64,000 nucleotides of DNA from Crocinitomix sp. Its GTDB lineage: Bacteria; Bacteroidota; Bacteroidia; Flavobacteriales_D; Crocinitomicaceae. Every line of letters begins with the position of its first letter. The stretch's first letter is position 1. Location of the stretch: contig WTCE01000005.1 of the NCBI GenBank assembly GCA_013138735.1, positions 1-64,000 of the forward strand, written 5' to 3'. Under the pieces are notes generated by a model. The model ran no database searches. It was not told the origin of the DNA and worked only from the letters and a program-made list of their open reading frames with translations. The translations under genes and the position numbers were made by a program. Positions 1 to 64,000 of the stretch are shown here, piece after piece.

Positions 1-3000
1 CTCTTACACGCACTTTTTGACCAACTTTTAACACGTTTTTATCATTGATTGGTTTCAGCTGTTCCCCTTGATTTGTTACTTCAACTAGGTAAAGATCCTT
101 TTGCAATTTCAAATTCGTTTCAGCAAAAGTGATTTTGTCTAAATCTTCAAAATATTGCCAATAAGCGGCACCCCAAGCTACTCCTTCATCTTTTTTAGAT
201 AAAGTAATATTCCCCATTTTGGCTTTTACTTGATCGGCAGTCCAAGCTGTTTTGAAATAACCTGTACCCGCTTGCGCTTTCACTTGGTAGGGATCATTTT
301 CATCTGGTGCATCAGAATATTCAATTGCTTGTCCACCCACTGTCACTTCAACCATATTATCCGAAGCTAATAAATCGGTTCCTTTTAACAAGAGTGCATA
401 AACAGCTTCAGTGGTTTGTTTCGTCGTTTTCCAATTTGTGGTTTGTTTTTCTTTGAGCAACCAAATTTTCAACTCTTCAACTACAGCCTGATCATCAGCC
501 ACCTCATCAAATAACTCAATCATTAAAGCCTGCGTTTCAACTGGCGCCTCCCACCAATAATAACCTGAACGATATGCCTTCCAATACATACCAAATTCTT
601 CGGTTGTAATTGATCGATCTTTTAAGGAATTGACAATATCTTGCGCCAAACTTTTATTCCAGCTTCTATTTGCCGCCAAAGCCAACATTCCTTGACCATA
701 AATATTAAACTGCAACCAATATTTTTCGCATTGACTTTGATAATAGTCTATGGCGGTTTTCGTTTTTTTATTAATTTCAATAGTTGGGAAAAACGAACGC
801 ATATATAAATACTGAAGCTGCAAATAGCCTAACGTTTGCTGCGTCAAATAATCCTTATTAAACTTTTTGGTATTGCTATAATCCTTTGCAATTTGACGGT
901 CCAAATATGCCACCGCTTTTCTTAACATTTCAGCTGTTTTCTCATCCTTAAAAATGGAATTCACACCAAGTCGATCTAAATGACCAAAGCCCGTAACGAT
1001 ATGTTGTGTTACAAAACGATTTTGCTTCATATCTGGAAACCAAGACCAACCTCCGCTATCTCCTTGCCTGTCTTGTATCTTAGCCAAAGATTTTTTCATT
1101 TTCTTGGCCATTCGGCCAAAATCCAATAAAGCAGCCAATTTTTTAGCGCGCTTTTTTTCACTTTTCGCTTCTAATACCCAAGGTGTTTCTTCAAGTAACA
1201 CGGCTTTTAATTCTGGATTTTTCTCCAAATTAGATTGAAATGCTTCGAGCGAATTTTCTCCCCAATCTTTTATGATTTTTTCAAATTTTGGGTTTTGTTC
1301 TAAAACATGATTTGCCAATGCATTAGCATAAAAACGCGTAAAAATCTGCTCGGTACAATCATGCGGAAACTCCATCATATAGGGCATTGCTTGAATAGCA
1401 TACCAGGCGGGATTTGAAGTGAATTCTAAGGTGTATTGATGATGCTTTGAGCTTTCATTAGTATTTGAATCCATCAGTTTTTTAAACTCAAAACTTTTGC
1501 TTTGCTTTCCGCGAATTGGCAATGGCAAAGACTCTATCACCATCATTCGGTTGGACAATACGGGCAGTACATGTTCTTCTCCATCCGAAAATGAACCTGC
1601 CTCAGCCACAATTTTGATCTTCACAGCTTCTAAATTGGATCCAATGTTTAATTTCCAAGAAACAATAATACTATTACCCTGATCAACGGTGAAGTTATGC
1701 AAGGCGTTTTTTAATCCCAATTGCAAATCCAACGCTTCATCTGTTATAGGATGGCTTAGGAAAATTTGTGCCGCGCCACTCAAATTTTCTTCGGACAAAT
1801 TGGTGATTTTAGCACTCAGAATGATCTCGTCTTCCATTCTTAAAAAACGTGGTAAAAGTGGCACCACCATAAGTGGTTTTGAAGTGATTATTTCTTTTGA
1901 GATATTGCCTATTTGAAGATCTTCAGTATGTGCCAATCCTAAAAACCTCCACGTTGTTAATGACTCTGGAATAGTAAATTTAATATTGATTTCGCCATTA
2001 GCATCTGTAGTTAATTGTGGATGAAAAAAGGCCGTTTCGTTGAAGATAGAACGCACCGCTAAATTTTTCAATTGCTCGGTACTCGGATCGTGATATGAAG
2101 GGCTTCTTAACATCATCCCACGTTCATGATCTTCTCCCATCATCATATCCATGGCAGCTGGCTCTTCTGCCGCCGCTCCGCCTGCAACCGCACCTCCACC
2201 ATACGAAATTCCTCGTTCAAATTCTCTTGGTGAATTGGCACTGATCTTTCTTCGAATAATTCTTTTCGAATATTCAGAACGCCATCCAAATAGTATTAAT
2301 CGCGGTATCAATTCAGCTGGAAATTCAGGATGATCATTCCATCCATGGTCCGAACCATAATCATTCCTGCAACCTGTGCCAAACACGCGTCCCCAAGTTT
2401 CATTATTGAAGAAGCTATGATAAATTCTAAGTGAAAAATCATTTGGATCCGTCAAGGCATCCAAACTGGTGTCATACAAAGTGGCTAACAATTCTGCTTG
2501 GCGTTGTTCACCTAGTTTATTTTGAATTTTTAGCACCCATTCTTCTGTTTCGCCGGGTAATAATTTATTTCTGAAAGTGGTAAAACTAACATCTAGTTCT
2601 TTATTTGTAAAAGGTACTTTTACAGAAATCCATTCACTAAATACGCGGTTTTTTTTCACGGTAGATAAGCTAAAAGATAGTCCACCTATATGCTCCTCAG
2701 TTACTATAAATTTAAGCTCCTGAACCTTATTATCAAGGTTTAGATTCTTATTGTTAAACCCACTATCATAAAACCCGGCTTCAAATAATACGCTCAAACT
2801 TGCTTCTGCCGTTGCCATTAAAATGCTTATTTCATCACCTGGTTCAGCAGTCTCTTGCAAACATTTTGCCCACATTACATCATTCGTTGCTGGGGTCATA
2901 TCACTATCACTAAAAAGTGTGAAATAGACTTCATCCCTAATTTCAAACCCTCTTTTATCTGTTGCAATTGCCGTGTATTTATAAGTTCCCGGCATCCAGT

Positions 3001-5698
3001 TTTCAATTGCATCAACCGCTATTTGTTTAGAAATTTCAGTATCAAATTGCGTTTCAAATACCTGACTGTCTGTTTCCCATTCTTCTTTATCATTCTCATT
3101 GGCATACGCTTCATCAGGAAAGAGGTCCTTAAATTCAGATTCTGACCAATTTTGAACATCTGGAGCGGCCCATTGCCGTTTATAAAAAGCACGGTCAGGC
3201 GTTTGCAATTTTTCAATCGTGATTTTTCCTTGTGAGAAAATTGGCTGGCCATTCAAGTTTTTTGCCGACAATTTAATGGTAAATCCATCCTCTTTGTTTA
3301 TTTCTTCAGGAAGGTTATTTCCTAGATTCAAGCTTTGATAACCAACTTTGATCGTACGCTCATCTCCATGTGATTCACCATTAATGTCCGTCACCGAAAC
3401 ATTGATACTATAATCGAAAATGGGTAACATTTTAGCATCACATGTTTTATCTGGAACGGCATTAAAATTAAATTTAAACACGCCATTTTCGTCGGTAATT
3501 GTTGTGCCAGAAAAAATACTTTTGTGCGCATCTGCACCCCTTACAATGTTCCAATAATATGGATTATAGGAAACACCGCGAGACACACGAAACGTAACAA
3601 TTGCTCCTGCAATCGCATCTCCTGCAAAAGCAATTGTGGAACCTGAAACTTCAAGAACCTCATTCACCTGATAATCGCCTGATGGTGGGTCAATTGCCAC
3701 TTTAAATTTGGGTCGTTTATATTCCTCCACATTAAATTCTACCGAATCCATTTCATTAGAAATTTCCATTATTCCTGTTCGTGAGTCCGTTGGTGCGGTG
3801 AATTCACCATGAAATGACCCAAATTGGTTTGAAACAACTTTAATTTTTTCTATTACTTGGTAATTGGCATCATAAAACTCGACAGTAGATTTATGATGCT
3901 TTAAAAGTTCATTTTTAGCACCACCGCCTTTTAATACAATCCCCTTAAAATATATTTTCTGTCCAGGACGATATATTTTCCGATCTGTATAAAGGTAAGT
4001 CACTGCATCTTGACTGGAATTAGAAAAATTGTGGTCGTGAATGTTATAGCCCGGAGCATACATGTCATTATCTGTGAAAACAATCACCTTAAAACTATCT
4101 CTGTCGGTAGGGCTTACAAAGGAAGTCATGCCATCCTTTTCCGTTTTTAATATAATGCTTTTCGACTGTTTATTTTTTTTTCGATAATCATTTTTATAGT
4201 CAATCTCAACCCGCACTCCTTCGAGCGATTCACCAGAAAGTCGGTCAAGCACTCTAATATAATTTGTATCACCTACTGTTTGATGCTGAAACGTGAGTGA
4301 CGTGGCCCAAAAAGGTGTCATCATAAACCCGCCTTCGTTCGGATCAAATGATCCTGTTGGAGACACAGCAATATAATGCAAACCTGGTTTTAATGCTGGA
4401 AGAGGTAATTCAATATGATGCGCTTCAAAATCCCCAAAATCTTTTAACCGCAGCGTTTCATTATATACGCCGTGCTGCTTTTTTATTGCCTTGTTAATTT
4501 TGCTCTTTTTCCTTCCAAATACATCCACTTCCTTGTGATCCATTGGAATAATCTTCACATGCGCTTTTGTCACATTTTGATAGGTGAGTAAAAACTTTGC
4601 TATTCGATTAGGAAATACAGTTTCTTCAACTCTAATTTCCATGTGTTTTTCTTTAATAGCAGCTAAGAGGTATTGGCATTTTTTGGCTCCAATTGTGTTG
4701 GGATATTTTTTTATCGTCGCAATTAAAATAGCATACGCTTTTATCTTACCCTCTTCTTTTACTTTTCGTTTATCATAACGTGAAATACTATAGCGTTTTT
4801 TATAGGATTCATAATGAAAATAGGCCTTCTCATAAAGTGCCTCTGCCGCCAAATCAGTTGCCTGGTAAAGCTGAATTAATCTTTCAATTCCGGCTGTATA
4901 CCATTCGCTTTTTTCAGGTGCGATTGATTCTTCATCAAGGAAATTCAAGCGTTCCAATTCAAGATAAAATAACGCGTCTTGTTTTTCTTGCTTAAGATTA
5001 AATTCAGTTAAAACCTTTAAGATTTTTACAGCAATAAAATGGGTGTCACTCTGATGTTCTGCTTTTAGATCTATTGCCGAAAATTCTTTATTCGAACCAA
5101 AAAACAAGGAGTTATCTAATGGAAATCCCTTATCTGCCTCTGGCAATTTATCGTCTTGATTGGAAAAATGATGGAATGCCTTTTGTCCTAAAAAATCGAA
5201 CAGGGTTGGGAAACGTACTGTGTTTTCCTCTGTATTATCAATAATTTCCGAAAAATTGTTTAGTGCGTATGATTGTGAAATTTCAGGATGATTTAAAGCA
5301 GCCAAATAGTGATGACGGAACGTCCTAACAATTTGCATGGTACCCCAAGTACGCACATCAATTGAATCATCATTTTCTATTTCTGTTCTTTCATCTAATC
5401 TCCAAAAATTACTAGAATAATAGCCCAAATAAGCCTCTGCTAAAACATAGTGTAGTATTTCTTTAGCTGGTGACGGAGTTTCAGTAATTAATCCTTCCAA
5501 TCGACTAATCCCCAAAACATAATCATCCTCCGTTAAATGACTATTGTACTTTAGCTCAAATAAAACAGCCTTGATTACCTGTGGATAAGCCTTTTGTTTC
5601 ATTGCATCTGCAAATAATACTTTGACTTTTGTGAGTGCTTCATTATAAAGCCCTTTCTTTTCTAATTGATCAATTTCACTCCATTCATCTTTGTACAT
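1..5698 (-). CDS. Alpha-2-macroglobulin family protein, paralog 1 (3' end outside window, no signal peptide)
   Basis: The frame stays open from the ATG at 5698 to the window edge and aligns along its length with the macroglobulin gene at 6190-12402. Seen: an MG2-type motif (TDRKIYRPGQ), the A2M motif WRFLGLAHT, and a thioester motif CTEQ at about residue 1448 (codons 1346-1357). The family traps proteases covalently in the periplasm or at the surface. Odd: the protein starts directly with the mature-like sequence MYKDEWSEID. A hydrophobic stretch lies just upstream in the same frame but is cut off by a TGA at 5708-5710 and has no ATG. The gene may therefore be losing its export signal. Its last 180 codons in the window are nearly identical to the neighbour. 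I checked the frame at both ends and at the thioester; a lesion elsewhere is unlikely but not excluded. Confidence 0.85.
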   Translation of the reverse strand, partial: MYKDEWSEIDQLEKKGLYNEALTKVKVLFADAMKQKAYPQVIKAVLFELKYNSHLTEDDYVLGISRLEGLITETPSPAKEILHYVLAEAYLGYYSSNFWRLDERTEIENDDSIDVRTWGTMQIVRTFRHHYLAALNHPEISQSYALNNFSEIIDNTEENTVRFPTLFDFLGQKAFHHFSNQDDKLPEADKGFPLDNSLFFGSNKEFSAIDLKAEHQSDTHFIAVKILKVLTEFNLKQEKQDALFYLELERLNFLDEESIAPEKSEWYTAGIERLIQLYQATDLAAEALYEKAYFHYESYKKRYSISRYDKRKVKEEGKIKAYAILIATIKKYPNTIGAKKCQYLLAAIKEKHMEIRVEETVFPNRIAKFLLTYQNVTKAHVKIIPMDHKEVDVFGRKKSKINKAIKKQHGVYNETLRLKDFGDFEAHHIELPLPALKPGLHYIAVSPTGSFDPNEGGFMMTPFWATSLTFQHQTVGDTNYIRVLDRLSGESLEGVRVEIDYKNDYRKKNKQSKSIILKTEKDGMTSFVSPTDRDSFKVIVFTDNDMYAPGYNIHDHNFSNSSQDAVTYLYTDRKIYRPGQKIYFKGIVLKGGGAKNELLKHHKSTVEFYDANYQVIEKIKVVSNQFGSFHGEFTAPTDSRTGIMEISNEMDSVEFNVEEYKRPKFKVAIDPPSGDYQVNEVLEVSGSTIAFAGDAIAGAIVTFRVSRGVSYNPYYWNIVRGADAHKSIFSGTTITDENGVFKFNFNAVPDKTCDAKMLPIFDYSINVSVTDINGESHGDERTIKVGYQSLNLGNNLPEEINKEDGFTIKLSAKNLNGQPIFSQGKITIEKLQTPDRAFYKRQWAAPDVQNWSESEFKDLFPDEAYANENDKEEWETDSQVFETQFDTEISKQIAVDAIENWMPGTYKYTAIATDKRGFEIRDEVYFTLFSDSDMTPATNDVMWAKCLQETAEPGDEISILMATAEASLSVLFEAGFYDSGFNNKNLNLDNKVQELKFIVTEEHIGGLSFSLSTVKKNRVFSEWISVKVPFTNKELDVSFTTFRNKLLPGETEEWVLKIQNKLGEQRQAELLATLYDTSLDALTDPNDFSLRIYHSFFNNETWGRVFGTGCRNDYGSDHGWNDHPEFPAELIPRLILFGWRSEYSKRIIRRKISANSPREFERGISYGGGAVAGGAAAEEPAAMDMMMGEDHERGMMLRSPSYHDPSTEQLKNLAVRSIFNETAFFHPQLTTDANGEINIKFTIPESLTTWRFLGLAHTEDLQIGNISKEIITSKPLMVVPLLPRFLRMEDEIILSAKITNLSEENLSGAAQIFLSHPITDEALDLQLGLKNALHNFTVDQGNSIIVSWKLNIGSNLEAVKIKIVAEAGSFSDGEEHVLPVLSNRMMVIESLPLPIRGKQSKSFEFKKLMDSNTNESSKHHQYTLEFTSNPAWYAIQAMPYMMEFPHDCTEQIFTRFYANALANHVLEQNPKFEKIIKDWGENSLEAFQSNLEKNPELKAVLLEETPWVLEAKSEKKRAKKLAALLDFGRMAKKMKKSLAKIQDRQGDSGGWSWFPDMKQNRFVTQHIVTGFGHLDRLGVNSIFKDEKTAEMLRKAVAYLDRQIAKDYSNTKKFNKDYLTQQTLGYLQLQYLYMRSFFPTIEINKKTKTAIDYYQSQCEKYWLQFNIYGQGMLALAANRSWNKSLAQDIVNSLKDRSITTEEFGMYWKAYRSGYYWWEAPVETQALMIELFDEVADDQAVVEELKIWLLKEKQTTNWKTTKQTTEAVYALLLKGTDLLASDNMVEVTVGGQAIEYSDAPDENDPYQVKAQAGTGYFKTAWTADQVKAKMGNITLSKKDEGVAWGAAYWQYFEDLDKITFAETNLKLQKDLYLVEVTNQGEQLKPINDKNVLKVGQKVRVR

Positions 5699-6038
5699 AG
5701 CACTATCTCATTTAAGCCAAATAAGATAAGCAATAATTAGATTTGATTTGGAGAAAACCAAAAATTAAAATGAATTATTTTTGCGTCCTTCAAAAGCAAT
5801 TAATAGAACATCTTGCAGTCGCAGGATTGGAAATCACTGCGAAGCGCACTTTGGTTTAATCTTTTTTTGGAGAAATTCTACAAATACAGCACACACCGCT
5901 ACCGCACGAAATGTAATTCGACAGAGTCAATCCTTTCGTGTAAGTAAAGGTTCAACAGTTAAATAATTTTCAGCCACCACTCAGAAATTCTAAAGCAATC
6001 AGGTTACGCCACAACCAAACAGCAACGCATTGATCATT

Positions 6039-6083
6039 GCCTTTTGCCTTTTGCCTTTTGCCTTTTGCCTTTTGCCTTTTGCC
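6039..6083. repeat. Tandem heptamer repeat (GCCTTTT, about 6.4 copies)
   Basis: Six exact GCCTTTT units followed by GCC, directly downstream of macroglobulin paralog 2 (in its transcription direction). It looks like a slippage-prone simple repeat. Nothing indicates a CRISPR or a coding role. Confidence 0.9.
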
Positions 6084-6116
6084 TATAAAATACTACTCCA
6101 CAGTCACGAAGCAACG

Positions 6117-6158
6117 CATTGATAATTGCACATTGACCATTGATAATTGTACATTGAC
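6117..6158. repeat. Two tandem copies of a 21-bp repeat
   Basis: Copies at 6117-6137 and 6138-6158 differ at one position. The core is CATTGATAATTG followed by a second CATTGA. A related partial copy (CAACGCATTGAT) lies at 6023-6034. Confidence 0.85.
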
Positions 6159-6189
6159 AATTTCAGCAAGCGCAGCGCGCCGCAAAAAT

Positions 6190-9100
6190 CTACTCCACAG
6201 TCACACGAATTCCATTAGAATGCGAAGTAAACTCAGGTGCATACATACATTGAATAGTCGTAATGCCATTTGAGAAATCACCTTTATGTTGCACACGCAG
6301 GTCATATTCAAAAACATACGTTCCTTTTGGAATATAGTCAAAGAAGAAGTGCGTTGCAGCATCTTTAGTTGATTGATAATAACCCAATCCTTCGCGGTAA
6401 CGGTAACGACTCAATACATCAATCGGTTCAAATCCAGAAGCACGCATATCTTTCATGTGTACATATTCTAAATTTCTATCCGTGCGTAACTCAACTCTTA
6501 CACGCACTTTTTGACCAACTTTTAACACGTTTTTATCATTGATTGGTTTCAGCTGTTCCCCTTGATTTGTTACTTCAACTAGGTAAAGATCTTTTTGCAA
6601 TTTCAAATTCGTTTCAGCAAAAGTGATTTTGTCTAAATCTTCAAAATATTGCCAATAAGCGGCACCCCACGCTACGCCATCATCTTTTTTAGACAGGGTT
6701 ATATTCCCCATTTTGGCTTTTACTTGATCGGCAGTCCATGCTGTTTTGAAATAACCTGTACCCGCTTGTGCTTTCACTTGGTAAGGATCATTTTCATCTG
6801 GTGAATCTGAATATTCAATTGCTTGTCCGCCAACGGTTACTTCAACCATATTATCCGAAGCCAATAAATCGGTTCCTTTTAATAAAAGTGCATAAACAGC
6901 CTCAGTGGTTTGTTTGGTCGTTTTCCAATTCGTTGTTTGTTTTTCTTTGAGCAACCAAATTTTCAGCTCTTCAACTACAGCTTGATCATCTGCAACCTCA
7001 TCAAATAACTCAATCATTAAAGCCTGCGTTTCAACCGGTGCTTCGTACCAATTATATCCGACATAATAAGATTTCCAGTACATGCCAAATTCCTCGGTAT
7101 TGATGGAGCGATCTTTTAATGATTTTACAATGTCTTGTGCTAAGTCTGTCATTGCTTTATCGTTGCCCTCAACACCAAAGCGGTGCGCAGCTAATCCGAT
7201 CATTCCTTCAGCATAAATATTGAATTCTAACCAAAATAGTTCCGACTGATCTTTATAATAACCCACGGCTTCTTTTGTATTATTATTCATTCCAATTTTA
7301 GGAAAATACGAACGGGCATATAGGTATTGAATTTGATTGTAGCCAATGTGCTGTCTGGTTAAATAATGTACATCATATTTCTTGGCGTACTCATAATCCC
7401 TTACAATCTCACCGTCTAAATATTCCACGGCTTTTTTAACCATTCGCCAAACTTTGCCATCCTCTCGAATGTCCTTAATTCCTAAATGATCTAAATGTCC
7501 CATACCAGTTACAATATGTTGAGTGATGTAACGACTTTCTGGCATTCCAGGAAACCATGGCCATGCACCATTTGAAGATTGCGTTTTAATGGTTTTACCC
7601 AATGCTTTATCCAATTCACGCGACATACGTTCCATATCTAATAAAACTGCCAAGTTGCGTTTGCTGGCCTCTTCGTTTTTAGCATCTAATACCCATGGCG
7701 TTTCTTCCAACATTACCGCTTTCAATTCTTGATTTTTTTGCAAATTAGAAAGGAATGCATCTGGTGATTCTTCGCCCCATTTCTCAATAATTACTTTGAT
7801 TTTAGGATTCGAATTCATGATATGCGAAGCAATGGCGTTTGAATAATAGCGCGTAAAAGTTTGCTCGGCACATTCATGCGGATATTCCATCATATAGGGC
7901 ATAGCTTGCAAGGCATACCAAGCCGGATTCGAAGTGAATTCAACTGTATAACGGTGATGTTTTAATGTTTTACTTCCGCCAGAATTAGTCAGTTTTTCAA
8001 AATTGAATGTTTTATCCTCTTTTCCGCGAATTGGCAATGGCAATGATTCTGTCACCATCATTCGGTTAGATAAAATTGGCAAAACATTTTCTTCACCATC
8101 TGAGAAATTACCTGCTTGCGCTACAATTTTATATTTCACTGCGCTATGTGTATAAGGCACATTAATTGTCCATGAAACTACGGTGCTTTTTCCTTTTTCG
8201 GCAGTAAAATTCTGTGCCACTACATCCAAATCAAATGCTTGCCCAATTTCTTCTTCATTAAATGGATCGTACAATACCAATTGTGCTTTTCCTGTCAAAT
8301 CCTCTTCCGAGATATTTGAAATTTTTGCAGAAATTGAAATAACATCTCCCTCTCTTAAAAAACGTGGCGCATTTGGCACTACCATTAAATCTTTTTGTGT
8401 GACTACTTCTTCAGAAATAGTTCCAATTTTTAAATCTTCAGTATGTGCTAATCCTAAGAATCTCCATTTGGTTAATGATTCAGGAATTGTAAATTTAATT
8501 TTCACATCTCCGTTTGCATCCGTCGTTAACTGTGGGTAGAAAAAGGCCGTTTCGTTAAAATTTGCTCTCGCCTTAACATTTCCTAAGCCTGCATCATTGG
8601 CTTCGCCACCTTCGCTATTTTCCATCTTTCCACTTTCGTCTGGAGATTCCTCTTTTTGCTGTTCATTACGTAAATCCCCGTCAAGTGAACCACCCATAAC
8701 GCCTGGAGATGGAGCATCCATACTAGCCTCTGCCATTACTGCTTTTTTATCCTTATTTTTTCCATTTCTGGAAGCATTGCCAGTACTTATTGATTCCAAT
8801 ACAGCATTATCATCCATCTCCTCCTCATCATAGCTATCGTAATAATAATTACCATATCTGCGGCCATAATAATGAGATGACCATCCAAAATATTTTAAAG
8901 CCGGGAAATAACGATAAGCACCTGAGAGATACGTGTTCCAATAGTAATTGACATTGGATGCATTAATCATACTCATTCCACCCGGATTATTCCAACCATG
9001 TCTTCCATAATAGGTTTTATAAATGTTCATGTAAAATGAGTTGGGCGTATATAATTCATCCAAACTCGCATCATAAAGCGTAGCTAATAATTCTGCACTT

Positions 9101-12100
9101 TCCTTTTCACCCAATTTATTTTTCACCGTTAGCACCCATTCTTCCTCGGCACCTGGCAATAGTTTATTTCTGAAAGTTGAAAAACTTAAATCCAATTGCT
9201 TATTCGTATAAGGCACCACAATGGTAAACGATTGCGAAAAATGGCGGTTATTTTTAACTGCTGTAAAGTGGATCGTGAAATTGCCACGGTGCGCTTCTTC
9301 AATTTTAAATTCTAGCTTCCGTTGCTCTTTATCTAGTGTTAGATTTTTTGTGGCGATCAATTTTCCATTGGCTTCTGTATCATAGTTCACCAATAAATCT
9401 GACTCAGCTGTTCCCAATAAAATAGTAATCGTTTCACCTGGTTCGGCAATTGTTTGCATTGGTTTTAACCAAAGCACTTCATTACTTGGTGCTTTTTTAC
9501 TCTTTGGATTAAATACGGTGAAATAAGAAATATCAGTGACTTCAATTCCGTTTTTATCAATGGCAGTAGCCGCGTATCGATAAAGACCTGGCGCCCATCT
9601 TTTATAATTATTGATGGCCACACTATCCGATATTTCTGTATCAAAATTGGCCTCAAAAGCTACTTTGCTAACTGGCCAATTGTATTGGCTGTTTTCATTC
9701 CCATAAGCTTCTAAGGGATAAAGGACTTTAAAGTCTTGCTTCGTCCAATTTTTCATGTCCGGATTATTCCATAAACGGCTATAATAGGGTTGATTTGGCA
9801 CTTCTAATTTTTCAACCTTTACCTTTCCTTTGGCTGTAATTTTTTGTCCATTTAAATTGGTGGTGTTCACCCGTAAGAAAAAGTCTGCAGCATTGTTCAT
9901 GTCCGCAGTAAAATTATTCCCCAATTGCAAGCTTTGATAACCTACTTGAATAGAAGTTGATGTTGAATGCGTTTCCCCATTAATATCAGTTACATCCACA
10001 TAAACCGTATAGTTGAAAATGGGGAGTGTTTCAGGGTCAGATTCTTTGTCTGGAATCGCTTTAAAAATGACTTTAAATTCACCATTTTCATCCGTCATCA
10101 AGGTTCCATTTAGAACCTCCTTAGGTTCAACGTGAGGTCTCCATCCCCACCAATAACCCCATGAGTATTGGGTAGCTCGAACCACGCGATATTTCACATC
10201 TGCTCCGTCAATTTTGTTTCCTGCAAATGCAGCTGCTACTCCAGTAACGGTAATGCTATCATTCACTTCAAATTCACCTTCAATTGGTTTCATTTCAATG
10301 TTAAACTTTGGACGTTTATATTCCTCTACCCTAAAATACGTGGATCCAATACCATCTGCAATTCGCATTTGTCCTGTAAGTACACCAAATGGTGCTGTAA
10401 ATTTGCCTTCGTAAGAACCAAATTTGTTGGTTTTAACTTTTACGTTTGCCACCTCTTGTCCGTTCACATCATAAAAATATACTTGGGACGAATGATCCTT
10501 GAGTAACTTGCGCTCTTTGCCTTTATAATCCACCATAATTCCTTTAAAGAAAATGGTTTGCCCAGGGCGATAGATTTTTCGGTCGGTAAAAAAGTGAGTC
10601 ATGCGATTGTCATTGTCATAATTATATGAGCGATAACCGTAAATACCTGTTTGTGGTTTATACTCCTCACCATTGTGTTTAATATTTAAATGATAATTGG
10701 TATAATTTTTATCGATATTAAACTTGAAGCGTCCATTTTCATCCGTCTTGAAGTTGCCAACAGTTTTTTCATCATAGCGGCGCAGGGTGTAATTGTATTT
10801 TTCATAAGTCACATGAACACGCGCACCTTCTAAAGGCATTCCTGTTGTGCGATTTGAAACCATAACCTGATTATAATTGTCGATTGCCCGTGATTGATAG
10901 GTAATGTTACTCACCCAAATTGGCACGTAGGCATAGCCCCCGCTTTTATGATCAAATTCTCCATCTGAGGAAACAATCAAATAATAAAACCCACTTTCTA
11001 ATGCTGGTAAATACTGCTCAACACTATGTTTATTATAGTCTTTTGGATCTTTTAGAGCCACTGTTTTTTCATAAACAGCATCCGCCTTTTTTAGTTCTTT
11101 GAAAAATTTATCGCCCTCGTAACGATCATGATCTCGTTTTTCATAATCGAATGCTACCAGCTTAATATGTGCCCCATTGAAATTCTTATATTCCAATAAA
11201 AATTTCGATTCTATCTGGGGAGCAATTACATTGCCGGCGCTTAAATTAAGCTCCATTTGGGTAATTAAGCCCATGAGTGCCTCACAGTCTTGCGTTCCGT
11301 GCGCACCCGGGTATTTCGTTTTTGTATTGACGCACATGTCATAAGCTACTTTTTTCTCCCATCTCGTTGTTGTATCTCCTTCATGCTGATAAGAGGCTCC
11401 TTTATTGGAATGGAACAATGCCATTTCATACCAAGCTTCTGACGAATAGAAGTGTTTTTTGTTCGCATTTGCCAAACGTTCAACTCCTTCATAGTACAAT
11501 TCGTCTTTATTGGGTAAAGTGGAATGTGTGCGGGCATATTGCAATCTTTCTAACTCCAAATAAAATAGTGGTTCTAAGTTATTTTTTCGAGCATGGAAAT
11601 CTGTTAAAGCGTGTAATACTCTTATGCTCAAAAAGCGCGTGTTTAGTGAATCATGCGTAACTGCATTCATTTTTAAGAATGAAGAAGTACTGTAAAAATA
11701 AGTGGGCGAATCTATCACAAAAGTCTCCGCTGGACCAGGAACACTAAAAGTATTTGATTTGAAAAAATCTAGTGCCCTATGCCCCAAAAAATCGTATAAA
11801 GTTGGCCGAATTGCATTCGTTTCATTAAGGCCTGCAGATGAAACTATTTCGGAAAAATCTGAAATATCAGCCGTTTGCGAAAGTGCAGCGTTTTGAAGAG
11901 ACAGCGCGTAATGATATCTAATTTTAACAGCAATTCGTTTCAAATCCCACGTACGGATATCTTTTAAATCGGCTTCAACAACAGATGTTCGTTGACTAAA
12001 TTTCCAGCTATTTCCAGAATAATAACCCCAATAAACTTCGGCCAATAATGAATGTAAAATTTCTTTTGAGGGTGAAGGTGCTTCTTCGATTAAATCATCC

Positions 12101-12402
12101 AATCGCGCAATACCAAGCACATAGTCGTCTTCTTCTAAATAGCTATTAAACTTTAATTCATACAAAACAGATTTAATGACCTGATTGTGGGCTTTGTCAG
12201 TCGTAGCCTTCTCAAAAATGAGATGAACTTCTTCCAAAGCCATTCTGTAGAGACCTTTTTGTTCTAAAGAATCTACTTTTTTCCAAGATTGAGCAAACTC
12301 TGGAGAAATTTTTTCGTCTGCCTTATACCTACTTGATAATAAGAACAACGAAACCAAAGAAATTGAAAAAGTAAAAAGTAACGTACTGATTTGGCGTTTC
12401 AT
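6190..12402 (-). CDS. Alpha-2-macroglobulin family protein, paralog 2
   Basis: About 2070 aa. The start at 12402 is chosen over an ATG 63 bp upstream because it begins directly with a signal peptide (MKRQISTLLFTFSISLVSLF). In order: a helical N-terminal region, MG2-type motif TDRKIYRPGQ near residue 605, further beta-sandwich domains, an acidic low-complexity insert at about 1190-1270, the A2M motif WRFLGLAHT near 1310, and the thioester CAEQ near 1510 followed by the helical thioester domain. The family acts as a protease trap in the periplasm or on the cell surface; with an intact CxEQ and signal peptide this copy should be functional. It lies directly upstream of and in the same direction as paralog 1. 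Confidence 0.93.
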   Translation of the reverse strand: MKRQISTLLFTFSISLVSLFLLSSRYKADEKISPEFAQSWKKVDSLEQKGLYRMALEEVHLIFEKATTDKAHNQVIKSVLYELKFNSYLEEDDYVLGIARLDDLIEEAPSPSKEILHSLLAEVYWGYYSGNSWKFSQRTSVVEADLKDIRTWDLKRIAVKIRYHYALSLQNAALSQTADISDFSEIVSSAGLNETNAIRPTLYDFLGHRALDFFKSNTFSVPGPAETFVIDSPTYFYSTSSFLKMNAVTHDSLNTRFLSIRVLHALTDFHARKNNLEPLFYLELERLQYARTHSTLPNKDELYYEGVERLANANKKHFYSSEAWYEMALFHSNKGASYQHEGDTTTRWEKKVAYDMCVNTKTKYPGAHGTQDCEALMGLITQMELNLSAGNVIAPQIESKFLLEYKNFNGAHIKLVAFDYEKRDHDRYEGDKFFKELKKADAVYEKTVALKDPKDYNKHSVEQYLPALESGFYYLIVSSDGEFDHKSGGYAYVPIWVSNITYQSRAIDNYNQVMVSNRTTGMPLEGARVHVTYEKYNYTLRRYDEKTVGNFKTDENGRFKFNIDKNYTNYHLNIKHNGEEYKPQTGIYGYRSYNYDNDNRMTHFFTDRKIYRPGQTIFFKGIMVDYKGKERKLLKDHSSQVYFYDVNGQEVANVKVKTNKFGSYEGKFTAPFGVLTGQMRIADGIGSTYFRVEEYKRPKFNIEMKPIEGEFEVNDSITVTGVAAAFAGNKIDGADVKYRVVRATQYSWGYWWGWRPHVEPKEVLNGTLMTDENGEFKVIFKAIPDKESDPETLPIFNYTVYVDVTDINGETHSTSTSIQVGYQSLQLGNNFTADMNNAADFFLRVNTTNLNGQKITAKGKVKVEKLEVPNQPYYSRLWNNPDMKNWTKQDFKVLYPLEAYGNENSQYNWPVSKVAFEANFDTEISDSVAINNYKRWAPGLYRYAATAIDKNGIEVTDISYFTVFNPKSKKAPSNEVLWLKPMQTIAEPGETITILLGTAESDLLVNYDTEANGKLIATKNLTLDKEQRKLEFKIEEAHRGNFTIHFTAVKNNRHFSQSFTIVVPYTNKQLDLSFSTFRNKLLPGAEEEWVLTVKNKLGEKESAELLATLYDASLDELYTPNSFYMNIYKTYYGRHGWNNPGGMSMINASNVNYYWNTYLSGAYRYFPALKYFGWSSHYYGRRYGNYYYDSYDEEEMDDNAVLESISTGNASRNGKNKDKKAVMAEASMDAPSPGVMGGSLDGDLRNEQQKEESPDESGKMENSEGGEANDAGLGNVKARANFNETAFFYPQLTTDANGDVKIKFTIPESLTKWRFLGLAHTEDLKIGTISEEVVTQKDLMVVPNAPRFLREGDVISISAKISNISEEDLTGKAQLVLYDPFNEEEIGQAFDLDVVAQNFTAEKGKSTVVSWTINVPYTHSAVKYKIVAQAGNFSDGEENVLPILSNRMMVTESLPLPIRGKEDKTFNFEKLTNSGGSKTLKHHRYTVEFTSNPAWYALQAMPYMMEYPHECAEQTFTRYYSNAIASHIMNSNPKIKVIIEKWGEESPDAFLSNLQKNQELKAVMLEETPWVLDAKNEEASKRNLAVLLDMERMSRELDKALGKTIKTQSSNGAWPWFPGMPESRYITQHIVTGMGHLDHLGIKDIREDGKVWRMVKKAVEYLDGEIVRDYEYAKKYDVHYLTRQHIGYNQIQYLYARSYFPKIGMNNNTKEAVGYYKDQSELFWLEFNIYAEGMIGLAAHRFGVEGNDKAMTDLAQDIVKSLKDRSINTEEFGMYWKSYYVGYNWYEAPVETQALMIELFDEVADDQAVVEELKIWLLKEKQTTNWKTTKQTTEAVYALLLKGTDLLASDNMVEVTVGGQAIEYSDSPDENDPYQVKAQAGTGYFKTAWTADQVKAKMGNITLSKKDDGVAWGAAYWQYFEDLDKITFAETNLKLQKDLYLVEVTNQGEQLKPINDKNVLKVGQKVRVRVELRTDRNLEYVHMKDMRASGFEPIDVLSRYRYREGLGYYQSTKDAATHFFFDYIPKGTYVFEYDLRVQHKGDFSNGITTIQCMYAPEFTSHSNGIRVTVE

Positions 12403-12536
12403 ATTGCTTGATGTTAATTGTGAATAAAGGTACAACTTTGTTCTTAAAAGGTTCATTTTCCTCACGTCACTAGGTGTTTTGACTGATTTTTACTACAAAT
12501 TAATTTACTACACTTGTATTATCAGTTACCACCACA

Positions 12537-12782
12537 ATGAAATTTGACACAAAAATATTGCCAATTTCGATTAACGATCTGAAAGATAAATACTTTGATG
12601 GTATAGCTTTGAGCCATGAAGAAGAATTAGCTTTGAGTAATTTTGATCAATATCGCATTAATCGTTTGAACGCCGCAAAATCGGATGCGGAATTTAAGTT
12701 ATGCTACTTAAAAATTCAAGCCATGGCGAACCTTTCTAAGTATCAATATTTTTTGAATATGGATTCTTTGCAGAGTTGTTAA
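12537..12782 (+). CDS. Small hypothetical protein (81 aa)
   Basis: A short, soluble, mostly helical protein with no signal peptide, divergent from the macroglobulin gene and convergent with the next T9SS gene. Its composition is that of a real protein (EEELALSNFDQYRINRLNAA), and the ATG follows a TTTTG and a TACACTTG element that loosely resemble a promoter. I do not recognise a family and assign no function. Confidence 0.6.
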   Translation: MKFDTKILPISINDLKDKYFDGIALSHEEELALSNFDQYRINRLNAAKSDAEFKLCYLKIQAMANLSKYQYFLNMDSLQSC

Positions 12783-12799
12783 GAGTTATTTAATTACTA

Positions 12800-14539
12800 C
12801 TATTCTTTTCTAACAATCAATTTAAAACGTTTTTTTTGTCCATACCCTTTTAGTTCCAAAATATAAGTTCCTGAAGCGACATCAATATTGATATGAATCA
12901 AACTGTTCTCGAAACAAGTTAAATTGTCTTCCTGATAAATTACATCTCCATTAACGGCATAAATAATTATACTAGCGTGTTCTAACCCACCAACATCAAT
13001 TTTAAATGTGCCGTTACTTGGATTTGGATAAACGGAAGCATCCGTTATAACATATACAGGTAATGTTGGTCTTACAATTGTATCCTGACTCATCTTTAGA
13101 AGATAAACTTTCCCGTCACTAAATGAATTTAATTCAGTTTCGCCAACCGACATGTCAAAATCAACGGTTTTATAATAGTCACCTGTTAAAAATGAATTTC
13201 CATAGTGGTCTAGCTCCATTTTATGTCCATAAATGGAACCTTCGAAACCTTGCACAGCAGTCCCCGAAATGAATTTACCGTTTGTGGTCCACTTAACAAG
13301 GTAGATGTTAGAGTAGCCGCCCTCAGTACCTTCAAGCCAAAACTCTCCCGTACTGGGATCAAAATCTGTATTATCTGCGAACTCTCCGGCATTATAAACT
13401 CCTGAAATGTATAGGTTTCCCAATTCATCTGTCTGTAAAGAATTACAACTTACATATCGACGCCCCTCGACACCATGTGCCCACTCAAATCGGCCACAAT
13501 CATCCATTTTTAAGACAAACATATTTTCTAGACCATTAGCCTCAATTTCTGAAACACCCGGTCCTGGATCCATATCTCTTTTTCCCCAGAGGTTTCCGGC
13601 TAAATATACATTCCCTAATTGATCACTACAGATTGCGTGCACTTCAGAATGTGAACTTGTTTGGAAAGTTTCTCCCCATACGAACTCTCCGTTATCCGTA
13701 ATTTTGGCAAGATAAATATCCCAATAATAGCGAACTTTAATAGAACCAGTATCTGCCGCATTAAATGCAACCTCCTCATTGAATCTTCCAGAAACGAATA
13801 CATTGCCCCCAGCATCTGTTACAATAGTTTCACACGTTTGAAAGCCTGAACCGCTAATGACTTTCACCCAATTAAAATTACCCTTTGATGTGAGCTTTAA
13901 AATAAAAGCGTCAGTTTTATAAAAAACACCATTCGTATCTGCAGTTTCCTCATGAATACCACTCCCAGGATCAAAATCAACCGTTGAACCGAATGATCCT
14001 CCTATAAAAATATCGCCGTCTTTATCTATTGTAATTGCATCTGCTTTAACTGTACTTTCAGCTTCAACTGTTCTCACCCAAAGAAACTCACCATGCGTAT
14101 TTAATTTAAGAAGGTAAAGATCACGAATTCCTTTAGGCGCATTAATATCCGTACCAATTCCAGGGTCAAAATCAATGGAATCTTGATAGAATCCTGTTAA
14201 ATACACATTTCCAAAAAAGTCAACCGTGCAATAATTATACTGATCATTTTCTTTCCCCCCAATCGACTTCGCCCAAATAAAATTCCCGTCTGGATCAAAT
14301 TTGGAAATATAAATATCAGTTCCTGAAATAGGAGTCATTAAAAATTCCTCCACACTAGGATCAAAATCGGACTCACCATAATAATTACCCGCGACATATA
14401 TATTGCCCCAATGATCTGTTGATAAAGTATTTCTTCCAGAGCTTGAACCTTCAAAAGCTTTCGCCCACTCAAATTGCATCTCTTGTGCAAACGAAAGGTT
14501 GAGGCAAAACAAGCAAATGAGTAATATTCTGTTTTTCAT
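12800..14539 (-). CDS. SBBP-repeat beta-propeller protein with T9SS sorting domain
   Basis: 579 aa. It has a signal peptide (MKNRILLICLFCLNLSFA), then about eight repeats built on 'G-N-(I/V)-Y-(V/L)-(A/S)-G' and 'FDPG', the SBBP beta-propeller pattern. A C-terminal sorting domain starts near residue 503 with VYPNPSNGTF and ends FKLIVRKE. It should be exported by Sec and then the type IX system and anchored or released at the surface. It lies 29 bp downstream of the next T9SS gene and is probably the last gene of that operon. No enzymatic motif is visible. Confidence 0.9.
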   Translation of the reverse strand: MKNRILLICLFCLNLSFAQEMQFEWAKAFEGSSSGRNTLSTDHWGNIYVAGNYYGESDFDPSVEEFLMTPISGTDIYISKFDPDGNFIWAKSIGGKENDQYNYCTVDFFGNVYLTGFYQDSIDFDPGIGTDINAPKGIRDLYLLKLNTHGEFLWVRTVEAESTVKADAITIDKDGDIFIGGSFGSTVDFDPGSGIHEETADTNGVFYKTDAFILKLTSKGNFNWVKVISGSGFQTCETIVTDAGGNVFVSGRFNEEVAFNAADTGSIKVRYYWDIYLAKITDNGEFVWGETFQTSSHSEVHAICSDQLGNVYLAGNLWGKRDMDPGPGVSEIEANGLENMFVLKMDDCGRFEWAHGVEGRRYVSCNSLQTDELGNLYISGVYNAGEFADNTDFDPSTGEFWLEGTEGGYSNIYLVKWTTNGKFISGTAVQGFEGSIYGHKMELDHYGNSFLTGDYYKTVDFDMSVGETELNSFSDGKVYLLKMSQDTIVRPTLPVYVITDASVYPNPSNGTFKIDVGGLEHASIIIYAVNGDVIYQEDNLTCFENSLIHINIDVASGTYILELKGYGQKKRFKLIVRKE

Positions 14540-14568
14540 CTTTGGTTTAAAAAGTTAGTCAAATTAAT

Positions 14569-16419
14569 TTATAAGACAACCATTCTCTTAGTAATACTTT
14601 CATCCCCAACGTTAAACGTATAAAAGTAAACTCCCTCAGCAAATTCAGACGCGTTCAATTGTAATTCATGTTTTCCTGCAGTTTGGTTTGCTAAGTTTAT
14701 TGTTTGGATTGTCTTTCCAGAAAGATCTGTTATTGTGATTTGGATGTCCTCGTTTTTGCTTAGTTCGTATGCTATTGTTGTGGATTCAAAAAAGGGATTT
14801 GGAGTGTTTTGGGAGAGGTTGAATGTGGCTTGATGTTCGGTTAAAGTTCCCGTACAATGGCCAAATTCCATGTCGCCAATTTCAATCATTAATGCTTGTG
14901 GATTCTCTAAATAAAACGGATCTGTTGAGCCAGAGGTATAACCCAAAACTGTTTTTTCTTCAACATCCTGAGCCAATGAAAAATGTACTTCATTGTCTCC
15001 TCCATAATGCCCTACCAATATCAAGCCTATGTCATTTTCCTCATAACATTGATAATAGTCAAAGATTAAATCAACTTTTGAACCTAAATGAGAGGAGTTT
15101 ATATGATAATCATCTGTTTGATCGAGATAGATGAATTCGCCCGTTTCAGGATTGTATTTCATGATTTGAGCAAAGATTAATTGATCCAGATTGGTTGAAT
15201 CATCCGAGATATTTACCACAATATCATGAAATTCGGTGTCATCATAAAACTGCATTAAATTTCCAATCAACAATGGTGCCCCTGCATTATATGATATGTT
15301 AGCGATTGATCCAGTTTCTAGTCCATTGTGCCGCGTATAACTTGTTTCCCATCCAATGGTAATGAATTCAATTATTGTGTCATTTGAAACGAGCTCTTCG
15401 ACATTATCACTATCAAACCAAAATTTGATTGTATAAGTACCGGGTATCTCAGGCGTAAATGAGGAAGAACAAACCATTGAGTCTTTAGCAGCAATTGCTA
15501 TATCTGCAACCTCAGACATACAAACATGCGCATCTGGACCTGTTACTTCAACATTGAGCTTTGCGTTGACCTGCATTGCGCTGGCAAAATTCTCAACCTT
15601 AGCACTAAATTCAATTTCAGTAGCATGATCGATAGGCAATTGATAATAAGTCATTCCGTTTTCAATTAATCCACCAACGCCTGATTGCATATAAACATCT
15701 GTGATTTTAACATCCGTATTCCATCCTTCATAAACCACAAAATCATCAATCATCCATGCATATCCAGAACCATACAGTTCATGATCACTTGATGTCTCCC
15801 ATCTAAATCGAATCATCACCTCTGAATTTCCTGCAGCAGCTTCAGTAATATTTACTGTAATCGTTTCTTGAACAGGAATTTCATTGACATAAGATCTTAG
15901 ATTCATTTCATAGGCAAAATCATAAGAAACACCTCCATTATTTGATACTTCAACATAGGTTTTATCAAAATTAAATCCGCGGTATCGTTGCTCAAAAGAT
16001 AGAATGACAGAACTGGCATCCTCACAATTAATAAGGGGCTGATATTCCAAACTCGCATTTTGCAAACTCACATCAGCATCTAATAAGTATTGCACACCAT
16101 TAAAGGCTGCAAAACCATTATCATGTGTTGTTGAATTCATATTTCCCATGTGATTTTCAAGAACTTCGGGAGTTTCGGCCGCCCATGACCACTCGGCGCT
16201 AGTGCCATCTTCGGTTACGCTTAACCAATTGGTAAAGTCTGTTAAATCATCCGCGACTATAATATCTCCTGCAGCTCGTTCTTCATTATGGCTTAGTATC
16301 AAAGGATGTCCTCCTGGATCAATGGTAATCGTTTCCTTTAATCTAACTGCTCCAAACGCATCAATTTGCGCCAAGCCGCTTGTGGATGTCAAGATTAGGA
16401 TTATTAGTATTGATTTCAT
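14569..16419 (-). CDS. T9SS cargo protein, tandem paralog A
   Basis: 616 aa, one of four neighbouring paralogs. Seen: signal peptide; a MAM/jelly-roll-like domain at about residues 50-230 (conserved pieces 'SFEQRYRGFN', 'YVEVSNNGGVSYDF', 'AWMIDDFVV'); a CARDB-like adhesive domain with 'NAKLNVEV'; a third beta domain with 'GYTSGSTDPFYLENP'; and a C-terminal T9SS sorting domain (NTPNPF, then SEFAEGVYFYTFNVG). Likely role is surface adhesion or matrix, inferred from domains only. It starts 11 bp after the stop of paralog B, so the two are co-transcribed. Confidence 0.9.
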   Translation of the reverse strand: MKSILIILILTSTSGLAQIDAFGAVRLKETITIDPGGHPLILSHNEERAAGDIIVADDLTDFTNWLSVTEDGTSAEWSWAAETPEVLENHMGNMNSTTHDNGFAAFNGVQYLLDADVSLQNASLEYQPLINCEDASSVILSFEQRYRGFNFDKTYVEVSNNGGVSYDFAYEMNLRSYVNEIPVQETITVNITEAAAGNSEVMIRFRWETSSDHELYGSGYAWMIDDFVVYEGWNTDVKITDVYMQSGVGGLIENGMTYYQLPIDHATEIEFSAKVENFASAMQVNAKLNVEVTGPDAHVCMSEVADIAIAAKDSMVCSSSFTPEIPGTYTIKFWFDSDNVEELVSNDTIIEFITIGWETSYTRHNGLETGSIANISYNAGAPLLIGNLMQFYDDTEFHDIVVNISDDSTNLDQLIFAQIMKYNPETGEFIYLDQTDDYHINSSHLGSKVDLIFDYYQCYEENDIGLILVGHYGGDNEVHFSLAQDVEEKTVLGYTSGSTDPFYLENPQALMIEIGDMEFGHCTGTLTEHQATFNLSQNTPNPFFESTTIAYELSKNEDIQITITDLSGKTIQTINLANQTAGKHELQLNASEFAEGVYFYTFNVGDESITKRMVVL

Positions 16420-16430
16420 AAGTTTCGTTT

Positions 16431-18302
16431 TTATTTTACCACAATCATTCTTTTTGTCACTTGTTCGTTTCCAACGTTAAACGTATAAAAATAGACGCCC
16501 TCGGCATAATCTGAAGCGTTAAGGCGTAATTCATGTTTTCCCGCAGGTTGATTTCCTAGTTTTAGAGTTTGAATAACTTTTCCCGATACATCTGCAATGC
16601 TTATTTCAACGTACTCGCTGGTGTTTAATTCATAATTAATTGTCGTTCTTTCATCAAAAGGGTTTGGAAAATTTTGTGAAATCACACCATTCTTAAGTTC
16701 TTGATTTGCGTCCAAATTACCACAACCGCTTAGCATACTAATCCGGATCATTGGCATCCTTGCATTAGCCAAATAAAATGGCATTTCGTCGTCGGGTGTA
16801 TATCCGATAACCGTTCCATTTTCGACTTCTTGAGCCAAGCTAAACTGCAGTTCTGTTGCGCCACCTTCATGACCGACAAGAACAAGAATAATGTCGCCTG
16901 CCGAAACGTCTAAATTTCCAGCTGTTCCATCATGAGCGCAATAATCAATCGTAACTTCATTGCCCAAATCACTACCGCTGACTTCGTGCGGCGCGCCTGT
17001 TCCTAATAAGTCAAAAGTCTCCATATCCTCATTGTAAATCCTAACACTACTAGTAACATGTTTACCTACATTATCTGGGCTATTGCTAATTTGAACCAAT
17101 ACTCCGTTAATTTCGTCATCCTCATTAATCTCAAAAATACATCCGATTTGAATTTGAGCCCCTGTATTCCCTTCAATATTTCTGAAATTACCTTTTTTGA
17201 CACCATCATGCCTACTCATAATGCCGCTCGTTAATTCAAACCAACTCTTCAAGGTGTCATTATCTGCTATATCTTCTGTACTGTCGCTATCTGCCCAATA
17301 CATTAGTTGATAATTTCCTATTTCGGTGGCTAAATAGTACTCGTTACAAACTAGTGAATCTGAAGTGTCGATTCCCAATGTAATTGCATCTGAAGCCGTG
17401 TAGAAGGAATCTTCTCCTGTGATTTGAAGATTCAACTTTAGATTAGTTCGCGCCGCTCCACCTATATTTTTAATTGAACCAGCAAATTGGATCTCCTTGT
17501 TTTGATATTCAGATATTTGGTAATAGTCCAATCCGTTCAGTGAAAAACCGCCAATATCCGACCGCTGATAAGAAGATGTCAAAACAAAATCATAATCCCA
17601 AGATTCGAACACTTCAAAATCATCAATCATCCAGCCATAGCCAGAACCAAAGGATGGATCACCTGTTTCTTCTTTCCAACGAAACCTAATTTTTACAAAT
17701 TCATAACCAGCAGCAGCCTCTGCAATGCTGATATTAACAGGCTCTTGAGAAGAGGGGGCATTGGCTATTTTCTCCTGATTAATTTCATAGCTAAAGTCGT
17801 AAGAAACCCCTCCGTTATTTGAAATTTCAATAAAGGTTTGATCCGTCTGAAACGCGCGATAGCGTTGTTCAAACGAAAGCGTAACATGCCCAATTTCTGA
17901 ACAATCAATCGTATTTGCATATTCTAATACCGCATCTTGAGTAGTAACTGAATCACCAATAAGATATTGAATGCCATTAAACATAGCAAAACCATTGGCT
18001 TCAGTCGTCGATTCCATTTCGCCTATATAATCAACAATTTCCTCAGGTTCGTCTATTACAATTTCCCAATTGGGATCACCGTCTAAAGCAATTAAATTCC
18101 AATTAGCGGGATCGCTAAAATCATCTCCAACAATTAAATCTCCTGCATCACGGTCATCACCTGATCTACTAATATTAGTGCGCAAATCCTCATTTAATGG
18201 AGAAAAGGCTTCTTTAACTGCAGTTGCTTTATAAGGATTGAATTGCGAAAAACCGTTCAAACAAATAACAGTGAAAGCAATACTCAATAAGAGAGTTTTC
18301 AT
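16431..18302 (-). CDS. T9SS cargo protein, tandem paralog B
   Basis: 623 aa with the same layout as its neighbours: signal peptide, a jelly-roll/MAM-like domain (RYRAFQTDQTFIEISNNGG, then YGWMIDDFEVFE), two further beta domains and a T9SS sorting domain ending EQVTKRMIVVK. A strong terminator at 18353-18396 separates it from paralog C, so it probably has its own promoter in the short region after that and leads a three-gene unit with paralog A and the SBBP gene. Function beyond surface localisation is unknown. Confidence 0.9.
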   Translation of the reverse strand: MKTLLLSIAFTVICLNGFSQFNPYKATAVKEAFSPLNEDLRTNISRSGDDRDAGDLIVGDDFSDPANWNLIALDGDPNWEIVIDEPEEIVDYIGEMESTTEANGFAMFNGIQYLIGDSVTTQDAVLEYANTIDCSEIGHVTLSFEQRYRAFQTDQTFIEISNNGGVSYDFSYEINQEKIANAPSSQEPVNISIAEAAAGYEFVKIRFRWKEETGDPSFGSGYGWMIDDFEVFESWDYDFVLTSSYQRSDIGGFSLNGLDYYQISEYQNKEIQFAGSIKNIGGAARTNLKLNLQITGEDSFYTASDAITLGIDTSDSLVCNEYYLATEIGNYQLMYWADSDSTEDIADNDTLKSWFELTSGIMSRHDGVKKGNFRNIEGNTGAQIQIGCIFEINEDDEINGVLVQISNSPDNVGKHVTSSVRIYNEDMETFDLLGTGAPHEVSGSDLGNEVTIDYCAHDGTAGNLDVSAGDIILVLVGHEGGATELQFSLAQEVENGTVIGYTPDDEMPFYLANARMPMIRISMLSGCGNLDANQELKNGVISQNFPNPFDERTTINYELNTSEYVEISIADVSGKVIQTLKLGNQPAGKHELRLNASDYAEGVYFYTFNVGNEQVTKRMIVVK

Positions 18303-18352
18303 AGGTTTTGGAGTTAGGTGTTCAATTTGGGTTAGGCAAAATTGTATAAACT

Positions 18353-18396
18353 AAAAAACCCCACCTCATCTCGGGAGAACCGAGACGAAATGGGGT
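18353..18396 (-). terminator. Rho-independent terminator after paralog C
   Basis: Arms ACCCCA...CTCGG and CCGAG...TGGGGT form a 17-position stem with three mismatches and a 5-base loop, followed on the minus strand by six T's. Confidence 0.9.
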
Positions 18397-18429
18397 TTAA
18401 TATTATTGAAGGATGTTTACCCTAAGTGA

Positions 18430-20274
18430 CTACTTAGTGATAACCATTCTTTTAGTTACTTTTTCAGCACCTACTGTGAATGTGTAGAAATATACACCTT
18501 CAGCAAAATCATTAGCATCAATAGCTAAAGTATAAGTACCAGCAGCTTGTGTTCCGTTATTGATTGATTTAACAATTTTTCCAGACACATCAACAAACTC
18601 AACATTTACAGCAGCAGCTTCATTCAACTCATAGTTGATTACTGAATTGTCACCGAAAGGGTTTGGCATGTTTTGAGAAATCGAGAAGTTGTTAGAAGTG
18701 ATTTCATCAAGAGATGTATAATCATTCATATCAAGTCTTACCATAATAGCAGACGGAGATTGTAAGAAGAAAGGATCAGAAGCACCAGAAGTGTATCCTA
18801 ATACAGTTTGCTCATCAACACCTTGTGCCATTCTAAATCTAGCTTCAATTGCTCCACCGTAGTGTCCAGCTAAAACTAAGATTGTTTGTCCAGCAAATAC
18901 TTCAACAGCCTCTTCAAAAATTACTTTGATTGGACCACCGTTTTCACCTGAAGTAATTTCGTGATCTTCAGTTTGGTCAGCATAGATAAATGCACCAGCT
19001 CCGTCATCATAAATCATTATTTGCGCAAAGATTAATTTCCCTACGTTATCTGCATCTGCAGTAACAACGATATCAACAGCTCCGATTACAGCATCACCAA
19101 AAATATCCATTGTGTTACCAATTAATAAAGGTGCACCAGTATTAGAAGTTACGTTTCCGATAGAAGAACCACCGATTCCGTTATCTCTAGCATACATGAA
19201 CTCGTTAACTTGGATTGTTCCAGCGTCAACAATAGTATCATTTACTGTTTCTTCTTCAGCATCATCAGAATCGAAGAAATAAGTTACGTTATAATCACCA
19301 GAAGCAGCTGGAGTTAAAGTAGTAGTACAAGAAACTGAATCAGATGCTCCAACAGGAAGATCAACACCAGCTGAAGTACCAGAATAAGCACCAGCACCTA
19401 CAACTTCAACGTTTAATTTAGCGTTGTTTTGAGTAACACCACCTAAGTTTTGAACTTTTCCAGCAAATTCGATTTCTGTAATTTGAGATTCAGGAATTTG
19501 GTAATACTCCATTCCGTTCTCCATGTATACACCAACACCAGATCTGTGGTAAGACGCTGTAATTTCAACATCATAATCCCAAGCTTCTTTTACTTTGAAA
19601 TCATCAACCATGAAGAAATATCCAGAACCAAATCCAGGATCAGCTCCAAGCTCAGTCCATCTGAATCTTACTTCAACAGCAGCTTCACCAGCTGCAACAG
19701 CAGTAATGTCTCTTAAAACAACTTCTTGTCTTGTTGGATCATTTGTTGGCATGTCAACAAATAATTGCATAGACTCAAAAGAAGCCCATCCATCATTTGA
19801 AACTTCAACAAATACGTCATCAGAGTTAAATGCTCTATAAGCAGCAAAAAATTCTAATGTTACAGCAGTTGCACCAGAACAATCAATTGTTGATCCGTAA
19901 GTCAACGTTGCATCAGCAGCTTCAACAGTACCATCTAATAAATATGTAATTCCGTCAAAAACACCAAAACCGTTTGCATTTGTAGGTGAAGCCATAGCTT
20001 CTCCATAAGCAACTACATTTGCTGGAGTAATTGTTTCCAATGTGAATTCTGGCACTGTTCCGCCTTCTGTTCCAATATCCCAGTTTGTAAAATCACTAAA
20101 ATCATCTGCGAGAATAATATCTCCAGGTGCTCTATCATCACTAACAAGACCCGTAGTTCTTGAAGTAGCATCTTGCTTTTCAAACGGCAAATATGCTCTT
20201 TCGGCATCAACCTGCGCATTAACGGCTCCTGCCGCTAAAATCACACCTGAAACCAGTAAGTAAACCTTTTTCAT
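18430..20274 (-). CDS. T9SS cargo protein, tandem paralog C (probably highly expressed)
   Basis: About 614 aa. The start at 20274 (MKKVYLLVSGVILAAGAVNA, a signal peptide) is preferred over an upstream ATG that would put 21 residues in front of it. Domain layout matches paralogs A, B and D. Codon use is far more biased than in the neighbours (GCT, GTT, ACT and AAC/TTC preferred), a sign of high expression. It is a stand-alone unit: the terminator of paralog D lies just upstream and its own strong terminator just downstream. The leader is short and A-rich (AAATTTAAAAATAG before the ATG). Confidence 0.92.
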   Translation of the reverse strand: MKKVYLLVSGVILAAGAVNAQVDAERAYLPFEKQDATSRTTGLVSDDRAPGDIILADDFSDFTNWDIGTEGGTVPEFTLETITPANVVAYGEAMASPTNANGFGVFDGITYLLDGTVEAADATLTYGSTIDCSGATAVTLEFFAAYRAFNSDDVFVEVSNDGWASFESMQLFVDMPTNDPTRQEVVLRDITAVAAGEAAVEVRFRWTELGADPGFGSGYFFMVDDFKVKEAWDYDVEITASYHRSGVGVYMENGMEYYQIPESQITEIEFAGKVQNLGGVTQNNAKLNVEVVGAGAYSGTSAGVDLPVGASDSVSCTTTLTPAASGDYNVTYFFDSDDAEEETVNDTIVDAGTIQVNEFMYARDNGIGGSSIGNVTSNTGAPLLIGNTMDIFGDAVIGAVDIVVTADADNVGKLIFAQIMIYDDGAGAFIYADQTEDHEITSGENGGPIKVIFEEAVEVFAGQTILVLAGHYGGAIEARFRMAQGVDEQTVLGYTSGASDPFFLQSPSAIMVRLDMNDYTSLDEITSNNFSISQNMPNPFGDNSVINYELNEAAAVNVEFVDVSGKIVKSINNGTQAAGTYTLAIDANDFAEGVYFYTFTVGAEKVTKRMVITK

Positions 20275-20307
20275 TTTTTCTATTTTTAAATTTGAGTGTA
20301 AATATAC

Positions 20308-20350
20308 AAAAAAAACGGCTTTATCCAGTATTGCCACTTAGACAAAGCCG
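20308..20350 (-). terminator. Terminator after paralog D
   Basis: CGGCTTT (20316-20322) pairs with AAAGCCG (20344-20350), followed on the minus strand by eight T's. It lies only about 35 bp upstream of the paralog C start, so the promoter of C must overlap or directly follow the T-tract; TATATTTA there loosely resembles a -7 box. Confidence 0.85.
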
Positions 20351-20405
20351 ATTTCTCATAAAAAATATGTGCTTTATTTTTAAAGCTTAAAGCGTAGCTA
20401 GTAAT

Positions 20406-22268
20406 TTATTTTGTGATTACCATTCGTTTTGCGACTTTTTGATTACCAATGTTAAATGAATAAAAGTAAACACCTTCTGCAAAATCATTGGCGTCTAGTT
20501 CAATAGTATAAGTACCTGCCGATTGTAATCCCTTATTAACCGTTTTTACAATTTTACCAGTTACGTCGATAAACTCAACAGAAACAGCAGCAGCTTCATT
20601 CAACTCATAATTAATAACTGACTGTGTACCAAATGGATTGGGTACGTTTTGATCAATAGTAAAGTTAAACCCTTGCGTATTGTCAGATAAGCCAGCATAA
20701 TTTCTCATGTGCGGACGTACCATTATTGCTGAAGGCTCTAATAATAAGAAAGGTTCAGAAGCGCCAGAAGTATAACCCAAAACAGTTTCTTCTTCTACAG
20801 CTTGTGCCATTCTAAACTCAACCTCATCTGCCCCGCCGTAATGACCCGCTAAAACGAGCACCGTTTGACCAGCAGCTACATCAATTGGTGTTTCAAGTAC
20901 AATCGTGATAATTCCTCCATTTTCATCCACCGTAATTTCATGATTTTCAGTTTGATCTGCATAGACAAAAACACCGCCCTCCAAAATCATTACTTGAGCA
21001 AAAATTTCTTGGCCTACATTTGTTTCAGCATCTGAAACCACAATGTCAACCGCTCCAATTTTGTCTGTAGCAAATATGTCCATTACATTTCCAATTAATA
21101 AGGGCATACTTGTGTTGGAAGCAACATTACTTATGCTTGAAGAACTGATTCCATTATCGCGTGAATAAACGAAGTTTTGTGAGGCATTAGTTACCGTAAA
21201 CAAATCGTACAGGGTGTCATTATCCGTTACCTCTTCAACACCGTCGCTGTCAAAAAAGTAGGTTATATCATAAGTTCCCTCTGTTGTTGGAATAAAGGGC
21301 ACACTGCAGCTTACTGATTCTGAAGCACCGACTGCTAGATCAAATGATGGGGAAGTGCCAGAAAAGCCGGCTCCGCCAACAACATCAACGTTTAGCTTTG
21401 CATTCGGTTGTACTAAACCTGCCATGTTTTCTGTTTCACCAAAGAAGATTATGTCAGTAATTTGGGTAGGTGGAATCATATAATATTCCATTCCGTTTGG
21501 CATATAAACACCAATTCCCGAACGGTGATACGCAGCTGTAATTTGCTGATCGTAATCCCACGCTTCACTCACAATTAAATCGTCCACAAACCATGCATAT
21601 CCAGCACCAAAGTCACCATCTAAGGTTGTTTCTAGCCATCTGAAACGGATTCTGACGGTTGATTCTCCTCCAGCGATTTCAGAAATATTAATCACCTCAG
21701 TAGTTTGAATAGCTGGATCGTTAGTAGGCACCAAGGCGTTTATCTCGTAAGCTACATATTCGCCATCATCCCAAGTGGTTGCTGTCACTTCCAAAAAAGT
21801 TTGATCCGTGTTAAATGCTCTGTATCGTTGCTGAAATTCTAAAAGTACAGCATCAATACCTGTGCAATTTATTGGAAATGCATACTCTATATAGGCGTCT
21901 TGCTCTGGCACACCAGGTGTGTCATCCAGCAAGTACTCGATACCATTAAACACAGCAAAACCGTTATCAGCTGTTGTTGATTCCATTCCGCCCATATAAG
22001 GTAAAACCTCATCAAGCGAATCATTCGTAGCGAAGAACCATTCTGGATCCGTTCCTTCTTTTGAATAAATCAGCCAATTGTCTGGTTCGCTAAAATCATC
22101 CCCAATAATAATATCTCCGGCGTCTCTATTGTCTGCATGGAGGCCAATATCCCGCGCAGTTTGATTGTTTTTTTCGATTGGTAGATAAGCATGCTCACTA
22201 GAGAATTGAGCATAGCTTCCTACTGTCGACAGGATTGCTCCTGCGACCACTAAGTAAGTTTTTTTCAT
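20406..22268 (-). CDS. T9SS cargo protein, tandem paralog D
   Basis: 620 aa and closest to paralog C: shared stretches include NVMDIF/NTMDIF, GAVDIVV, ETVLGYTSGAS and VINYELNEAAAV. It has a signal peptide (MKKTYLVVAGAILSTVGSYA), a jelly-roll/MAM-like domain, a CARDB-like domain, a third beta domain and a T9SS sorting domain ending VAKRMVITK. It is a single-gene unit with its own terminator. C and D are likely the most recent duplicates of the array. Confidence 0.92.
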   Translation of the reverse strand: MKKTYLVVAGAILSTVGSYAQFSSEHAYLPIEKNNQTARDIGLHADNRDAGDIIIGDDFSEPDNWLIYSKEGTDPEWFFATNDSLDEVLPYMGGMESTTADNGFAVFNGIEYLLDDTPGVPEQDAYIEYAFPINCTGIDAVLLEFQQRYRAFNTDQTFLEVTATTWDDGEYVAYEINALVPTNDPAIQTTEVINISEIAGGESTVRIRFRWLETTLDGDFGAGYAWFVDDLIVSEAWDYDQQITAAYHRSGIGVYMPNGMEYYMIPPTQITDIIFFGETENMAGLVQPNAKLNVDVVGGAGFSGTSPSFDLAVGASESVSCSVPFIPTTEGTYDITYFFDSDGVEEVTDNDTLYDLFTVTNASQNFVYSRDNGISSSSISNVASNTSMPLLIGNVMDIFATDKIGAVDIVVSDAETNVGQEIFAQVMILEGGVFVYADQTENHEITVDENGGIITIVLETPIDVAAGQTVLVLAGHYGGADEVEFRMAQAVEEETVLGYTSGASEPFLLLEPSAIMVRPHMRNYAGLSDNTQGFNFTIDQNVPNPFGTQSVINYELNEAAAVSVEFIDVTGKIVKTVNKGLQSAGTYTIELDANDFAEGVYFYSFNIGNQKVAKRMVITK

Positions 22269-22453
22269 TTTGTTAGATTTTTAGATTTCAAGAGTATACA
22301 CGAATGGAAACCGAGAAACGTGAGTTGAAAAGGGCCGTCATTTATTCAACTGTAGTAATTATTGATTAAACGTGGATTTATCAATGGGAAAAGTTAACGC
22401 ATTGAAAAACAGCGCGGTAATTTCGACTTAGAGTCAGTTTAGATTAAATGCTA

Positions 22454-23239
22454 TTAATTATCGGCATCCAAATAGGCAGGAAAATTTGTTTTTATATCGT
22501 CCATTACCGATTTTTTCAAAGTAACAATTTGAAAATGTTCTTTATTAGCAGGAAAGCTTGTTTCGATATTTCCCCAAGGATCAACTAACATAGAATCTCC
22601 TGAATAAGTGAATCCATTTCCATCTTTTCCAACACGATTTAACCCAACCGAGTATGTTTGGTTTTCTATCGCACGAGCTTGAATCAAATTTTTCCAGATA
22701 AACGCTCTTTTTTTGGGCCAATTTGCCACATAAATAACAGCAGCATATTCTTTTTCATCCTTTAAGAATCGATTTCTAGAAAAAACAGGGAAACGCAAGT
22801 CGTAACAAACCTGTAAAAGAATGGGCCAACCTTTAATGACGTGAATCACCCGATTTTGACCTGGAGAAAAATGCTGATGTTCATCCACCATTCTAAAAAG
22901 GTGGCGCTTATCATAAGTTGATTCAATTCCATCTTGAGAAACAATTACAAAACGATTGTAATAATGCCCTTCTTCTGAAATGATTAAGCTCCCCCCTATT
23001 TGACAGTTGAGATTTTTTGCCCAACGCATTAACCACTCAATAGAAGCACCATTCATTTCTTCAGCAAATTGACTGGCCTTCATGGAGAAACTTGTATTGA
23101 ACATTTCTGGTAGCAAGATTAAATCAACCGTGTTTGGCTTTATTTTGCTTAAAAACTGCGCTTCGTAATGTGCGAGATTTGCTGCTTTGTCTTCCCAAAA
23201 TTGTTGGGTTTGTATGAGTCCCATTTTTAAATCTTGCAT
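22454..23239 (-). CDS. Carbon-nitrogen hydrolase, omega-amidase type
   Basis: 261 aa, a single nitrilase-superfamily domain of usual length. The triad is visible: Glu45 (LLPEMFNTSF), Lys111 (YDKRHLFRM) and Cys145 (QVCYDLRF). The YafV/NIT2 group hydrolyses alpha-ketoglutaramate and alpha-ketosuccinamate, the by-products of glutamine or asparagine transamination. Its start overlaps the end of the upstream aminotransferase gene by 13 bp, which supports that role. Cytoplasmic. Confidence 0.9.
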   Translation of the reverse strand: MQDLKMGLIQTQQFWEDKAANLAHYEAQFLSKIKPNTVDLILLPEMFNTSFSMKASQFAEEMNGASIEWLMRWAKNLNCQIGGSLIISEEGHYYNRFVIVSQDGIESTYDKRHLFRMVDEHQHFSPGQNRVIHVIKGWPILLQVCYDLRFPVFSRNRFLKDEKEYAAVIYVANWPKKRAFIWKNLIQARAIENQTYSVGLNRVGKDGNGFTYSGDSMLVDPWGNIETSFPANKEHFQIVTLKKSVMDDIKTNFPAYLDADN

Positions 23240-24366
23240 AGTAAACTAGCCGCTTTGATCAATGTTTCGTCTTGTTTTGCAAAACAAATTCGGATTACTT
23301 TATGATCTGTCTGATCTTCATAAAAAACTGAAACTGGAATTGCTGCAACACCGTGCTTAATTGTTAACTCTTTCGCAAATTCGACATCCGTTAAAGTTGA
23401 AATATCGCTATAATCTAAAAGACAAAAATAAGTACCGGAACATTCAAGTGCTTTAAATCTTGAAGCCTTAATTGCATTCAAAAACAAGTCCTTTTTTTTA
23501 CGATACATGGGCATTACGTCCTTCCAAAACTGACCTGTATTTAAGTATTTAGCCACCGCATACTGCATGGTATTATTAGCGCAAAACACCAAATATTGAT
23601 GCACTTTTCGGAACTCAGCAGTGAAGTTTTTGGGAGCAATACAATATCCCAACTTCCAACCGGTCACATGCATACTTTTACCAAAGCTATAGGTAACAAA
23701 ACTTCGCTCACGCAAAATTTCAGATTTTAAAACGGATTGATGTTCATCCGCATACTGGATATGCTCATAGACCTCATCACTTAAAACCATTAATTGCGGA
23801 TTCGCTTGCACTAATGATTCTAATTCGGCAAGATCTTCTTTTGTCCAAACAGAACCACAAGGATTATGTGGATTATTAGTGATGATTAATTTGGTGTTCG
23901 CATTCACTTTTTGGCGCACTTCATCCCAATTAATATGATAAGTTGGGTGTACCAATTTTAAATGGATTGGAATTCCCTTGTTTACACGAATTGTCGGATC
24001 ATAACAATCGTATGCCGGATCGAATAGAATAACTTCATCCCCTTCATTAATTATGGCTGTAATGGCAGTGTAAATAGCCTGTGTTGCGCCAGCCGTTACC
24101 GTAATTTCGGTATTTGAATCAATACTAACGCCATGTTGCATTTGCACTTTATCACAAATCGCTTCGCGCAAATCTAAGCGGCCAGGCATGGGTGCATATT
24201 GCACTTGATTTTTATCTAAAGCCTCTACAATATAAGATTTCAGTCGTTCGTCTATTGGAAAATCCGGAAAGCCCTGGGATAAATTAACGGCCCCATGTTC
24301 ATTGGCAAGTGCCGACATAACAGAGAAAATGGTGGTGCCAACTTTGGGGAGTTTAGATTTGATCAT
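23227..24366 (-). CDS. PLP-dependent aminotransferase (methionine/glutamine type, YbdL-like)
   Basis: 379 aa fold-type I aminotransferase. Seen: substrate-loop NLSQGFPDFP, NNPHNPCG, SDEVYEH, and the PLP lysine Lys230 in SFGKSMHVTGWKLGY. This subgroup (YbdL, kynurenine/glutamine transaminase K) moves amino groups from methionine, glutamine or aromatic amino acids to keto acids. Translational overlap with the omega-amidase gene suggests the glutamine transaminase-omega-amidase route, often used to finish methionine salvage. The exact substrate is inferred. Confidence 0.9.
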   Translation of the reverse strand: MIKSKLPKVGTTIFSVMSALANEHGAVNLSQGFPDFPIDERLKSYIVEALDKNQVQYAPMPGRLDLREAICDKVQMQHGVSIDSNTEITVTAGATQAIYTAITAIINEGDEVILFDPAYDCYDPTIRVNKGIPIHLKLVHPTYHINWDEVRQKVNANTKLIITNNPHNPCGSVWTKEDLAELESLVQANPQLMVLSDEVYEHIQYADEHQSVLKSEILRERSFVTYSFGKSMHVTGWKLGYCIAPKNFTAEFRKVHQYLVFCANNTMQYAVAKYLNTGQFWKDVMPMYRKKKDLFLNAIKASRFKALECSGTYFCLLDYSDISTLTDVEFAKELTIKHGVAAIPVSVFYEDQTDHKVIRICFAKQDETLIKAASLLCKI

Positions 24367-24398
24367 TGGTTTAGTCTTTAGTCACTTGTTCTCGATAC

Positions 24399-24420
24399 GA
24401 TCCCCAATTCATTGGGGATC
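24399..24420. repeat. Perfect 22-bp palindrome within a REP-like intergenic unit
   Basis: GATCCCCAAT and its exact complement are separated by TC. The palindrome is flanked by CTCGATAC and CACTCGAA, which look like the edges of a dispersed hairpin element. A second small hairpin (CTTCGCGAAG) lies at 24513-24522. There is no T-tract, so a rho-independent terminator is not obvious. Confidence 0.75.
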
Positions 24421-24538
24421 ACTCGAACTGACGTTTATATCTTTTATTAACAATTGTAAAAAATTAACTATAGAACACTGAGGTTGCACGCAGTGCAAAA
24501 ACTCGCCTTGCTTCGCGAAGACGAAGAAGTGTCGATAG

Positions 24539-26113
24539 TTACCTTTTCATTCCCAAAATGCCAAACAAACCACGTGTTAATTCTTTAATAAGCGTATCGC
24601 CCATGCTTTCGCTTTGGCGAGAGGTTGTTGTGCGGCGAGTGGTTTTTTTACGTGTTGTTTTCCGCGTTTTTGGTGCCGATTTCCTTAATCTTTTTTCTGT
24701 AACTTTTCGTTCCTTTTCTTCAGCTGCTCTAATTTCTTCTTGACGCTCTTTTGCCTTGGCTTTATTCATTTTTTCGGACAAAATTTCATAGGCACTTCTG
24801 CGGTCAATATCTTTGTTATACTTTTCAGTTAGCGTTGAATAATCTACTATTTCGTTGATTTCAACTGGTGTTAAAATATCCATTCGCGTAGCCGGGCCTC
24901 GCATTAAGGTCGCAGCCAACGGTGTGGGAATTCCTTTTTCATTTAACCCTGTAATCAAGGCTTCGCCAATACCCAATGCTGTAATTATCTCATCCGTTTC
25001 ATAATAATCAGATAAAGGATAATTTTCGGCGGTACTTTTAATTGCTTTTCGATCTTTTGCCGTGAATGCCCGCAAGGCGTGCTGAATTTTTAATCCGAGT
25101 TGACTCAATACTACATCCGGAATATCGGTAGGCAATTGCGTACAAAAGAAAATGCCCACTCCTTTTGAACGAATTAATTTAATAATTACTTCAATTTGAT
25201 CTAACAATTCGTCAGATGCTTGATCAAAAACTAAATGTGCCTCATCAATAAAGAGACATAATTTTGGTTTATCATCATCTCCAGATTCAGGAAGTGTTTC
25301 GTATAACTCTGCCAATAAGCTCAACATAAACGTTGAAAATAACTTGGGCTTACTTTGAATATCCGTTAATCTTAAAATGGATATTTGTCCAATTCCGCGG
25401 CTATTGGTAAAAAGTAAATCGGAAACATCAAATGAACGTTCACCAAAAAACATTTCTCCGCCTTGCCCTTCCAACTCAATAATTTTTCTCATTATCGTAT
25501 TGACCGAAGCCGAAGAAACTTGACCGTATTCTTCTTTGATCTCTTCTTTACCATCACCAATCATGAACTGAAGGCTCTTTCTTAAATCCTTCAAATCCAA
25601 AAGCGGCAAATCATTGTCGTCGCAATATTTAAAGAGGATCGCTAAAATTCCAGATTGTGTTTCATTCAACCCAAATATTTTTGCGAGCAAAGGTGATCCA
25701 AATTCAGAAACGGTTGCCTTCATTCGTGTTCCCGCTCCCTCAGAAATTGAGAATAATTCTACCAATAACTGCTGCGCCTTGTATGGAATACCCATAGCAG
25801 CCGCTCTTTTTTCAATGTGTTTATTGGTTTCGCCTGGTTTTCCTAAACCACTTAAATCTCCTTTTAAATCCATTAATAAGGACGGAATGCCTTTGAGCGC
25901 CATTTCCTCTGCCAAAACCTGAAGAGATTTAGTTTTACCTGTACCAGTTGCTCCAGCAATTAAGCCATGCCGATTTAAAGTACTTAGCGGAATTTTGACA
26001 TTTGCCTCTCCAATGGGTTCACCATCTAGCAAGGCTGATCCTAGCGTAATAAAATCCCCTTCGAACGTATATCCTTCGTTAATATGATCTCTAAAATCTT
26101 GTGTTTTGCTCAT
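24539..26113 (-). CDS. HerA-like helicase/ATPase, DUF853 (YjgR) family
   Basis: 524 aa. Walker A GATGTGKT at residues 54-61 and Walker B LCLFIDEAH near 290. The domain runs to about 430, followed by a charged linker and a very basic tail (RKTTRKKTTRRTT) before a short hydrophobic end. DUF853 members are HerA/FtsK-like hexameric ATPases of poorly known function; the basic tail would suit nucleic-acid binding. The gene follows the 26166-26873 gene in the same direction with 52 bp between them. Confidence 0.88.
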   Translation of the reverse strand: MSKTQDFRDHINEGYTFEGDFITLGSALLDGEPIGEANVKIPLSTLNRHGLIAGATGTGKTKSLQVLAEEMALKGIPSLLMDLKGDLSGLGKPGETNKHIEKRAAAMGIPYKAQQLLVELFSISEGAGTRMKATVSEFGSPLLAKIFGLNETQSGILAILFKYCDDNDLPLLDLKDLRKSLQFMIGDGKEEIKEEYGQVSSASVNTIMRKIIELEGQGGEMFFGERSFDVSDLLFTNSRGIGQISILRLTDIQSKPKLFSTFMLSLLAELYETLPESGDDDKPKLCLFIDEAHLVFDQASDELLDQIEVIIKLIRSKGVGIFFCTQLPTDIPDVVLSQLGLKIQHALRAFTAKDRKAIKSTAENYPLSDYYETDEIITALGIGEALITGLNEKGIPTPLAATLMRGPATRMDILTPVEINEIVDYSTLTEKYNKDIDRRSAYEILSEKMNKAKAKERQEEIRAAEEKERKVTEKRLRKSAPKTRKTTRKKTTRRTTTSRQSESMGDTLIKELTRGLFGILGMKR

Positions 26114-26165
26114 TTTTTCAATTTTTTTCGGTTGTCTAAAATGTCTTTTAAGTTTTGCAAGTAAT

Positions 26166-26873
26166 TTATTCTGTCATTCCCCAAGGAGATAAATCTAGGG
26201 TATCTACCGGGAAAATTAGCGGTAAAACGTCTCGCATTACATTATAATTCAAAGCCTTTTCCTTAAAAAGGTAAGTGCTCTGCCAATTCGTGAATAATTT
26301 ACATTTATAGGCAAAGTCAAAATATGTTTCGATATTAATTTTCATATCATACACTTCCAAGGCCGCATCATCAATGATAATAACATTGTCAATGAGTTTG
26401 CCCTCTTCTAATTTTAAACAAGCAGTTAGCGAAGGGCCAATATCAATTGGAATAAAACTATGCGGATCTAACTTAAGATATTCGGCCGTAACATAATAAC
26501 CTCGTTGTGCGTTCCCCTCCTTCGAGAATGCTTCCTCAAAAGAAGGAATACGCAGTTGACCAGAAATCCACTGTTTAATTTCGCTAAATGAAGAAAAATC
26601 CTCTCCTTCTATCATATCTCTTTTTACAATAGGGTGATTCATGATTGAATTTTCTGTCTCTTCATCATCATTAAGATCCCATGTAAAGTGAACTCCCCTT
26701 ATCTGATTGTATAATTCAAGATATGATTCCGGAACATCAAAATCCAAATTGAAAAGCTCTCTTGATTTAGAAACCAATCCGCGGTCTTTAATCAAGGAAA
26801 TTTGATTGACCTTACCGGAGTTAAATTCAACTCTACCGATTCCTTGTGCAATCTTCTCTTTAAAATTTATCAT
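26166..26873 (-). CDS. Hypothetical protein, weakly SMI1/KNR4-like
   Basis: 235 aa, soluble, without signal peptide or membrane segments. The pattern 'VPESYLELYNQIRGVHFTW' and later 'FIPIDIGPSLTACLKLE' and 'YFDFAYKCKLFTNWQ' resemble the SMI1/KNR4 (SUKH) fold, used by many toxin-immunity and scaffold proteins. No toxin gene is adjacent, so an immunity role is not supported. The resemblance is weak and by eye only. It is transcribed away from sufS. Confidence 0.55.
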   Translation of the reverse strand: MINFKEKIAQGIGRVEFNSGKVNQISLIKDRGLVSKSRELFNLDFDVPESYLELYNQIRGVHFTWDLNDDEETENSIMNHPIVKRDMIEGEDFSSFSEIKQWISGQLRIPSFEEAFSKEGNAQRGYYVTAEYLKLDPHSFIPIDIGPSLTACLKLEEGKLIDNVIIIDDAALEVYDMKINIETYFDFAYKCKLFTNWQSTYLFKEKALNYNVMRDVLPLIFPVDTLDLSPWGMTE

Positions 26874-27007
26874 TTCAGTAAATTATAATGTTTGCTATGA
26901 TCCAAAAAAGGCTTCCGTAACGATTGATATTTCAACATGATCTGAACAAAAATAAGCAAATTTTTCGCTCATAAATGATTGTTGTTTAGAACAATTCTAA
27001 ATAACGG

Positions 27008-27037
27008 TTGTTAATCAGAGGAATCTCACTAAATTTG
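27008..27037 (+). promoter_or_regulatory. Bacteroidota-type promoter of sufS
   Basis: TTG at 27008-27010, a 19-bp spacer, then TAAATTTG at 27030-27037, which fits TTG-N19-TAnnTTTG. The predicted transcript starts only a few bases before the ATG at 27050. Confidence 0.75.
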
Positions 27038-27049
27038 CAAAAAACGCCC

Positions 27050-28267
27050 ATGCCATTTGACGTAAATAACATAAGACAACAATTTCCAATCCTTCACACG
27101 AAGATTGGAAAGTATCCGTTAATCTATTTTGACAATGGAGCGACATCACAAAAGCCCCAAGTTGTGATTGATTGTATTAATGATTATTATGAAACTGAAA
27201 ATGCAAACATACACCGTGGGGTACATCATTTAAGCCAAGTTTCTACTGAAAAGTATGAACAAGCGCGAAAAACCATTCAAACCTATATCAATGCGCAGCA
27301 TGACTATGAGGTTATTTTTACGCAAGGAACAACAGATGGGATCAATTTAGTGGCGCATAGTTTTGGTAAATTGCTAAATGCAGGAGATGAAATTTTAATC
27401 TCTCAAATGGAGCATCATTCGAATATCGTTCCATGGCAAATGTTAGCTGAAGAACGCGGATTGGTGCTCAAATATATTCCAATGAACCAGGCCGGGGAAT
27501 TAGAAATGGGGCAATTGGATAATCTACTCACGGATAAAACCAAGCTGGTTTCAATTACGCATATTTCAAACGCATTGGGAACAATTAACCCGATTGAAAA
27601 AATTATAAGTGCCGCACACAAAGTTGGAGCGAAAGTTTTAATTGATGGCGCACAATCATTACAGCACATGCAAATTGATGTGCAAAAATTGGATTGCGAT
27701 TTCTTAGTGTTTTCAGGTCATAAAGTATTTGGACCAACAGGTGTTGGAGTGCTTTATGGAAAGGAAGCGCTATTGAACGCTATGCCGCCTTACCAAGGTG
27801 GTGGTGATATGATAAAAAAGGTGACAATGGAAAAAACCACCTATAATGGATTGCCACATAAGTTTGAAGCCGGAACACCTAACATTATTGGTGGAATTGG
27901 TTTGGGTAAAGCAATTGAATGGTTAGCCGAGCAAGATTTAGAAGCAATTAAAGAACATGAGGATGAATTGTTGACTTATGCAACCGCACAACTTAGTGAG
28001 ATTGAAGGAATGCAATTCTATGGAACATCCGAAGCCAAAGGAAGCACGATCTCTTTTTTAATTGAAGGCACACATCCGTATGATGTAGGTACACTTTTAA
28101 ATCAGCAAGGTATTGCAGTACGTACGGGGCATCATTGTACACAACCTATTATGGCTTTTTATAAGATTCCGGGAACGATTCGGGCATCTTTTAGTTTTTA
28201 TAATACAAAAGAAGAAATTGACCAATTTATAATTGCTTTGAAAAAGGCAGTAAGCATGTTAAGTTAA
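27050..28267 (+). CDS. sufS: Cysteine desulfurase SufS
   Basis: 406 aa from the ATG at 27050; longer versions starting upstream would overlap the promoter. Seen: PLP lysine Lys225 in FSGHKVFGPTGVG, and catalytic Cys363 in VRTGHHCTQPIM, the group II (SufS) signature. It removes sulfur from cysteine as an enzyme-bound persulfide and passes it to SufE for Fe-S cluster assembly. sufE begins 2 bp downstream and sufT follows, forming an operon. sufBCD are not in the window. Confidence 0.96.
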   Translation: MPFDVNNIRQQFPILHTKIGKYPLIYFDNGATSQKPQVVIDCINDYYETENANIHRGVHHLSQVSTEKYEQARKTIQTYINAQHDYEVIFTQGTTDGINLVAHSFGKLLNAGDEILISQMEHHSNIVPWQMLAEERGLVLKYIPMNQAGELEMGQLDNLLTDKTKLVSITHISNALGTINPIEKIISAAHKVGAKVLIDGAQSLQHMQIDVQKLDCDFLVFSGHKVFGPTGVGVLYGKEALLNAMPPYQGGGDMIKKVTMEKTTYNGLPHKFEAGTPNIIGGIGLGKAIEWLAEQDLEAIKEHEDELLTYATAQLSEIEGMQFYGTSEAKGSTISFLIEGTHPYDVGTLLNQQGIAVRTGHHCTQPIMAFYKIPGTIRASFSFYNTKEEIDQFIIALKKAVSMLS

Positions 28268-28268
28268 T

Positions 28269-28685
28269 ATGAGCATAACTGATAAAGAAAACGAATTAGT
28301 AGAGAGCTTCGCCATTTATGATGATTGGATGGAGAAGTATGAATACATTATTGAATTAGGCAAGGACCTACCAATAATTGATTCCGCTAATAAAACGGAA
28401 GAGAATATTATTAAAGGGTGTCAATCAACGGTGTGGCTATACGCAGAGAAAAAGGAGGATAAAATTGTTTTTACGGCGGATGCAGATGCCATAATTGCAA
28501 AAGGGATTATTGCCATTTTAGTAGATGTATTGTCAAATGAAACATCCGACACAATTATTAATGCAAGGCTTGATTTTATAAAAGAAATAGGCTTGCAAGA
28601 ACATCTTTCTCCAACGCGGAGTAATGGTTTAGTAGCCATGGTTAAACAAATGAAAATGTATGCTTTGGCATTAAAAATGAAATAA
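28269..28685 (+). CDS. sufE: Sulfur acceptor protein SufE
   Basis: 138 aa, the usual length. Acceptor cysteine Cys51 lies in KGCQSTVW. SufE takes the persulfide from SufS Cys363 and boosts its activity. The gene starts 2 bp after sufS, and its stop overlaps the sufT start by one base (TAATG), so the three are translationally linked. Confidence 0.95.
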   Translation: MSITDKENELVESFAIYDDWMEKYEYIIELGKDLPIIDSANKTEENIIKGCQSTVWLYAEKKEDKIVFTADADAIIAKGIIAILVDVLSNETSDTIINARLDFIKEIGLQEHLSPTRSNGLVAMVKQMKMYALALKMK

Positions 28686-29029
28686 TGATAGTTTCAAAAG
28701 AAGGAAATATGGACAAGGCAGCAATTAAAGAATTGGAAGAAAACATTATTGTGGCATTAAAAGAAATTTTTGACCCAGAAATTCCAGTGGATATTTTTGA
28801 ATTGGGTTTAATTTACGAAGTCAAAATAAAAACAGACGGGTTTGTGGACATTGATATGACGTTAACGTCTCCAAACTGCCCCGTTGCAGAAAGTTTACCA
28901 ATTGATGTTAAGAACAAAGTTGAAACTGTACTAGGTGTTTCAGAAGCAAAAGTGAATATTGTATTTGATCCACCTTGGGATAAAGATATGATGAGTGAAG
29001 AGGCGCAATTGGAATTAGGGTTTTTGTAA
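28685..29029 (+). CDS. sufT: Fe-S maturation protein SufT (MIP18/DUF59 family)
   Basis: 114 aa from the ATG overlapping the sufE stop; a second ATG at 28709 is also possible. The DUF59 pattern is clear: DPEIPVDIFELGLIYEV, TLTSPNCPVAESLP and VNIVFDPPWDKDMMSE. SufT helps mature Fe-S proteins in cells using the SUF system. Last gene of the operon; its stop lies 4 bp from the end of the convergent broken thioredoxin-like gene. Confidence 0.93.
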   Translation: MIVSKEGNMDKAAIKELEENIIVALKEIFDPEIPVDIFELGLIYEVKIKTDGFVDIDMTLTSPNCPVAESLPIDVKNKVETVLGVSEAKVNIVFDPPWDKDMMSEEAQLELGFL

Positions 29030-29033
29030 GAGT

Positions 29034-30392
29034 CTAGAGATAAGACTCTATTAGCGGTATTAAATCAGGATCTGAAGGGCGCTTTGTATGTGAGTTTATG
29101 ATATTCCCTTCTTGATCTAATAAAATAAAGTGCGGGATTCCAAGCACGTTATACATTTGTATAAATTCATGATTTGGATCTGAATTAAATAATTGAACTC
29201 CGGTCATTTCTTAATCATCTAAAAAATTTCTCCATTCGGTTTCGGTATCTCTAGTGCAAATACTCACAAAGGCCACGTTTTTTCCGTGGAAATATTCCTC
29301 CGTTAATTTTAGATGAGGCATTTCAGCAATACAAGGTTTACACCAAGTTGCCCAAAGGTCAATATAAACAAGTCGTCCATGAAAATCAGCTAGACTTACA
29401 ATGTTTCCTTCAGCATTTTTCATTGCAAAATCCGGTGATGGATTCCCTTTCTCGACCTTCTTTAACTTAAAATATTTCGCATCTACATCAGCCATGTTAT
29501 CAGGGTCGCTAATCAATTCTTTTAAAATGTCATAAACGACGTCAAGTTCGTCAGTATAATTCAAGTTGTCTGCTCCAATTTTGTAAGCCAGTGCTTCTGC
29601 AATCTCGGCGCTTTCCACTTCTTTTTTGACACGAGAAACATAGGTCAAAATAAAATCTGTTTCTTCATCTTTACTCGCTTCAGTTCTGAAATACGTGTCG
29701 GCATAACTGATATAATTTTCCGCTTTCAATTGGCGATTATCTTTGAAATCAATACTTAAAAAAGGATTTGGAAAATCGGTTGAAACTTGAAAGCCTTGCA
29801 TTCCCAATACGAAACCATGAAATAATTCATAATTCCCTATTTTGTTTAGTTTTTCAAATTCTGCACTTTTGGATTCATAAAAGAAAAAATTACTGTCAAT
29901 TTCAGCACTATTTTCTGCTAAAAGTTGATCCATAATGCCTTGCAAAGAATCAACCAAATGCAAAAATGAATCCTCATCTCGTTTATAGTAATCCATGCCG
30001 TAAAATAAGTCCCCAAAGCTTTGATAAGTTTCTGCTTTTCGAATTAAGAATTGATTTTCAATAGCGCCTTTTCCTGTGTACGATAAAACATTGGCGGAGT
30101 CAACTGATACTTGTAAATTAAACCCTGGTTTCAGAAATATCCTTTGTTTATCATCTCCAAAAGTTAAGTCATAATACCCTTCTTCATTATAAATGTAGTG
30201 AATGAATTTTTCTTGTTTTTCAAGCTCCCTAGATTTCAAAACATCCCGTGACGAATTTAGTAATTCAACCACTTCAGTTCTATTGTCATCAAAAACAACT
30301 ACAATTTTGGCATCATTAATGACGAGTTCATTCTCTGAACAATTTACACAGATAACAAGTGGCAGAAGAAATAGGGTCAATAACTTATTCAT
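29034..30392 (-). pseudogene. TlpA/thioredoxin-like lipoprotein interrupted by an in-frame stop
   Basis: Reading from 30392: lipoprotein signal (LPLVICVNC), a long N-terminal domain, then a thioredoxin fold with WCKPC (Cys351, Cys354). Translation stops at a TAA at 29211-29213, after NFLDD. The same frame then continues for 58 codons with the missing C-terminal half of the fold (EMTGVQLFN, then YNVLGIPHFILLDQEGNII and RPSDPDLIPLIESYL), ending at a TAG at 29034-29036. A single substitution of a Lys codon to TAA explains it. The protein would normally be a periplasmic disulfide reductase. A truncated 393-aa product is possible but would lack half the fold. Confidence 0.88.
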
Positions 30393-30447
30393 AACACTAA
30401 AAATAAATCATTTTCAGCATTTTAGTTACAAACTATTGGTCTAAAAC

Positions 30448-31275
30448 CTAATCTCTCAAAATTAAAAGCGGTTTGTCAGAATAAAACGACATACTTTTTG
30501 TCAAGCTACGGTGAAATAGATTTTTCCAAAAGCCTCTATCTCTTCTAATCAATGCAATTAAATCAACGTCATTGCGCTCCGCAAATTGCGTTAACAAGTC
30601 CTCTTTATAGTTTCCGTGTAAAGTATGATAAGTGTGCGGGGTTTTCCCTAAATAATTGTCCAAAACAAACTGCTCAGCTGAATCTTCACTTAAAACCTCT
30701 TCTTCACTTATAGGTACATTAACCAACCGAATGGCTGATTGATGTTGATTTGCGATATCAACCAACAATTGAATTTCTTCCATTTTGTCCACCCCTTCAG
30801 AATCAACTGCGAGCATTAAATTTTTTGGAACACTTAATTCAGCTTCGTTTGGCACACAAATTACTGGAGATTTTGCGCTATTCACCACATGCGACGTCAT
30901 TGTTCCTAAAAACGTTTCACCCAATCCTCCTGCACCTTTTGTACCCATAACTATGGTGCAATCATCCGGGTGTTCGGTCTCAATTGCACGTACAGAATCA
31001 ACTAATGACGCAAATTTGGCAAGCGTTTTAAATGTAGAATTATCATGATGATCCAACTCTTTAAAACGTTTCAAAACAGTCTGTAATTGGCTTTCAGAAT
31101 CCTCTGTTAACAGCTCAACATTAGGCATAGCACTAACATCTGCATAACTATATGGTACTGAAAAAGTGTTAAGCAGAATATAATTACAAGGCACATTGTG
31201 GAATAATTGAGCGGCATAACTCATTGCTTTCCATGCATTGTTGGAAAAGTCTGTTGGCAAAATTACATGTTTCAT
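30448..31275 (-). CDS. Universal stress protein, tandem UspA domains
   Basis: 275 aa with two UspA domains. The first begins KHVILPTDFSNNAWKAM and has the nucleotide-binding pattern GTKGAGGLGETFLGTMTSHV. The second begins near residue 150 (KNLMLAVDSEG) and lacks a clear glycine motif. Such proteins act in stress survival by unknown means. It is divergent from the Gre-like gene; two TGAC-N4-GTCA palindromes lie in the shared region. Confidence 0.9.
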   Translation of the reverse strand: MKHVILPTDFSNNAWKAMSYAAQLFHNVPCNYILLNTFSVPYSYADVSAMPNVELLTEDSESQLQTVLKRFKELDHHDNSTFKTLAKFASLVDSVRAIETEHPDDCTIVMGTKGAGGLGETFLGTMTSHVVNSAKSPVICVPNEAELSVPKNLMLAVDSEGVDKMEEIQLLVDIANQHQSAIRLVNVPISEEEVLSEDSAEQFVLDNYLGKTPHTYHTLHGNYKEDLLTQFAERNDVDLIALIRRDRGFWKNLFHRSLTKSMSFYSDKPLLILRD

Positions 31276-31368
31276 AACTCAAATATTTAGTTGGCTAGAG
31301 ATTATTCTCAATTATCAAAGTTATTACAAAAGGTTGGACAATAAAACGACAATCGTCAAACTAAAGAA

Positions 31369-31406
31369 TGACTTCGGTCAGTAGGAATTATACCTGACAA
31401 AAGTCA
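31369..31406. promoter_or_regulatory. Pair of Crp/Fnr-like palindromes TGAC-N4-GTCA
   Basis: TGACTTCGGTCA at 31369-31380 and TGACAAAAGTCA at 31395-31406, with centres 26 bp apart. They lie between the divergent universal stress protein and Gre-like genes. A further inverted pair, ATAAAACGAC (31341-31350) and GTCGTTTTAT (31424-31433), encloses them. The half-site differs from the GTAAC sites of the sulfur island, so a different regulator is likely. Confidence 0.55.
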
Positions 31407-31498
31407 AGCTTACAACTAATGATAGTCGTTTTATATGGTATAGATAACACTTAGTTTTATAGTCGGTATTCTACGATTAATATTATAAAACTAGCATA

Positions 31499-31960
31499 AT
31501 GGACAAAATAGCATTCAAAAAACAAATTTTAGAGACGGCAAAAGCACGTCAGTTAGAAATTGTCACTGATTTTAAGGTGCGCATTGATGACATCAATGGC
31601 GTTGAATACATTACAGATGAAGATCAACATGACCTGGATCAAATGTCTGCCAATCAAAGCAATAAAACATTAATTGCTATGCTCACAAAAGAATGGGAGT
31701 TTGCGAAAAATGAATTAGATTTTCTCAATAAAATGGTTGTCGCCGATTCTCCTTTAGACAGTGCCGTAATTGGCGCGGTTGTGGTAACAGATCACAAAAC
31801 TTTTTACCCCTCGGTAAGTGTTGAGAGTTTTAATGTGGGTGATAAAGCAATTTTCGGAATTTCAAAAAACGCCCCATTATTTAAAGAAATGGAAGGAAAG
31901 CAAGTTGGTGATACTTTCAGCTTTAATGACTACGATTACCTAATAATGGAAGTTTTTTAG
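31499..31960 (+). CDS. GreA/GreB-like protein
   Basis: 153 aa. A helical N-terminal half (residues 1-80) is followed by a compact beta domain with 'DSAVIGAVVVTD', 'FFGIS'-like and 'APLFKEMEGKQVGDTFSFN', similar to the C-terminal FKBP-like domain of Gre factors. Gre factors enter the RNA polymerase channel to rescue backtracked complexes; Bacteroidota carry shortened homologs of uncertain role. A good terminator follows, so it is a single-gene unit. Confidence 0.75.
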   Translation: MDKIAFKKQILETAKARQLEIVTDFKVRIDDINGVEYITDEDQHDLDQMSANQSNKTLIAMLTKEWEFAKNELDFLNKMVVADSPLDSAVIGAVVVTDHKTFYPSVSVESFNVGDKAIFGISKNAPLFKEMEGKQVGDTFSFNDYDYLIMEVF

Positions 31961-31986
31961 GGAAAAGTCATGCTTTGAATAAAAAA

Positions 31987-32016
31987 GGAGACTAAATTTA
32001 GCCTCCTCTTTTTTTG
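31987..32016 (+). terminator. Terminator after the Gre-like gene
   Basis: GGAGACTAAATTTAGCCTCC forms a hairpin with one mismatch, followed by TCTTTTTTTG. Confidence 0.85.
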
Positions 32017-32048
32017 TTTTAAACTACACTTCTTATCATCATTTCGTT

Positions 32049-32321
32049 TTAATCAATCTGCTTATTTTGGTGATCTTTGGGATTAAGAACTTTTTTATAT
32101 CGAGCCTTTAATCCTAAATGAGTCTCACTTTCAATAACTTCAAGTATTTGCTCAAAATTTGCACCCTAACCTGATCTTTGGGTAATCGGAATTAGTTTGT
32201 GATTGAATTGGGTAGCCATTCGAACCATAAAATCACCAATCACGTTTCAATAAGTTGTAGCTATAATGAAGGTTCTAAACCATGGGTTTTGGTTGCTCTA
32301 GTTATCGACTATGACTACTTG
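32049..32321 (-). pseudogene. Unidentified gene remnant with three in-frame stops
   Basis: One minus-strand frame reads as protein-like sequence (VIGDFMVRMATQFNHKLIPI, then GANFEQILEVIESETHLGLK) for about 90 codons. It is broken by TAG at 32298-32300, TGA at 32247-32249 and TAG at 32166-32168, and ends at TAA 32049-32051. All four stops are in the same frame, as expected for an old gene decayed by substitutions. Its 5' side borders the fold-back element. I do not recognise the family. Confidence 0.5.
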
Positions 32322-32364
32322 TATTTAAATCGGTTTTAACCAATTTGACTATGAAATTCGTAAA

Positions 32365-32529
32365 TAGTGTCTGGTCGGAAATAGACGAACTTTCATAAAT
32401 CGACTAAGTTTTGAGAATTAGTTTCGTTCTTTTTTTTAGGAGATGCCTAAGCATCAGACGACGAGAAAAGAATGGAAATAAACTCAAAAGATACGATTTT
32501 GATTTTGCTGTATTTCCGACCAGGCACTA
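32365..32529. mobile_element. MITE-like fold-back element, 165 bp
   Basis: The ends TAGTGTCTGGTCGGAAATA and TATTTCCGACCAGGCACTA are inverted repeats with one mismatch in 19. The interior continues the inverted symmetry imperfectly (TTTTGAG, AAATCG and TTCTTTT blocks on both arms, and GATGCCTAAGCATC in the centre). If the element is taken as GTG...CAC it is flanked by TA on both sides, as in elements that target TA. No transposase is encoded, so it would have to be mobilised in trans. The family is not assigned. Confidence 0.8.
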
Positions 32530-32533
32530 AATA

Positions 32534-32571
32534 GTTACAAATTTTTGTATCCTTTTTTAAATTCTATCATC
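32534..32571 (+). promoter_or_regulatory. Shared ECF-type promoter, copy A
   Basis: A 38-bp block identical at 36 positions to 34466-34503. It contains TACAAATTTTTGTATCC and CTATCATC and ends 31 bp before the ATG at 32603, the same spacing as copy B. It starts 4 bp from the edge of the fold-back element. Confidence 0.8.
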
Positions 32572-32602
32572 TAACCTCTAAAAAACAATAAAAAATTTAA
32601 TT

Positions 32603-33103
32603 ATGAAATTAAGAAACATTTTTGCGTTAGCATTAGTTCTATCAGCAGTATTGACTTCTTGTAACAAAGATAAAAAGAGGGTTGAAGACTTCTCATACGC
32701 TTTCAATACAGGGCAAGTTGTTGCTGCTTTTGCGTATGATGGAACGCATGCAGACAACTTATCGGTAGATTTAAAATTGGAAGGTCAGAAAGATGGAACA
32801 ATGATTACCGTTACAATTAATAATTCGATTAGTGGTGAAACGTATAATGTGCATGCACATGATGCAGCAGATGCAGGTACAACGCCAAATGGTACTCCTT
32901 ATAATGAAACACCAAATTCAGGTGTATTTGTACAAATGATTGCAGGAACGGGAGCGGCAGCGAGCGCTACTCAAGTTACAACAATGACAGTTACCGAATT
33001 GACTGAAACTTACGAAGGATTTTTAGTAATCCATGACCCTCTTCAAGACATGAGTACAACGGATCCTACGACATATGTCATATTAGGTTCATTTGCGAGA
33101 TAA
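32603..33103 (+). CDS. Lipoprotein, CHRD-like
   Basis: 166 aa. The lipoprotein signal ends at the lipobox LTSC (MKLRNIFALALVLSAVLTSC). The rest is a small beta-rich domain with 'YNVHAHDAADAGTTPNGTPYN' and 'GFLVIHDPLQDMSTTDP', reminiscent of CHRD or Cu/Zn-superoxide-dismutase-like sandwiches; the two HxH/HD motifs could bind metal. Probably on the outer membrane or in the periplasm. It shares its promoter with the DoxX-like gene, so the local ECF sigma factor likely controls it. The function is unknown. Confidence 0.8.
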   Translation: MKLRNIFALALVLSAVLTSCNKDKKRVEDFSYAFNTGQVVAAFAYDGTHADNLSVDLKLEGQKDGTMITVTINNSISGETYNVHAHDAADAGTTPNGTPYNETPNSGVFVQMIAGTGAAASATQVTTMTVTELTETYEGFLVIHDPLQDMSTTDPTTYVILGSFAR

Positions 33104-33130
33104 TTGGATTAATCTTTTTTTATTTAGAAA

Positions 33131-33164
33131 CCCCTCAACTCAAAAGTTTCGTTGAGGGGTTTTT
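33131..33164 (+). terminator. Terminator after the CHRD-like lipoprotein gene
   Basis: CCCCTCAA (33131-33138) pairs with TTGAGGGG (33152-33159), followed by TTTTT. Confidence 0.9.
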
Positions 33165-33197
33165 CTGTAATACAAAATTAATAATTAGTAGAAAATT

Positions 33198-33575
33198 ATG
33201 ATTGCTCAAATACATGTTAATAGGCTTATTGCTGTTGTTTGTTTTTTACTATTGTCATCTTGCCTGAAGGATAAAACAATAGAAACCGTTGAATATGCAT
33301 TCACATGTGACGACAGTATTTCATATTCTAGTGAAATAGTTCCTATGATTATAGATCAATCCTGTAATGTTTCAGGTTGTCATAATTCTGACACAAATGC
33401 TGGAGGTTATTCATTCTCTAATCATGCGGATGTTTCTTCCGTTTCCGATATTATTTTTAAGACACTCACACATCAGGATGAATTCGTCCCAATGCCACTA
33501 GGTGGTACTATAATTCATGATAGCTTAATAAAAAAAATGTATTGCTGGATTGAGCAAGGACAATTAGATAACTAA
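33198..33575 (+). CDS. Lipoprotein with an atypical cytochrome-c-like CX4CH motif
   Basis: 125 aa. A lipoprotein signal ends at LLSSC. The pattern 'SSEIVPMIIDQSCNVSGCHNSDTNAGG', then 'MPLGG', then 'KKMYCWIEQGQLDN' is that of small Bacteroidota c-type cytochrome-like domains: CNVSGCH has four residues between the cysteines instead of two, and MPLGG could supply the axial Met. Whether heme is bound is not known. It has no gene downstream in the same direction before the convergent sigma gene. Confidence 0.78.
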   Translation: MIAQIHVNRLIAVVCFLLLSSCLKDKTIETVEYAFTCDDSISYSSEIVPMIIDQSCNVSGCHNSDTNAGGYSFSNHADVSSVSDIIFKTLTHQDEFVPMPLGGTIIHDSLIKKMYCWIEQGQLDN

Positions 33576-33752
33576 AGAAAGAATTTGTTGTCTGTTTTTA
33601 TACTCTAAAGAGATTCTATTTTTAGATACAATCTTGTCTTAAAAAGCGTCTCCTGATGACATAAATTTAGGATTTGAGATCACCACTGTTTTGTAAGCCT
33701 TAAAATTAATTTGAATGATGCTGATAATATTGCTTAAGATGCAATTATCGTG

Positions 33753-34424
33753 TCATATCAGTTTCATAACATTCTCAGTAATACGATCGCATCTGCTGAA
33801 TCCAAATTCAAAGACATTTTTTTCATTTACAACTTCGTAAAGCTTCTTTTTTAGCATTTCTTTTGAACGGTGCAAGCGTATCTTTACATTGGCGACAGTT
33901 AAATCTAAAACAATGGCAACTTCTTTTAAACTCATCCCTTCCACTTCTTTCATAACATAAATCACTTTGTATTTAGCCTCTAAAGAATCTATTGCATTTA
34001 CCAATAATTGATTTTCCTCGTTCCGTATCATTTTGTCCTGCGGGTTTAATTGTTTGTTATCTGGAATTTCTAAAATGCTATTACTCTTTAAATGATCAGA
34101 TGGTTTGTTTAAATAAAACATTTTTCCCTTTTCTTTCAATCGCGCAAGAGATTCATTAATTCCAATACGAATTAGCCAAGTAGAAAATGAGGAATCTAAT
34201 TTAAATTGATCTAATTTTGCAAATGCTTTTAGATAGCAGTTTTGCATTATGTCTTCAATTTCTGCCTCATCTTTTAAATAAGTCCGAACTATCCGATATA
34301 ATTTTTGATTATTTCGTCTCACTAAAATTTCGTAAAGTTCTTTTTCGCCACCTAGAATACGTTTTATAACTTCTGATTCTTTTATTTTATGATTATTAAA
34401 ATCATTAAAGGTTATTGCATCCAT
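33753..34424 (-). CDS. ECF RNA polymerase sigma factor
   Basis: 223 aa. Region 2 runs from about residue 35 (ELYEILVRRNNQKLYRIVRTYL, then DIMQNCYLKAFAKLDQF and STWLIRIGINESL). Region 4 is at about 140-195 (LEAKYKVIYVMKEVEGMSLK, then VANVKIRLHRSKEML). A C-terminal extension with one Cys follows. No anti-sigma gene is adjacent. Two nearly identical promoter blocks, one 42 bp from its start codon and one 1.9 kb away, make the flanking lipoprotein and DoxX genes good targets. Confidence 0.93.
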   Translation of the reverse strand: MDAITFNDFNNHKIKESEVIKRILGGEKELYEILVRRNNQKLYRIVRTYLKDEAEIEDIMQNCYLKAFAKLDQFKLDSSFSTWLIRIGINESLARLKEKGKMFYLNKPSDHLKSNSILEIPDNKQLNPQDKMIRNEENQLLVNAIDSLEAKYKVIYVMKEVEGMSLKEVAIVLDLTVANVKIRLHRSKEMLKKKLYEVVNEKNVFEFGFSRCDRITENVMKLI

Positions 34425-34465
34425 TTTATTATGTCTTTTCCTTTAGATAAAGAAACGTTAAAAAA

Positions 34466-34503
34466 GATACAAATTTTTGTATCCTTTTTTAAAATCTATC
34501 ATC
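34466..34503 (+). promoter_or_regulatory. Shared ECF-type promoter, copy B
   Basis: Matches copy A (32534-32571) at 36 of 38 positions and ends 31 bp before the ATG at 34535. In this copy GATACAAA and TTTGTATC form perfect inverted arms around TT. Confidence 0.8.
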
Positions 34504-34534
34504 AAAGGTGAGTAATTAATAATTAAAAAATAAG

Positions 34535-34921
34535 ATGATGGATTCAAATGTACAATTAGTAAAAAACGTATTAAAATACACTTTTGGCTTAGTTCCAATC
34601 GTGGCAGGATTGGATAAATTCACTAATATCTTAACCGGTTGGAGTCAATATATTTCGGAAGGTTTTGCAGAAATGCTTCCTTTAGAGCCCACTTCATTTA
34701 TGATGATAGTCGGTGTTATCGAAATTGTAGCGGGAATTTTGGTGCTGACGAAAACAAAAATTGGTGCTTATGTTGTCTCTGCTTGGTTGACAGCTATTGC
34801 GCTAACATTAATATTTAGTTGGAGTTATGTTGATGTCGCCGTAAGGGATTTAGTAATGGCAATCGCAGCATTATGTTTGGCAAAACTATCAGAAAATAGT
34901 TTTACTGAAGCTAAGAATTAG
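34535..34921 (+). CDS. DoxX-like membrane protein
   Basis: 128 aa with four predicted membrane helices: VLKYTFGLVPIVAGLDKF, MMIVGVIEIVAGILVLT, IGAYVVSAWLTAIALTLIFS and LVMAIAALCLAKL. The 'GLDKF' and 'ISEGF' positions match DoxX/DoxD-type proteins, which are tied to redox or sulfur metabolism in some bacteria. An ATG ATG pair leaves the start ambiguous by one residue. It shares its promoter with the lipoprotein at 32603 and has its own terminator. Confidence 0.82.
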   Translation: MMDSNVQLVKNVLKYTFGLVPIVAGLDKFTNILTGWSQYISEGFAEMLPLEPTSFMMIVGVIEIVAGILVLTKTKIGAYVVSAWLTAIALTLIFSWSYVDVAVRDLVMAIAALCLAKLSENSFTEAKN

Positions 34922-34979
34922 CATAATCACATTGAACGGAAAATCTTTTTTAGTAGAAGAAAATTCAAAAAAGTCTGAT

Positions 34980-35021
34980 CATCACGCAGTAATCAAAAAT
35001 CCGCTGCGTGATGGTGTTTTT
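34980..35021 (+). terminator. Terminator after the DoxX-like gene
   Basis: CATCACGCAG (34980-34989) pairs perfectly with CTGCGTGATG (35004-35013), followed by GTGTTTTTG. Confidence 0.75.
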
Positions 35022-35061
35022 GATAGAAATGACGGTTTGAAAGCTAGTATTAGTAATTGTT

Positions 35062-35261
35062 TTATTTTTTTGACAAGAAACCAAAAGTTTTGAAAAAATA
35101 AAACAACCCAAGTAAAACAAAAAGCGAGGTGATTAACAAAGACCAACCCGCTGAATCAATTACCCATTCGGAAGCAATTTGTCCAAAATAGATTGGCTTC
35201 CTGATTTAAAAAAGAGTAGTATTAGTCCAATTTGAATACTCAAAATTAGACGTGAAATCAT
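35062..35261 (-). pseudogene. Frameshifted small membrane protein gene
   Basis: From the ATG at 35261: MISRLILSIQIGLILLFFKSG. A -1 change of frame then gives KPIYFGQIASEWVIDSAGWS and a second hydrophobic helix (LITSLFVLLGLFYFF) ending GFLSKK. Together they form a plausible 66-aa protein with two membrane helices. Each half alone looks protein-like, and the break falls next to a run of six T's and AAA. A single-base indel or sequencing error explains it. The family is not recognised. Confidence 0.5.
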
Positions 35262-35331
35262 TTTATTCTCCCTAATTAGAAAATACCACAATGGTACAAC
35301 TGAAAAATGCCTCTGTAATAATTGTTAACAT

Positions 35332-35357
35332 AAAAAAAAGGGAGCCAATTGACTCCC
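35332..35357 (-). terminator. Terminator after the sulfide:quinone oxidoreductase gene
   Basis: GGGAG...CTCCC (35340-35357, inner CAATTG) followed on the minus strand by eight T's. Confidence 0.88.
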
Positions 35358-35364
35358 TAATATT

Positions 35365-36657
35365 TTAAACTTCAATTCCTTTCAACATCTTGTTCCAATA
35401 CAAGCGTGGTAGAATATATTTTTTAAGCCACCACAAACGGCGACTCTCTTTTGAAGAATCTTTGATCAGCATTTGTTTCAATTTTGGATCGGGAGTAAAA
35501 TTCGAATCATAATCAAACTCAGCCAAAACCATTTTTCCATAACCTGTCACTAAAGGACAAGAAGAATAACCGTTATACGTTTTATCACCCAAGGTATTAG
35601 ACGCTATTAAACGTGTAATGTTTTCAACAACCACTGGTACTTGTTTACGAACAGCTGCACCCGTTTTTGCTGTAGGTGCCGAAGTAGCATCACCTACTCC
35701 AAAAATATTTGGATGTTTGGTGTGTTGCATTGTTCCTTTATCAACATCAAACCATCCTGTCTCATTCGCCAATGATGAATTACGAATAAAATCTGGGGCA
35801 GATTGTGGTGGTGCCAAGTGCATCATATCAAAATGAATCCCAACCAAACCTTCTGATTGAGTGATTTTTGCATTTTTGTTATTATAGTTTATCGATTCGT
35901 CAATCTCTCCCGCGTCATTATCTTCCATAAGCACACAACCTCCGGCTTTTGGATCTTTAGTTATTTGATACCACGCAATTTGATTCTCTCCATCCACTTT
36001 TACTAATTTATGGTGGAATCGCAAATTAATATCTTTTCGATTCACAACTTCCATGAGCGTTTTAGCAATTGGTTTCACACCAAAAATTACACCTCCAGGG
36101 GTTGCAAAAACAACCTTCGTTTTATCACGTACGCCTGATTTTCTGAAATGATCATCTGCTAAATACATGATTTTTTGAGGCGCACCCCCGCATTTAATTG
36201 GTGTTGCTGGTTGCGTAAATAATGCCGTACCACCTTTAAAGTTTTTCAACACTTCCCAGGTGTGCTGTGGATCAGTATAATTACTACACACCACACCTTT
36301 ATCCATGGCTTCTGTTAAACCTTCAACCAAAGAAGTGTCGATTTTAATTCCAGGTGAAACGACTAAATAATCGTAATTGATTCTTGTTCCGGCAGTAGTT
36401 ACTACCGTATTGTTTTCGGGTTCAAATTTGTCCGCATATTCTTTTACCCAATTGACACCAGCTGGCATAACAGATGCCATTGTGCGTTTGGTTTTTTCAA
36501 AATCGAATGTGTTTGCCCCAACAAGCGTCCATGCTGGTTGATAATAATGAAATTCTGCAGGTTCAAGAAGCGTTATTTTTACATTGCCTCTTTTTAGGAG
36601 CTGCGCTGCGGTCATTATGCCGCCAGTTCCTCCGCCGATAATTAGTATATGAGTCAT
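35365..36657 (-). CDS. sqr: Sulfide:quinone oxidoreductase
   Basis: 430 aa from the ATG at 36657, which begins MTHILIIGGGTGGIMTAAQL, the FAD-binding motif; a longer version would overlap the promoter. The three cysteines expected of SQR are present in VVCSNYTDPQ, TPIKCGGAPQK and SSCPLVTGYG. The enzyme oxidises sulfide at the membrane, producing persulfide or polysulfide and reducing quinone. It follows an activator-type promoter with the GTAAC-N4-GTTAC operator and opens the sulfur island; its product feeds the rhodaneses and sulfite dehydrogenase nearby. Confidence 0.93.
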   Translation of the reverse strand: MTHILIIGGGTGGIMTAAQLLKRGNVKITLLEPAEFHYYQPAWTLVGANTFDFEKTKRTMASVMPAGVNWVKEYADKFEPENNTVVTTAGTRINYDYLVVSPGIKIDTSLVEGLTEAMDKGVVCSNYTDPQHTWEVLKNFKGGTALFTQPATPIKCGGAPQKIMYLADDHFRKSGVRDKTKVVFATPGGVIFGVKPIAKTLMEVVNRKDINLRFHHKLVKVDGENQIAWYQITKDPKAGGCVLMEDNDAGEIDESINYNNKNAKITQSEGLVGIHFDMMHLAPPQSAPDFIRNSSLANETGWFDVDKGTMQHTKHPNIFGVGDATSAPTAKTGAAVRKQVPVVVENITRLIASNTLGDKTYNGYSSCPLVTGYGKMVLAEFDYDSNFTPDPKLKQMLIKDSSKESRRLWWLKKYILPRLYWNKMLKGIEV

Positions 36658-36675
36658 AAGATTAATTTTGTGAAA

Positions 36676-36719
36676 GCAATCTAAAAATTGTGTGTGACAA
36701 AAAAAGTAACATATGTTAC
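36676..36719 (-). promoter_or_regulatory. Sulfur-island promoter of sqr: operator plus -7 box
   Basis: Operator GTAACATATGTTAC at 36706-36719 (perfect palindrome) and -7-like box TAGATTGC at 36676-36683. The centres are 33 bp apart, placing the operator near -40, where class II Crp/Fnr activators bind. Confidence 0.75.
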
Positions 36720-36786
36720 ACAAGATCAATTGACTAACTCGAAAATCGCCTTATTTTCTATGATTAAACCAAATATAAATACAGGT

Positions 36787-37281
36787 TTATAATTCGTACC
36801 AGTCAATAATCTCGATATTTCGTCTTCTCCCCTCATCTACTGGTGCATAATTTTTTGCCAAATAGGTTAAAATCACCTCCTCTTTTTCTCCTAAATCCCA
36901 CAAGCCTTGCGTTTCTTGCATCCACACAATAATATCCTTCCAACCCTTACGATCAGCCTTATTCTGCGTTACTAAATCAAGCGAATGACATGCGCCACAC
37001 GTCATGATTACCTGATCAACACCATCATCAACAATTAAACCTGTTGGAATGTGGATACCGTTTTCAATCTCATCAGGATTAAGATTCATTGTTGCAAGCA
37101 TTGGATCAATAGCACTGGTGTCCAAAGCCGAAATATTTTCATTAGGTGCAGAAAAAAATCGGGGAAAATACGTTAATTGAATCGTGAAAATCACGGCCAC
37201 AACAATCAATAGTGTAGCCCATGAAATTGTTCGTTTCGCTTGCTTTATCGCCTGCTGATAAATTTCTTTCTTTTCCGTCAT
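36787..37281 (-). CDS. Membrane-anchored monoheme cytochrome c (SorB-like subunit)
   Basis: 164 aa. One N-terminal membrane helix (ISWATLLIVVAVIFTIQLTYF) anchors a periplasmic cytochrome domain with the heme motif CGACH near residue 95 and candidate axial Met in IIVWMQET. It shares one base with the end of the upstream molybdenum subunit gene. Context and size indicate the electron-accepting subunit of a sulfite dehydrogenase, passing electrons to the respiratory chain. Confidence 0.88.
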   Translation of the reverse strand: MTEKKEIYQQAIKQAKRTISWATLLIVVAVIFTIQLTYFPRFFSAPNENISALDTSAIDPMLATMNLNPDEIENGIHIPTGLIVDDGVDQVIMTCGACHSLDLVTQNKADRKGWKDIIVWMQETQGLWDLGEKEEVILTYLAKNYAPVDEGRRRNIEIIDWYEL

Positions 37282-38519
37282 TAGGCCTGTTTTACTGCTA
37301 TTCTATGACAGGCATTATTGAGGTAGCCTTTTGGATTCCAACCAGGTAAAATCATAGGTTGTACTGTCCCATTTTCATCCATTGCACGCGCCCAAATTTC
37401 GTAATAACCGTAACTGGGTAAAGTAATTTCTGTTCTCCACCTTTGCCAAGCCAACCTGTTTTTGGGTGGATTCAATTCGCATTTTTGCCACGTAACGCCA
37501 AAATCTAATGACACAATAACCGATTTTACCATAAGATCTCCCGCCCAAGCATGTCCGCGTACTTCAAATGATTGGCCTTTTGCTATAATTGCACCCGTTT
37601 TTGGATAGGTCACAATTGATTTAACGGGCATAGATTCGATAATTTTCATATCCTCATCTGGTACTTTTGTCCCCGGCGGAACGGGATATTTTGGCACACG
37701 ATAGGATTGCCCTCCCATTTTTGGCCCATCATGTTCTTTATCTCGAATCACAATTTTTGTGAGCCATTTTCCCGAAACTGACGCAGGCCATCCGCCCATA
37801 ACCAGTCGCAGTGGATAACCATTCATTACTGGAATAGCTTCGCCATTCATAGCCCATGCAATTAAGGATTCATCCTCCATTGCTTTTTTGATGGGAACAC
37901 CTCTGGAAATGACAACTTTTTTAGTGTCTCCAGAAAGATGGGTATCTGCCCCATAATAACCAATATAAACCGCCGAGTTTTTTAAACCCACGGCATTTAA
38001 AACATCTTTTAATCGAACACCGGTCCAACGGGTGCAAGCTACAGCGCCCAAACCCCATTGATTGCCTTTTGCTGGTGGATTAAATTCTGACCTCCCATTT
38101 CCGCCGCATTCCAAGGTTAAATCATAGGTGTAATGGGTAAAGTTCTCGTATAATTCCTTTAATGTAAACACCTTTTTTTGTTCGGCCGCTTCTCCTTCAA
38201 TCGTCAAGGTCCATGTGTCCAAATCAAATTCGGTTGGTGGAATCCCATTATTACGCACAAACATTAAATTGGCGGGTGTTATTTCCGGATCCAATAAATG
38301 GGTCGGTGTTTCAGCATTCCACGGCTTATGATTTAAGATGGTTAATGCTTCGCTTTTTCCGGGTAATTTTTCGCCGTCAACGGTTTCATCTAAACCAATT
38401 GGTTCTAATTCGGCAGGAAAGTTTGCGCCATAAACGATTTTTGTTCCAACCAAAGCAGTAAAAGCGGCTAAGGCCGATTTTGTAATAAAGTTTCTTCTTG
38501 AATTTTTTTTGTTACTCAT
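37281..38519 (-). CDS. Molybdopterin sulfite dehydrogenase (SorA/SoxC-like), Tat-exported
   Basis: 412 aa. A twin-arginine signal (NSRRNFITKSALAAFTALVG) precedes a sulfite-oxidase-type molybdopterin domain: LTLECGGNGRSEF carries the Mo-binding Cys, followed by WGLGAVACTRWTGVRL. A C-terminal dimerisation domain runs from about residue 290 (ESMPVKSIVTYPKTG). It oxidises sulfite, or sulfane sulfur in SoxC relatives, in the periplasm. It is divergent from the rhodanese-desaturase gene, and the operator between them is set at 33 bp from a -7-like box on both sides. Confidence 0.92.
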   Translation of the reverse strand: MSNKKNSRRNFITKSALAAFTALVGTKIVYGANFPAELEPIGLDETVDGEKLPGKSEALTILNHKPWNAETPTHLLDPEITPANLMFVRNNGIPPTEFDLDTWTLTIEGEAAEQKKVFTLKELYENFTHYTYDLTLECGGNGRSEFNPPAKGNQWGLGAVACTRWTGVRLKDVLNAVGLKNSAVYIGYYGADTHLSGDTKKVVISRGVPIKKAMEDESLIAWAMNGEAIPVMNGYPLRLVMGGWPASVSGKWLTKIVIRDKEHDGPKMGGQSYRVPKYPVPPGTKVPDEDMKIIESMPVKSIVTYPKTGAIIAKGQSFEVRGHAWAGDLMVKSVIVSLDFGVTWQKCELNPPKNRLAWQRWRTEITLPSYGYYEIWARAMDENGTVQPMILPGWNPKGYLNNACHRIAVKQA

Positions 38520-38567
38520 ACGCTGATAATTGGATGGAGTGTTATTAAACCGTGCGATTCAACTTAC

Positions 38568-38641
38568 CAAAATAATCAATTTCTTTTTTGTTTATTGGTA
38601 ACTAAAGTTACATTGAATCAAGAAAGTCCTTATTACCTTTC
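38568..38641. promoter_or_regulatory. Shared operator with two divergent promoters
   Basis: Operator GTAACTAAAGTTAC at 38598-38611. On the plus strand TACCTTTC (38634-38641) and on the minus strand TTATTTTG (38568-38575) are both centred 33 bp from it. One palindrome thus fits activation of both the rhodanese-desaturase gene and the sulfite dehydrogenase operon. Confidence 0.72.
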
Positions 38642-38664
38642 CAAAATCACTAGTAAATACCACA

Positions 38665-40470
38665 ATGAATAAATACTATACTTTCTTTTTAGGACTGCTT
38701 TTGTTAAGCGTTAATGCTTTCACGCAAACAAGTTCTCATTCCATTATCTCAGCCGACGAATTGGCGGATCATTTTTCAGAATACGTCGTTCTGGATATTT
38801 CAAAAGAAGAAATATTTCAGGAAGAGTCGATTGCTGGAGCACTTCATTTTACACGCGACGTTATTTCAAAGACAGATGGGGAATATGGTGGACTGATGGC
38901 GAGCCGCGAAAAACTGGAAACCTTATTCAGTGATCTTGGTATTGCACCAACTGATAAAATTGTTGCATACGACCATAAAGGCGGTAGTGATGCTGCGCGT
39001 TTATGGTGGGTTCTGCGTTTTTACGGTCATGAACAGGTTCAATTATTGAACGGTGGAATAAGGGCATGGGGAGACAGAACTCCTTCAGTAGATAGTGTAA
39101 AAACATTGACACCACCTTCGGCCTATGTTTTTCCTGCCAGTTCGAAAAACGTCATAAAGGGAGCAGATATTGCATCAGTAAAGGCAGCAATAGAAAACCC
39201 CAATATCATACTTATTGACACAAGAAACAAAGCGGAATATGAGGGCGCATTTCAAAAAGACGGAGCGTTTAAAGCGGGGAGAATTCCAGGAAGTATTCAT
39301 ATTGATTGGGCGGCGAATATTGATTATCATGGCGATCAACTATTACACGATAAGGATAGTTTACTGCGTTTGTATGAATCAAATGGTATTACAAAAGACA
39401 AGGAGATAATCGTTTATTGTCATTCAGGCGTGCGCTCATCTTTTACCGCTTTTGTGCTTTCTGAAGTCCTTGAATATCCTAATGTAAGTAATTACGACGG
39501 CTCGTGGATTGAGTGGAGTTATCATAATGAATTAGCAATTGATACTGGTGCTATTGTGCTTCCTGCAGAAGAATATGTGGCCACTTATGGTGAAGTGTTT
39601 TGGGCTGGGTTTGGCAATTTTGCATCTTATACTTGGAATGAAATTACTTTCAACGTTTCACCATGGTATGTGAATTATTTTTGGTTGCTTGTAGCACTTT
39701 CTTTAGTTGTTTGGCTCTTAGAAATCGCATTTCCTTGGCGCAAAAACCAACCGAAAATTCGAAAAGATTTTTGGGTAGATGCTTTTTTCATGTTCTTTAA
39801 CTTTTACATTTTTAAAATTATCATCTTCATGTCCTTTTCTGAAGTGACTGCGAAATTTTTTCATGATTTAATTGGAGGAGATGTTACCTCTTATGCGCTA
39901 ATCGATTTGGCTAGTTTGCCCTTATGGCTGCAACTTATTATCTTTTTTATCGCAACCGATTTTATACAATGGTTTACACATGTATTATTACATAGGTTTG
40001 ACTTTTTATGGCGCTTTCATAAAGTCCACCATTCAATTGAGCAAATGGGATTTGCAGGACATTTACGTTTCCACTGGATGGAAAATATTTTCTACACCCC
40101 AATGAAATATATTACTGTCATGTTAATTGGAGGCTTTACGCCAGAAATGGCTTATATCGTCTTTTATATTTCAATTGCAATTGGTCATTTAAACCATGCG
40201 AATATTGGTTTGGGTTACGGTCCTTTAAAATATATTTTCAATAATCCTAAAATGCACATCTGGCATCATGCGAAAGAATTACCGAAAAAACGGCGCTACG
40301 GTGTTAATTTTGGGATTTCCTTGAGTATTTGGGATTATATCTTCGGCAAAAACTATATCCCTTCGGACGGGCGAGATATTGAACTTGGTTTTGATGGAAT
40401 TGAAAAATATCCGAAAGGGTTTTTTGGTTTGATCTTTTCGGGATTTCGTAAAACCCCAGATGAAAAATAA
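38665..40470 (+). CDS. Tandem rhodanese fused to fatty-acid hydroxylase/sterol desaturase
   Basis: 601 aa. Signal peptide (1-20); rhodanese domain 1 (about 25-150) without catalytic Cys (YDHKGGSDAARL); rhodanese domain 2 (about 165-295) with active Cys near 252 in YCHSGVRS, the usual thiosulfate/mercaptopyruvate sulfurtransferase arrangement. Membrane helices follow, then a fatty-acid-hydroxylase domain with the di-iron histidine clusters HVLLH (~438), HKVHH (~451), HLRFH and HIWHH (~531). The sulfurtransferase part would lie in the periplasm, the di-iron part in the membrane. The frame is uninterrupted across the junction. A plausible link is lipid modification coupled to sulfur transfer, but this is inference. 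Confidence 0.92.
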   Translation: MNKYYTFFLGLLLLSVNAFTQTSSHSIISADELADHFSEYVVLDISKEEIFQEESIAGALHFTRDVISKTDGEYGGLMASREKLETLFSDLGIAPTDKIVAYDHKGGSDAARLWWVLRFYGHEQVQLLNGGIRAWGDRTPSVDSVKTLTPPSAYVFPASSKNVIKGADIASVKAAIENPNIILIDTRNKAEYEGAFQKDGAFKAGRIPGSIHIDWAANIDYHGDQLLHDKDSLLRLYESNGITKDKEIIVYCHSGVRSSFTAFVLSEVLEYPNVSNYDGSWIEWSYHNELAIDTGAIVLPAEEYVATYGEVFWAGFGNFASYTWNEITFNVSPWYVNYFWLLVALSLVVWLLEIAFPWRKNQPKIRKDFWVDAFFMFFNFYIFKIIIFMSFSEVTAKFFHDLIGGDVTSYALIDLASLPLWLQLIIFFIATDFIQWFTHVLLHRFDFLWRFHKVHHSIEQMGFAGHLRFHWMENIFYTPMKYITVMLIGGFTPEMAYIVFYISIAIGHLNHANIGLGYGPLKYIFNNPKMHIWHHAKELPKKRRYGVNFGISLSIWDYIFGKNYIPSDGRDIELGFDGIEKYPKGFFGLIFSGFRKTPDEK

Positions 40471-40528
40471 TCGCTTGATTCAATAGCACGCGATCATTAT
40501 GGGTATCATCATTTTGTGCTATTAACGT

Positions 40529-42172
40529 TTATTTTTTGCCATTTGCTACTTGAATAGCTCTTTCCAATTGTTCATCTTTACCATTTGAAACACCTTCAAT
40601 GGTTGGTTTTAATTCAATGTCAATTTTAATTCCCTTGCGTTGTGTTTCCGTTTTGTCGGGATAAAAAATTCCGTAGCCGGTAAAGCTTGTTTTAAAGCCT
40701 CCTACCATTTCAAAGCTTGAGACCTTTCCGTCTGCACCTGAAGTTTGACTTCCTACAGTGACAACATTATCTCCAGCTTGTAAACACATTGCCGTAAATT
40801 CTGAATGACTCTGGGTGCCTTCATTAACCAATAAAACAACCTTTCCTTTATACCGTTCTCCCTCACCATTTCCCACTTGGTAACCTTTATTCCATATAAA
40901 CCTACCTGGGTAATTAAGGTCTGGTGCTATTGCAGAATAAAAATCAGTTCTTTCAGTAGTAATAAAGTCTGAAATTATATTTATCGTCCCTTTAGACTTT
41001 TTTCGAATGTCAATTATTATTGCTTTTGTAGTAGAAAATTGTTGCAATACGCTGCCAATCTCATCTTTCGTGATTTGATTCAAATTTAAATAACCCACGT
41101 TGTTATCAAGCATTTTGAAGCCTACCGCATTTACTGCTTTTTTCTTGAATTGGTCGTAAGGATATCGTTTGATTGTTTTCGAATAACTAATTCCTTTTCT
41201 TACAAATTCAATTTCTAATGAATCTGAGGATCCTTTAAAAATAAAAGATTGTGAACTATACATTTTTCGAGGCTTATTAGAGCCCATGATATACTGCTCA
41301 TTTTCCAAGTAAATGGATTCAACAAACCTATTATTGACTTTTGTAATAATATCTCCAATTTGAAGATCGTTTACTGTCGCCAATGAATCATCCCTAAACT
41401 TGGTGATAATGGCCTTATTATCCACCAAACTTATTTGTGCAGGGATAAACTTATTACCGAAATAATTAAAGGTTTGTGGGGTGACGAAACTACCATGTGA
41501 ATCATCAATTGACGCTACCAAAGAAAGCATTGCGAGATGGTAATCAACTTCAGAATTAGCGTTTAAAAATTTAGGGATCATCTCGATTAAAATAGCATCC
41601 CAGTTTTTATCTGTTTGGTATTTATGTGGAAAAAAATACTCAATAATATTCCAATACCTAAAAAGTGACAAAAGTCGATACTCTTGTTTCTGCCAAGCAA
41701 TATTTTGATAAGGCTTTTCATTCGTTATTTTGACATAACCCGAATTTCCTTTTACATACGAAACATAATACTTATTCCCTTGATGTCTCTTCGTTTCAAT
41801 ACATTTTAAGGTAGCGCTTAAAGCATCAGAAAAATAAGTGTCATCTTCAATCCAGGCAAGGTTGAAGTTCTGGTCAAAATAGTCATGACTTGACTTTTTA
41901 ACCCGCGATTTTATTTTGCCAAATGAGGCAATCCAACCATTTAATAAAAGTGATAGTTGTGTTTTGTCCGCGGCTTTTTCAACTATTGGTAGGATATCAA
42001 AGAGCTGTTGGTCCCAATCAAATTTTCCAGCCGCTACTTTAGGATGATAGTATTTAAGATATCCCCACACCTTTGCAGTTGCATATAGTTTCTCAGTATT
42101 TGATAAACTCTTTGAATAGCTGTTCTTGTTGAAGCACAATAAAAGAAACAGTAGTACTATAGAAAACTTCAT
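40529..42172 (-). CDS. S41 family peptidase
   Basis: 547 aa with a signal peptide (MKFSIVLLFLLLCFNKNSYS). A helical N-terminal region is followed by a PDZ-like segment (about 250-330, 'LQIGDIITKVNNRFVES') and the S41 protease core. The candidate nucleophile Ser lies in NEGTQSHSEFTA and the Lys in TSGADGKVSSF, matching the carboxy-terminal-processing class. It probably acts in the periplasm or on the surface. It sits between sulfur genes but has no sulfur-related motif and no GTAAC operator; its placement may be incidental. Confidence 0.87.
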   Translation of the reverse strand: MKFSIVLLFLLLCFNKNSYSKSLSNTEKLYATAKVWGYLKYYHPKVAAGKFDWDQQLFDILPIVEKAADKTQLSLLLNGWIASFGKIKSRVKKSSHDYFDQNFNLAWIEDDTYFSDALSATLKCIETKRHQGNKYYVSYVKGNSGYVKITNEKPYQNIAWQKQEYRLLSLFRYWNIIEYFFPHKYQTDKNWDAILIEMIPKFLNANSEVDYHLAMLSLVASIDDSHGSFVTPQTFNYFGNKFIPAQISLVDNKAIITKFRDDSLATVNDLQIGDIITKVNNRFVESIYLENEQYIMGSNKPRKMYSSQSFIFKGSSDSLEIEFVRKGISYSKTIKRYPYDQFKKKAVNAVGFKMLDNNVGYLNLNQITKDEIGSVLQQFSTTKAIIIDIRKKSKGTINIISDFITTERTDFYSAIAPDLNYPGRFIWNKGYQVGNGEGERYKGKVVLLVNEGTQSHSEFTAMCLQAGDNVVTVGSQTSGADGKVSSFEMVGGFKTSFTGYGIFYPDKTETQRKGIKIDIELKPTIEGVSNGKDEQLERAIQVANGKK

Positions 42173-42246
42173 TTACGCTTTGGGTAATTGCCCTCAAATT
42201 TAGAATTTAAGTACAATTATAACAATTTTAAACTAACGTTTAATCC

Positions 42247-42480
42247 CTAGGCCGTCTTTGGTTTTCTGTCAAGCAAATTAAGTACGCCTGAAATTATTAA
42301 AAGAAACCAAGGTGCGCCGTGCATTAAAAAATCGAACCAATCCATTGCTTGCATTCCCTCTGCTCCGCCCATAATCCATTGTAATTTCCCCCATATATGC
42401 GGGGGAGTAAACGGTGCTAATCCTAATGTTAGGGATGCGATCGCGAAAAATTTCCAGTTTGTTTTTAAAGCTTCTTTCAT
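42247..42480 (-). CDS. Small membrane protein (77 aa)
   Basis: Two hydrophobic segments, WKFFAIASLTLGLAPFTP and APWFLLIISGVLNLL, joined by a loop rich in Trp and Gly. It follows the methyltransferase and rhodanese genes in the same direction. The function is not known to me; a role in the sulfur island is only suggested by position. Confidence 0.75.
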   Translation of the reverse strand: MKEALKTNWKFFAIASLTLGLAPFTPPHIWGKLQWIMGGAEGMQAMDWFDFLMHGAPWFLLIISGVLNLLDRKPKTA

Positions 42481-42525
42481 GTTGATTTTATACTATACAA
42501 TTTGTGTTTTTTAAGCGGATTTCGC

Positions 42526-43116
42526 TTATTTCGTTCCAATGAAGCGAATTACTTTTGCTGTTCCTTGATGGAAAGGGCCTTCGTTTAGGTTCACTTCCTC
42601 CTCTGCTAAATAATTAACTGTTAAGTCAGAGAAAATTGCCTTCACTTCCGTTTCTGAAAAAAGCATGGCCTCATTTTTAGGTCCACCAGAACTTAAGCCC
42701 AGTTGATTTTTACTAAACGCTTCAAATATTACGCGCCCACCAGGCTTTAAAAATTTTAAGAGATGCCTATAAGCGGCTGTTCTAATTTCATGCGGAATGT
42801 GGGCGTAGATTAATGCTATTGCATCAAATTCATTTGTTTGAGCGGTGAAAGATTCAAAAGATTCGATCTGATAATCGATTTGAACTTGTTCAGCTTCGGC
42901 TAATTTTAATGCCTTTTCTCGTCCTTCAGAACTTGTGTCAAAGGCGGTTACATCACATCCGTTTTTTGCCGCAAAAACAGCGTTCCTTCCTTCTCCCTCT
43001 GCCGGTAAAAGAATTTTAGTGTCCGTATTTCCTAGGTTTACTGCTAGAAATTCGTTTGGCGTTTTTCCATAGGCATATTCAACCTTTTGGTAACGCTCGT
43101 CCCAGAATGCTTTCAT
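42526..43116 (-). CDS. Class I SAM-dependent methyltransferase (TehB/thiol methyltransferase-like)
   Basis: 196 aa. The SAM-binding fold is clear: 'TKILLPAEGEGRNAVFAAKNG' (motif I), 'VTAFDTSSEGREKAL', 'FDAIALIYAHIP' and 'LKPGGRVIFEAF'. This group includes TehB and thiopurine or thiol methyltransferases. Its start shares one base with the stop of the rhodanese lipoprotein gene. Methylation of a sulfur compound would fit the context, but the substrate is not shown by the sequence. Confidence 0.85.
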   Translation of the reverse strand: MKAFWDERYQKVEYAYGKTPNEFLAVNLGNTDTKILLPAEGEGRNAVFAAKNGCDVTAFDTSSEGREKALKLAEAEQVQIDYQIESFESFTAQTNEFDAIALIYAHIPHEIRTAAYRHLLKFLKPGGRVIFEAFSKNQLGLSSGGPKNEAMLFSETEVKAIFSDLTVNYLAEEEVNLNEGPFHQGTAKVIRFIGTK

Positions 43117-43535
43117 TACCAGTTTAAATATCCGCCTTCTAATTCAAGCACATGAGTAAATCCATTTGCTTCAAAAACCTTAAGTGCCTTTGAACTTCTG
43201 TTACCACTTCTACAATAAATTAAAACGGGTGCATTTTTGTCTAAACTGTTGATGTTTGATTCAAAACTTGCGTTATTATAATCAATATTGCTTGCACCTT
43301 CTATTGCGCCATCTTGAAATTCGCCTGGTGTTCTTACATCAATGAGTTGTACATTTTCGTTTTCAGTTAAAAATGTTTGAAACTCAGACTTTGTAACTCG
43401 TTTAATTTCAGTTGGTGTTTCAGTTGTCGTTTCAACGGTAGGTGTTTCCGTTCCACCACTTGTTGTTGATTCTGATTGTGCGCATGCTGTTACGGCAAAT
43501 ACGCTTACTATTACTCCTATAAAGGTCGTTTTCAT
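43116..43535 (-). CDS. Rhodanese-domain lipoprotein
   Basis: 139 aa. The lipoprotein signal ends at VTAC; a Thr/Glu-rich linker leads to one rhodanese domain with active-site loop CRSGNRSSKA. It is likely anchored in the periplasm, where it would move sulfane sulfur from persulfides. It is the first gene of an operon with the methyltransferase and the small membrane protein. A terminator-like hairpin lies in its leader (43553-43592). Confidence 0.9.
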   Translation of the reverse strand: MKTTFIGVIVSVFAVTACAQSESTTSGGTETPTVETTTETPTEIKRVTKSEFQTFLTENENVQLIDVRTPGEFQDGAIEGASNIDYNNASFESNINSLDKNAPVLIYCRSGNRSSKALKVFEANGFTHVLELEGGYLNW

Positions 43536-43552
43536 ATTCTCTTTTTTATAAA

Positions 43553-43592
43553 ATTAAAAAAAATCCGCTCCACTATTCAAAGTAGAACGGAT
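43553..43592 (-). terminator. Terminator-like hairpin ahead of the rhodanese lipoprotein gene
   Basis: ATCCG (43563-43567) pairs with CGGAT (43588-43592) with further pairing inside, followed on the minus strand by a T-rich run. It may end the upstream rhodanese transcript, but a good -7 box (TAATTTTG, 43613-43620) starts before it, so it could also act as an attenuator. Confidence 0.65.
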
Positions 43593-43663
43593 AATTATGC
43601 TTAGTTGGTCATCAAAATTATTCTAAACTAAAAACTGTCTCAAACCAACTTCTCTCTCTACTT

Positions 43664-43679
43664 GTTGATCGTTATCAAC
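43664..43679. promoter_or_regulatory. FNR-like box GTTGAT-N4-ATCAAC
   Basis: Perfect arms GTTGAT and ATCAAC around CGTT, matching the TTGAT-N4-ATCAA form bound by FNR-type regulators. It lies 129 bp before the rhodanese lipoprotein start. It differs from the GTAAC operators elsewhere in the island. Confidence 0.55.
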
Positions 43680-43698
43680 ATCCTCTTTTTTCCAAATC

Positions 43699-43995
43699 CT
43701 AAATATTTTGCCAAGCACCTGCATTATGTGCCGTAATCCCACTGTTATTGAGCATGCGTTGTGCTTGTCCAGCTCTTGCGCCAGATCTGCAAACCAATAC
43801 AACTGTTTTTCCTTTTAATTCTTTCACTTTACCACCTAATGATTGCAGCGGAAAGTTTTTACTCCCTTTCACATGTCCTCCTCTAAACTCTTCTTTTGTG
43901 CGCACATCAACTACCACCGCACCATCACTAATTAACGCAGTATAATCTACTTTCTCACCAGTTAACGCTCCTCTTAATTTTTCTAAAAATCCCAT
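43699..43995 (-). CDS. Single-domain rhodanese, cytoplasmic
   Basis: 98 aa: one rhodanese domain with active-site loop CRSGARAGQ and no signal peptide, so a cytoplasmic persulfide carrier of GlpE/YgaP type. It has its own promoter with the GTAAC-N4-GTTAC operator and a perfect TAAATTTG -7 box, inside the end of the upstream TauE gene region. Confidence 0.92.
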   Translation of the reverse strand: MGFLEKLRGALTGEKVDYTALISDGAVVVDVRTKEEFRGGHVKGSKNFPLQSLGGKVKELKGKTVVLVCRSGARAGQAQRMLNNSGITAHNAGAWQNI

Positions 43996-44070
43996 TTATG
44001 TTTTTCTTTTTTAATCCTCTATTGCAAAAAGCGAGAGAATGTTGTTTTATATTGATTTAACTTACTGGTA

Positions 44071-44114
44071 CAAATTTAAGGCTTATGAAAGCTTCTGTCA
44101 GTAACAATAGTTAC
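44071..44114 (-). promoter_or_regulatory. Sulfur-island promoter of the cytoplasmic rhodanese
   Basis: Operator GTAACAATAGTTAC at 44101-44114 and -7 box TAAATTTG at 44071-44078, centres 33 bp apart. The operator overlaps the last codons of the upstream exporter gene. Confidence 0.78.
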
Positions 44115-44917
44115 ACCTTGAATATTGTTTCTTTCAATACGATATATATTCCCATTATTAAAACAAACCAGCCAAATCCTTTTTTGAGCTTATTGCCTTC
44201 AATAAATTTATTGAGATAGAGTCCTATAAAAATACCTGAGACAGATATGCCAGTAAAAATCAATAAAAAGGGCCAATCGATTGGCGTGTTTTGCACGTCT
44301 CCTAAAAAGCCGAACAATGATTTTACCGCAATAATCATTAGTGAAGTGGCCACCGCTTTTTTCATAGGTAATTTTGCCAAAAGCACCAAGGCTGGAATAA
44401 TTAAGAATCCTCCGCCAGCACCAACAATTCCGGTTAGTACTCCTACTACAATTCCTTCTAAAATTATGAGTGGATAATTGTATTGAACTGCCTCTGCTTC
44501 ACCTGCTACGTCTTTTCTTCCTTTAATCATGGAATAAGAAGCTAAAAGCATAATAATGGCGAAAAAGACCATGATGGAAATATCCTTTGTCACCACAAAA
44601 TCACCAACCCTAAATAATTCTTCGGGTATTGCAGGAACTAAATACCTGCGTGTTAAAAAGACAGCTAATAATGCTGGAATTGCGAATACAATTCCAGTTC
44701 TGAAATCAACCATTCCTTTACGCGCATTGACTATCGCTCCAACCAATGAAGCTGTTCCTACAACAAAAAGTGAATATGCCGTTGCGAGAACCGGACTTAT
44801 TCCCATGACATAATATAGAATAGGAACTGTTAAAATAGAACCACCACCACCGATTAATCCTAACACGATTCCAATGATTAATGCCCCTAAATAACCAAAA
44901 ATTTCAATCAATTCCAT
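44111..44917 (-). CDS. TauE/SafE family sulfite or sulfoacetate exporter
   Basis: 268 aa with about eight membrane helices. The repeated family motif appears twice: 'GLIGGGGSILTVPILYY' near the N-terminus and 'GIVGAGGGFLIIPALVLL' in the second half. TauE/SafE proteins export sulfite, sulfoacetate or other organosulfur anions; here, sulfite made by persulfide oxidation is the likely cargo. Its own promoter carries a GCAAC-N4-GTTAC operator. Confidence 0.9.
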   Translation of the reverse strand: MELIEIFGYLGALIIGIVLGLIGGGGSILTVPILYYVMGISPVLATAYSLFVVGTASLVGAIVNARKGMVDFRTGIVFAIPALLAVFLTRRYLVPAIPEELFRVGDFVVTKDISIMVFFAIIMLLASYSMIKGRKDVAGEAEAVQYNYPLIILEGIVVGVLTGIVGAGGGFLIIPALVLLAKLPMKKAVATSLMIIAVKSLFGFLGDVQNTPIDWPFLLIFTGISVSGIFIGLYLNKFIEGNKLKKGFGWFVLIMGIYIVLKETIFKV

Positions 44918-44936
44918 TCCGATAAATTATTCGGTA

Positions 44937-44980
44937 CAAAGTTGATGATGTTGCTTTCCAATAGCAGCAACAAATGTTAC
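44937..44980 (-). promoter_or_regulatory. Sulfur-island promoter of the TauE/SafE gene
   Basis: Operator GCAACAAATGTTAC at 44967-44980 (one mismatch to the consensus) and -7-like box CAACTTTG at 44937-44944, centres 33 bp apart. Confidence 0.7.
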
Positions 44981-45003
44981 ATAAACGAAAGCAGTATTGA
45001 AAA

Positions 45004-45417
45004 TTAATGAGGCAATTTACGTCTGACAACACCGTACAAAAATGTCCCCAAAAGTGCTCCGCCAATTACAATAAGCATGGACCAAGCACCTGTGCCAACT
45101 AAAACATACATTGGTCCTGGACAGGCACCTGCCAATGCCCAGCCTAAGCCGAAAATTCCGCCGCCTAATAAGTAGCGCGTAACGGATTTGGCTTTTGGTG
45201 TAAATTGAATTTCTTCACCGTAAATATTTTTAATATTTTTTCGTTTGATAATTTGGACGAATGCAATGCCCAACATTACTGCTGAACCTATGATACCATA
45301 CATGTGAAATGCTTCAAAACGGAACATTTCGTAAATTCTAAACCAAGATACGGCTTCCGATTTATACATGATAATTCCAAATATAAATCCGATCGCTATA
45401 AATTTTAAATATTTCAT
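45004..45417 (-). CDS. YeeE/YedE family transporter, C-terminal half (DUF6691-like)
   Basis: 137 aa with four membrane helices; 'GGGIFGLGWALAGACPGPMYVLVGTGAW' holds the conserved Cys of the YeeE/YedE (TsuA) thiosulfate-type channel. With the gene immediately upstream it would make a two-piece version of the usual single-chain transporter. It likely imports thiosulfate or another reduced sulfur species. Last of the USP-YeeE-YeeE group of the crp operon. Confidence 0.88.
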   Translation of the reverse strand: MKYLKFIAIGFIFGIIMYKSEAVSWFRIYEMFRFEAFHMYGIIGSAVMLGIAFVQIIKRKNIKNIYGEEIQFTPKAKSVTRYLLGGGIFGLGWALAGACPGPMYVLVGTGAWSMLIVIGGALLGTFLYGVVRRKLPH

Positions 45418-45438
45418 TTTATGTTTTTTATAGCGTTA

Positions 45439-45999
45439 TTAAAGTAAATAGGGGAGTATAAAAAAGGTCATTATAATACCGCCAATAAAAAAGCCTATTA
45501 CGGCGATTAAAGACGGTAGTTGTAAATTACTTATACCACTAATTGCATGACCAGAGGTACAGCCGCCTGCCCATCTTGTTCCAAACCCGATTAACAAACC
45601 ACCGACAATGAGAATCATTAAACCTTTGAAGGATGTTACGGCCTCCCAACCAAATATTTCTTCTGGAAGATATGCATCTCCAGCATTTTGAAAGCCAGCC
45701 GCCTCTAAAGAAACCACTGTATTTTCACTCAAATCAATTGTAGCATCCTCAGACATATACTGCGACGCAAAAAAGCCGCCCAATACTGCACCAACAACCA
45801 CCATTAAATTCCAAAGTTGACTTTTCCAATCAAACTTGAAAAAATCGGCCGCTTTACCTGCCCCGCCAATGCTACACATTGTGCGTAGGTTTGAAGACAT
45901 TCCAAAGTTTTTGCCCGTAAGCAATAAGAATAACATAACCAATGCTATTAGAGGCCCTGAAACATACCACGGCCATGGTTGAAGAATTGCATCTAACAT
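45439..45999 (-). CDS. YeeE/YedE family transporter, N-terminal half
   Basis: 186 aa with four to five helices; 'LLIGFGTRWAGGCTSGHAISG' contains the conserved Cys-Thr-Ser-Gly-His motif, and 'LRTMCSIGG' a further Cys. Pairs with the 137-aa gene 21 bp downstream. It starts 4 bp after the universal stress protein stop. Cysteines in such channels relay thiosulfate across the membrane. Confidence 0.88.
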   Translation of the reverse strand: MLDAILQPWPWYVSGPLIALVMLFLLLTGKNFGMSSNLRTMCSIGGAGKAADFFKFDWKSQLWNLMVVVGAVLGGFFASQYMSEDATIDLSENTVVSLEAAGFQNAGDAYLPEEIFGWEAVTSFKGLMILIVGGLLIGFGTRWAGGCTSGHAISGISNLQLPSLIAVIGFFIGGIIMTFFILPYLL

Positions 46000-46003
46000 T
46001 TTA

Positions 46004-46825
46004 TTAGCAAATTAAAAGTGGTGCGTAAATATGATTCACAATGTTTTCCTGATCGGTATGATGGTTAAACAAACTAAAAAATGTTGCTTTAGTTCTTCTA
46101 GCTACTACAATTAAATCAGTGAACCCATCCGTGTGTAATTCGGAAACGCCGCTTTCTTTATCTGCACTTTTAATAATTTTTAAAGTGGCGTTTAATCCAT
46201 TCATTTCTGCAAAGGCCTGCATTACTTGTTTAATGTCAGCATCAGGCCTTTTATCATTTGGTGTTTGTATCTTAATTAATGTGATTTCACTTTCATGCCG
46301 TTTAGCAATTGTTTTTATCACATCAAAATTTTCTTTACTTGGAATAGTAAAGTCACCGATCAATGCAATTCTTTCTGGAGAGAAATTATCTCGATTGCAT
46401 TTGATGGTTAAATAAGGTAAAGTTGTATTTGCAATTATTCTTGACGGATACGTTTTAACAAAGGCATCTTCCATTACAGTAGTTTTATGTGCTCCGCCAA
46501 CAATAATATCTATTTGGTTCGTTTGAATATAATCTTTCAAAATGCTCATCTTATTTCCAGCATAAGAGTTCCGCGCAACAACTAAAGGATGTTTGATACT
46601 ATTCAGATAATCTAGGTTATTTTCCGTTTGTTTGATATATGCTGACAGGTCAAATTCTGTACAAAAATCTAAAACCCTACCGTTTATTTGAAGCGGAATT
46701 TCACCATTTGTTGGTACAATGTTCAATAAATGAATTTGCGTATCAGTTCCTTCAAATAATGAACTTGAAAAATTCACAACTGACTGATCCAATTGATTGT
46801 GTTTAATCAAAATTAGTACTCTCAT
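46004..46825 (-). CDS. Universal stress protein
   Basis: 273 aa, two UspA-like domains (RVLILIKHNQLDQSVVNFSS and ERIALIGDFTIPSKENFDVI). The nucleotide motif is degenerate (GGAHKTTVMEDAFVKTYPSR). It lies 9 bp after the Crp/Fnr regulator gene and 4 bp before the YeeE gene, so it is part of that operon. Similar proteins are commonly placed with sulfur or anaerobic regulators; its precise job is unknown. Confidence 0.82.
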   Translation of the reverse strand: MRVLILIKHNQLDQSVVNFSSSLFEGTDTQIHLLNIVPTNGEIPLQINGRVLDFCTEFDLSAYIKQTENNLDYLNSIKHPLVVARNSYAGNKMSILKDYIQTNQIDIIVGGAHKTTVMEDAFVKTYPSRIIANTTLPYLTIKCNRDNFSPERIALIGDFTIPSKENFDVIKTIAKRHESEITLIKIQTPNDKRPDADIKQVMQAFAEMNGLNATLKIIKSADKESGVSELHTDGFTDLIVVARRTKATFFSLFNHHTDQENIVNHIYAPLLIC

Positions 46826-46834
46826 AAAGTGGAT

Positions 46835-47467
46835 TTAAAAATCTAAAAATTCAATTTTATTGCGGTGTAGTTGTACTTTACCTTCTCTTTCCAGACTTTT
46901 TAGAATCCGTGAAATAACGACCCTTGAAGTGTGCAAATCATAAGCAATAGTTTGGTGCGTAATAGACAACATGGTGTCTTTCGTAACAATAACTTTATGT
47001 TTTAAATATTTTAGCACACGGTCGTGCATATTTAAAAAGGCCAAATTATCAATGGCTTCGAGCATTTCTTTGAACCTTGCATTATAACTTTCAAATACAA
47101 ATGTTCGCCATGAATGATAATCGCGTAACCAATCAGACATTTTTTGAACAGGAATCATTATAATTTTTGTGTCCATCTCAGCCATTGCACGAATCTCACT
47201 CACAGAATTTCCCATACAACATGTCAACGTCATGGCACATACATCTCCTCTTTCAAGGTAGTAGAGTAATAATTCGTCCCCATCATCATCTAATCGCGAC
47301 ACCTTTATGGCGCCTTCCAACAATAATGGCATATATCTGATACTGTCGCCAATATTTATTATAACGTCCCCTTCAATAACGTCTTTAATAAAGCCGACTT
47401 TGGAGATTTCCTCCAATAACTCTTTTTCAAATAGGTGTTCGTAATTATCTTGTAGAAGCGCTTTCAT
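46835..47467 (-). CDS. Crp/Fnr family regulator, probable persulfide-responsive activator
   Basis: 210 aa. A cyclic-nucleotide-binding fold (about 20-120) is followed by a helical linker and a winged helix-turn-helix (about 165-200: THQTIAYDLHTSRVVISRIL). In place of nucleotide-binding residues it has Cys77, Cys83 and Cys84 (GDVCAMTLTCCMG), a likely thiol switch. It lies in the same operon as transporters and a stress protein, and its gene start overlaps the DUF983 gene. The five GTAAC-N4-GTTAC palindromes in the island are its most likely binding sites; this is inference from position and geometry. Confidence 0.88.
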   Translation of the reverse strand: MKALLQDNYEHLFEKELLEEISKVGFIKDVIEGDVIINIGDSIRYMPLLLEGAIKVSRLDDDGDELLLYYLERGDVCAMTLTCCMGNSVSEIRAMAEMDTKIIMIPVQKMSDWLRDYHSWRTFVFESYNARFKEMLEAIDNLAFLNMHDRVLKYLKHKVIVTKDTMLSITHQTIAYDLHTSRVVISRILKSLEREGKVQLHRNKIEFLDF

Positions 47468-47831
47468 TTTTGGTTTTAGGTTTATAATGGAAAAAGAAAT
47501 TTGCCCAAATTATTTTAGAAAGATAATAAGAAAAAGGTGTCATGAGTACAATACCCGACACAATAATTGTTGCTAAAACAGGAATGCTCATTTCAGGAAA
47601 TAAAACGCTACAAGCTACCCAAAGGGTAACAAAAATTGCGACACCAATTGCATAAGTCACATAATATGAGCCTTGATAAAATCCAGGCTCTTTTGAGAAC
47701 TTTTCACCGCAAACGGTACATTTTTCAGCAACTTTTCCTTTAAAGCGCGATCCCTCAAAAAAATCACCTTCATGGCAATGCGGGCACTTTGAATTAAAAA
47801 TGCTGTATAATTTTGATCCTTCTTTAAGCAT
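47445..47831 (-). CDS. DUF983 family membrane protein
   Basis: 128 aa from the ATG at 47831, preferred over an upstream ATG that would overlap the promoter. An N-terminal zinc ribbon (CPHCHEGDFF, then CTVCGEKF) is followed by two membrane helices. Its end overlaps the crp gene start by 23 bp. DUF983 proteins are widespread and of unknown function. It is the first gene of the regulator-transporter operon. Confidence 0.85.
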   Translation of the reverse strand: MLKEGSKLYSIFNSKCPHCHEGDFFEGSRFKGKVAEKCTVCGEKFSKEPGFYQGSYYVTYAIGVAIFVTLWVACSVLFPEMSIPVLATIIVSGIVLMTPFSYYLSKIIWANFFFHYKPKTKNESASTR

Positions 47832-47848
47832 GACTATTACATTTCGTT

Positions 47849-47892
47849 CAAAAATAAGTCGAAGGAAAATTAAATGTTGTAACATTTGTTAC
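47849..47892 (-). promoter_or_regulatory. Sulfur-island promoter of the DUF983-crp operon
   Basis: Operator GTAACATTTGTTAC at 47879-47892 (extended palindrome TGTAACATTTGTTACA) and perfect -7 box TATTTTTG at 47849-47856, centres 33 bp apart. If the regulator binds here it controls its own operon. Confidence 0.78.
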
Positions 47893-47902
47893 AAAAGAAA
47901 AA

Positions 47903-48643
47903 CTAGCGTGTCAAAACAATATAATCTTGCAATAGTGTTTTTAAAAAGGTCAATTTCTTTTTTGGAACTTCTTCGAGATTGAGTAATTCGGCAGCTTTTG
48001 CGGCTAAATCTCTCACCAATTGTTTATGCGGTTCGTTCGGATATTTTTTAACACGTGTAATGGCGTTTTTAATTAAAATCATATCCTCATCCGTAAACTT
48101 AGAGGCATTTAAATACGTTGGTTCGTGTTTACTCCGGTCTTTTATATTTAAGATATCACGGATTGAATAAATTTGTTCGGGTTTATTCCGCACAACGGCG
48201 GTTTGGGCAAGCACATCTCCCAATCGTTGCCCTTTTTCGGTTGTTGCAATAAAAAGTGCGCCTATTGCACCAGCGGAAAACCATAAGTCAATAATTTTGA
48301 AAGACCAGCGCAATGTATAATCACCCAATGAGGCGTTTTCTCCGTTCAAATTAACGACTCGAATTCCCATTGCCATTTTTCCTGGCGTTTGTCCTTTTAG
48401 TAAAAATTCAAAAAGCAAACTATAAAACATCATAGGTAAAGTCACTATGAAATAACTCAAAATAGTCGTTAATTCTTGATTTCTCCACGCAAAACCTAAG
48501 GAACCTAATATAATTGACGTGATAATAAAGTAGACAAACATGATGAGTAAGTCTAAAAATAGTGCAATTCCACGGTTTACTACCGAAGCAGCTTCGTAGT
48601 CAATTGAAATATTATGTGATGTAATAACATCTACGGTTTTCAT
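47903..48643 (-). CDS. RDD family membrane protein
   Basis: 246 aa. The N-terminal half is an RDD domain with three to four helices (NRGIALFLDLLIMFVYFI, MMFYSLLFEFLLKGQTPGKM). The C-terminal 90 residues form a soluble helical tail. RDD proteins are proposed ion or small-molecule transporters. It ends 10 bp before the operator of the DUF983-crp operon and is not part of that regulon by any visible site. Confidence 0.87.
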   Translation of the reverse strand: MKTVDVITSHNISIDYEAASVVNRGIALFLDLLIMFVYFIITSIILGSLGFAWRNQELTTILSYFIVTLPMMFYSLLFEFLLKGQTPGKMAMGIRVVNLNGENASLGDYTLRWSFKIIDLWFSAGAIGALFIATTEKGQRLGDVLAQTAVVRNKPEQIYSIRDILNIKDRSKHEPTYLNASKFTDEDMILIKNAITRVKKYPNEPHKQLVRDLAAKAAELLNLEEVPKKKLTFLKTLLQDYIVLTR

Positions 48644-48779
48644 GGATGTGAAAATACAAATTTTGCCTTAGAATGCATAGTGCTAGGCATAAATTCGCCC
48701 AAAAAACAATTTTAATTACTTGCTAAAAATCACGCAGAATAGAAAATAGAAATAAATAAATGAATTGGTTTTGTCAATT

Positions 48780-48813
48780 TTTGCCACTCTTTTGATAAGA
48801 ATATTTATTTTTG
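48780..48813 (+). promoter_or_regulatory. Probable promoter of the 119-aa gene
   Basis: TTTG at 48780-48783, a 22-bp spacer and TATTTTTG at 48806-48813, 15 bp before the ATG at 48829. Fits the Bacteroidota housekeeping promoter pattern. Confidence 0.6.
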
Positions 48814-48828
48814 GGCAAAATTAGAAGA

Positions 48829-49188
48829 ATGGTACAAGAAGAATCAAATGCAAAAATAGACAAGCTAATTAAGGCCTTGGAAAAAGGTTTTAATGGTGAA
48901 AAGATTGTGAAGTCCTTAATGGACTTGCGAGAGGATGCACTGAAAGATGAGGACCCGCTATTGGCAAAAGTTCTTCGATTGGCTTCCGAATATATTACAG
49001 AAGAGGAGTGTTTTGACCACACGGTGGAAAAAGAAGAGGACGACGAAGGAGAAGAGTTTTTAATAACACCTGGAACGGATGCTGAGAATTTAACTTATTT
49101 AATGCACTTACTAAAAAGAGCAGATAATAAATTCAACCGTGAAGAAATTAAAGAAATGCGTACATTTTTAAAACTAAAATTGTACTAG
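48829..49188 (+). CDS. Hypothetical acidic protein (119 aa)
   Basis: Soluble, strongly acidic and helical, with an EKEEDDEGEEF stretch in the middle. The ATG at 48829 is chosen because an upstream TTG start would overlap the -7 box. Ends in a bidirectional terminator. No family recognised. Confidence 0.72.
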   Translation: MVQEESNAKIDKLIKALEKGFNGEKIVKSLMDLREDALKDEDPLLAKVLRLASEYITEEECFDHTVEKEEDDEGEEFLITPGTDAENLTYLMHLLKRADNKFNREEIKEMRTFLKLKLY

Positions 49189-49205
49189 ACAACTTTTATT
49201 TGGCA

Positions 49206-49260
49206 CAAAAAGCCCCTCTGTTTCTCGAATTATTTCGAAGACTCAGAGGGGCTTTTTTTA
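49206..49260. terminator. Bidirectional terminator between convergent genes
   Basis: GCCCCTCTG (49212-49220) pairs with CAGAGGGGC (49244-49252). Seven T's follow on the plus strand and AAAAA precedes it, so it can end both the 119-aa gene and the lipoprotein gene on the other strand. Confidence 0.88.
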
Positions 49261-49273
49261 TGTTTTAGTGTTT

Positions 49274-49846
49274 TTAAACTTCAGTAACTGGTTTAGCAGA
49301 ACGAATAGTCATCACCATATCCTCTATAATAGGCTTTAGAGCGCCTTCGTCGTTACTGCGCAACACATAGTTGTAACCATCAATTATCACCTCACCAAAG
49401 CAATGATACGAGGCTTTACCTCCTTGGCCTTCATGCAAGGTTCTTTTATACATAAAAAGGGCAGGTTCATCAACTGTGTACTCAACATCAAAAATATTGG
49501 CTAATTCGCCAATGCGTTTCTTCTCTTGCGCTACTTTATTTGTTTCCTTACCAAAATCTTCAATAATCAATTCAAATCTTGGACCAATGGTTATGTACCA
49601 TAAATAATCTCCTTCGTCGTGGTCGATTTTTGGATCGATAGATGCACCGGTTGACGAGGCAACAGACGGAAGCATCATTTTCATATTTAACCCATGAGGT
49701 ACTAGAGAAATTTCGTTCATGTCCGAAAAATCTAATGCAGTTGAGTTTAAAGAATCCGTTCCATCTGGATCTTCAGTTACTTCTGACCCACCACAACTTG
49801 TCATTAATAATGGTAGAAACGCGAATAATAGAACTATTTTTTTCAT
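49274..49846 (-). CDS. Lipoprotein of unknown function
   Basis: 190 aa. The signal ends at a lipobox (FLPLLMTSC), followed by a GGSE-rich linker and a compact beta-rich domain ('GLNMKMMLPSV', 'DYLWYITIGPRFELIIEDFG', 'YHCFGEVIIDGYNYVLRS'). Not recognised as a known family. It converges on the 119-aa gene. Confidence 0.75.
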   Translation of the reverse strand: MKKIVLLFAFLPLLMTSCGGSEVTEDPDGTDSLNSTALDFSDMNEISLVPHGLNMKMMLPSVASSTGASIDPKIDHDEGDYLWYITIGPRFELIIEDFGKETNKVAQEKKRIGELANIFDVEYTVDEPALFMYKRTLHEGQGGKASYHCFGEVIIDGYNYVLRSNDEGALKPIIEDMVMTIRSAKPVTEV

Positions 49847-50171
49847 TAGTTACTTGTTTAATTATAGCAGAAATGAATAGGTTGAGGCATCATTCAATTC
49901 CCAATTAAATGCACAAATTATCAATAATGTTGGTTGCAATTGCCCATTAAATCTGTTTGTGCTCAGTGTTTTATCGGCAACAAAAACATACCAAAAACCA
50001 TAAAAATATAGCTGTTTGCAGTTTTCTAAAGGGTTCAAGCCTTTACGCAAAGTAAAGAAAAAAATTCTGTTCTACTCAAACTTCAACATGCAAAAACAAA
50101 AATTAGCTTTATACGTTCTTATTGTTGACTTGAATTTAGTAACTTTAACTCGAGAGATTTTATCCGAAAAA

Positions 50172-50582
50172 ATGAAGATATCCGTTTGTAGAAAAGCCCA
50201 TTTTAATGCCGCACATAGATTGTACAATCCGAAATGGGATATGGCAAAAAATGATGCCGTTTTTGGCAAATGTAATAATCCAAACTTTCATGGTCACAAT
50301 TATACTTTAGAGGTTTGGGTAAAAGGAGAAATTAACCCTGATACGGGAATGGTAATTGACCTAAAACTATTGAAGGTTTTGATTAAGGATGAAATTGAAG
50401 AACGATTTGATCATAAAAATCTGAATCTTGATACGGAAGAGTTTAAAACATTGAACCCAACAGCAGAAAATATTTGCCTTACGATATGGGAAATTTTGCG
50501 TCAAAAAATTGATATGGCCTTGGAACTTCGTGTAAGACTTTATGAAACTGAGCGCAATGTTGTAGAATGTGACGGCGTTTAA
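50172..50582 (+). CDS. 6-pyruvoyl-tetrahydropterin synthase / 6-carboxytetrahydropterin synthase
   Basis: 136 aa from the ATG at 50172 (MKISVCRKAHFNAAH); longer versions add an unlikely N-terminus. Zinc ligands His15, His40 and His42 (FNAAHRLY, NFHGHNY) and the catalytic Cys34 (GKCNNPN) are present. It converts dihydroneopterin triphosphate in the queuosine or tetrahydropterin pathways. Size and Cys position suit QueD or bacterial PTPS equally. No other queuosine genes are nearby. Confidence 0.92.
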   Translation: MKISVCRKAHFNAAHRLYNPKWDMAKNDAVFGKCNNPNFHGHNYTLEVWVKGEINPDTGMVIDLKLLKVLIKDEIEERFDHKNLNLDTEEFKTLNPTAENICLTIWEILRQKIDMALELRVRLYETERNVVECDGV

Positions 50583-50584
50583 TG

Positions 50585-51475
50585 CTAATCAAAGAATTTG
50601 TAATCTGACAATTTTAATATCGTCACCAAATTGGTTGCCGCATCTCTTGTAATAATCGCGTCGATCAGCAAATTGTCTTGAGAATATACAATTTGGTTTT
50701 CCGTCAAATAAGCATCTTTCTTATAATAATGTTGTGCCAAAACATTTGAATGCGCGTCATACTCATAAATCCATTTTGAGATATAGGTACTCACGATATG
50801 TTTTTCAATGATTTTTTCTTTTACGCGCCCCAATTCATCATAAACGTAAGTAGTATTTGTATAACTCGATCCCATTTTCATACGGGCCTCCTGCCGAATC
50901 AAATAACCATTCTCTTCATAGTAAAAAAACTCTTCTTGATAAACACGCCCAGCATTGTTGTAGTAGATTTTTTTATAATCTAGTCCTTCCATTTCTAAAT
51001 ACTCAAATTTTTCAATTGAAATACTGAAGCTTTTATCCAATTCGAAACTCGCTACATCTCCAACTTTGTTAAAGTCTCGTCTATACTCTCGTTCTAAAAT
51101 ACGCCCCCGTTCGTCATAACGATAGTGATAGGAATGAAAGCCATCATTATCGGATTTACGCAAAATACTTAACTGCCCTTGCTCATTATATTCGTAAATG
51201 CTAATTAAAGTGTCGCCATATTGGGTGCGGTAATCTTGAATGAGCTGACCCTTTGCATTAAATTCATAGTAATAAACGTCTTTCGATTTTCGAATAATGT
51301 CCAACGTTGCCTTGGTCGAATAATAGCCTTTAATGGTTTTGATCTTATTTCGTTGCACGAAGGATTCGTTAAAAAAAGGCACTTCGCCAAATGTTTTACC
51401 CTCAATATTATCCAACATCTGACCGTTGGCAGAAAGGAATGAAAAAAAACAAAAGAAATAGAATACTTTTATCAT
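50585..51475 (-). CDS. YD/RHS-repeat-like exported protein
   Basis: 296 aa with a signal peptide (MIKVFYFFCFFSFLSANG). The body has about seven repeats of the type 'Y-x-Y-(N/D)-E-x-G-(Q/R)-(L/I)', as in YYEFNAKGQLIQDYR and YHYRYDERGRILEREY. Such repeats form beta-spiral shells in RHS proteins, but this protein is far too short for a toxin cage and no toxin domain is present. Surface or periplasmic; function unknown. Confidence 0.75.
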   Translation of the reverse strand: MIKVFYFFCFFSFLSANGQMLDNIEGKTFGEVPFFNESFVQRNKIKTIKGYYSTKATLDIIRKSKDVYYYEFNAKGQLIQDYRTQYGDTLISIYEYNEQGQLSILRKSDNDGFHSYHYRYDERGRILEREYRRDFNKVGDVASFELDKSFSISIEKFEYLEMEGLDYKKIYYNNAGRVYQEEFFYYEENGYLIRQEARMKMGSSYTNTTYVYDELGRVKEKIIEKHIVSTYISKWIYEYDAHSNVLAQHYYKKDAYLTENQIVYSQDNLLIDAIITRDAATNLVTILKLSDYKFFD

Positions 51476-51608
51476 GACTACAAAAAAACTTGATTTTTAT
51501 AAAATAATTGCATGAAAATTAATTTTTCGTCCACAATTAATTGATGAAAACATAACAAAATCCGAACCAAGTCCTTAATTTGGAATCAAATTTGATATTT
51601 TTGTGTCT

Positions 51609-52556
51609 ATGAGTAGAAAGAGATTATTATTCCTATTGGTTTGTCTAACTTATGTTTCAGGTATTTATGCTGGAGCTGCTGAGGATACCCATTACAAAAC
51701 GGAAAACGTAATTGTTTTAGTGATGGATGGACCGCGTTATAGCGAAACTTGGGGGGATTCTACACATCAATATATTCCAAGAATGGCCAATGACATGGCC
51801 CAACACGGCGTTATTTATACGGGTTTTAGAAATAATGGTCCAACTTATACCGCAGCTGGACATACTGCAATTACTACAGGAAAATATCAACGAATCGACA
51901 ATACGGGTCGTCAATATCCAAAGCAGCCATCAATGTTTCAATATTGGCTAAAAGCAACGGGTAAAAAAAGAACTGCAGCTTATGTCATTTCGAGTAAAGA
52001 TAAGTTGGCTTTATTGACCAATTGTAAAAATAAAAAATGGCGCGATCAATTTCGTCCTTATTCTGATTGTGGTGTAAATGGTTTTCAAACAGGTTATAGA
52101 ACCGATTTAGAAACTTATGACAAAAGTATTGAGATCTTAAAAAAGGATGAACCGAATTTGGTTTTGATTAATTTTAGACAGCCTGACTCATGGGGACATG
52201 CGGGGAATTGGAAAAAGTATTTAGCTGGAATGAAAAGAACAGATGAATATATTTACAATGTATTCCGTTACATTCAATCAGATGAGAACTACAAGGGCAA
52301 GACGACCATATTTGTAACGAATGACCACGGTAGACATTTAGATGGAAGAAAAGATGGATTTATTTCGCATGGCGACAATTGTGAAGGATGCAGAAAGATC
52401 AATTGTTGGGCTTATGGACCAGATTTTAAACGCGGTGTTATTACAGATGTTTCGAGAGAATTAATTGACATTCCCGCAACCATTTCAGAATTATTAGGTT
52501 TCGAAATGGATAAAACGGACGGAGAGGTGATGAAGGAGCTTTTTATTAAATGCTAA
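51609..52556 (+). CDS. Alkaline-phosphatase-superfamily enzyme (phosphodiesterase/sulfatase-like)
   Basis: 315 aa from the ATG at 51609; an upstream GTG would shorten the leader to nothing and put the signal peptide off the N-terminus. Signal peptide MSRKRLLFLLVCLTYVSG. Superfamily motifs: VLVMDGPRYSETWGD (metal-binding Asp), TAAGHTAITTGKY (Thr nucleophile), DSWGHAGN and TNDHGRHLDG (metal-binding Asp and His). It likely hydrolyses a phospho- or sulfo-ester outside the cytoplasm; the substrate is unknown. A small lipoprotein gene follows 7 bp downstream. Confidence 0.85.
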   Translation: MSRKRLLFLLVCLTYVSGIYAGAAEDTHYKTENVIVLVMDGPRYSETWGDSTHQYIPRMANDMAQHGVIYTGFRNNGPTYTAAGHTAITTGKYQRIDNTGRQYPKQPSMFQYWLKATGKKRTAAYVISSKDKLALLTNCKNKKWRDQFRPYSDCGVNGFQTGYRTDLETYDKSIEILKKDEPNLVLINFRQPDSWGHAGNWKKYLAGMKRTDEYIYNVFRYIQSDENYKGKTTIFVTNDHGRHLDGRKDGFISHGDNCEGCRKINCWAYGPDFKRGVITDVSRELIDIPATISELLGFEMDKTDGEVMKELFIKC

Positions 52557-52563
52557 AATTTGA

Positions 52564-53019
52564 ATGATGCCCAAAACAACAGTTAAAATTATTGGATTCT
52601 TATTTTGTATTGTGCTTTTTGCCAATTGCAAAAAAGAAGGTTGCATTGATGAAACGGCATTAAACTATGACCCAAAAGCAAAAGTGAACGATTTTTCCTG
52701 TGTCTATGCGGGAGATCCATATATTGGAACATATGAAGTTACAGATTCGCTTTATATGCCAATGTTAACTGAAATTTCGACGGTTTATCAAAAAGTAAAT
52801 ATAGTTGGGACAGGTTCGGACACGCTTTACCTCACCCATTACCGCAATACTGATTATGACTTAATCATTGTGATGGGTGGAGATTCATTTACTGTTCCAG
52901 AGCAAGAAATTTGGGAAGATCAAAGTGTTTCTGGAAGTGGTTTCTATCGAAATGATTCCCTTTTTTATCTGATTAGCGGACCTGACTATGACAATAGAGG
53001 AAACGGTGGGAAATTTTGA
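52564..53019 (+). CDS. Small lipoprotein
   Basis: 151 aa. Signal ends at a lipobox (LFANC), then GCIDETALNYDPKAKVNDFS, a 'GCxDxxAxNYDPxA' motif that binds metal and sits after many Bacteroidota lipoprotein signals. The rest is a small beta-rich domain. Two ATGs 3 bp apart leave the start open by one residue. Probably co-transcribed with the phosphatase-like gene. Confidence 0.8.
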   Translation: MMPKTTVKIIGFLFCIVLFANCKKEGCIDETALNYDPKAKVNDFSCVYAGDPYIGTYEVTDSLYMPMLTEISTVYQKVNIVGTGSDTLYLTHYRNTDYDLIIVMGGDSFTVPEQEIWEDQSVSGSGFYRNDSLFYLISGPDYDNRGNGGKF

Positions 53020-53045
53020 ATCAAATTCTATTAACCTGAATTTGA

Positions 53046-55451
53046 TTACTCCTCCAAATAGATGCGCTGAACTCGTGACGAGATTCCGCTTATAATTTCA
53101 TAAGGAATAGTTTCTAATAGTCGGCTCATTTCAAAAACGCTATTTTCTTCGCCAAATAACTCCACTTCATCTCCCACATGAATAGGATCATTCCCGATAT
53201 CAATCATACAAGTATCCATGCAGACATTACTGATAATATTGTACTTTTTATCGCCAATTTGAACTGCCCAATTTCCGTTCCCAAGCCCTCTCCTTAAACC
53301 GTCGCTATAGCCAACAGGGATTATTCCAATAGTGGTATCCTTATCCGCAATAAAACTACGTCCGTAACCCACACTTTCTCCTGCCTTAATCTTTCTGATT
53401 TGCGAAACTTGCGAATTCAGAACCAAAACATTTTCAAATCCCAATTGTTTGTCGTCTTTCAGTAAGCCAAACAATCCAATCCCTAAACGGACCATATCAA
53501 AATGTGTTGCAGGATAGTTAAAAGCGCCCGCCGAATTGGCTAAATGTTGCGTAAATGAATAACCCAATTCTGCCTGCATTAATTCTGCAATATTTCTAAA
53601 TTCTGCTATTTGATTTTGCGTATATTCTTCTTCATTCGTTATGTCAGCTACGGCAAGATGAGAAAAAACTGATCGCACATAAACTTCGGGTTGTGTATTG
53701 AGCATGGCCAACAATTCATTCAATTCAGCCTTGCGAAAACCTAAACGATTCATGCCTGTATCTAGCTTAATATGCACAGGGAAGTTAGCGCGGCGTTTTA
53801 AAATTAATTGATGAATGAATGCATTGAGCAAATCCAAGGAGTAGATACTTGGTTCCAAGTCAAAATCAATCATGTCTTCAAAAGCTGCCGGTTCTGGATT
53901 CATCACTAATATAGGTAGCGAAATGCCTCCTTTTCGCAAAGTCACACCTTCATCTGCATATGCTACGCCAAAATAGTTGACGTTTTCTTTCTCTAAAAAT
54001 TTAGCTACTTCTAAAATTCCACCGCCGTATGATTGGGCTTTAACCATGGCCAAAATTTTAGTGGAAGTATCCAACTTTTCTCTAAAAAGATTCAAGTTGT
54101 TCCGCATTGCGGCCAAGTTCACTAAAAGGCGTGTAATGTGTTTTTTTTCTGTATAATGATTAACAACCGTTTCTAAATGGCAACTTCGCGCTCCAGTAAA
54201 TAACACCGCTTGATTTTCAATTTGAAGTGGTCGTTCAAAAAAATCAGGAACTGTTTCGTACTGCTCAGCTATAAAATCAAATTGACTCGCAATGGCTTTT
54301 GGCCCAAAATAAACAACCGTGTCTATTTTAATTTGAGCAATAAATTTCTGCAAGGCATGCAAGAGGGTTGTTTCAGTATTAATGTGATCTGAATTTTCAG
54401 CCAAAAAAATGGTCCGCTTTTTACCTTCAGCATTCATATTTAAAAATTGCCCCGCAATTTCCAATGATTTTTCATCCAAATTATAAGCGTCATTAATCAG
54501 CAAATTATTGGCTTTACCGTTAATTCTTTCTAGGCGCATTGAAATTACCGGTAAATTCAATAGTCCTTCACGAATGCTTGTAATATCTAATCCAAAAGCG
54601 AGGGCTGCTAAACTTACTAAGGCAGCATTTGAAATTGCCCCTTTCCCTTGAAAAGGTGTTTTTAGAATTTCATTATTATTGTCCCAAATAAGACTAAATT
54701 CAGTATCGTTAGGTATTATTTCAACCTTTTGAAGAATAGATTCTTTTCGAATTTGAATCGAATCACCCCGTTTTTCTATCAAATGATTGACATGCTCAAA
54801 AAGCAAATATTTTTCCTTTTGCTTTAGCGCCTCAGGGTTATCACCAACAAAGCCACTATTGTGCGCATCACCAATTCCCGTAAAAATTCCAGTAGTTGGC
54901 TGAATCATTTTTTCAAGCGCTTCCATTTCACCACTTTTTGAAATCCCTGCTTCAAAAATCCCCAATTCATCCGTTTCATCCATTTCTAAAACAGACAATG
55001 CTACCCCAATTTGGCTATTATAACTTTTGGGGCTACGCACAATTTTAAACGTGTCCTTTAAAAGATGATACAACCATTCTTTAACAGTAGTTTTACCATT
55101 ACTGCCAGTAATTCCGATAACAGGAATGTCAAATTTTGATCGGTGATGAGCTGCAATTTCTTGTAAGGCCAGCACGGCGTTTTTTACAATAATTTGGTTA
55201 ATTTCTGGATTGTCAAGGCGCGATTCAGCTAAAGCAACCTGACCTTTTTTTTGAATAAAATCATTTATATAGGCCGCTCCACTTGTTTTGTTTCCTTTCA
55301 GAATTACAAATAAGGTGTGTTGCGAAATTGACGGCGATCTGCTGTCAATAACAATGTTTTGAATTTTAGTGGTCTGAAAACCTTGACTCGATTCAATAAA
55401 ATCCGCATTAGTTATTGAACGGATTGTCTTTATTGAAAGATTTAAATTCAC
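53046..55451 (-). CDS. Bifunctional MurF ligase / alanine racemase
   Basis: 801 aa fusion. N-terminal part (about 1-440) is UDP-MurNAc-tripeptide:D-Ala-D-Ala ligase with the ATP loop GITGSNGKTTVKEW near residue 115. C-terminal part (about 455-800) is alanine racemase with the PLP lysine near 468 (ILAMVKAQSYGGG), plus TGMNRLGFR, GYGRSF and VCMDTCMIDI. It joins D-Ala-D-Ala addition to D-Ala supply in peptidoglycan synthesis. The fusion is known across Bacteroidota. Its start overlaps the end of the thymidine kinase gene by 4 bp. Confidence 0.96.
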   Translation of the reverse strand: MNLNLSIKTIRSITNADFIESSQGFQTTKIQNIVIDSRSPSISQHTLFVILKGNKTSGAAYINDFIQKKGQVALAESRLDNPEINQIIVKNAVLALQEIAAHHRSKFDIPVIGITGSNGKTTVKEWLYHLLKDTFKIVRSPKSYNSQIGVALSVLEMDETDELGIFEAGISKSGEMEALEKMIQPTTGIFTGIGDAHNSGFVGDNPEALKQKEKYLLFEHVNHLIEKRGDSIQIRKESILQKVEIIPNDTEFSLIWDNNNEILKTPFQGKGAISNAALVSLAALAFGLDITSIREGLLNLPVISMRLERINGKANNLLINDAYNLDEKSLEIAGQFLNMNAEGKKRTIFLAENSDHINTETTLLHALQKFIAQIKIDTVVYFGPKAIASQFDFIAEQYETVPDFFERPLQIENQAVLFTGARSCHLETVVNHYTEKKHITRLLVNLAAMRNNLNLFREKLDTSTKILAMVKAQSYGGGILEVAKFLEKENVNYFGVAYADEGVTLRKGGISLPILVMNPEPAAFEDMIDFDLEPSIYSLDLLNAFIHQLILKRRANFPVHIKLDTGMNRLGFRKAELNELLAMLNTQPEVYVRSVFSHLAVADITNEEEYTQNQIAEFRNIAELMQAELGYSFTQHLANSAGAFNYPATHFDMVRLGIGLFGLLKDDKQLGFENVLVLNSQVSQIRKIKAGESVGYGRSFIADKDTTIGIIPVGYSDGLRRGLGNGNWAVQIGDKKYNIISNVCMDTCMIDIGNDPIHVGDEVELFGEENSVFEMSRLLETIPYEIISGISSRVQRIYLEE

Positions 55452-56056
55452 CCTTCCTTTAGTTCATTATAACAACTGCGGCAAAGAGGTACATATTTAT
55501 CTTTTTCTCCTAAAACTACAACACCGCTATCTTTAGACACGCGGTGAGAATGGCGTGCTCTGCCTGAACAAAAAGTACAAACCGAATTTAATTTTACAAC
55601 TTCATCAGCCATTGTTAACAGTTCGGGCATTGAACCAAACGGTGCAGCTTGATAATCCATATCCAAGCCAGCCATTACAACAGACTTACCTTGTCCTGCA
55701 ATAATATTACATACACCGACAATAGAGGGATCGAAAAACTGAACTTCATCAATTGCAACAACATCTGCATTATGGAATAGATCCAAAATATCTGCTGGTT
55801 TAGTCACGTTTATAGCTTCGTTTTCATCTTTATCATGAGAAACAATTGCCTCCTCGGCATAACGGTTGTCCAGTTTTGGCTTAAACACCACCACTTTTTT
55901 ACCATCTGCTTGATAAGCAGCTATTGTTTTAATCAGCGTCTTTGTTTTCCCAGAAAACATTGGTCCGCATATTACTTTGATCTTAGCGTTAGACACTCTA
56001 GGACTGAAGGAGAAATGTCCAGAGATGTTAACATCATGTTTTTGAGAAATTTTCAA
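55448..56056 (-). CDS. tdk: Thymidine kinase
   Basis: 202 aa. Walker A CGPMFSGKTKT near residue 31, the DEVQFFD motif, and two zinc cysteine pairs (CTFC, CRSC) mark a type II thymidine kinase, which phosphorylates thymidine in the salvage pathway. The N-terminal 20 residues are longer than usual; a shorter start is possible. ATGA overlap with the murF-alr gene shows translational coupling. Confidence 0.95.
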   Translation of the reverse strand: MKISQKHDVNISGHFSFSPRVSNAKIKVICGPMFSGKTKTLIKTIAAYQADGKKVVVFKPKLDNRYAEEAIVSHDKDENEAINVTKPADILDLFHNADVVAIDEVQFFDPSIVGVCNIIAGQGKSVVMAGLDMDYQAAPFGSMPELLTMADEVVKLNSVCTFCSGRARHSHRVSKDSGVVVLGEKDKYVPLCRSCYNELKEG

Positions 56057-56129
56057 TTTGATAGTGTTTTGCTATCAAATATAACTTTAATTTTATCCGA
56101 ACGTTGAAATTGTGAATAAGTAATAGAAA

Positions 56130-56897
56130 ATGGGTAAAACATCTTATAAAAACACCGAAGAATTAATTAAGGAAATAGCAGAAAACGTTGCTGCACTTCA
56201 AAAAGGCGAGCTAGGGCTAAACAAGCTTAATGATCTGGTAGATAGCGGAAAAGACCTGTTTGAACAGCTCGTTATTTTACGTTATAAGGCTTTTGACAAG
56301 TACGGAACACCTGAAAAAGCAGTTTCAGAGAAAATTGTTAAAACTGAAGCCGTCGTCGAAGAAGTTGCGGAGAAAAAAGAAGCGGAAGAGGTGGATGAAG
56401 AAAAACCTTTTGATTTTACAGGGTTTTCAAGTGAAAAAAAGGAAGAGGAACAACCGAGCTTTGATTTTACGTTGGATGAAGAACAACCTGAAGTAACAGA
56501 ACCAGTTGAAAAGGAAATTGAGGATGAAGCAAATGATTTCGAAGAAAAAATTGCTGAAAGTGTTCAAGCTGATGAAGATTATGATGATGGTGCAAGCAGT
56601 AATTCACTTAACGAGAGTTTAAAACAAGATGAGCTTTCATTAAGAAAAAGATTGCAAAACTCGCCTGTTTCCGATATTAAAACGCATATAAGTATTGCCA
56701 AAAAATTTGAATATATTTCAATTATGTTCGAGGGTAATTCTGACGAATATGATGAGGCAATTGACTTTTTGAATACTTGTGCCACTGGCAAGGATGCTAG
56801 ATTAAAATTGAACGAATTAACTACTAACCATTCTTGGGATTTAGAAAATAAATCAATCATTAATTTTATTGAGTTAGTGGAAAGACGTTATCTTTAA
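56130..56897 (+). CDS. Hypothetical acidic protein (255 aa)
   Basis: An N-terminal helical part (1-65, 'LIKEIAENVAALQKGEL' and 'LVDSGKDLFEQLVILRYKAFDK') and a C-terminal helical part (about 170-255) flank a long, disordered, very acidic linker (EKKEAEEVDEEKPFDFTGF). The arrangement is common in conserved Bacteroidota proteins of unknown function. It lies 14 bp before the M28 peptidase gene. Confidence 0.78.
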   Translation: MGKTSYKNTEELIKEIAENVAALQKGELGLNKLNDLVDSGKDLFEQLVILRYKAFDKYGTPEKAVSEKIVKTEAVVEEVAEKKEAEEVDEEKPFDFTGFSSEKKEEEQPSFDFTLDEEQPEVTEPVEKEIEDEANDFEEKIAESVQADEDYDDGASSNSLNESLKQDELSLRKRLQNSPVSDIKTHISIAKKFEYISIMFEGNSDEYDEAIDFLNTCATGKDARLKLNELTTNHSWDLENKSIINFIELVERRYL

Positions 56898-56911
56898 AAA
56901 AAGAGAACTGA

Positions 56912-58174
56912 ATGAAAAAGCTGCTATTTTGTATTGGGTTGAACACTTTCTTAATGAGTGTTTCATTTGCACAACAAGCCTACGCCAAAGTTATTATTGA
57001 TTCATTGTGCAGCGAACATTATGACGGACGCGGTTATGTCAACCAAGGCGACAATAGAGCGGCTGATTTTATTATTCGCGAATTAGAAACAATTGGTGTT
57101 ACACCTTTCAAAAAAAGACCCTTTGCTCAGCCGTATCGTCTCAATGTGAATACATTTCCATATCCTATTGAAGTAATCTTAGGAAATGATACGCTTGTGC
57201 CTGGAGCAGATTATTTAATCAACCCCTCTTCTGGAAGTGCACAAGGTGAATTTGAATTGGTTGAAATAAACAGTGAAAATTTGCAGTCTAAATTTAACGG
57301 AGTAGCTGATTTAAGTCTACAGTCAACCACACAAAAAATATTCGCTTTTAACTTTACAGATATTAAAGACTCCAAAAAGCGAAACAAGATAAAGGCCTTT
57401 GCCTACAAAGCCATGAATTATTTCCCTGTCATTTGGGTTGAACAAAACAAACAAATGTATAGCGTTGGTAGGCGTGAATTTAATTATCCTCTCATTTCAA
57501 TTGATTCGGCCAATTATTTTGCGGCCTCAACCGTAAAATTAAAGATTAACAATGCCTATAAACCACAATATTTAACTAAAAATGTAATTGGCTTTATCCC
57601 TGGAAAGAAAAAAAGAAAATATATCGTGCTTTCCGCGCATTATGACCATCTGGGACGCATGGGAACCGAAGCTATGTTTCCTGGTGCTAATGATAATGCC
57701 AGTGGTGTTGCAATGCTGCTTTCTATGGCAAAACATTTCATGGCAAACCGGCCTGAATATTCAATTGTGCTTTGTTTCTTTAGTGGCGAAGAAGCTGGGT
57801 TAGAAGGTTCAAAATACTTTGTTCAACATCCCTATATCAAACTCAAAAAAATTCAATTTGTTTTAAACGTTGATATTATGGGAGGTGCCGGGGATGGAAT
57901 CACCTTAGTAAATGGCACTGAACACGAGGATGCCTTTAATACAATGGTCGAAATTAATTCAGAAAAAAAATATCTGGAACGCATCAAAAAAAGAGGCCCC
58001 ACAGCCAATTCTGATCACTACTTCTTTTCACAATCTGGCATTCCTGCATTCTTCATTTATTCAATGGGTTCGGTTAGAAATTATCATGACATTTATGATA
58101 CCGCGGAAAATACGCCATTGAATAAATTTGATGAAGTTCAAGCATTGCTAATCGACTTTATAAAGACGCTGTAA
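56912..58174 (+). CDS. M28 family zinc aminopeptidase
   Basis: 420 aa with a signal peptide (MKKLLFCIGLNTFLMSVSFA). All zinc and catalytic residues are present: SAHYDHLG (~243), GANDNASG (~258), GEEAGLEGS with the paired Glu (~291), NVDIMGG (~320) and SDHYFF (~367). It is an exported aminopeptidase or carboxypeptidase of the M28 class, probably involved in peptide use. No C-terminal T9SS domain is seen. Confidence 0.93.
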   Translation: MKKLLFCIGLNTFLMSVSFAQQAYAKVIIDSLCSEHYDGRGYVNQGDNRAADFIIRELETIGVTPFKKRPFAQPYRLNVNTFPYPIEVILGNDTLVPGADYLINPSSGSAQGEFELVEINSENLQSKFNGVADLSLQSTTQKIFAFNFTDIKDSKKRNKIKAFAYKAMNYFPVIWVEQNKQMYSVGRREFNYPLISIDSANYFAASTVKLKINNAYKPQYLTKNVIGFIPGKKKRKYIVLSAHYDHLGRMGTEAMFPGANDNASGVAMLLSMAKHFMANRPEYSIVLCFFSGEEAGLEGSKYFVQHPYIKLKKIQFVLNVDIMGGAGDGITLVNGTEHEDAFNTMVEINSEKKYLERIKKRGPTANSDHYFFSQSGIPAFFIYSMGSVRNYHDIYDTAENTPLNKFDEVQALLIDFIKTL

Positions 58175-58470
58175 TTTTAACAATAATTAATTTTCTTGTT
58201 AAAAATTTACAAGTTGGAGTATCTTCATTTCGTCAAAGTAAATTGAATTTTACCCTTCTTGAATTTAATTGGAATTATTCTGAATCAATTTATCGCCCCG
58301 CAACCGCTTATCATTACTAGGTTTTTATACTTAATTTAACCTTGTTTCTCCTTCACCCTCAATCGTTTAATTTGGCCTCTTATCTTATCCTCACTTTAAC
58401 TAATGAATGTCATTGGAGACTATTTTCATTTTTTTTCCGTAAATTTCATAAAAATTTTTCCAATAAAGTT

Positions 58471-60879
58471 ATGAAACAATACTACAATTTAAGGAGAAGT
58501 ATTTTCGCGTCACTTGCCCTGTTTGGGTTAAGCTTGATAGCGAATACTGCTCAAGCTCAGCTGTACTCATTCAGCTCGCATACGTTTACCAATGCAGGTG
58601 CAGATGGTAGAACAGGACCATTTTTAGCCGACTGTGTGGCAGACTACACTGGTGGAGGAGCTGCATGGGCAAGTAATCCTGCATTTTTCAATATGGGAGA
58701 TCAAGGAATTCAAATCTGGACAGTTCCTCTATCTGCCGATTATGAATTCGAAGTTGGTGGTGCTCAAGGTGGATACCATGCTTATACAGTTGACTCTGAA
58801 GATGGTGGACTAGGAGCTGTATTAACAGGAACCCATGCACTTATCGAAGGAGATTTCATTTACATTGTCGTAGGACAAATGGGTGACCCATCTCAAACTG
58901 GCGGTGGTGGTGCCGAAGATAACGCAGCACCTGGTGGTGGTGGTGGAACATTCGTTTATTTCGACGGTGCTCCAGAACCATTAATGGCTGCAGGTGGTGG
59001 CGGTGCAGGGGCTAGCCCCGGAGGTTATGCTCCAAAAGCTGCTACTACAGCAACAAACGGACAAAATACACAAGGTCTTTCTAACGGAGGAATCGGTGGA
59101 AACGGCGGAAGAAACAACAACGGTGGTTGTAGTTGGTGGGCCGGAGCAGGTACTGGTTGGATGACTAACGGTACTGGTGGAAATAAAGGTACATTATATG
59201 ATTATACCCCAGGTGGTAACGGTGCGCAAGGTGGTCGTAGACCAGCTGAAGGTGCTCTTGGAGGAATTCGTTGGAATGACGGATCTGATGAAGGTGGTGA
59301 CGGTGGATTTGGCGGCGGCGGCGGCGGCGGTTCTGATAATATGAATGGCGGCGGCGGCGGCGGATATTCTGGCGGCGGTGGCGGTCGTGGATGTGAAATC
59401 AACCCAGGCGGTGGTGGATCATTCAACGGCGGAATCGACCAAGTGAATGTTGTGTCAAATGAAGGTCATGGTTATGTAACTGTAACTTTATTATGTAACC
59501 CTTTAGTATTAGATATTCCAGTAACAGGTGTTTGTGATGGTGAGGAGTTATATCTTTCAGCTACATCTGCTACAGGTGGAACTGTGACTTGGTCTGGTGG
59601 TGTAACTGATGGAGATGATTTCACTCCTCCTCCAGGAACAACTACTACTTATACTGCAACAAGTACCTCTCCTGATGATTGTCCTTTCTCTATTGAAATT
59701 CATTCTTCTCCAATTCCAGATATTACTGGAACGGCGACTCCTCCTTCTGCTTGTGAAGGTGCATATATTACATTAACTGGTGCTGGTGGTTTAGCTATGG
59801 ATGGCGAAGACACTCCTTATTCATGGACAGGTACTGGAGATGTTACACCTGAAGATGGTGTTGGATTCCCTGCTGAAGATGGAACAGTTACTTATACTTT
59901 GATTGGAACTTACTTAGGGTGTGAAGGACCTTCTGTTGATATTATTTTAGATGCTGCTCCGCAACCAGATGTTTCTGGTGTTGCTGATCCTGAGCAACTT
60001 TGTTTAGGTGATTCTTACACGTTAACTGGCGCTAGTGATTTTGCATCTTCTTATGATTGGGGTGGTGGAATACCTGATGGTGGAACAGTAACACCTGCTT
60101 CTGCTGGAACGTTCATTCACTTTGTAGTTGGTTTTTCTGATGAAGGCTGTTCGGATACTGCATTTGTAACTGTAATTGTAAATGAAAATCCAATTGTGGA
60201 CGGTGGTTCTGATGTTACAATATGTGAAGGTGATGAAATTATTTTAGCAGGTTCAGGTGCATTAAGTTACACTTGGGATCCAACTGCTACTGATGGTGTA
60301 TCATTTGCTCCACCAGCAGGAATCACAACTTATACTGTTACTGGAACAGACGCAAATGATTGTTCTGATGATGATGACGTAGTAGTAACGGTAATTGAAT
60401 TACCTTATGTTGCTAGTGCAATTGTTGTAGATGAGTACTATGGTTATGACGGTTCAATTGATATCACCGCTGCAGGTGGATCAGGTGATTATATCTTCTC
60501 TTGGTCTCACGGACCGACTACTGAAGATGTAACTGGATTAACTTCTGGTGTTATTTACACAGTTTCAATTGATGATATTACTATCGATCCAGGAATGTGC
60601 ACTGCTACTCAATCTTATACTTTAGCTAGATTCATTGGATTGGATGGCGAATCAATTTCTCAATTGTCTGCTTATCCTAACCCAACTAACGATCAGTTAA
60701 CTGTTACTTATAACGGTAAATTCAACTACGAAGTAACTACTCTATTAGGAGAAGTTGTAGCTGTTGGAAATGCCGTTGATCAAGAACAATTATCTATGAA
60801 AGATTTAGCTGACGGTACTTATATCGTGAAAGTAACAGCTGGAGATGATATCAGTTATGTTCAAGTTGTAAAACAATAA
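58471..60879 (+). CDS. Glycine-rich T9SS cargo protein, copy 1
   Basis: 802 aa from the ATG at 58471, where MKQYYNLRRSIFASLALFGL starts a signal peptide; longer versions lack one. In order: an N-terminal beta domain, a glycine-rich domain (about 130-340, with GGGGGGGSDN and GGGGGYSGGGGG blocks, like the Gly-rich region of ALK-type receptors), three PKD-like domains each with a 'VCxGdxxxLTg' or 'xCEG' start, and a C-terminal T9SS sorting domain (YPNPTNDQLTV). Codon use is strongly biased, suggesting high expression. It is a surface or matrix protein by inference. Confidence 0.9.
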   Translation: MKQYYNLRRSIFASLALFGLSLIANTAQAQLYSFSSHTFTNAGADGRTGPFLADCVADYTGGGAAWASNPAFFNMGDQGIQIWTVPLSADYEFEVGGAQGGYHAYTVDSEDGGLGAVLTGTHALIEGDFIYIVVGQMGDPSQTGGGGAEDNAAPGGGGGTFVYFDGAPEPLMAAGGGGAGASPGGYAPKAATTATNGQNTQGLSNGGIGGNGGRNNNGGCSWWAGAGTGWMTNGTGGNKGTLYDYTPGGNGAQGGRRPAEGALGGIRWNDGSDEGGDGGFGGGGGGGSDNMNGGGGGGYSGGGGGRGCEINPGGGGSFNGGIDQVNVVSNEGHGYVTVTLLCNPLVLDIPVTGVCDGEELYLSATSATGGTVTWSGGVTDGDDFTPPPGTTTTYTATSTSPDDCPFSIEIHSSPIPDITGTATPPSACEGAYITLTGAGGLAMDGEDTPYSWTGTGDVTPEDGVGFPAEDGTVTYTLIGTYLGCEGPSVDIILDAAPQPDVSGVADPEQLCLGDSYTLTGASDFASSYDWGGGIPDGGTVTPASAGTFIHFVVGFSDEGCSDTAFVTVIVNENPIVDGGSDVTICEGDEIILAGSGALSYTWDPTATDGVSFAPPAGITTYTVTGTDANDCSDDDDVVVTVIELPYVASAIVVDEYYGYDGSIDITAAGGSGDYIFSWSHGPTTEDVTGLTSGVIYTVSIDDITIDPGMCTATQSYTLARFIGLDGESISQLSAYPNPTNDQLTVTYNGKFNYEVTTLLGEVVAVGNAVDQEQLSMKDLADGTYIVKVTAGDDISYVQVVKQ

Positions 60880-60914
60880 TTATTAACTCCTTTATTGGAG
60901 CTTAAAATATTAAA

Positions 60915-60948
60915 GGGTCGTCAGCCACAGGCTGACGGCCCTTTTTTT
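60915..60948 (+). terminator. Terminator after glycine-rich copy 1
   Basis: GGGTCGTCAGCC and GGCTGACGGCCC form a 12-bp stem with an ACA loop and seven T's. Confidence 0.93.
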
Positions 60949-61075
60949 GTGTTTAATATTCTCATTTAATCATTCCTTTCTTTAAATATGAACTGAACAC
61001 ATTGAAATTGTCTAGTAAAGAAGAAATTGCAATATTTTTTCCTTAAATTCGTGCAAATGAATTTATACTAATGAT

Positions 61076-63481
61076 ATGAAACAAAACTACAATTTAAAGA
61101 GAAGTATTTTCGCGTCGCTTGCCCTGTGTGGGTTAAGTTTGATTGCGAATACGGCTCAAGCGCAGCTGTATCCATACAGTGTGCATACTTTTACCAATGC
61201 AAGTGCAGAGGGAAGGACGGGGCCATTCTTAGTTGACTGTGTAGCAGAATATACTGGTGGTGGAGCTGCATGGGCAGGAGATCTACTATATTTAAATATG
61301 TCAACCCAAGGTATTCAAGAATGGACAGTACCTGCAACGGGTGATTATAGAATAACTTCTGCTGGTGCACAAGGTGGTAACGATACGTACACTTCAAATT
61401 CAGAAGATGGCGGCTTAGGTACTATTATGGAAGGAACCTTTGCATTAACTGAAGGTGATATTCTATATATCATGGTTGGTCAACAAGGAGAAAACACATC
61501 AGTAAGTTATGCTGATAATGCTGCTCCTGGTGGTGGTGGTGGAACCTTTGTTTGGGATCCAGACGATACATCATTGCCAATAATGGCTAGTGGAGGCGGT
61601 GGTGCCGGAAGTGGATATGGCTATGCAGGTAGAAGTTCTACAGATGCAGAAGACGGAAACAACTCTGTGTCATCATCAAATGGTGGAATTGGCGGAAACG
61701 GTGGAAGATCTAATTCTGGCGGTTCAAGTTATTGGGCAGGCGGCGGAGCTGGCTGGCTAACAAACGGTACAGCTGGTAACCAACCTACGAATTATCTTTA
61801 CTCTGGTGGAGGTTTATACGGAAGAGCTGATGGAGGTCGTAGACCTTTAGAAGGCGGTCTTGGAGGAATTCGTTATAATGACGGATCTGATGAAGGCGGA
61901 GACGGTGGATTCGGCGGCGGCGGCGGCGGCGGTTCAGACAACATGGGCTCTGGCGGCGGCGGCGGATATTCTGGCGGTGGCGGAGAAAAGGGCTACAGAT
62001 ACTCTGGCGGAGGCGGTGGTTCTTATAATTCAGGAACTGATCAACTTAATACAGCTGCAATTAATGAAGGACATGGTTATGTAATTATCGAACTTCTTTG
62101 TAACCCCTTAGAAACTGCAATTCCAGTAATTGGTGTTTGTATTGACGACTTATTGACTCTTGATGCAACATCTGTTACAGGTGGAACCATTACTTGGTCT
62201 GGTGGTGTTGACAATGGTGTTCCATTTGCTCCACCTTTGGGCGTTACATCATACGAAGCATATAGTACTAGTGGAGATGATTGTGCTTTCTCTATTGATA
62301 TTTACGCTTCTGAAGTACCAACAATAACTGCAAGTTCTAGTGATCCATCTGCCTGTGAAGGTGCTCTGCTTACTGTATGGGGTGAAGGTGGTTTAGGATT
62401 TGATGAAGATGATGTTCCTTATACATGGACTGGTACAGGAGATCTTGACCCAACAGATAGTCTTGCTTTCCCTGCTGAAGATGGTACCGTTACATATACT
62501 GTAATTGGAACATATTTAGGATGTGAAGGTCCTGCTGCTGAGGTTATTTTGGTTGGCGCACCACAACCGGATGTTTCTGGTGTTGCTGAGCCTGATCAAG
62601 TTTGTTTAGGTGATACATATACATTGACTGGTGAAAGTGATTTTGCAACTTCGTATGATTGGGGTGGCGGAACGCCTGATGGTGGAACTATAACACCTGC
62701 TTCTGCTGGAACATTCATCCACTTTGTTGTAGGTGTATCTGATGCTGGTTGTACTGATACTGCATTTGTAACTGTAAATGTAAATGAAAATCCAATTGTT
62801 GACGGTGGTGATGATGTTACTTTATGTGAAGGTGACGAAATTACTTTAGAAGGTTCTGGTGCAATGGATTATGATTGGGATCCAACTGCAACTGATGGTG
62901 TAGCATTTGCTCCACCAGCAGGAATCACAACTTATACTGTAACTGGTAGTGATATTAACGGATGTACTGATGATGATGATGTAGTAGTAACGGTAATTGA
63001 GTTACCTTATGTTGCTAGTGCAATTGTTGTAGATGAGTATTATGGTTATGATGGTTCAATTGATATCACCGCTGCAGGTGGATCAGGTGATTATATCTTC
63101 TCTTGGTCTCACGGACCTCTTACTGAAGATGTAACTGGATTAACTTCTGGTGTAATTTACACAGTTTCAATTGATGATATTACTATCGATCCAGGAATGT
63201 GTACTGCTACTGAATCATATACTTTAGTAAGATTCATTGGATTGGATGGCGAATCAATTTCTCAATTGTCTGCTTATCCTAACCCAACTAACGATCAGTT
63301 AACTGTTACTTATAACGGCGAATTCAACTATGAAGTAACTACTTTATTAGGACAAGTTGTTGCTACTGGTAAGGCTGTTGATCAAGAACAATTATCTATG
63401 AAAAATTTAGCTGACGGTACTTATATCGTGAAAGTAACAGCTGGAAATGACATCAGTTATGTTCAAGTTGTAAAACAATAA
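61076..63481 (+). CDS. Glycine-rich T9SS cargo protein, copy 2
   Basis: 801 aa and the same layout as copy 1: signal peptide, N-terminal beta domain, glycine-rich domain (GGGGGGSDNMGSGGGGGYSG), PKD-like domains and a T9SS sorting domain that is nearly identical to copy 1. The two are tandem with their own terminators. Early parts (Gly-rich region and first PKD-like repeats) have diverged, while roughly the last 480 bp are almost identical, which points to recent homogenisation. Codon bias is again high. Confidence 0.9.
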   Translation: MKQNYNLKRSIFASLALCGLSLIANTAQAQLYPYSVHTFTNASAEGRTGPFLVDCVAEYTGGGAAWAGDLLYLNMSTQGIQEWTVPATGDYRITSAGAQGGNDTYTSNSEDGGLGTIMEGTFALTEGDILYIMVGQQGENTSVSYADNAAPGGGGGTFVWDPDDTSLPIMASGGGGAGSGYGYAGRSSTDAEDGNNSVSSSNGGIGGNGGRSNSGGSSYWAGGGAGWLTNGTAGNQPTNYLYSGGGLYGRADGGRRPLEGGLGGIRYNDGSDEGGDGGFGGGGGGGSDNMGSGGGGGYSGGGGEKGYRYSGGGGGSYNSGTDQLNTAAINEGHGYVIIELLCNPLETAIPVIGVCIDDLLTLDATSVTGGTITWSGGVDNGVPFAPPLGVTSYEAYSTSGDDCAFSIDIYASEVPTITASSSDPSACEGALLTVWGEGGLGFDEDDVPYTWTGTGDLDPTDSLAFPAEDGTVTYTVIGTYLGCEGPAAEVILVGAPQPDVSGVAEPDQVCLGDTYTLTGESDFATSYDWGGGTPDGGTITPASAGTFIHFVVGVSDAGCTDTAFVTVNVNENPIVDGGDDVTLCEGDEITLEGSGAMDYDWDPTATDGVAFAPPAGITTYTVTGSDINGCTDDDDVVVTVIELPYVASAIVVDEYYGYDGSIDITAAGGSGDYIFSWSHGPLTEDVTGLTSGVIYTVSIDDITIDPGMCTATESYTLVRFIGLDGESISQLSAYPNPTNDQLTVTYNGEFNYEVTTLLGQVVATGKAVDQEQLSMKNLADGTYIVKVTAGNDISYVQVVKQ

Positions 63482-63516
63482 TTATTAACTCCTTTATTGG
63501 AGCTTAAAATATTAAA

Positions 63517-63551
63517 GGGTCATCCGCATAAAGCGGATGGCTCTTTTTTTT
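63517..63551 (+). terminator. Terminator after glycine-rich copy 2
   Basis: CATCCGC (63521-63527) pairs with GCGGATG (63533-63539), extended by GGGT and GCTC pairs, then eight T's. Confidence 0.9.
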
Positions 63552-63733
63552 GTTTATACAATTTCCTGTCACTTAGATACAGCACCGGAAAACAATACCG
63601 AATATTTGCGTAATCGAAGGTTTAGTACCGTCACTCAACCTTTCCATAATTCTTTCCATTATTCCTTTTTATCCGTCGATAAATGTCCTTTTGAATCCTT
63701 ATCTTTGTTTCACTCATTACAAAGAATAATGCT

Positions 63734-64000
63734 ATGATTGGAAAATTAGAAAAACAACTGCAAGACGAACTCGCTGAAATTCGTAACGCTGGACTATATA
63801 AAGAAGAAAGAATTATCATCTCTCCACAAGGAGCAGAAGTAACTGTTGATTCAGGTGATGACGTAATCATCATGTGTGCCAATAATTATTTAGGTTTATC
63901 TTCTCACCCAGCCGTAATTGAAGGAGCTAAAAAGGCATTGGACTCTCATGGCTTTGGAATGTCATCTGTTCGCTTTATTTGTGGAACACAAGACATACAC
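63734..64000 (+). CDS. kbl: Glycine C-acetyltransferase (partial, 3' end outside window)
   Basis: The first 89 residues are visible: MIGKLEKQLQDELAEIR, then CANNYLGLSSHPAVIEGAK and SVRFICGTQDIH, typical of 2-amino-3-ketobutyrate CoA ligase (glycine C-acetyltransferase), an alpha-oxoamine synthase. It converts 2-amino-3-oxobutyrate and CoA to glycine and acetyl-CoA in threonine breakdown. A TATCTTTG box (63700-63707) 26 bp before the start could be its -7 element. The PLP lysine lies beyond the window. Confidence 0.9.
   Translation, partial: MIGKLEKQLQDELAEIRNAGLYKEERIIISPQGAEVTVDSGDDVIIMCANNYLGLSSHPAVIEGAKKALDSHGFGMSSVRFICGTQDIH

Follow-up and report, generated by a model that had tools for sequence, protein, structure and literature searches.

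Our analysis indicates that the Crp/Fnr protein encoded at 46835-47467 of the window (the whole 64,000-nucleotide stretch of Crocinitomix sp. contig WTCE01000005.1 analysed here) is likely the activator of a sulfur regulon, acting through GTAAC-N4-GTTAC operators that keep a constant spacing to the promoter. We assign this reading a probability of roughly 0.8; no binding, transcript or response data bear on it. The palindrome itself is already published as the HcpR2 operator GTAACnnnnGTTAC (Rodionov et al. 2005, PMC1274295). The sulfur regulon is the new part, judging by the mainly open-access literature that we searched, in which we found no description of a sulfur regulon of the GTAAC palindrome or of a Bacteroidota sulfur Crp, nor any account of the regulation of sulfide oxidation in this phylum.

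A preliminary description of the window, made from sequence alone, had listed five GTAAC-N4-GTTAC operators and six promoters, with a -7 box 33 bp from each operator and the divergent palindrome serving both strands. All five positions held (Table 1), but exactness held only in part: four operators are exact copies of GTAACNNNNGTTAC, and since the operator before tauE (GCAACAAATGTTAC) carries a single mismatch, the exact palindromes number four rather than five. Box scoring confirmed the spacing, with a TAnnTTTG-like box exactly 33 bp from the operator, centre to centre, at all six promoters, including both sides of the divergent palindrome. When 80 gaps were scanned, the summed box score at 33 bp was 31/36, followed by 20 (at distance 32) and 17; when six octamers were drawn at random from the window 200,000 times, a score of 31 never came up. 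The boxes do range from perfect to weak as described (two at 6/6, three at 5/6 and sqr at 4/6), and the weak sqr box is a point against our main reading. The sqr frame remains open upstream of its ATG, which places the sqr operator, too, within an open frame (461 codons). The ATGs of sqr and the DUF983 gene fall 14 and 13 nt, respectively, past the predicted +1. Operators, spacing and gene content are plain in these data; the functions of the enzymes are inferred.

Table 1 Operators, -7 boxes and genes of the proposed sulfur regulon in the window.
Feature	Position	Strand	Remarks
sqr, type III-like sulfide:quinone reductase	35365..36657	-	NCBIfam SQR_III model 240 bits, below cut-off 525
-7 box TAGATTGC, sqr promoter	36676..36683	-	4/6 consensus bases
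Operator GTAACATATGTTAC, sqr	36706..36719	-	exact palindrome, centre 33 bp from box
sorB-like c-type cytochrome subunit	36787..37281	-	SorB model E 1.4e-4, 21.9 bits, below cut-off 93
sorA-like sulfite dehydrogenase catalytic subunit	37281..38519	-	PF00174, PF03404; SorA model 231 bits, below cut-off 600
-7 box TTATTTTG, sorA promoter	38568..38575	-	5/6
Divergent operator GTAACTAAAGTTAC, sorA (-) and rhodanese-desaturase (+)	38598..38611	.	exact
-7 box TACCTTTC, rhodanese-desaturase promoter	38634..38641	+	5/6
Double rhodanese and fatty-acid hydroxylase/desaturase fusion	38665..40470	+	PF00581 (two stretches), PF04116; N-terminus signal-like (by eye)
Lipoprotein-like rhodanese	43116..43535	-	PF00581
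Cytoplasmic single-domain rhodanese	43699..43995	-	PF00581
-7 box TAAATTTG, cytoplasmic rhodanese	44071..44078	-	6/6
Operator GTAACTATTGTTAC, cytoplasmic rhodanese	44101..44114	-	exact
TauE/SafE sulfite exporter	44111..44917	-	PF01925, 146 bits
-7 box CAACTTTG, tauE	44937..44944	-	5/6
Operator GTAACATTTGTTGC, tauE	44967..44980	-	one mismatch
Second YeeE/YedE half (DUF6691)	45004..45417	-	PF20398, PF04143
YeeE/YedE sulfur transport half	45439..45999	-	PF04143
273-aa protein, presumed regulator operon	46004..46825	-	no Pfam match; universal-stress-like by eye
Crp/Fnr regulator	46835..47467	-	PF00027, PF13545
DUF983 protein, first gene of presumed regulator operon	47445..47831	-	PF06170
-7 box TATTTTTG, DUF983-crp operon	47849..47856	-	6/6
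Operator GTAACAAATGTTAC, DUF983-crp operon	47879..47892	-	exact

The lipoprotein-like rhodanese may be co-transcribed with the cytoplasmic one, a possibility on which we have no transcript data.

The preliminary description had proposed scanning related genomes for the palindrome 33 bp from TAnnTTTG, and there the spacing rule is conserved. Across the order, with 26 distances allowed, 113 of the 150 matches analysed (a subset, drawn from 78 of the 84 matching genomes) had the box at 33 bp and 14 at 32 bp, with 23 spread over the other 24 distances. In a phylum-wide set, 62 of 100 matches lay at 33 bp, all of them within the class (12 matches came from outside it). Eighty named regulator loci (1.49 Mb) held 164 exact palindromes, whereas six control palindromes gave 0-8 each. 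Boxes matching at least 5 of the 6 bases occurred at 33 bp in 146 of 328 orientations (64 of the 80 loci) versus about 4 on average at each other distance, and perfect boxes numbered 77 at 33 bp versus at most 2 anywhere else. The distance of 26 bp, with 11 boxes of at least 5 bases, exceeds the mean of about 4 for reasons we cannot explain. The arrangement also follows the regulator: among 345 phylum genomes, 30 encode a close regulator homologue (at least 255 bits, a threshold chosen after scores were known), and 26 of these have the strict 33-bp site, as opposed to 6 of the remaining 315 (Fisher p 2.5e-29). One of the four close-homologue genomes without the strict site, G285, has a Glu helix (see below).

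The genes behind homologous sites in other genomes support the sulfur regulon that had been claimed for the window. We fetched 120 such sites (111 at 33 bp and 9 of the 14 at 32 bp, excluding two at 33 bp from the window's own genome), and the first gene belonged to a rhodanese/metallo-beta-lactamase (MBL)-rhodanese cluster at 53, was DUF983 or the regulator at 27 and TauE at 9, with fewer sites before thioredoxin (5), SulP (4), sorA (1) and YeeE (1); the comparison lacks a background rate of sulfur genes at random sites. Autoregulation, also claimed previously, is supported in the window's own group, by 21 of the 120 sites with a regulator homologue (38-84% identical) as first or second gene and by both Crocinitomix loci, but it is not general. 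An operator with a good box lay within 900 bp upstream of only 9 of the 80 named regulator genes (8 exact, 1 with one mismatch); of the rest, 9 had weak candidates only and 62 had none.

Membership of the encoded regulator in the Crp/Fnr superfamily is met by both domains (PF00027, 39.4 bits against a cut-off of 27.5; PF13545, 32.9 bits against 27), and Foldseek matched its structure model best to CAP, NtcA and 3dv8, though these matches are superfamily-level only. Its recognition helix reads S181-R-V-V-I-S-R187. By alignment, Val183, a valine in all 80 named homologues, corresponds to CRP position 181. The window's genome encodes 16 cNMP-domain proteins, 14 with an aligned helix, and among these 14 R-V-V-x-S-R occurs in this regulator alone. 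Helix alignment of the distant cNMP paralogues is uncertain, and one, L206, has Pro two residues ahead of the column.

Loci of relatives show that the operator shifts with this one recognition residue. In eleven loci with a Glu helix (CRP-181 position), a box at 33 bp accompanied GTGA-N6-TCAC ten times (7 loci) and GTAAC not once; in nine Val-helix loci it accompanied GTAAC five times (4 loci) and GTGA not once. Genes behind the GTGA-N6-TCAC sites are similar (sqr, YeeE, SulP, crp and rhodanese). Whole-genome searches for GTGA-N6-TCAC with a perfect box were only mildly informative, placing 9 of 20 matches at 33 bp in 7 Glu-helix genomes, compared to 2 of 11 in 14 presumed Val-helix genomes (the best regulator was read in nine of these, all CCC with R-V-V; five were unread). 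The locus comparison comprises only 20 loci, 5 of the 9 Val loci having no site at 33 bp; in one Glu locus (L377) a GTAAC palindrome lies 34 bp from a perfect box. Together, the unique helix and the operator change with this residue support the earlier assignment of the binding protein to 46835-47467, which we consider very likely, as an inference from sequence without binding data.

Three cysteines of the regulator, C77, C83 and C84, are invariant across the 80 named homologues, in which cysteine occurs at just one further shared column, 166 (2 of 80). Alignments place them where CRP binds cAMP, in the nucleotide pocket. Since the only conserved cysteines sit at this site, thiol-based sulfur sensing is suggested, an inferred role whose signal is untested; iron-sulfur, metal, disulfide or NO chemistry at these residues is not excluded. 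The structure model (mean pLDDT 85.2, pTM 0.62) reveals no cysteine geometry; the cysteines fall in residues 71-90, where block means are 64 and 67. In an alignment of 53 regulators, including the window's own two copies, L074 has G at 83, and L141, a more distant paralogue with a Glu helix, has Val at 84. Three of the 11 Glu regulators above lack C84, and one of them (L392) supplies 2 of the 10 GTGA sites. Among twenty homologues with lower scores are some that have a Val helix but CGG in place of the triad, and these too may use GTAAC (genome G255).

The geometry corresponds to a class II Crp/Fnr promoter, as the preliminary description had proposed. The flavobacterial box has been mapped from T-12 to G-5 in two Flavobacterium species (PMC6847099, PMC9723704), and an operator 33 bp from this box is therefore centred at -41.5, which refines the position of about -40 given earlier. 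The position for class II is thus met, with polymerase contact inferred and 5' ends not mapped here. Class II promoters of E. coli CRP and FNR also have the operator centre at -41.5, and these proteins share the two-domain fold, but the Bacteroidota sigma factor recognises TAHHTTTG rather than TATAAT. This suggests that, as in E. coli, Crp/Fnr proteins activate the divergent Bacteroidota sigma factor from -41.5. We considered and rejected a TTG element at -33 within the spacer (TTG occurs at most 7 times at any offset in 146 promoters); the spacers contain only a weak T-G directly after the operator (0.56 and 0.53). Activation rather than repression is inferred from position only.

We propose that the palindrome GTAAC-N4-GTTAC, centred at -41.5, is bound by a Crp/Fnr dimer, which would there replace the weak -33 element and touch RNA polymerase positioned at TAHHTTTG (-12 to -5). 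Sqr would oxidise sulfide, the rhodaneses and metallo-beta-lactamase-rhodanese fusion would move and oxidise persulfide sulfur, SorAB and TauE would oxidise or export sulfite, and the YeeE pair would move sulfur compounds. The likely signal would be reactive sulfur species (persulfide or polysulfide from sulfide) modifying C77/C83/C84, and in the window's own group the regulator probably activates its own operon. A bolder reading, which we regard as no safer than a coin toss, is that this is a Crp/Fnr reactive-sulfur sensor in which a C-x5-CC triad replaces the cyclic-nucleotide pocket. On this reading it would govern sulfide oxidation as the master activator throughout Flavobacteriales and their kin, and on two or more occasions its operator would have changed naturally between the GTAAC-N4-GTTAC and GTGA-N6-TCAC forms along with a Val/Glu exchange at one position, promoter geometry and regulon staying fixed. 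If true, many Bacteroidota would contain a new, testable kind of sulfur sensor and a natural specificity switch at a single residue, with regulator, operator, promoter position, targets and predicted +1 sites in one testable package.

Known persulfide sensors of the ArsR and CsoR types include SqrR, BigR and CstR, of which SqrR and CstR are repressors (PMC9774590), and MarR, OxyR, PerR, AdpA and LasR are further persulfide or sulfane-sulfur sensors in the literature. FisR is a sigma54-type regulator of sulfide/persulfide genes. SqrR, BigR, CstR and FisR resemble the regulator proposed here in controlling sulfide or persulfide genes and in cysteine-based sensing (for ours, a proposal), but they belong to the ArsR, CsoR or sigma54 families; none of the named persulfide or sulfane-sulfur sensors is Crp/Fnr. 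A search of PMC9774590 for Fnr/Crp returned only two Shewanella Crp references. The closest solved sequence, 3dv8 (a Crp/Fnr protein of Eubacterium rectale, E 1e-19), has cysteines aligned to C77 and C83 but Ile for C84 and Glu in the recognition helix, and to our knowledge no regulon has been described for it. We rejected identity with cAMP-dependent CRP (NF008732, 54.3 bits against a cut-off of 266). FNR binds its [4Fe-4S] cluster with an N-terminal group of cysteines and a further cysteine, four in all, and was rejected as well; only C77, C83 and C84 are conserved in the 80 homologues, none N-terminal.

The alternative that best survives is that regulator and operators are as described but the cysteines sense redox state, oxygen, metal or Fe-S, with sulfur genes responding indirectly. 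This remains possible: the cysteines fit any such signal, and thioredoxin, peroxiredoxin and cytochrome genes occur in the regulon. Against it, the commonest targets are sulfur-handling enzymes, and the FNR cysteine layout is absent. It is also conceivable, though improbable, that the regulator is a repressor that sits at -41.5 and blocks polymerase until sulfur stress frees the promoter, as the persulfide-responsive SqrR and CstR are repressors. Polymerase contact requires a fixed position, whereas a repressor would tolerate varied ones, so the single dominant position (113 of 150 matches order-wide; 146 promoters in the named loci) speaks against repression, as does the lack of a fixed-place TTG element in the spacers.

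We regard as highly improbable a third alternative, in which the operators are those of a nitrosative-stress regulator of the HcpR2 type and the sulfur genes either hitch-hike or serve in NO stress. HcpR2 is also a Crp/Fnr protein, with an identical operator and a change at the CRP-181 helix position, and one genome, G484, has a true hydroxylamine reductase gene (843 bits against a cut-off of 367) behind a 33-bp site, so that this hcp promoter shares the arrangement. However, in HcpR2 position 181 is Pro and the target is hcp, whereas the window's regulator has Val, sulfur genes and a three-cysteine motif; it meets the operator criterion for HcpR2 but not the Pro criterion. No hcp (PF03063) was found in the window's genome (97.5% complete) by a search positive in 5 of 14 control genomes, none of the 14 cNMP proteins has Pro in the helix column of the (uncertain) alignment, and the 120 sites of the window's order precede sulfur genes and no hcp. 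On these grounds we rejected HcpR2 as the protein acting on the sites of the window's genome.

Chance occurrence in AT-rich DNA can be practically ruled out: the palindrome is not over-represented in the window's genome (6.84 Mb), with 12 exact copies against 16 for a control palindrome, but the clustering, single spacing and conservation argue otherwise and the spacing distribution in other genomes already contradicts it. Many copies at random positions, which the preliminary description had named as refuting, were not observed; four of the 12 cluster within 11 kb of the window. With two mismatches allowed, the arrangement also occurs before thioredoxin, MBL-rhodanese, another rhodanese, peroxiredoxin and cytochrome-like genes, though single weak sites prove little since this search gave 20 matches versus 14 for a reversed control. 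Of the eight remaining exact palindromes, five lie inside open frames of 173-907 codons, one stands ahead of a 1-Cys peroxiredoxin gene with TAAATTGC (4/6) at 33 bp, and two stand ahead of the genes for a DUF2202 protein and a CxxCH protein with TAACTTAA (4/6) at 33 bp.

Five GTAAC-N4-GTTAC operators had been claimed in the window, each centred 33 bp from a -7 box resembling TAnnTTTG. All five positions held, four of the palindromes being exact and one carrying a single mismatch, and the distance held for the six promoters (sqr, sorA, rhodanese-desaturase, cytoplasmic rhodanese, TauE and the DUF983-crp operon), whose boxes scored 4, 5, 5, 6, 5 and 6 of 6 against TAnnTTTG. Across 80 gaps compared, the summed score was 31 at 33 bp, 20 at an adjacent distance and at most 17 elsewhere; when six octamers were drawn at random from the window 200,000 times, a sum of 31 was never reached. 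If the predicted promoters are right, sqr would start at an ATG and not at the upstream TTG of its longest frame, which covers the sqr operator; with these promoters and starts, all six predicted leaders are 13–71 nt. The rhodanese-desaturase is an unusual fusion of a double rhodanese with a fatty-acid hydroxylase/desaturase membrane domain.

Positions of the features discussed
Feature	Locus	Position	Strand
Regulator gene (Crp/Fnr)	window	46835-47467	-
One-mismatch operator	window	44967	
sqr start (ATG, predicted)	window	36657	
DUF983 start (predicted)	window	47831	
Rhodanese-desaturase protein	window	38665-40470	
hcp (hydroxylamine reductase)	L353, genome G484	1033-2664	-
Peroxiredoxin	L002, own genome	1577-2290	
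Promoter, operator with 2 mismatches	L432, own-genome contig C66	57730	
Promoter, operator with 1 mismatch	L424, own-genome contig C66	61266	
GTGA-N6-TCAC in place of GTAAC-N4-GTTAC, same distance, by sulfur genes	L373, L375, L376, L377, L380, L381, L392		

The spacing recurs widely. A search of 249 genomes of the order for the operator plus a perfect box (gap 10–35 bp) found matches in 84; of the 150 analysed, 113 lay at distance 33 and a further 14 at 32, with 23 spread across the remaining 24 distances. In the phylum set, 53 of 345 genomes had a match and 62 of 100 matches lay at 33; none of the 12 from outside the class did. Around 80 named regulator genes, a box of 5–6 of 6 stood at 33 bp in 146 of 328 operator orientations (background about 4 boxes per other distance, 12 at distance 32). 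These 146 promoters have the consensus TnTGTAAC-N4-GTTACtg-N20-TAHHTTTG, with G rare at both middle box positions (0.08, 0.02), a scarcity also reported for F. johnsoniae promoters (PMC6847099). In these named loci (L253-L332), an unexplained 11 boxes matching at 5 or 6 positions stand at distance 26, where about 4 is the mean elsewhere.

The preliminary description placed the operator near -40, as for class II activators; since the flavobacterial box is mapped at -12 to -5 (PMC9723704, PMC6847099), the 33-bp distance puts its centre at -41.5. Earlier work covers the palindrome, which is that of HcpR2, the published regulator of hcp (PMC1274295), as well as the promoter box and class II activation. 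The literature searched, mostly without subscription papers, gave no description of the sulfur regulon or its regulator, nor of the fixed 33-bp rule or the cysteine triad.

The strongest evidence on the regulator's identity, in the absence of binding data, is that the operator co-varies with the residue at the CRP-181 position. In 11 loci of homologues with Glu there, GTGA-N6-TCAC stood 33 bp from a box 10 times, upstream of sqr, YeeE, SulP, rhodanese and regulator genes in a total of 7 loci, and a further three times at 34 bp; GTAAC was never found at 33 bp in these loci, and once at 34. Nine Val-helix loci had GTAAC at 33 bp five times, in four loci, and no GTGA-N6-TCAC. We infer a natural operator switch from sequence alone. 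A midpoint-rooted FastTree tree built from 101 homologues shows Val and Glu intermingled within one clade (support 0.987), separate from the main split, indicating at least two changes there. Val-helix paralogues with Gly-Gly replacing C83-C84 (L347, L349, L352) could likewise use GTAAC operators, for instance in genome G255.

Among 16 cNMP-domain proteins of the own genome (helix aligned in 14), the window regulator alone has R-V-V-I-S-R. Strict 33-bp sites occurred in 26 of 30 phylum-set genomes with a regulator homologue of at least 255 bits, a threshold chosen after scores were known, and in 6 of the remaining 315. One of these six exceptions, G527, carries a Val-helix regulator with the triad (248 bits). 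In another, G484, the gene behind the site is hcp, the published HcpR2 target (PMC1274295), its GTAAC-N4-GTTAC lying 33 bp from TATCTTTG as in the sulfur promoters; HcpR2-type regulation in Bacteroidota may thus share the -41.5 geometry.

C77, C83 and C84 are the only conserved cysteines of the named homologues (80/80). In alignment they fall on the cassette through which CRP binds the phosphate of cAMP. Because the regulon comprises sulfide and persulfide enzymes, the simplest reading of these conserved cysteines is a thiol sensor of reactive sulfur, an inference without data on the signal.

First genes behind 120 sites were clustered by BLAST and named from their resemblance to the window's proteins or by inspection (family assignments of MBL-rhodanese, SulP and thioredoxin representatives were checked separately); the counts lack a background rate for random sites. 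Rhodaneses and MBL-rhodaneses formed the largest cluster (53), followed by DUF983 or the regulator (27), TauE (9), thioredoxin (5), SulP (4), kelch-like secreted proteins (3), and small DsrE-like, TolC-like and CcoG-like proteins (2 each); 13 were single cases, including sorA, YeeE and thioredoxin reductase.

Across the own genome (6.84 Mb, 188 contigs), the exact palindrome occurs 12 times, fewer than a control palindrome (16). Five copies lie inside open frames of 173–907 codons; three others outside the window have a partial box (4/6) at 33 bp, ahead of a 1-Cys peroxiredoxin gene and the genes of a DUF2202 and a CxxCH protein. Allowing two mismatches in operator plus box gave 20 matches, which need case-by-case judging because the reversed control gave 14. 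They include the six window promoters and those of a thioredoxin, an MBL-rhodanese fusion, an additional rhodanese and a cytochrome c-like protein, families also found behind sites in other genomes; several lack a fitting gene. Two similar promoters on C66, with TAGATTTG at 33 bp, precede paired, similar 450-aa secreted-looking proteins of unknown function. A kelch-like secreted protein gene lies downstream of the peroxiredoxin in L002, and similar proteins immediately follow the operator in three other genomes (L078, L079, L154); it is conceivably a conserved regulon member.

Autoregulation, also claimed, was supported only in part, fitting the window's family and not most named loci. In several Flavobacterium loci (L268-L271, L289, L290, L298, L310) an operator, mostly with one mismatch, lies 60–62 bp upstream of the regulator, with TATCTTTA at 34 bp, possibly a divergent form of autoregulation. 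The closest relatives bearing a name are contigs of uncultured Crocinitomix (regulators 88% identical). DUF983 and the regulator occupy separate frames in the window and two Crocinitomix contigs; in L091 (G173, same genus) they share one 331-aa open frame, which could be either a fusion or a sequencing error.
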